Of a stretch of DNA of 10,956 nt, positions 1-10,956 are shown one piece after another. Below the pieces are notes generated by a model that saw only the letters and a list, made by a program, of their open reading frames with translations, made no database searches and was not told where the DNA came from. Made by a program: the position numbers and the translations under genes. Source of the DNA: Nitrospirota bacterium (GTDB lineage: Bacteria > NPL-UPA2 > JAADIA01); contig JAADIA010000029.1 of assembly GCA_013151555.1 (NCBI GenBank), forward strand, positions 1 through 10,956. The letters are read 5' to 3'. Every line of letters starts with the position of its first letter. Within the stretch, counting starts at the first letter, position 1.

Positions 1-1265
1 TGGATAAAATTATTATTACCGGAGGGCAGCAGTTAAGAGGCACGGTGAAACTCAGCGGTGCCAAGAATGCTGCTCTGCCCATTATGGCGGCGGCTTTATT
101 GACGGAAGGCAAGTCGGTAATTAAGGGGGTTCCTTTACTTAAAGACGTAGAAACGATGGCTGAAATCTTGAACGTCCTGGGAGCCCGGGCGAACTTTTCG
201 AATGGGCAGCTGACCATAGAAGCAGGAGGTCGCCTTGACCCTTTAGCTCCCTACGAATTAGTGCGGACTATGCGAGCGAGCATCTGTGTTTTGGGCCCGC
301 TTCTGGCCCGTTTAGGGAAAGCCAAAGTGGCTCATCCCGGAGGATGTGTCATCGGTCCCCGTCCGGTTGATTTGCATCTCAAAGGCTTACAAAAATTGGG
401 AGCAAAGATAAAGATTGAGCATGGTTATATCGTGGCGGAGGCAAAAGGAGGCTTGAAAGGAAACGAAATCTATTTGGCCGGGACCTTTGGTTCCAGTGTC
501 CTGGGAACGGCCAATGTGATGATGGCTGCTACTCTGGCTAAAGGTAAAACTATTATCGAAGGGGCTGCTTGTGAACCGGAGATAGTGGACTTAGCCAATT
601 TCCTTAAGGGAATGGGAGCGAAAATTGAGGGAGCGGGAACTCATTGTCTCCGGATTGAGGGAGTGAAGAGTCTCCGGGAAGTAGAACATTCTTTAATTCC
701 CGACCGGATTGAGGCGAGCACCCATTTGATAGGAGGAGCGATTACCGGGGGAGAGATAATTCTGGAAGGGGCCCGTTTTGAGCATCTTCAGGCAGTGATA
801 GATAAGTTGGAAGAGACCGGAGTGGAGATAAGCCGGATAAAAGAGGGATTGCGGGTGAAAGGAACCGGGACTTTAAAAGCGGTTGATGTTACTACTTTAC
901 CTTACCCGGGGTTCCCTACTGATATTCAGGCTCAGATGACGGTCTTGTTAACAGTAGCCGAGGGAATCGGAGTAATTACTGAGAAGATATATCCGGATAG
1001 ATTTATGCATATCAGCGAACTTCTCAGGATGGGGGCCCATATTTTGAAGGAAGGGCCGAGAGCTATTGTTAAGGGAGGGACTAAACTGAGCGGAGCTCCG
1101 GTTATGGCTTCGGACCTTCGAGCCAGCGCTGCTTTAATTTTAGCAGGTCTCGTAGCTGAGGGAGAAACGGAAGTCTCGCGAGTTTACCATCTCGACCGGG
1201 GTTATGAAAGGATAGAGGAAAAGCTTTCTAACCTGGGGGCAAAGATCAAGCGGGTTACAAGTTGA
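1..1265 (+). CDS. murA: UDP-N-acetylglucosamine 1-carboxyvinyltransferase (MurA), start codon cut by window edge
   Basis: MurA transfers enolpyruvate from phosphoenolpyruvate to UDP-GlcNAc, the first committed cytoplasmic step of peptidoglycan synthesis. The reading frame opens with TG-GAT-AAA, so the A of the ATG lies one base before the window. The protein then begins MDKIIITGGQQLRG and is 421 residues, normal for the family (about 417-425). The GTG at 45 is an internal codon, because the family's N-terminal strand lies upstream of it. Visible family motifs are LSGAKNAALPIMAAALL near residues 17-33, the PGGCVIGPRPVDLH loop with the catalytic Cys at about residue 116 (Cys115 in E. coli), and the FPTDIQAQM segment. 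The catalytic Cys means it should be fosfomycin sensitive, unlike Cys-to-Asp variants; this is inferred from the residue alone. murA next to his genes is also known from betaproteobacteria. A 7-base repeat array starts right after the TGA stop. Identity is very secure. Confidence 0.97.
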   Translation, partial: DKIIITGGQQLRGTVKLSGAKNAALPIMAAALLTEGKSVIKGVPLLKDVETMAEILNVLGARANFSNGQLTIEAGGRLDPLAPYELVRTMRASICVLGPLLARLGKAKVAHPGGCVIGPRPVDLHLKGLQKLGAKIKIEHGYIVAEAKGGLKGNEIYLAGTFGSSVLGTANVMMAATLAKGKTIIEGAACEPEIVDLANFLKGMGAKIEGAGTHCLRIEGVKSLREVEHSLIPDRIEASTHLIGGAITGGEIILEGARFEHLQAVIDKLEETGVEISRIKEGLRVKGTGTLKAVDVTTLPYPGFPTDIQAQMTVLLTVAEGIGVITEKIYPDRFMHISELLRMGAHILKEGPRAIVKGGTKLSGAPVMASDLRASAALILAGLVAEGETEVSRVYHLDRGYERIEEKLSNLGAKIKRVTS

Positions 1266-1266
1266 A

Positions 1267-1355
1267 GACTATAGACGATAGACTAAAGACCACGGACTAT
1301 GGACTAAAAGATTCTTTTGGTTTTTGTCTAAAGTCTAAGGTCTCTAAGGTTTAAG
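1267..1355. repeat. Inverted heptamer array between murA and hisD
   Basis: Six consecutive 7-base units of the form GACNNNN run from 1267 to 1308, for example GACTATA, GACGATA and GACTAAA. They begin one base after the murA stop codon. After an A/T-rich centre, the complementary form NNNNGTC runs from about 1322 to 1342 in the same 7-base period (for example TAAAGTC, TAAGGTC), followed by decayed units to about 1355. The arms 1284-1304 and 1326-1346 pair over 21 positions with 15 Watson-Crick pairs and 2 G-T pairs, leaving a 21-base loop. The RNA could therefore fold into a long imperfect hairpin. No protein product is likely here. The array might act as a partial terminator or mRNA stabiliser, but there is no clear U-tract after it. 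The repeat pattern is read directly; any function is inference. Confidence 0.8.
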
Positions 1356-1377
1356 TGGAAGGAAGGAAGAAAGAAGA

Positions 1378-2604
1378 ATGCCGGTGATTAAGTCGTGGCA
1401 GGATAAAGCCGCTATAGAAAAAATCGTCAATAGATGTTCTGTCGATGAGATGGTGGATGAGACGGTGAGCAAGGTTGTGAAAGATGTTCGTCTGAACGGC
1501 AACCGGGCTGTCTTGAAGTATACCAGGAAGTTCGATAAAGTTTCTCTGGAAACGTCCCGGCTCAGAGTTTCCCGGAAAGAGATAAAAGAAGCATTCCGAA
1601 AGATGGATAAGGAATTGGTGCAGCTTATCGATTCCGTCCGGAAAAATATAGTAAAATTTCATAAACGGGAACTCCGGAAGTCCTGGACCTCGACGAAGGA
1701 AGGATTAACTCTGGGGCAAAGTTACCAACCTTTGAAAAGAGTAGGGGTTTATGTTCCGGGAGGGACGGCTCCCCTTCTCTCCAGTTTGCTTATGACGGTT
1801 GTTCCGGCGCGGGTAGCCGGGGTCCGGGATATAGTGATGACTTCCCCTCCGGGAAAGGAGGGAGATATTCATCCTTACCTCCTGGCAGCGGCTCATCTTC
1901 TCCAGGTAGATGAGGTCTACCGGATCGGAGGAGCGCAGGCGGTTGCTGCTTTGGCTCTGGGGACGGAGACTATCTCCCCGGTTGATAAAGTCATCGGGCC
2001 GGGAAACCGGTATGTTGTTTCTGCCATGAGGCAGGTTTTCGGTCGGGTAGGAGTGGGGGTGCTTCCCGGTCCCAGCGAAGTGGTTATTTTAGCCGATGGA
2101 GGAGCTAAAGCCTCTTTTGTTATTGCCGACCTCAAAGCTCAGGCCGAGCACGAAAAGGGTTTAGCGGTGCTTTTAACTACTTCTATGAAGTTAGCCGGGA
2201 AAGTGGCGGAAGAGGTTAAGGGCAGCTATATTATCGTTACTAAAAGCAAGGAAGAAGCGGTGCGGATTATCAATAGAATCGCTCCGGAGCATCTGGAGAT
2301 TATGGTCAAGAATCCCCGGGGAGTTATCAATAAAGTTACCGGTAGTGGCACTATTTTCCTGGGGCCCTATACGCCTACGGCTGTCGGTGATTATGTTGCC
2401 GGGCCCAGCCATGTCCTGCCGACCGGGGGGACGGCTCGATTCTCTTCCGGCCTTTCCGTAGATGACTTCCGGAGAAGGTCGAACGTTATCTCTTATAACC
2501 GGGAACAGTTAAAGAAAGTTATAAAACCTGTTGCCCGGCTGGCGGAAATAGAGGGTATGCAAGCTCATGCGGACTCTGTTAAGATTCGGATAAGCAGGAG
2601 GTAA
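1378..2604 (+). CDS. hisD: Histidinol dehydrogenase (HisD), compact form
   Basis: HisD oxidises L-histidinol to L-histidine with two NAD+ in the last two steps of histidine synthesis. Family motifs present are YVPGGTAP (125-132), GGAQAVAALA (184-193), GPGNRYV (207-213), LPGPSEV (229-235), AQAEHE (254-259), IAPEHLEI (301-308) and the GDYVAGPSHVLPTGGTARFS segment starting at 337. The zinc ligands Gln255, His258, Asp338 and His397 and the catalytic Glu304-His305 pair are all present, so it should be active. At 408 residues it is shorter than the usual 425-435. The deficit lies just after residue 280, where about 18 residues before the YIIV strand are missing. The ATG at 1378 follows a purine-rich stretch (GGAAGGAAGG at about 1361) that can act as the ribosome binding site. 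It lies upstream of hisB with a 5-base gap. Confidence 0.96.
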   Translation: MPVIKSWQDKAAIEKIVNRCSVDEMVDETVSKVVKDVRLNGNRAVLKYTRKFDKVSLETSRLRVSRKEIKEAFRKMDKELVQLIDSVRKNIVKFHKRELRKSWTSTKEGLTLGQSYQPLKRVGVYVPGGTAPLLSSLLMTVVPARVAGVRDIVMTSPPGKEGDIHPYLLAAAHLLQVDEVYRIGGAQAVAALALGTETISPVDKVIGPGNRYVVSAMRQVFGRVGVGVLPGPSEVVILADGGAKASFVIADLKAQAEHEKGLAVLLTTSMKLAGKVAEEVKGSYIIVTKSKEEAVRIINRIAPEHLEIMVKNPRGVINKVTGSGTIFLGPYTPTAVGDYVAGPSHVLPTGGTARFSSGLSVDDFRRRSNVISYNREQLKKVIKPVARLAEIEGMQAHADSVKIRISRR

Positions 2605-2609
2605 AGATT

Positions 2610-3212
2610 ATGCGCAAGAGAGAAGCAAAAGTAGAAAGAGTTACCAAAGAGACGGAAATAAAGTTAAGGCTTGTCCTGGATGGGACCGGGCAGTATAAGA
2701 TAAAAACGGGAATTCCTTTCCTGGACCATATGCTTTCTCTCTTTACCAGGCATGGATTATTCGATTTGGAAATAGAAGCTAAAGGCGACCTGGAAGTGGA
2801 TATCCATCATACTAATGAGGATGTGGGGATATGTTTAGGGGAAGCTCTGAAAAAGGCTTTGGGGGATAAAAGGGGCATCAAGAGGTTTGGCTTTGCCTGT
2901 ATTCCGATGGATGAGTCCTTGGGCCGGGTGGTCCTGGATATTAGCGGGAGGCCTTCTTTGCACATAAAGTCGCAGGAAATATCCTTGCGATCTTTAAAGG
3001 AAGAAAAAGGATACATTTTTGAAGATGCTAAACAGTTTCTGTTGGCTTTTATAACTAGCAGCGGTATAAATATGCATATTGATATTTTTCAGGGCGACGA
3101 TGCCCATCATGTTTTGGAGGCTATCTTCAAATCTTTGGGGAAGGCTTTGGATGAAGCGACTCGACTTGACGAACGGATAAGAGGTATCCCCTCTACAAAG
3201 GGTGCGCTTTAA
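2610..3212 (+). CDS. hisB: Imidazoleglycerol-phosphate dehydratase (HisB)
   Basis: HisB is a manganese-dependent enzyme that dehydrates imidazole glycerol phosphate to imidazole acetol phosphate, the sixth step of histidine synthesis. It is usually a 24-subunit cytoplasmic complex. At 200 residues it is the monofunctional dehydratase without a fused phosphatase, so histidinol-phosphatase must be encoded elsewhere. Both duplicated metal-binding motifs are visible: HHTNED at 66-71 and DDAHHVLE at 163-170, along with FLDHML (37-42), ALGDKRGI (83-90), PMDESL (99-104), SGRPSL (112-117) and the typical C-terminal IRGIPSTKGAL. A strong AGGAGG at 2596-2601, overlapping the end of hisD, fixes the ATG at 2610. 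Its TAA is followed directly by the hisA ATG with no gap, so translation is probably coupled. Confidence 0.97.
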   Translation: MRKREAKVERVTKETEIKLRLVLDGTGQYKIKTGIPFLDHMLSLFTRHGLFDLEIEAKGDLEVDIHHTNEDVGICLGEALKKALGDKRGIKRFGFACIPMDESLGRVVLDISGRPSLHIKSQEISLRSLKEEKGYIFEDAKQFLLAFITSSGINMHIDIFQGDDAHHVLEAIFKSLGKALDEATRLDERIRGIPSTKGAL

Positions 3213-3941
3213 ATGCTGATTATTCCAGCCATTGATATCCGGAATGGGCGCGTGGTCAGATTAATCCAGGGAGACTTTGAGCAGGAAACGGTTTATGATG
3301 ATGACCCTGTTGGAGTTGCCCGAAAATGGGAAAGCGAAGGAGCCGAACTTATCCATATTGTTGATCTGGATGGAGCCCGGGAAGGAAGACCGGAAAACCT
3401 GAAATTAGTGGAAGATATAGCCAGGGAAATTTCCATACCGGTTGAGCTGGGTGGAGGAGTGAGGAATTTAAGAACCATTGAAAGTATCCTGGACAAGGGA
3501 ATAGAACGTGTTATTCTGGGAACGGAGGCGGTCGAATCCCCGGAGATAATCAAGGAAGCCTGCCGGGAATTCGGAGAGAGGATTGTCGTCGGAATTGATG
3601 CTAAAGATGGCCTGGTAGTGGTAAGGGGTTGGGTTTCTTCGACCTCCAGAAAGGCTGTCGATTTGGCGGAAGAGATGGAAGGGGCGGGAGTGAGAACTAT
3701 TATCTTTACCGATATAAAGCGCGATGGGATGTTGAGTGGTCCGAATCTGGAAAGTTTAAAAGAGATGCTAAAAGCAATTACTATTCCCCTCATTGCTTCC
3801 GGCGGGATTTCCCGCTTAGAAGATATTAACAGCATTAAGAGCCTGAGGGACGAAAAACTCCAGGGAGTAATCGTCGGGAAAGCTCTTTATGACGGACGAG
3901 TTAATCTTCGGGAAGCTATAACTGTTTCTGAGGCCGGATAG
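3213..3941 (+). CDS. hisA: Phosphoribosylformimino-5-aminoimidazole carboxamide ribotide isomerase (HisA)
   Basis: HisA is a (beta/alpha)8-barrel enzyme that catalyses the Amadori rearrangement of ProFAR to PRFAR in histidine synthesis. At 242 residues the length is typical. The catalytic aspartates are visible as Asp8 in IPAIDIRNG and Asp129 in VGIDAKDG. The phosphate-binding and strand-end motifs also fit HisA: HIVDLDGA (48-55), PVELGGGVR (76-84), RGWVSSTSRKAVDLA (138-152), DIKRDGMLSGPN (167-178), IASGGIS (194-200) and VGKALYDG (221-228). HisF is the nearest paralogue, but the first-strand and GW motifs match HisA better. hisH normally lies beside hisA and is absent here. The ATG abuts the hisB stop, with a weak AAGGGTG upstream. 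A glycosyltransferase starts immediately after its TAG. Confidence 0.96.
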   Translation: MLIIPAIDIRNGRVVRLIQGDFEQETVYDDDPVGVARKWESEGAELIHIVDLDGAREGRPENLKLVEDIAREISIPVELGGGVRNLRTIESILDKGIERVILGTEAVESPEIIKEACREFGERIVVGIDAKDGLVVVRGWVSSTSRKAVDLAEEMEGAGVRTIIFTDIKRDGMLSGPNLESLKEMLKAITIPLIASGGISRLEDINSIKSLRDEKLQGVIVGKALYDGRVNLREAITVSEAG

Positions 3942-4670
3942 ATGCTAAAAGCAGGAGTGATAATTCCTATCTACAATGAAGAAAAAACGATATTTTCTTT
4001 GGTTAAAAACCTCCTTACTTTATCTGCCGGCGGGCAGGGAGTGGTGGAAGAAGTAGTCATCATAGATGACGGCTCTACCGATAATACCTGTAAGGAAGCC
4101 AGAAAAGCAGGTGCCCAGGTTATTTCTCACCGGGAAAACAAAGGGAAAGGGGAGGCTTTAAAGACCGGTTTCCGGTATGCTCTTCAGAAGGGATTTGAAG
4201 TGGTTATTACCATGGATGGCGATGAGCAACATGATTGGAAAGAGATTCCCGCTTTCCTGGAGAAGGCTCAGGAGAATCAGGCTGATATCATTATTGGTAA
4301 CCGTATGGGGAATGTTAAGAGTATGCCTTTCCTTCGTCTCTGGACTAACCGGGTTACTTCCTGGGTAATTTCTGCTGTAGCTCGTCAGAAAATTGATGAT
4401 AGCCAGTCGGGTTATCGACTTATAAGGAAGGAAGTTCTCCAGAACGTTGACTTGGTAACCTCGAACTTCGATACGGAATCGGAGATGCTGATTAAAGCCG
4501 TCCAGCATGGTTATCGGATTTCTTCTCTCCCGATAAAGACTATCTATAAAGATAAGTTTACCAGCAAGATAAAACCGATTAAGGATACTATTAGATTTAT
4601 TAAATTGGTTTTCAAATTCTGGTTTTTTAAAAAAATAGAAGCCAGAAGTCAGAAGACAGAAAGCAGATAA
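3942..4670 (+). CDS. Family 2 glycosyltransferase (polyprenyl-phosphate sugar transferase type), repeat-derived C-terminus
   Basis: This is a GT-A fold family 2 glycosyltransferase resembling dolichol/polyprenyl-phosphate mannosyl- or glucosyltransferases. Such enzymes transfer a sugar from a nucleotide donor to a lipid carrier at the inner face of the membrane. Motifs are PIYNEE (9-14), the nucleotide-binding DDGSTD (42-47), NKGKGEALKTGF (66-77), MDGDEQHD with the metal-binding DxD (91-98) and DSQSGYR with the probable catalytic aspartate (153-159). There is no C-terminal transmembrane pair, only a basic and hydrophobic stretch (FIKLVFKFWFFKK, about 219-231) that may sit on the membrane. The last 11 residues (232-242) and the TAA stop are encoded by a 7-base repeat array, so the natural C-terminus has been replaced or extended. 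The gene follows hisA without a gap. The donor and acceptor cannot be read from the sequence. Confidence 0.9.
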   Translation: MLKAGVIIPIYNEEKTIFSLVKNLLTLSAGGQGVVEEVVIIDDGSTDNTCKEARKAGAQVISHRENKGKGEALKTGFRYALQKGFEVVITMDGDEQHDWKEIPAFLEKAQENQADIIIGNRMGNVKSMPFLRLWTNRVTSWVISAVARQKIDDSQSGYRLIRKEVLQNVDLVTSNFDTESEMLIKAVQHGYRISSLPIKTIYKDKFTSKIKPIKDTIRFIKLVFKFWFFKKIEARSQKTESR

Positions 4671-4725
4671 CGGAAGTCGGATTTTTTCTGTCATCTGTTC
4701 TCTGTTATCCGGGCTCTGTTCTTGG
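4636..4725. repeat. Inverted heptamer array spanning the glycosyltransferase 3' end
   Basis: Seven 7-base units, mostly CAGANNN, run without interruption from 4636 to 4684 (for example CAGAAGT, CAGAAGA, CAGAAAG, CAGATAA). They are followed in exact 7-base phase by six units of the reverse-complement type NNNTCTG from 4684 to 4725 (for example TTTTCTG, TCATCTG, TTCTCTG). The first five units are translated, and the TAA of the CAGATAA unit is the stop codon of the glycosyltransferase. The arms can pair as 4666-4674 with 4701-4709 (8 Watson-Crick pairs plus one G-T) and 4656-4660 with 4715-4719. A shifted register, 4664-4680 with 4688-4704, is also possible. The array ends about 8 bases before the pcm ATG. 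Position and periodicity are read directly; its role is unknown. Confidence 0.85.
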
Positions 4726-4733
4726 GAGCATTT

Positions 4734-5375
4734 ATGGGATTCGAAGAAGAACGGAAGCGGATGGTCGAAATTCAGCTCCGGGGAAGGAACATTAAAGACG
4801 AAAAGGTTCTGAGGGCTATGGAAAGAGTTCCCCGGCATAAATTCGTAGAGAAAGATTGCCAGAAGGATGCTTATGCTGACCGGCCTTTACCTATTGGAGA
4901 AGGGCAAACTATCTCTCAGCCTTATATGGTGGCTTTAATGACCCAATGTCTGGAATTGAAAGGAAACGAGAAGGTACTCGAGATAGGAACCGGTTCCGGT
5001 TATCAGGCAGCTATTCTGGCTGAGTTAGCTAAGGAAGTTTATAGTGTAGAGAGAACTGAGAGTCTCAGCCGGAGAGCAACGAAAAATCTTCAGGAACTGG
5101 GTTATACTAATATAAAACTTAAAATTGGTGATGGAACTAAGGGTTGGGAAGAACATGCTCCTTACGAGAGCATCATGGTGACTGCCGGCTCCCCGGACAT
5201 TCCTCAAGTCCTGGTTGAACAACTATCCGAGGGAGGGCAGATGGTCATCCCGGTAGGAGGTAGCTATTCTCAAGAGTTAGTGGTACTCAGAAAGCGAAAA
5301 GGTAAAGTAGAGAAGAAGGATATCTGCGGCTGTGTATTTGTTCCCCTTATTGGTGAATTTGGATGGAAGGAATAA
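4734..5375 (+). CDS. pcm: Protein-L-isoaspartate O-methyltransferase
   Basis: PCMT methylates L-isoaspartyl residues formed by spontaneous protein damage, using S-adenosylmethionine, and so starts their repair. The ATG at 4734 gives 213 residues, which matches the family. It is preferred over an in-frame TTG at 4722 because the likely ribosome binding site GGGAG (4724-4728) lies between the two. Motifs are DRPLPIGEGQTISQPYMVA (49-67), the SAM-binding VLEIGTGSGYQAAILAE (81-97), VYSVER with the acidic ribose-binding residue Glu106, and the C-terminal FVPLIGEFGW (202-211). The 5' untranslated region is the right arm of a heptamer repeat array, so folding of that array could affect access to the start. 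The gene overlaps the next one by 13 bases. Confidence 0.95.
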   Translation: MGFEEERKRMVEIQLRGRNIKDEKVLRAMERVPRHKFVEKDCQKDAYADRPLPIGEGQTISQPYMVALMTQCLELKGNEKVLEIGTGSGYQAAILAELAKEVYSVERTESLSRRATKNLQELGYTNIKLKIGDGTKGWEEHAPYESIMVTAGSPDIPQVLVEQLSEGGQMVIPVGGSYSQELVVLRKRKGKVEKKDICGCVFVPLIGEFGWKE

Positions 5376-5896
5376 CCTCTAATATAATATCTGCTTTACA
5401 GGGTATTCCCAAAGAGTTGACCGTTGTCCTTATCTCGACCTTGCCCATATCGGAGTTGAGAGGAGCTATTCCCTGGGCGGTATTGGGAATGAATATGCCC
5501 TTAGGCAAGGTCTATCTTTTAGCTGTGATTGGCAATCTGATACCGGTTATTCCATTGCTGCTTCTGCTGAACGGTCTTACTGAATGGCTGGGTCGCTTCT
5601 CTTTTTTTAAGCGTCCTCTTGACTGGTGGTTCTCCCGGGTGGAACGGCGGGGAGGAATAGTGGAAAAGTATGGAGCTATAGGCTTAACCCTATTTGTAGC
5701 TATCCCTCTTCCGATCACCGGAGCCTGGACAGGGTGTGCTGCAGCTATGCTTTTTAAAAAGAAGTTTCGTTATGCCTTTCCCGCTATTGTCTGTGGAGTG
5801 CTTTTATCCGGAGCTGTGGTGAGCTTTTTGACCTGGTTGGTAAAAGCAGGAATTATGGAAAGTGGAGGACTTTTTCTTAAATCCTTAAACCGGTAA
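5363..5896 (+). CDS. COG2426 / small multidrug export (PF06695) family membrane protein
   Basis: This is a 177-residue integral membrane protein of the family labelled 'small multi-drug export', whose function is poorly established. The two diagnostic re-entrant-type motifs are present: PISELRGAIP (28-37) and IPLPITGAWTG (114-124). Hydrophobic segments lie at about 18-43, 50-70, 104-128 and 138-162. A basic, probably cytoplasmic loop with RPLDWWFSRVERRGG (84-98) lies between the second and third. The ATG at 5363 overlaps the end of pcm by 13 bases and has no good ribosome binding site, so translational coupling is likely. The stop codon TAA lies inside the first unit (CGGTAAC) of another 7-base repeat run. 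The family assignment is fairly sure; drug export is only the historical name. Confidence 0.88.
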   Translation: MEGITSNIISALQGIPKELTVVLISTLPISELRGAIPWAVLGMNMPLGKVYLLAVIGNLIPVIPLLLLLNGLTEWLGRFSFFKRPLDWWFSRVERRGGIVEKYGAIGLTLFVAIPLPITGAWTGCAAAMLFKKKFRYAFPAIVCGVLLSGAVVSFLTWLVKAGIMESGGLFLKSLNR

Positions 5897-5959
5897 CCCG
5901 TAACGCATAACGCATATCCATACAGGATGTAGCGCATCTGCCGAGGCGGAGCGTTAACA
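5891..5959. repeat. Short NNNTAAC heptamer run at the stop of the COG2426 gene
   Basis: Four consecutive 7-base units run from 5891 to 5918: CGGTAAC, CCGTAAC, GCATAAC and the decayed GCATATC. The TAA of the first unit is the stop codon of the membrane protein gene. A single inverted counterpart, GCGTTA, lies at 5951-5956 and can pair with the TAACGC at 5901-5906 or 5908-5913. The stretch between holds a small hairpin (ATCC 5917-5920 with GGAT 5925-5928). The rest of this 86-base spacer to the tRNA contains AT-rich TATTATATT at 5966-5974, which could be the -10 region of the tRNA promoter, but I see no convincing -35 box. Confidence 0.65.
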
Positions 5960-5982
5960 ATGAAGTATTATATTGAAAAATT

Positions 5983-6057
5983 CGGGGTGTAGCGCAGCTT
6001 GGTTAGCGCGCTTCGTTCGGGACGAAGAGGTCGGCGGTTCGAATCCGCCCACCCCGA
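5983..6057 (+). tRNA. tRNA-Pro (anticodon CGG)
   Basis: The 75-base sequence folds into a complete cloverleaf. The acceptor stem is CGGGGTG (5983-5989) with CACCCCG (6050-6056), with discriminator A at 6057. The D arm is GCGC (5992-5995) with GCGC (6006-6009) around a loop containing GG. The anticodon stem is CTTCG (6011-6015) with CGAAG (6023-6027), with loop TTCGGGA placing the anticodon CGG at 6018-6020. The T arm is GGCGG (6033-6037) with CCGCC (6045-6049) around TTCGAAT. The C1-G72 pair and A73 are typical of bacterial tRNA-Pro. It reads the CCG codon. The 3' CCA is not encoded (TTC follows), so it must be added by CCA-adding enzyme. A near copy of its T arm lies 148 bases downstream. 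Confidence 0.97.
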
Positions 6058-6063
6058 TTCTTA

Positions 6064-6119
6064 GCTGACCTCAGGGGATGGTAAGGGGAAGGTCCCCTTA
6101 CGCCTGGGGGGTTATCAGC
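6064..6119 (+). other. Nested hairpin just downstream of tRNA-Pro
   Basis: A perfect 9-bp stem, GTAAGGGGA (6081-6089) with TCCCCTTAC (6093-6101), encloses an AGG loop. It is nested in CAGG (6072-6075) with CCTG (6103-6106), and in an outer stem GCTGA (6064-6068) with TCAGC (6115-6119). There is no U-tract, so it does not look like a classical intrinsic terminator, although it could serve as a 3' processing or pausing structure for the tRNA transcript. It could also be a REP-like structure linked to the nearby RAYT. The pairing is seen directly; the role is open. Confidence 0.6.
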
Positions 6120-6137
6120 GAACAAAGTGAGCGCCCT

Positions 6138-6155
6138 AGGGGGGCTTGCCCCCCT
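6138..6155 (+). other. GC-rich hairpin upstream of the transposase element
   Basis: AGGGGGG (6138-6144) and CCCCCCT (6149-6155) form a perfect 7-bp stem with a CTTG loop. A small GCC-GAA-GGC hairpin follows at 6164-6172. Together with the hairpin at 6064-6119, this makes the whole spacer between the tRNA and the transposase element a row of stable structures without an open reading frame. No T-run follows, so a terminator call is not supported. Confidence 0.5.
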
Positions 6156-6175
6156 GTGGGGGAGCCGAAGGCGAC

Positions 6176-6191
6176 AGGTTGGCGGTTCGAA
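6176..6191 (+). repeat. Partial copy of the tRNA-Pro T arm
   Basis: These 16 bases match tRNA positions 6028-6043 (variable loop, 5' T-stem and T-loop start) at 15 of 16 positions; the one change is C to T at the fifth base. The copy breaks off exactly where the left inverted repeat of the transposase element begins (6192). The rest of the tRNA 3' end is not found beyond the right end of the element. It may be a remnant of a tRNA-targeted integration or of a local duplication. Confidence 0.6.
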
Positions 6192-6210
6192 AAAGGGGAC
6201 AGGCTACTTT
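6192..6210 (+). repeat. Left inverted repeat of RAYT element
   Basis: AAAGGGGACAGGCTACTTT is the exact reverse complement of 6913-6931. Read on the complementary strand it contains GTAG followed by CCTGTCCCC. GTAG is the tetranucleotide that commonly starts REP sequences recognised by RAYT proteins, but no REP-type stem-loop is evident inside the 19 bases. Confidence 0.85.
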
Positions 6211-6214
6211 AATT

Positions 6215-6231
6215 CTTTTTATTAAAAAGGA
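6215..6231 (+). promoter_or_regulatory. Hairpin covering the transposase ribosome binding site
   Basis: CTTTTT (6215-6220) and AAAAAG (6224-6229) form a perfect 6-bp stem with an ATT loop. The probable Shine-Dalgarno AAGGA (6227-6231) begins in the right arm and ends 7 bases before the GTG start. The stem is A-U rich and so weak, but its position would reduce ribosome access. Sequestration of the transposase ribosome binding site by a leader hairpin is established for IS200. Confidence 0.5.
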
Positions 6232-6238
6232 CTAATCT

Positions 6239-6910
6239 GTGCCAAGAATTGCACGAGGTTTAACTGACGGTTTTATTTACCATGTGCTTAACCGGGGAAA
6301 CGGTAAACAGGAGATTTTCCATAAAGATCAGGATTACAAAGGCTTTGTTGAATTAATAGAAGAGGCGAAGAGCCGGTATTCTGTAAAGATTTTGGCGTAT
6401 TGTTTAATGCCAAATCACTTCCATCTGGTCGTGATGCCCATTCAGGCTGAAGAATTAAGCAAATATATGCAATGGTTAATGACCAGTCATGTGCGGCGGT
6501 ATCATACCTGTTATGGAACCAGTGGTCATGTATGGCAGGGGCGCTTTAAGAGTTTTATGATTCAAGAAGACCGTCATTTGTTAACGGTTCTGAGGTATGT
6601 TGAAGGCAATCCGGTAAGAGCTAATCTGGTTAAATCAGCTAAAGATTGGATGTGGTCTTCTAATAGAGAATCAGTCGGCAAAAATCTTCACTTTTTGATT
6701 GATAAACTCTCAATAGAATTACCTCAGGATTGGGGTCGATATATAGATGAGCCTTTAACCGCAAATGAACTCGCGAAGTTATCTGAGAGTACGAATCGTG
6801 GATCTCCCTATGGAACACCAATATGGCAGATGAAGGTGAGTAAGGATCTGGGATTAGAATCTACTCTCAGGCCAAGAGGAAGGCCAAGGAAAAGAATTGG
6901 AAAGGAATAA
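6239..6910 (+). CDS. REP-associated tyrosine transposase (RAYT, Y1/HUH family)
   Basis: This is a 223-residue single-strand DNA transposase of the Y1/HUH superfamily (PF01797), RAYT branch. It has the metal-binding HUH motif in LMPNHFHLV (His60, His62) and the probable catalytic Tyr120 in LRYVEGNPVRANLV. The RAYT signatures GHVWQGRFKS (96-105), WSS (139-141) and the basic C-terminal RPRGRPRKR tail (211-219) are also present. The family opens MPR...YHVLNRGN, which supports the GTG start at 6239 with AAGGA at 6227-6231. The frame is intact with no stop or frameshift, so the enzyme may be active. It would nick and join DNA at the flanking inverted repeats or related REP sequences. Its TAA (6908-6910) overlaps the beginning of the next gene's present reading frame. 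Confidence 0.93.
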   Translation: MPRIARGLTDGFIYHVLNRGNGKQEIFHKDQDYKGFVELIEEAKSRYSVKILAYCLMPNHFHLVVMPIQAEELSKYMQWLMTSHVRRYHTCYGTSGHVWQGRFKSFMIQEDRHLLTVLRYVEGNPVRANLVKSAKDWMWSSNRESVGKNLHFLIDKLSIELPQDWGRYIDEPLTANELAKLSESTNRGSPYGTPIWQMKVSKDLGLESTLRPRGRPRKRIGKE

Positions 6911-7418
6911 AAAAAGTAGCCTGTCCCCTTTATTGCAGATTGGGGTTATTGGGTCGGGGGATTGTTCTCCGGAAGTAGGTAGGATTGCTGAAGAGGTGGG
7001 GGAGGGAATTGCCGGGGCTGGGGCAGTTCTTGTCTGCGGGGGGTTGGGAGGAGTTATGGAAGCGGCTGCCCGGGGAGCCAAGAAAGCCGGTGGTTATACC
7101 ATAGGAATCCTCCCTGGATTTAGTCGGGAAGAAGCTAATAAATATATAGATTTCTCTATCGTTACCGGACTGAGTCTGGCTCGCAATGTGCTTGTAGTCC
7201 GGTCTTCAGATGCCCTGATTGCCGTTGAGGGCAGGTTTGGAACTTTATCCGAGATAGCTATTGCTTTACAGAGCGGTGTGCCTGTGGTTGGGATAGGCAC
7301 CTGGGAATTGAAGAAGCGGGGAAAGAAGATAGAGGAAATAAAGAGAGCGCAAACCTCTGAGGAAGCAGTAAGAAAAGCTGTTGAAGCTGCTCGGGAGAGG
7401 GTGAGAAATGGAAGATAA
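6897..7418 (+). CDS. SLOG/LOG-like nucleotide-binding protein (TIGR00725-type), chimeric N-terminus
   Basis: This Rossmann-like SLOG superfamily protein is related to the LOG/YvdD phosphoribohydrolases but belongs to the divergent TIGR00725 group. Motifs are IGVIGSGDCSPE (15-26), VLVCGGLGGVMEAAARGA (44-61), GILPG (70-74) and GRFGTLSEIAIAL (112-124), which occupies the place of the LOG PGGxGTxxE motif. Because that motif is altered, enzymatic activity cannot be assumed; it may bind a nucleotide-derived ligand. The longest frame starts at TTG 6897, inside the transposase gene, with AAGGA at 6886-6890 upstream. Residues 2-12 are then encoded by the transposase tail and the right inverted repeat. 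A TTG at 6933 would give a family-like MQIGVIG start but has no ribosome binding site. The insertion probably removed the original start. It overlaps the next gene by 11 bases. Confidence 0.82.
   Translation: MERNKKSSLSPLLQIGVIGSGDCSPEVGRIAEEVGEGIAGAGAVLVCGGLGGVMEAAARGAKKAGGYTIGILPGFSREEANKYIDFSIVTGLSLARNVLVVRSSDALIAVEGRFGTLSEIAIALQSGVPVVGIGTWELKKRGKKIEEIKRAQTSEEAVRKAVEAARERVRNGR
6913..6931 (-). repeat. Right inverted repeat of RAYT element
   Basis: This is an exact inverted copy of 6192-6210. It starts 2 bases after the transposase stop codon and is translated in the frame that continues into the downstream SLOG gene. Confidence 0.85.
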
Positions 7419-10158
7419 GGATTTTGGAAAAAAGGAAGAAGAAGAAGAAATAGAAGAGCATAAACAAGAACCGTCCGGCGTTTCCGAAGGAAAAGAAATT
7501 GCTCTTCAGAGGGAGACAACCTGCCTGAACTGTGGAGTTGTCTTCGACCAGGAAAAGGTCTTTTGTCCTCAATGCGGTTTAAAGGCCGGGGGGGCGGAAT
7601 ATCTTCCTACCAATACTTTTATCTCTCCCGTGGAGCGAGCTGCACGAGGGGTAGGGATTCTTCCTTTAATTAGCCTCCTCCTGGGTATCCTGGGACCGTT
7701 CTTCCTGGGTATCGGTTGGATATTAGCTATCGTCCTGGGGATGATGTCCTTATCGACTATTAAGAAAAGGGGCGGATTTCCCCGGGACCGGAAGATGGCC
7801 ATGGGGGGAGTTATTCTGGGTTTTGTCTGGCCGCTGATAATCGGTTCGGTTGTCCTGATTTTTTTCTATCGCTCAGTTAGCCAGAGGAGAATATCCCGTA
7901 ACGAAGCTTCAGCTATTAGCGACTTGAAGAATATCGCTCTCACCGAAAGATTTGCTAAATCCGGGTTTTTCTTTGACCGGGATAATGATGGAAAGAGCGA
8001 ATATGTAGACCTCGCCAGTTTGGCTAAAGTTAGTTTTCGTTATTTTGATTCCCGGTTGTCCTCCGGTGAGAAAAATGGTTACTTATTCAGAATTGACCGG
8101 GCAACCGAAGAAAGTTTCTCAGCTGTGGCTATCCCTCTTACTTACGGGATAACGGGAAGAAGAACTTTTTTCATTGACCAGAGTGGTATCTTGCGGGGGG
8201 GGGATATCAGAGGTAAAGGGAGCGAGGAAGGGGAGCAAAGATTGTCTAAAATATCTCCTCAGTCGGTATTCAATGAATTTGACAACGAGATTGCCGGTGA
8301 CCTTCTTCAAAAAGCTAAGCAGGAGGCTAAAAAACGAAATTTTGATAGGGCGAGGAAAATACTGGAGGAGATAAGGAACAATTATTACCTTTCTTCCGCT
8401 TCCAAAGAAGTGAATTCTGTAATTGGGGATATAACTGCTTATATGGCTGGGGATGAGGCTAAGAAGCGTTCCCAAAAGGCTAAGATGTTGATAAACGAGG
8501 GGAAATATTCTGAAGCTTTAGTTTTACTGAGAGCAACGGAGAAAGACTATCCGGGAACTTTTCTTATGTCTGAGATAAAAGCAGAGATAGAAAAGGCAGA
8601 AAAAAGGCTGGCTGAGAGGAAGGAAAAAGAGGCTAAAGAACTTTTTTCTCAGGGACAAGCTTTTGAGGTGGAAGGCAAGTACGAAGAGGCTCTGAAGAAC
8701 TATGAGAGAATCAACCAGGAGTTTAAATCTACATCTTACTTTAAGAAAACAATTCCTCTTCTGGGTTCGGTCAGAAAAAAGATAGAGGAGAGAAAAGCGG
8801 AAGCTTTGTTTGCCCAGTTGAATGGTTTGAAACCGGAAAAAGACTGGGCTGAAATCTTAAGGATTGTCAGCCTTTTGAAGACAGGCTATGCGGGGACCGA
8901 TTTAGTTAAGGGTCGTCAGTCTATTCTGGCTGCTCTTCAGTCCCGGTCCAAAGGGCAAGATTATAAGAATAAAGGTTTGGAGGAATTGAAAAAGCAAGAT
9001 TATCAAGCGGCCCAGCAGGACCTGGAGAATGCTTTACGGGCAGATAGTAGCCTGAGGGAAGAACTAAAAATCCCTCTTCAAGTCTGTTATCTAAAACTGG
9101 GGGATAAATATTTTCAGGAGAAAAATTACGAGAAAGCGGTATCCGATTATGAGAATTATCTTAAGTTGAATCCGGCTAAGGTTGCTCTGGAAAGTGATAA
9201 ATATAATGAGGCTTACTATCAGTTAGGGAAGTTAGCGTATGATAAGGGAAATCTGGAAAAGGCAAAAGAGAGTTTACTTAAAGCACGCTATGCTTTTCCG
9301 AAGAGAGCGGAAATTTATTATTTGCTGGGGAGCATCCTGGCCAGACAGAAAGATTATGTGGGAGCTCTTGGCTATTTAAACATAGCTCTTAAGCTGGAAA
9401 GAAATAATCAAAAGTTCCTCTATAAGAGAGGACTTGTCTGGTTGGCCGTAGCTGAGCAATTGGAGGGTGAGGTATCCGGACTTTTAGAGAAAAAGGATAA
9501 ATCGTTAAAGAGAGGCAGAAGTTTCGTTGATACTGTAGCTGCCATGATAAATGAGGCGGAGGTTAAAAGTATCCAGTTGGAGCTTCAGGCCCGGCCAAGA
9601 ATATTAGCGGGCAAGAAAGAGTTGACTCCCCAACAGATAAAGGGGAGGCTGTTAGCATCCTCGGAGAGGGAGAAACATTTGGCTAAGATGAGAGCTGAAA
9701 CGGCTAAACTGGAAAGCAATCTTCGGCAGAATGAGTCCCGGCAGGTTGAGATAATCGCTAAGTTGAGAGGGGCTTATGAGAGTATGGACAGAGGAAGGAA
9801 CGATTTAGAGCGATCGGCTATCCAGAAAAGTGGAGATAGTGATTACCGAGAGCTGATCAATCTTTTGAGGAGAAAAGAACAATTATTTAGTCAAGGGAAA
9901 AACAAACTGGAGTTGGGCCTGAATCAGGAAAACAAGTTTGTTGAGGAAAGGGCCTTCTCCGCTTTGCAATCGGCTCTCCGTGCTTTTAAAGGTGGAAAAT
10001 CACTCTCCCGGGCCGCGAAGGAAACAAGGACGATTTATGATTCTTTGTTTATGTCTCAATTAGAAAGTAATCTAAGGGAAGGCCGGGAACTGTTAAAAAA
10101 AGCCGATGCTATAGACCTTCGTGTGGATAAATATCTTACCACAAAAGCGGTTCAATGA
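7408..10158 (+). CDS. Zinc-ribbon / DUF4190-like membrane / pilin-like / TPR / coiled-coil protein
   Basis: This is a 916-residue multidomain membrane protein that I cannot assign to a named gene. Visible parts in order are: an acidic, charged head (1-35); a zinc ribbon with Cys39, Cys42, Cys53 and Cys56; a DUF4190-like membrane region with hydrophobic stretches at about 83-115 and 131-154; a pilin-like domain (about 160-270) with RNEASAISDLKNI, an EF-hand-like loop DRDNDGKSEYVD (190-201) and a TFFIDQSGILR ending; TPR-type helices from about 298 to 667; and a charged coiled-coil region (about 740-900). The zinc ribbon is presumably cytoplasmic, and the pilin-like and TPR parts follow the last membrane segment. 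A tethered scaffold at the envelope is a plausible role. AGAGGGTG before the ATG is the ribosome binding site. Its stop overlaps the next start as ATGA. Confidence 0.85.
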   Translation: MEDKDFGKKEEEEEIEEHKQEPSGVSEGKEIALQRETTCLNCGVVFDQEKVFCPQCGLKAGGAEYLPTNTFISPVERAARGVGILPLISLLLGILGPFFLGIGWILAIVLGMMSLSTIKKRGGFPRDRKMAMGGVILGFVWPLIIGSVVLIFFYRSVSQRRISRNEASAISDLKNIALTERFAKSGFFFDRDNDGKSEYVDLASLAKVSFRYFDSRLSSGEKNGYLFRIDRATEESFSAVAIPLTYGITGRRTFFIDQSGILRGGDIRGKGSEEGEQRLSKISPQSVFNEFDNEIAGDLLQKAKQEAKKRNFDRARKILEEIRNNYYLSSASKEVNSVIGDITAYMAGDEAKKRSQKAKMLINEGKYSEALVLLRATEKDYPGTFLMSEIKAEIEKAEKRLAERKEKEAKELFSQGQAFEVEGKYEEALKNYERINQEFKSTSYFKKTIPLLGSVRKKIEERKAEALFAQLNGLKPEKDWAEILRIVSLLKTGYAGTDLVKGRQSILAALQSRSKGQDYKNKGLEELKKQDYQAAQQDLENALRADSSLREELKIPLQVCYLKLGDKYFQEKNYEKAVSDYENYLKLNPAKVALESDKYNEAYYQLGKLAYDKGNLEKAKESLLKARYAFPKRAEIYYLLGSILARQKDYVGALGYLNIALKLERNNQKFLYKRGLVWLAVAEQLEGEVSGLLEKKDKSLKRGRSFVDTVAAMINEAEVKSIQLELQARPRILAGKKELTPQQIKGRLLASSEREKHLAKMRAETAKLESNLRQNESRQVEIIAKLRGAYESMDRGRNDLERSAIQKSGDSDYRELINLLRRKEQLFSQGKNKLELGLNQENKFVEERAFSALQSALRAFKGGKSLSRAAKETRTIYDSLFMSQLESNLREGRELLKKADAIDLRVDKYLTTKAVQ

Positions 10159-10877
10159 GATACGGATTGTTTTCAGATGTCCATGGAAACCTGGAAGCTC
10201 TCCAGGCAGTGCTCGGTGTTCTGAAGAGGGAGGATGTTGATAATTATATCTGTCTTGGTGATATCATTGGCTATGGAGCCAGTCCTCGGGAATGTATCAA
10301 GCTGATTAAAGACTTAAACCCTATTGTTATAGCCGGAAATCATGATTATGCTGCTGTTCATCTAACTGATATAAGCTATTTCAATACTTATGCTAAAGAA
10401 GTTATCCTCTGGACTCAAAATCAGCTTCAAGATGAGGATAGGGAGTACCTGACCGGCCTGAAACTTGTTCATAATTTACCGGACTTCACCCTTGTTCATG
10501 CGACGCTTAGAAGGCCGGAAAAATGGAACTACATATTCTCTACTTACGATGCTCAGCAGAATTTTCAGATGCTTACCACTTCGCTTCTCTTCATTGGGCA
10601 TTCTCATGTCCCCATTATCTTTGAAGAGAATACTCCCTGCCGCTATTATTTTAAAGAAACCGTTAAGTTTGAAGAAGGCCGGAAGTATATTATCAACATT
10701 GGAAGTGTCGGACAACCGAGAGATGGAGATCCCCGGGCATCTTTTGCTCTTTATGATACGGAATCCCGTATCATTCAAATAAAGAGGGTGGAATATGACG
10801 TTACCGGGGCAATGAGGAAGATAGCCGAGGCCGGTCTCTCAAAGGTTCTGGCTTGGCGTTTGAGTCGAGGAGAATGA
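10155..10877 (+). CDS. Calcineurin-like metallophosphoesterase (Metallophos_2/YfcE-like)
   Basis: This 240-residue dimetal phosphoesterase has the complete set of family motifs: SDVHGN (7-12, metal ligands Asp8 and His10), LGDIIGYG (34-41, Asp36), GNHD (61-64), the histidine of VHAT (His115) and GHSH (148-151). The C-terminal NIGSVGQPRDGDPRASFALYD (181-201) is typical of the COG0639/PF12850 group of predicted phosphodiesterases or diadenosine tetraphosphatase-like enzymes. The substrate cannot be told from the sequence. There is no signal peptide, so it is probably cytoplasmic. The ATG overlaps the stop of the preceding gene (ATGA) without a ribosome binding site, indicating translational coupling; the downstream gene is coupled the same way. 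Confidence 0.92.
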   Translation: MRYGLFSDVHGNLEALQAVLGVLKREDVDNYICLGDIIGYGASPRECIKLIKDLNPIVIAGNHDYAAVHLTDISYFNTYAKEVILWTQNQLQDEDREYLTGLKLVHNLPDFTLVHATLRRPEKWNYIFSTYDAQQNFQMLTTSLLFIGHSHVPIIFEENTPCRYYFKETVKFEEGRKYIINIGSVGQPRDGDPRASFALYDTESRIIQIKRVEYDVTGAMRKIAEAGLSKVLAWRLSRGE

Positions 10878-10956
10878 AGAACTTTATCAAATATTGGTTG
10901 CCGTTAGTCGTGCTGGCTGTTCTTATATACATTGGTTCCGCTGTCTCGAAGTTGCC
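10874..10956 (+). CDS. VanZ-like membrane protein, 5' part only
   Basis: The ATG overlaps the stop of the phosphoesterase gene (ATGA), and the frame stays open to the window end, giving 27 residues. A short basic head (MKNFIKYW) is followed by one hydrophobic segment (LPLVVLAVLIYIGSAVS) and then KLP. The pattern 'YWLP, hydrophobic helix, S.., LP' is characteristic of the first helix of VanZ-family proteins, small membrane proteins named after a teicoplanin-resistance accessory protein but mostly of unknown function. GAGGAG (10867-10872) lies unusually close to the start. Assignment rests on one helix, so it is tentative. Confidence 0.55.
   Translation, partial: MKNFIKYWLPLVVLAVLIYIGSAVSKL

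Follow-up and report, generated by a model that had tools for sequence, protein, structure and literature searches.

Direct-then-inverted heptamer arrays between genes of an uncultured Omnitrophota bacterium: possible copies of dispersed palindromic repeats

Three arrays of degenerate heptamers lie at gene ends in a 10,956-nucleotide stretch of DNA (the window) from an uncultured Omnitrophota bacterium, and at odds that I put at about even (probability roughly 0.5) they belong to a set of palindromic, non-coding repeats that are prone to form hairpins, have spread as copies, are tolerated by the host and change in length by slippage in 7-nt steps. This reading draws on the common layout of many families in one genome, on near-identical copies at unrelated loci that differ by one heptamer, on arrays that are present in one sister species and absent from the other, and on the location of the arrays, which lie in short co-directional gaps, leave the 5' region of the next gene free and are depleted between divergent genes. 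The arrays belong to a class of repeats seen elsewhere, and their multi-family form is new.

The window comes from a MAG of 1.81 Mb in 99 contigs, and the nearest match of its HisD among named genomes is Candidatus Omnitrophota. The window carries murA, hisD, hisB and hisA, the genes for a family 2 glycosyltransferase, a PCMT-type methyltransferase (pcm-like), a membrane protein of the PF06695 (COG2426-like) kind, a Y1 transposase, a metallophosphoesterase and a long zinc-ribbon/TPR-like protein, an SLOG-type gene and tRNA-Pro; the names of hisB, hisA and the zinc-ribbon/TPR-like protein were assigned from sequence. The genome was sampled as 933 kb of stretches, partly picked by CAGA matches, and unselected contigs were checked apart. 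Periods were scanned as best-lag self-match segments in intergenic DNA, with dinucleotide shuffles of the window (n = 400) as a control. As genes were called by a simple procedure based on codon usage, all distances between arrays and genes are approximate only. When the window was searched against Rfam, tRNA-Pro was the sole match above the gathering score and the arrays matched no structured RNA; a search of the literature on Omnitrophota repeats yielded nothing relevant.

Within the window, strong self-matches at lag 7 are restricted to the three arrays (Table 1), with segment scores of 15.6, 15.0 and 15.1. No lag between 4 and 24 other than 7 scores 14 or more, and lag-7 segments of at least 14 are found in none of the shuffles (0/400), so the three arrays that had been picked out from the letters alone are real. 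In array 1, which directly follows the murA stop codon TGA (1263-1265), the GAC units start at 1267, 1274, 1281, 1288, 1295 and 1302, and the GTC units at 1326, 1333 and 1340. Array 2 has CAGA units at 4643, 4650, 4657 and 4664 and TCTG units at 4687, 4694, 4701 and 4715; the glycosyltransferase stop codon TAA (4668-4670) falls within a unit, and the final ~10 codons of this reading frame are array sequence. The TAAC units of array 3 start at 5894, 5901 and 5908, the first core being the stop codon (5894-5896). The original observation of arrays at or in the upstream stop codon was confirmed, as was, for arrays 1 and 2, that of inverted units after the direct arm. Array 3 is a weak case, with one inverted unit and a genome-unique variant: its CCG/GCA form occurs once in the genome, and the remaining 18 places with three consecutive TAAC units carry other TAACNNN forms, nearly all of them TAACTNN.

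Table 1. Arms, loops and inverted units of the three heptamer arrays (positions in the window)
Feature	Position	Strand	Remark
Array 1, 5' arm: six GACNNNN units after the murA stop	1267..1308	+	member of the genome-wide GAC family
Array 1, loop AGATTCTTTTGGTTTTT	1309..1325	+	resembles loops of other GAC elements (L051, L061, L069, L137)
Array 1, 3' arm: inverted GACNNNN units, GTC on +	1326..1350	-	
Array 2, 5' arm: CAGANNN units over the C-terminal codons and stop of the glycosyltransferase	4636..4677	+	
Array 2, loop, T-rich	4678..4686	+	
Array 2, 3' arm: inverted CAGANNN units, TCTG on +, ending ~12 nt upstream of the pcm-like gene	4687..4721	-	
Array 3: TAACNNN units, first TAA being the PF06695/COG2426 gene stop	5888..5916	+	
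Array 3, single inverted counterpart GCGTTA	5951..5956	-	

The predicted recurrence of intergenic 7-base arrays was found throughout the genome sample, where lag 7 is the best lag of 66 arrays and lag 14 that of 32; lags 8, 9 and 16 follow with 24, 14 and 7 arrays, and no other lag has more than 4 (933 kb). Unselected contigs, coding sequence included, show the same preference, with 50 arrays at lag 7 vs 16 at lag 8 and 15 at lag 9. A period of seven thus prevails but is not strict, as arrays of 8-mers (mainly AGGCACAN) and 9-mers (mostly ACAGGATNA) coexist with the heptamers in the sample; some of these, for instance at L032:13657, L046:482 and L055:14475, are also direct-then-inverted in a heptamer-like layout. 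Pattern scans of the whole genome with three consecutive units locate CAGANNN at 100 places, RGACNNN at 67 and TTAAG at 32, and the heptamer families include CAGANNN, GACNNNN, TAAGNNN, CGAAANN, ATTGNAA and AAGTTNN. Stop codons in all three frames as the cause of the 7-nt period are not a universal reason, because the CAGA and CGAA cores carry no stop. Apparent CAGA arrays in genome G066 (L157-L168) were rejected as members of the class and are unrelated to the arrays, because the repeated CAGATATCAGATACCAGATAGCAGA is coding; it belongs to a C-terminal motif of the sorting type, downstream of YPNPFNP, and looks like a heptamer array to a pattern search.

That unrelated unit sequences share one architecture, a degenerate core in a direct and then an inverted arm, was borne out across the genome and in relatives. 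In the different families, an element opens with a direct arm rich in purines, which is followed by a loop and then by the inverted arm, and most CAGA, GAC, TAAG and CGAA arrays have an inverted (convergent) partner. The purine-rich arm comes first in 20:1 GAC, 16:0 CAGA, 15:1 TAAG and 6:0 CGAA elements, and in 27:1 by a test that is free of the cores. Since the ratio is 5:4 in G002, a genome of the same order, this polarity is not general, which counts against the repeat-element reading. The polarity was the reason to consider a head-to-head addition of ends at breaks, similar to telomere fusion; this idea is weakened by the ratio in G002 and by the loop that the GAC elements of the genome have in common, which speaks for copying instead. 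Elements can also be nested, with TAAG or CGAA arms inside CACAGAG/GGCACAAAG arms, and the CAGA arrays of the unrelated genome G053 are nested likewise. Several TAAG elements contain a GAGCGAANNAAGTGAGCG insert, which is related to an element of C- and G-runs at 6100-6165 of the window.

In unselected stretches of the genomes compared, lag-7 arrays number 13 per 100 kb in the window genome, 30 in G002, about 2 in G008 and near 0 in five others, as counted in small samples. The more numerous arrays of G002 keep the period of seven with different units (TCAGAAG, ACAGTTC, GGTCAAT, AGCTGAA and GTGAACC), and loci from Firmicutes, archaea and actinobacteria show no clear excess at lag 7.

A dispersal of the arrays as repeat elements is supported. 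Of 96 intergenic regions with an array, 73 are similar to another one at E<1e-8, and if DNA similarity of any kind is counted, links exist for 225 of 538 intergenic regions. Three TAAG composites, one in L046 and two in L156, are near-identical: core, ends and outer arms agree, and a clean indel of 7 nt sets them apart. Arrays are also missing where a sister species allows a comparison: the hisD|hisB junction has an array in L077 and none in L075 (91.6 and 90.2% amino acid identity of the flanking genes), and the hisB|hisH and hisH|hisA junctions have arrays in L082 and none in L085, so that the sister lacks the array at 3/3 comparable junctions. In L129 several junctions of the his operon carry arrays; the names of his-operon genes other than hisD were inferred from order and similarity. 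Since arrays occur within his operons and a sister species lacks them at the same junction, they appear to be dispensable and not to be terminators. The original suggestion of a non-autonomous mobile family stands with respect to dispersal, but a target-site duplication, an autonomous partner and a precise element end were looked for and none was found; as for miniature elements of the MITE type, empty sites are seen without a clean target-site duplication, at a divergence between the sisters that is too high for this comparison.

Indels inside arrays measure 7 nt in 30 cases, 6 nt in 10 and 8 nt in 13, an excess that is partly expected because an aligner tends to open gaps of a whole period where DNA is periodic, and a unit resembles its neighbours somewhat more than it resembles distant units. 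An element consists of degenerate ~7-nt units: first the direct, purine-rich arm, then a short loop and last the inverted arm, in some cases within arms of 8-nt units. It would spread as a whole by a putative copying route, and gain and lose units by replication slippage of 7 nt. The recurrent period would then be a property of the expansion step and not of a bound regulator, and the arrays would be tolerated rather than needed. Their palindromes could persist through imperfect arms and a missing SbcCD nuclease, the absence of which may permit palindromes. SbcD is missing in 8/9 Omnitrophota genomes and present in 13/14 controls, and the sole strong match to an SbcC-type ATPase in the window genome is a frame of 1219 residues that is SMC-like by length. 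However, missing SbcCD does not predict the number of arrays, nor does it separate array-rich from array-poor relatives, because G001, G003, G004, G005 and G007 lack SbcCD too. Loss of MutS, which was found in 3/9 Omnitrophota genomes, shows no link with the arrays either: MutS is present in the window genome, and absent both in the array-rich G002 and in array-poor genomes.

Rather unlikely, in my estimate, is the alternative that the arrays are functional RNA hairpins between cistrons or in 3' untranslated regions, similar to REP/BIME, that are kept by selection and slow 3' exonucleases or uncouple the expression of neighbouring genes. The three arrays of the window give folding z-scores of -2.2, -3.1 and -2.6, and the location of arrays is biased: compared with the expectation from intergenic length, array-bearing regions are rare in divergent gaps (2 vs 14.4, p=2e-5) and convergent gaps (3 vs 5.4) and frequent in tandem gaps (83 vs 68.2). 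The ends of TAAG-family elements, read by eye, face one way in about 12/12 tandem cases, as may be expected of RNA hairpins and is not given by a neutral insertion of repeat elements. In stems, GU mismatches slightly outnumber AC mismatches (97 vs 72), a weak excess that is not significant (p=0.09). On the other side, the array is missing at the same junction in sisters, and the arms are uncoupled within elements. The special link with stop codons that had been proposed also disappears once room ahead of the next gene is allowed for. Of the 83 tandem arrays, 41 begin no more than 9 nt from a stop; the expectation is 24.8 for uniform placement, 32.3 when the last 20 nt ahead of the next start are barred to arrays and 38.4 when 35 nt are, so that the closeness can be put down to arrays that avoid the 5' region (~35 nt) of the next gene, in other words to packing.

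The claim that these arrays look different from known heptamer repeats has to be given up, as the GGGAATC/GGGANTN heptamers of Xanthomonas campestris and X. citri show the same layout (Rehm et al. 2015, PMC4692102). These occur as ~70 inverted pairs in each genome, sit between co-directional ORFs, are depleted in divergent gaps, lie at most 50 bp from a stop codon or overlap it, and are mostly transcribed; quadruplexes have been proposed for them (PMC4692102). The arrays described here resemble them in their degenerate intergenic 7-nt units with a conserved core and variable bases, in their inverted pairs, in their preference for co-directional over divergent gaps and in their closeness to stops. 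Unlike the single G-rich, quadruplex-forming family of Xanthomonas, they fall into several A-rich families that are unable to form G-quadruplexes (the CAGANNN, GACNNNN, TAAGNNN and CGAAANN units have no GGG), and they are accompanied by 8- and 9-nt relatives and nested palindromes. The Xanthomonas repeats are also mostly kept between sister species (PMC4692102), which does not favour the repeat-element reading, whereas the absences at the his junctions were seen at a larger divergence.

Other heptamers are less similar in layout. The cyanobacterial STRR or GGGGA(C/T)T heptamers are likewise intergenic tandem arrays, but mainly direct ones with few inverted pairs (PMC4692102), in contrast to the usual inverted partner in the four families above. 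The TAACTGA repeats of Beggiatoaceae, cyanobacteria and Bacteroidetes are intergenic direct heptamers with related variant units, but consist of one invariant heptamer just upstream of start codons and are inverted in only 1/170 sets (PMC4679880). In the available excerpt of the source on Geobacter metallireducens, multicopy heptamer and octamer classes are tandem 7- or 8-nt units, some of them paired on opposite strands at variable distance, that are described as regulator sites and, unlike the arrays here, without a placement at gene ends (PMC2700814).

Bacteria have for years been known to carry heptamer repeats, which still lack an explanation. As the arrays described here lack G-tracts, quadruplexes cannot explain the common layout, and the presence of a Xanthomonas-like layout in several unrelated families indicates that quadruplex formation is not its general reason; the data point to the period and the palindrome as the common factors. 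Possibly, though I consider it unlikely, a dedicated process with steps of ~7 nt builds inverted arrays from many seed words at gene junctions, conserving period and layout and leaving the sequence free, in which case the repeats of Xanthomonas, Nostoc, Geobacter and Omnitrophota would be instances of it. Junctions in sister species and the families of arrays offer a direct testing ground for spread and slippage.

An improbable reading takes the arrays for a row of binding sites whose protein, perhaps a nucleoid-associated one, reads DNA or RNA at one unit per 7 nt. The nearly constant period and the conserved core of 3-5 nt would fit such sites, and the G. metallireducens classes have been proposed as sites of a global regulator (PMC2700814); however, one genome holds many unrelated cores and its relatives hold others, periods of 8 and 9 nt occur alongside 7, and arrays are gained and lost.

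Mobilisation of the arrays as REP-like sequences by the Y1/IS200-like (RAYT-type) transposase encoded in the window (6239-6910) is distinctly improbable. Its family has most genes where arrays are most numerous (6 in G002, and 2 in the window genome), and the array in L077 adjoins a GGTCGCTGTCCC end. Yet the transposase of the window has a flanking repeat of its own, inverted copies of GGGGACAGGCTAC (6190-6215 and 6915-6933), which is no heptamer array, and the genomes G004 and G005 have the transposase family and zero arrays in small samples. Exact copies of GGACAGGCTAC number 13 in the 933 kb; some stand alone and others form close inverted pairs (L148:322-361, L154:4049-4083), and the GGGGACAGGCTAC/GGACAGGCTAC repeat is apparently an active REP-like family in its own right. 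The arrays share with REP/BIME that they are short, dispersed intergenic palindromes, but lack a GTAG-type foot with a fixed stem. Immediately left of the transposase element, the fragment GGTTGGCGGTTCGAA (6176-6192) is similar in sequence to the 3' portion of the neighbouring tRNA-Pro (GGTCGGCGGTTCGAA, 6027-6047), as if the element sat in or beside a duplicated end of this tRNA.

Copying of the inverted arm from the direct arm on site, by template switching (snap-back) during slippage, had been put forward as the source of the palindrome. The two arms are close together, have a core in common and change in unit steps of 7 nt, but the match stays the same when arms are exchanged among the elements of a family: in five families, own arms have no advantage over swapped ones (p 0.66-0.98), and arm 1 is closer to arm 1 of other elements than to its own arm 2. 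The arms are thus not copies of each other, nor are their variable bases compensated, so the compensatory changes suggested for the stems find no support and an origin by snap-back is very improbable. Least credible of all are intrinsic terminators, since hairpins close to stops and a CTGTTTTTT at the end of some TAAG elements are set against T5 tracts after stems that are no more frequent than A5 tracts before them (7/78 each), so that no sense-strand T-tract marks the arrays, and against arrays within the his operons of L077, L082 and L129. These two results and the balance of GU and AC given above also leave the originally proposed role as a 3'-end RNA element unsupported.

At L081:9740-9949, just after the end of what is presumably a his gene, an insertion of ~210 bp with CGGTAACG-type repeats is absent from the sister sequence L100 (~84% DNA identity). 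An element of C- and G-runs, with CAGCGAAC..TGAGCGCC between the G-runs, is present at 6100-6165 of the window and again in another genome, in L080, where it lies between hisB- and hisH-like genes.
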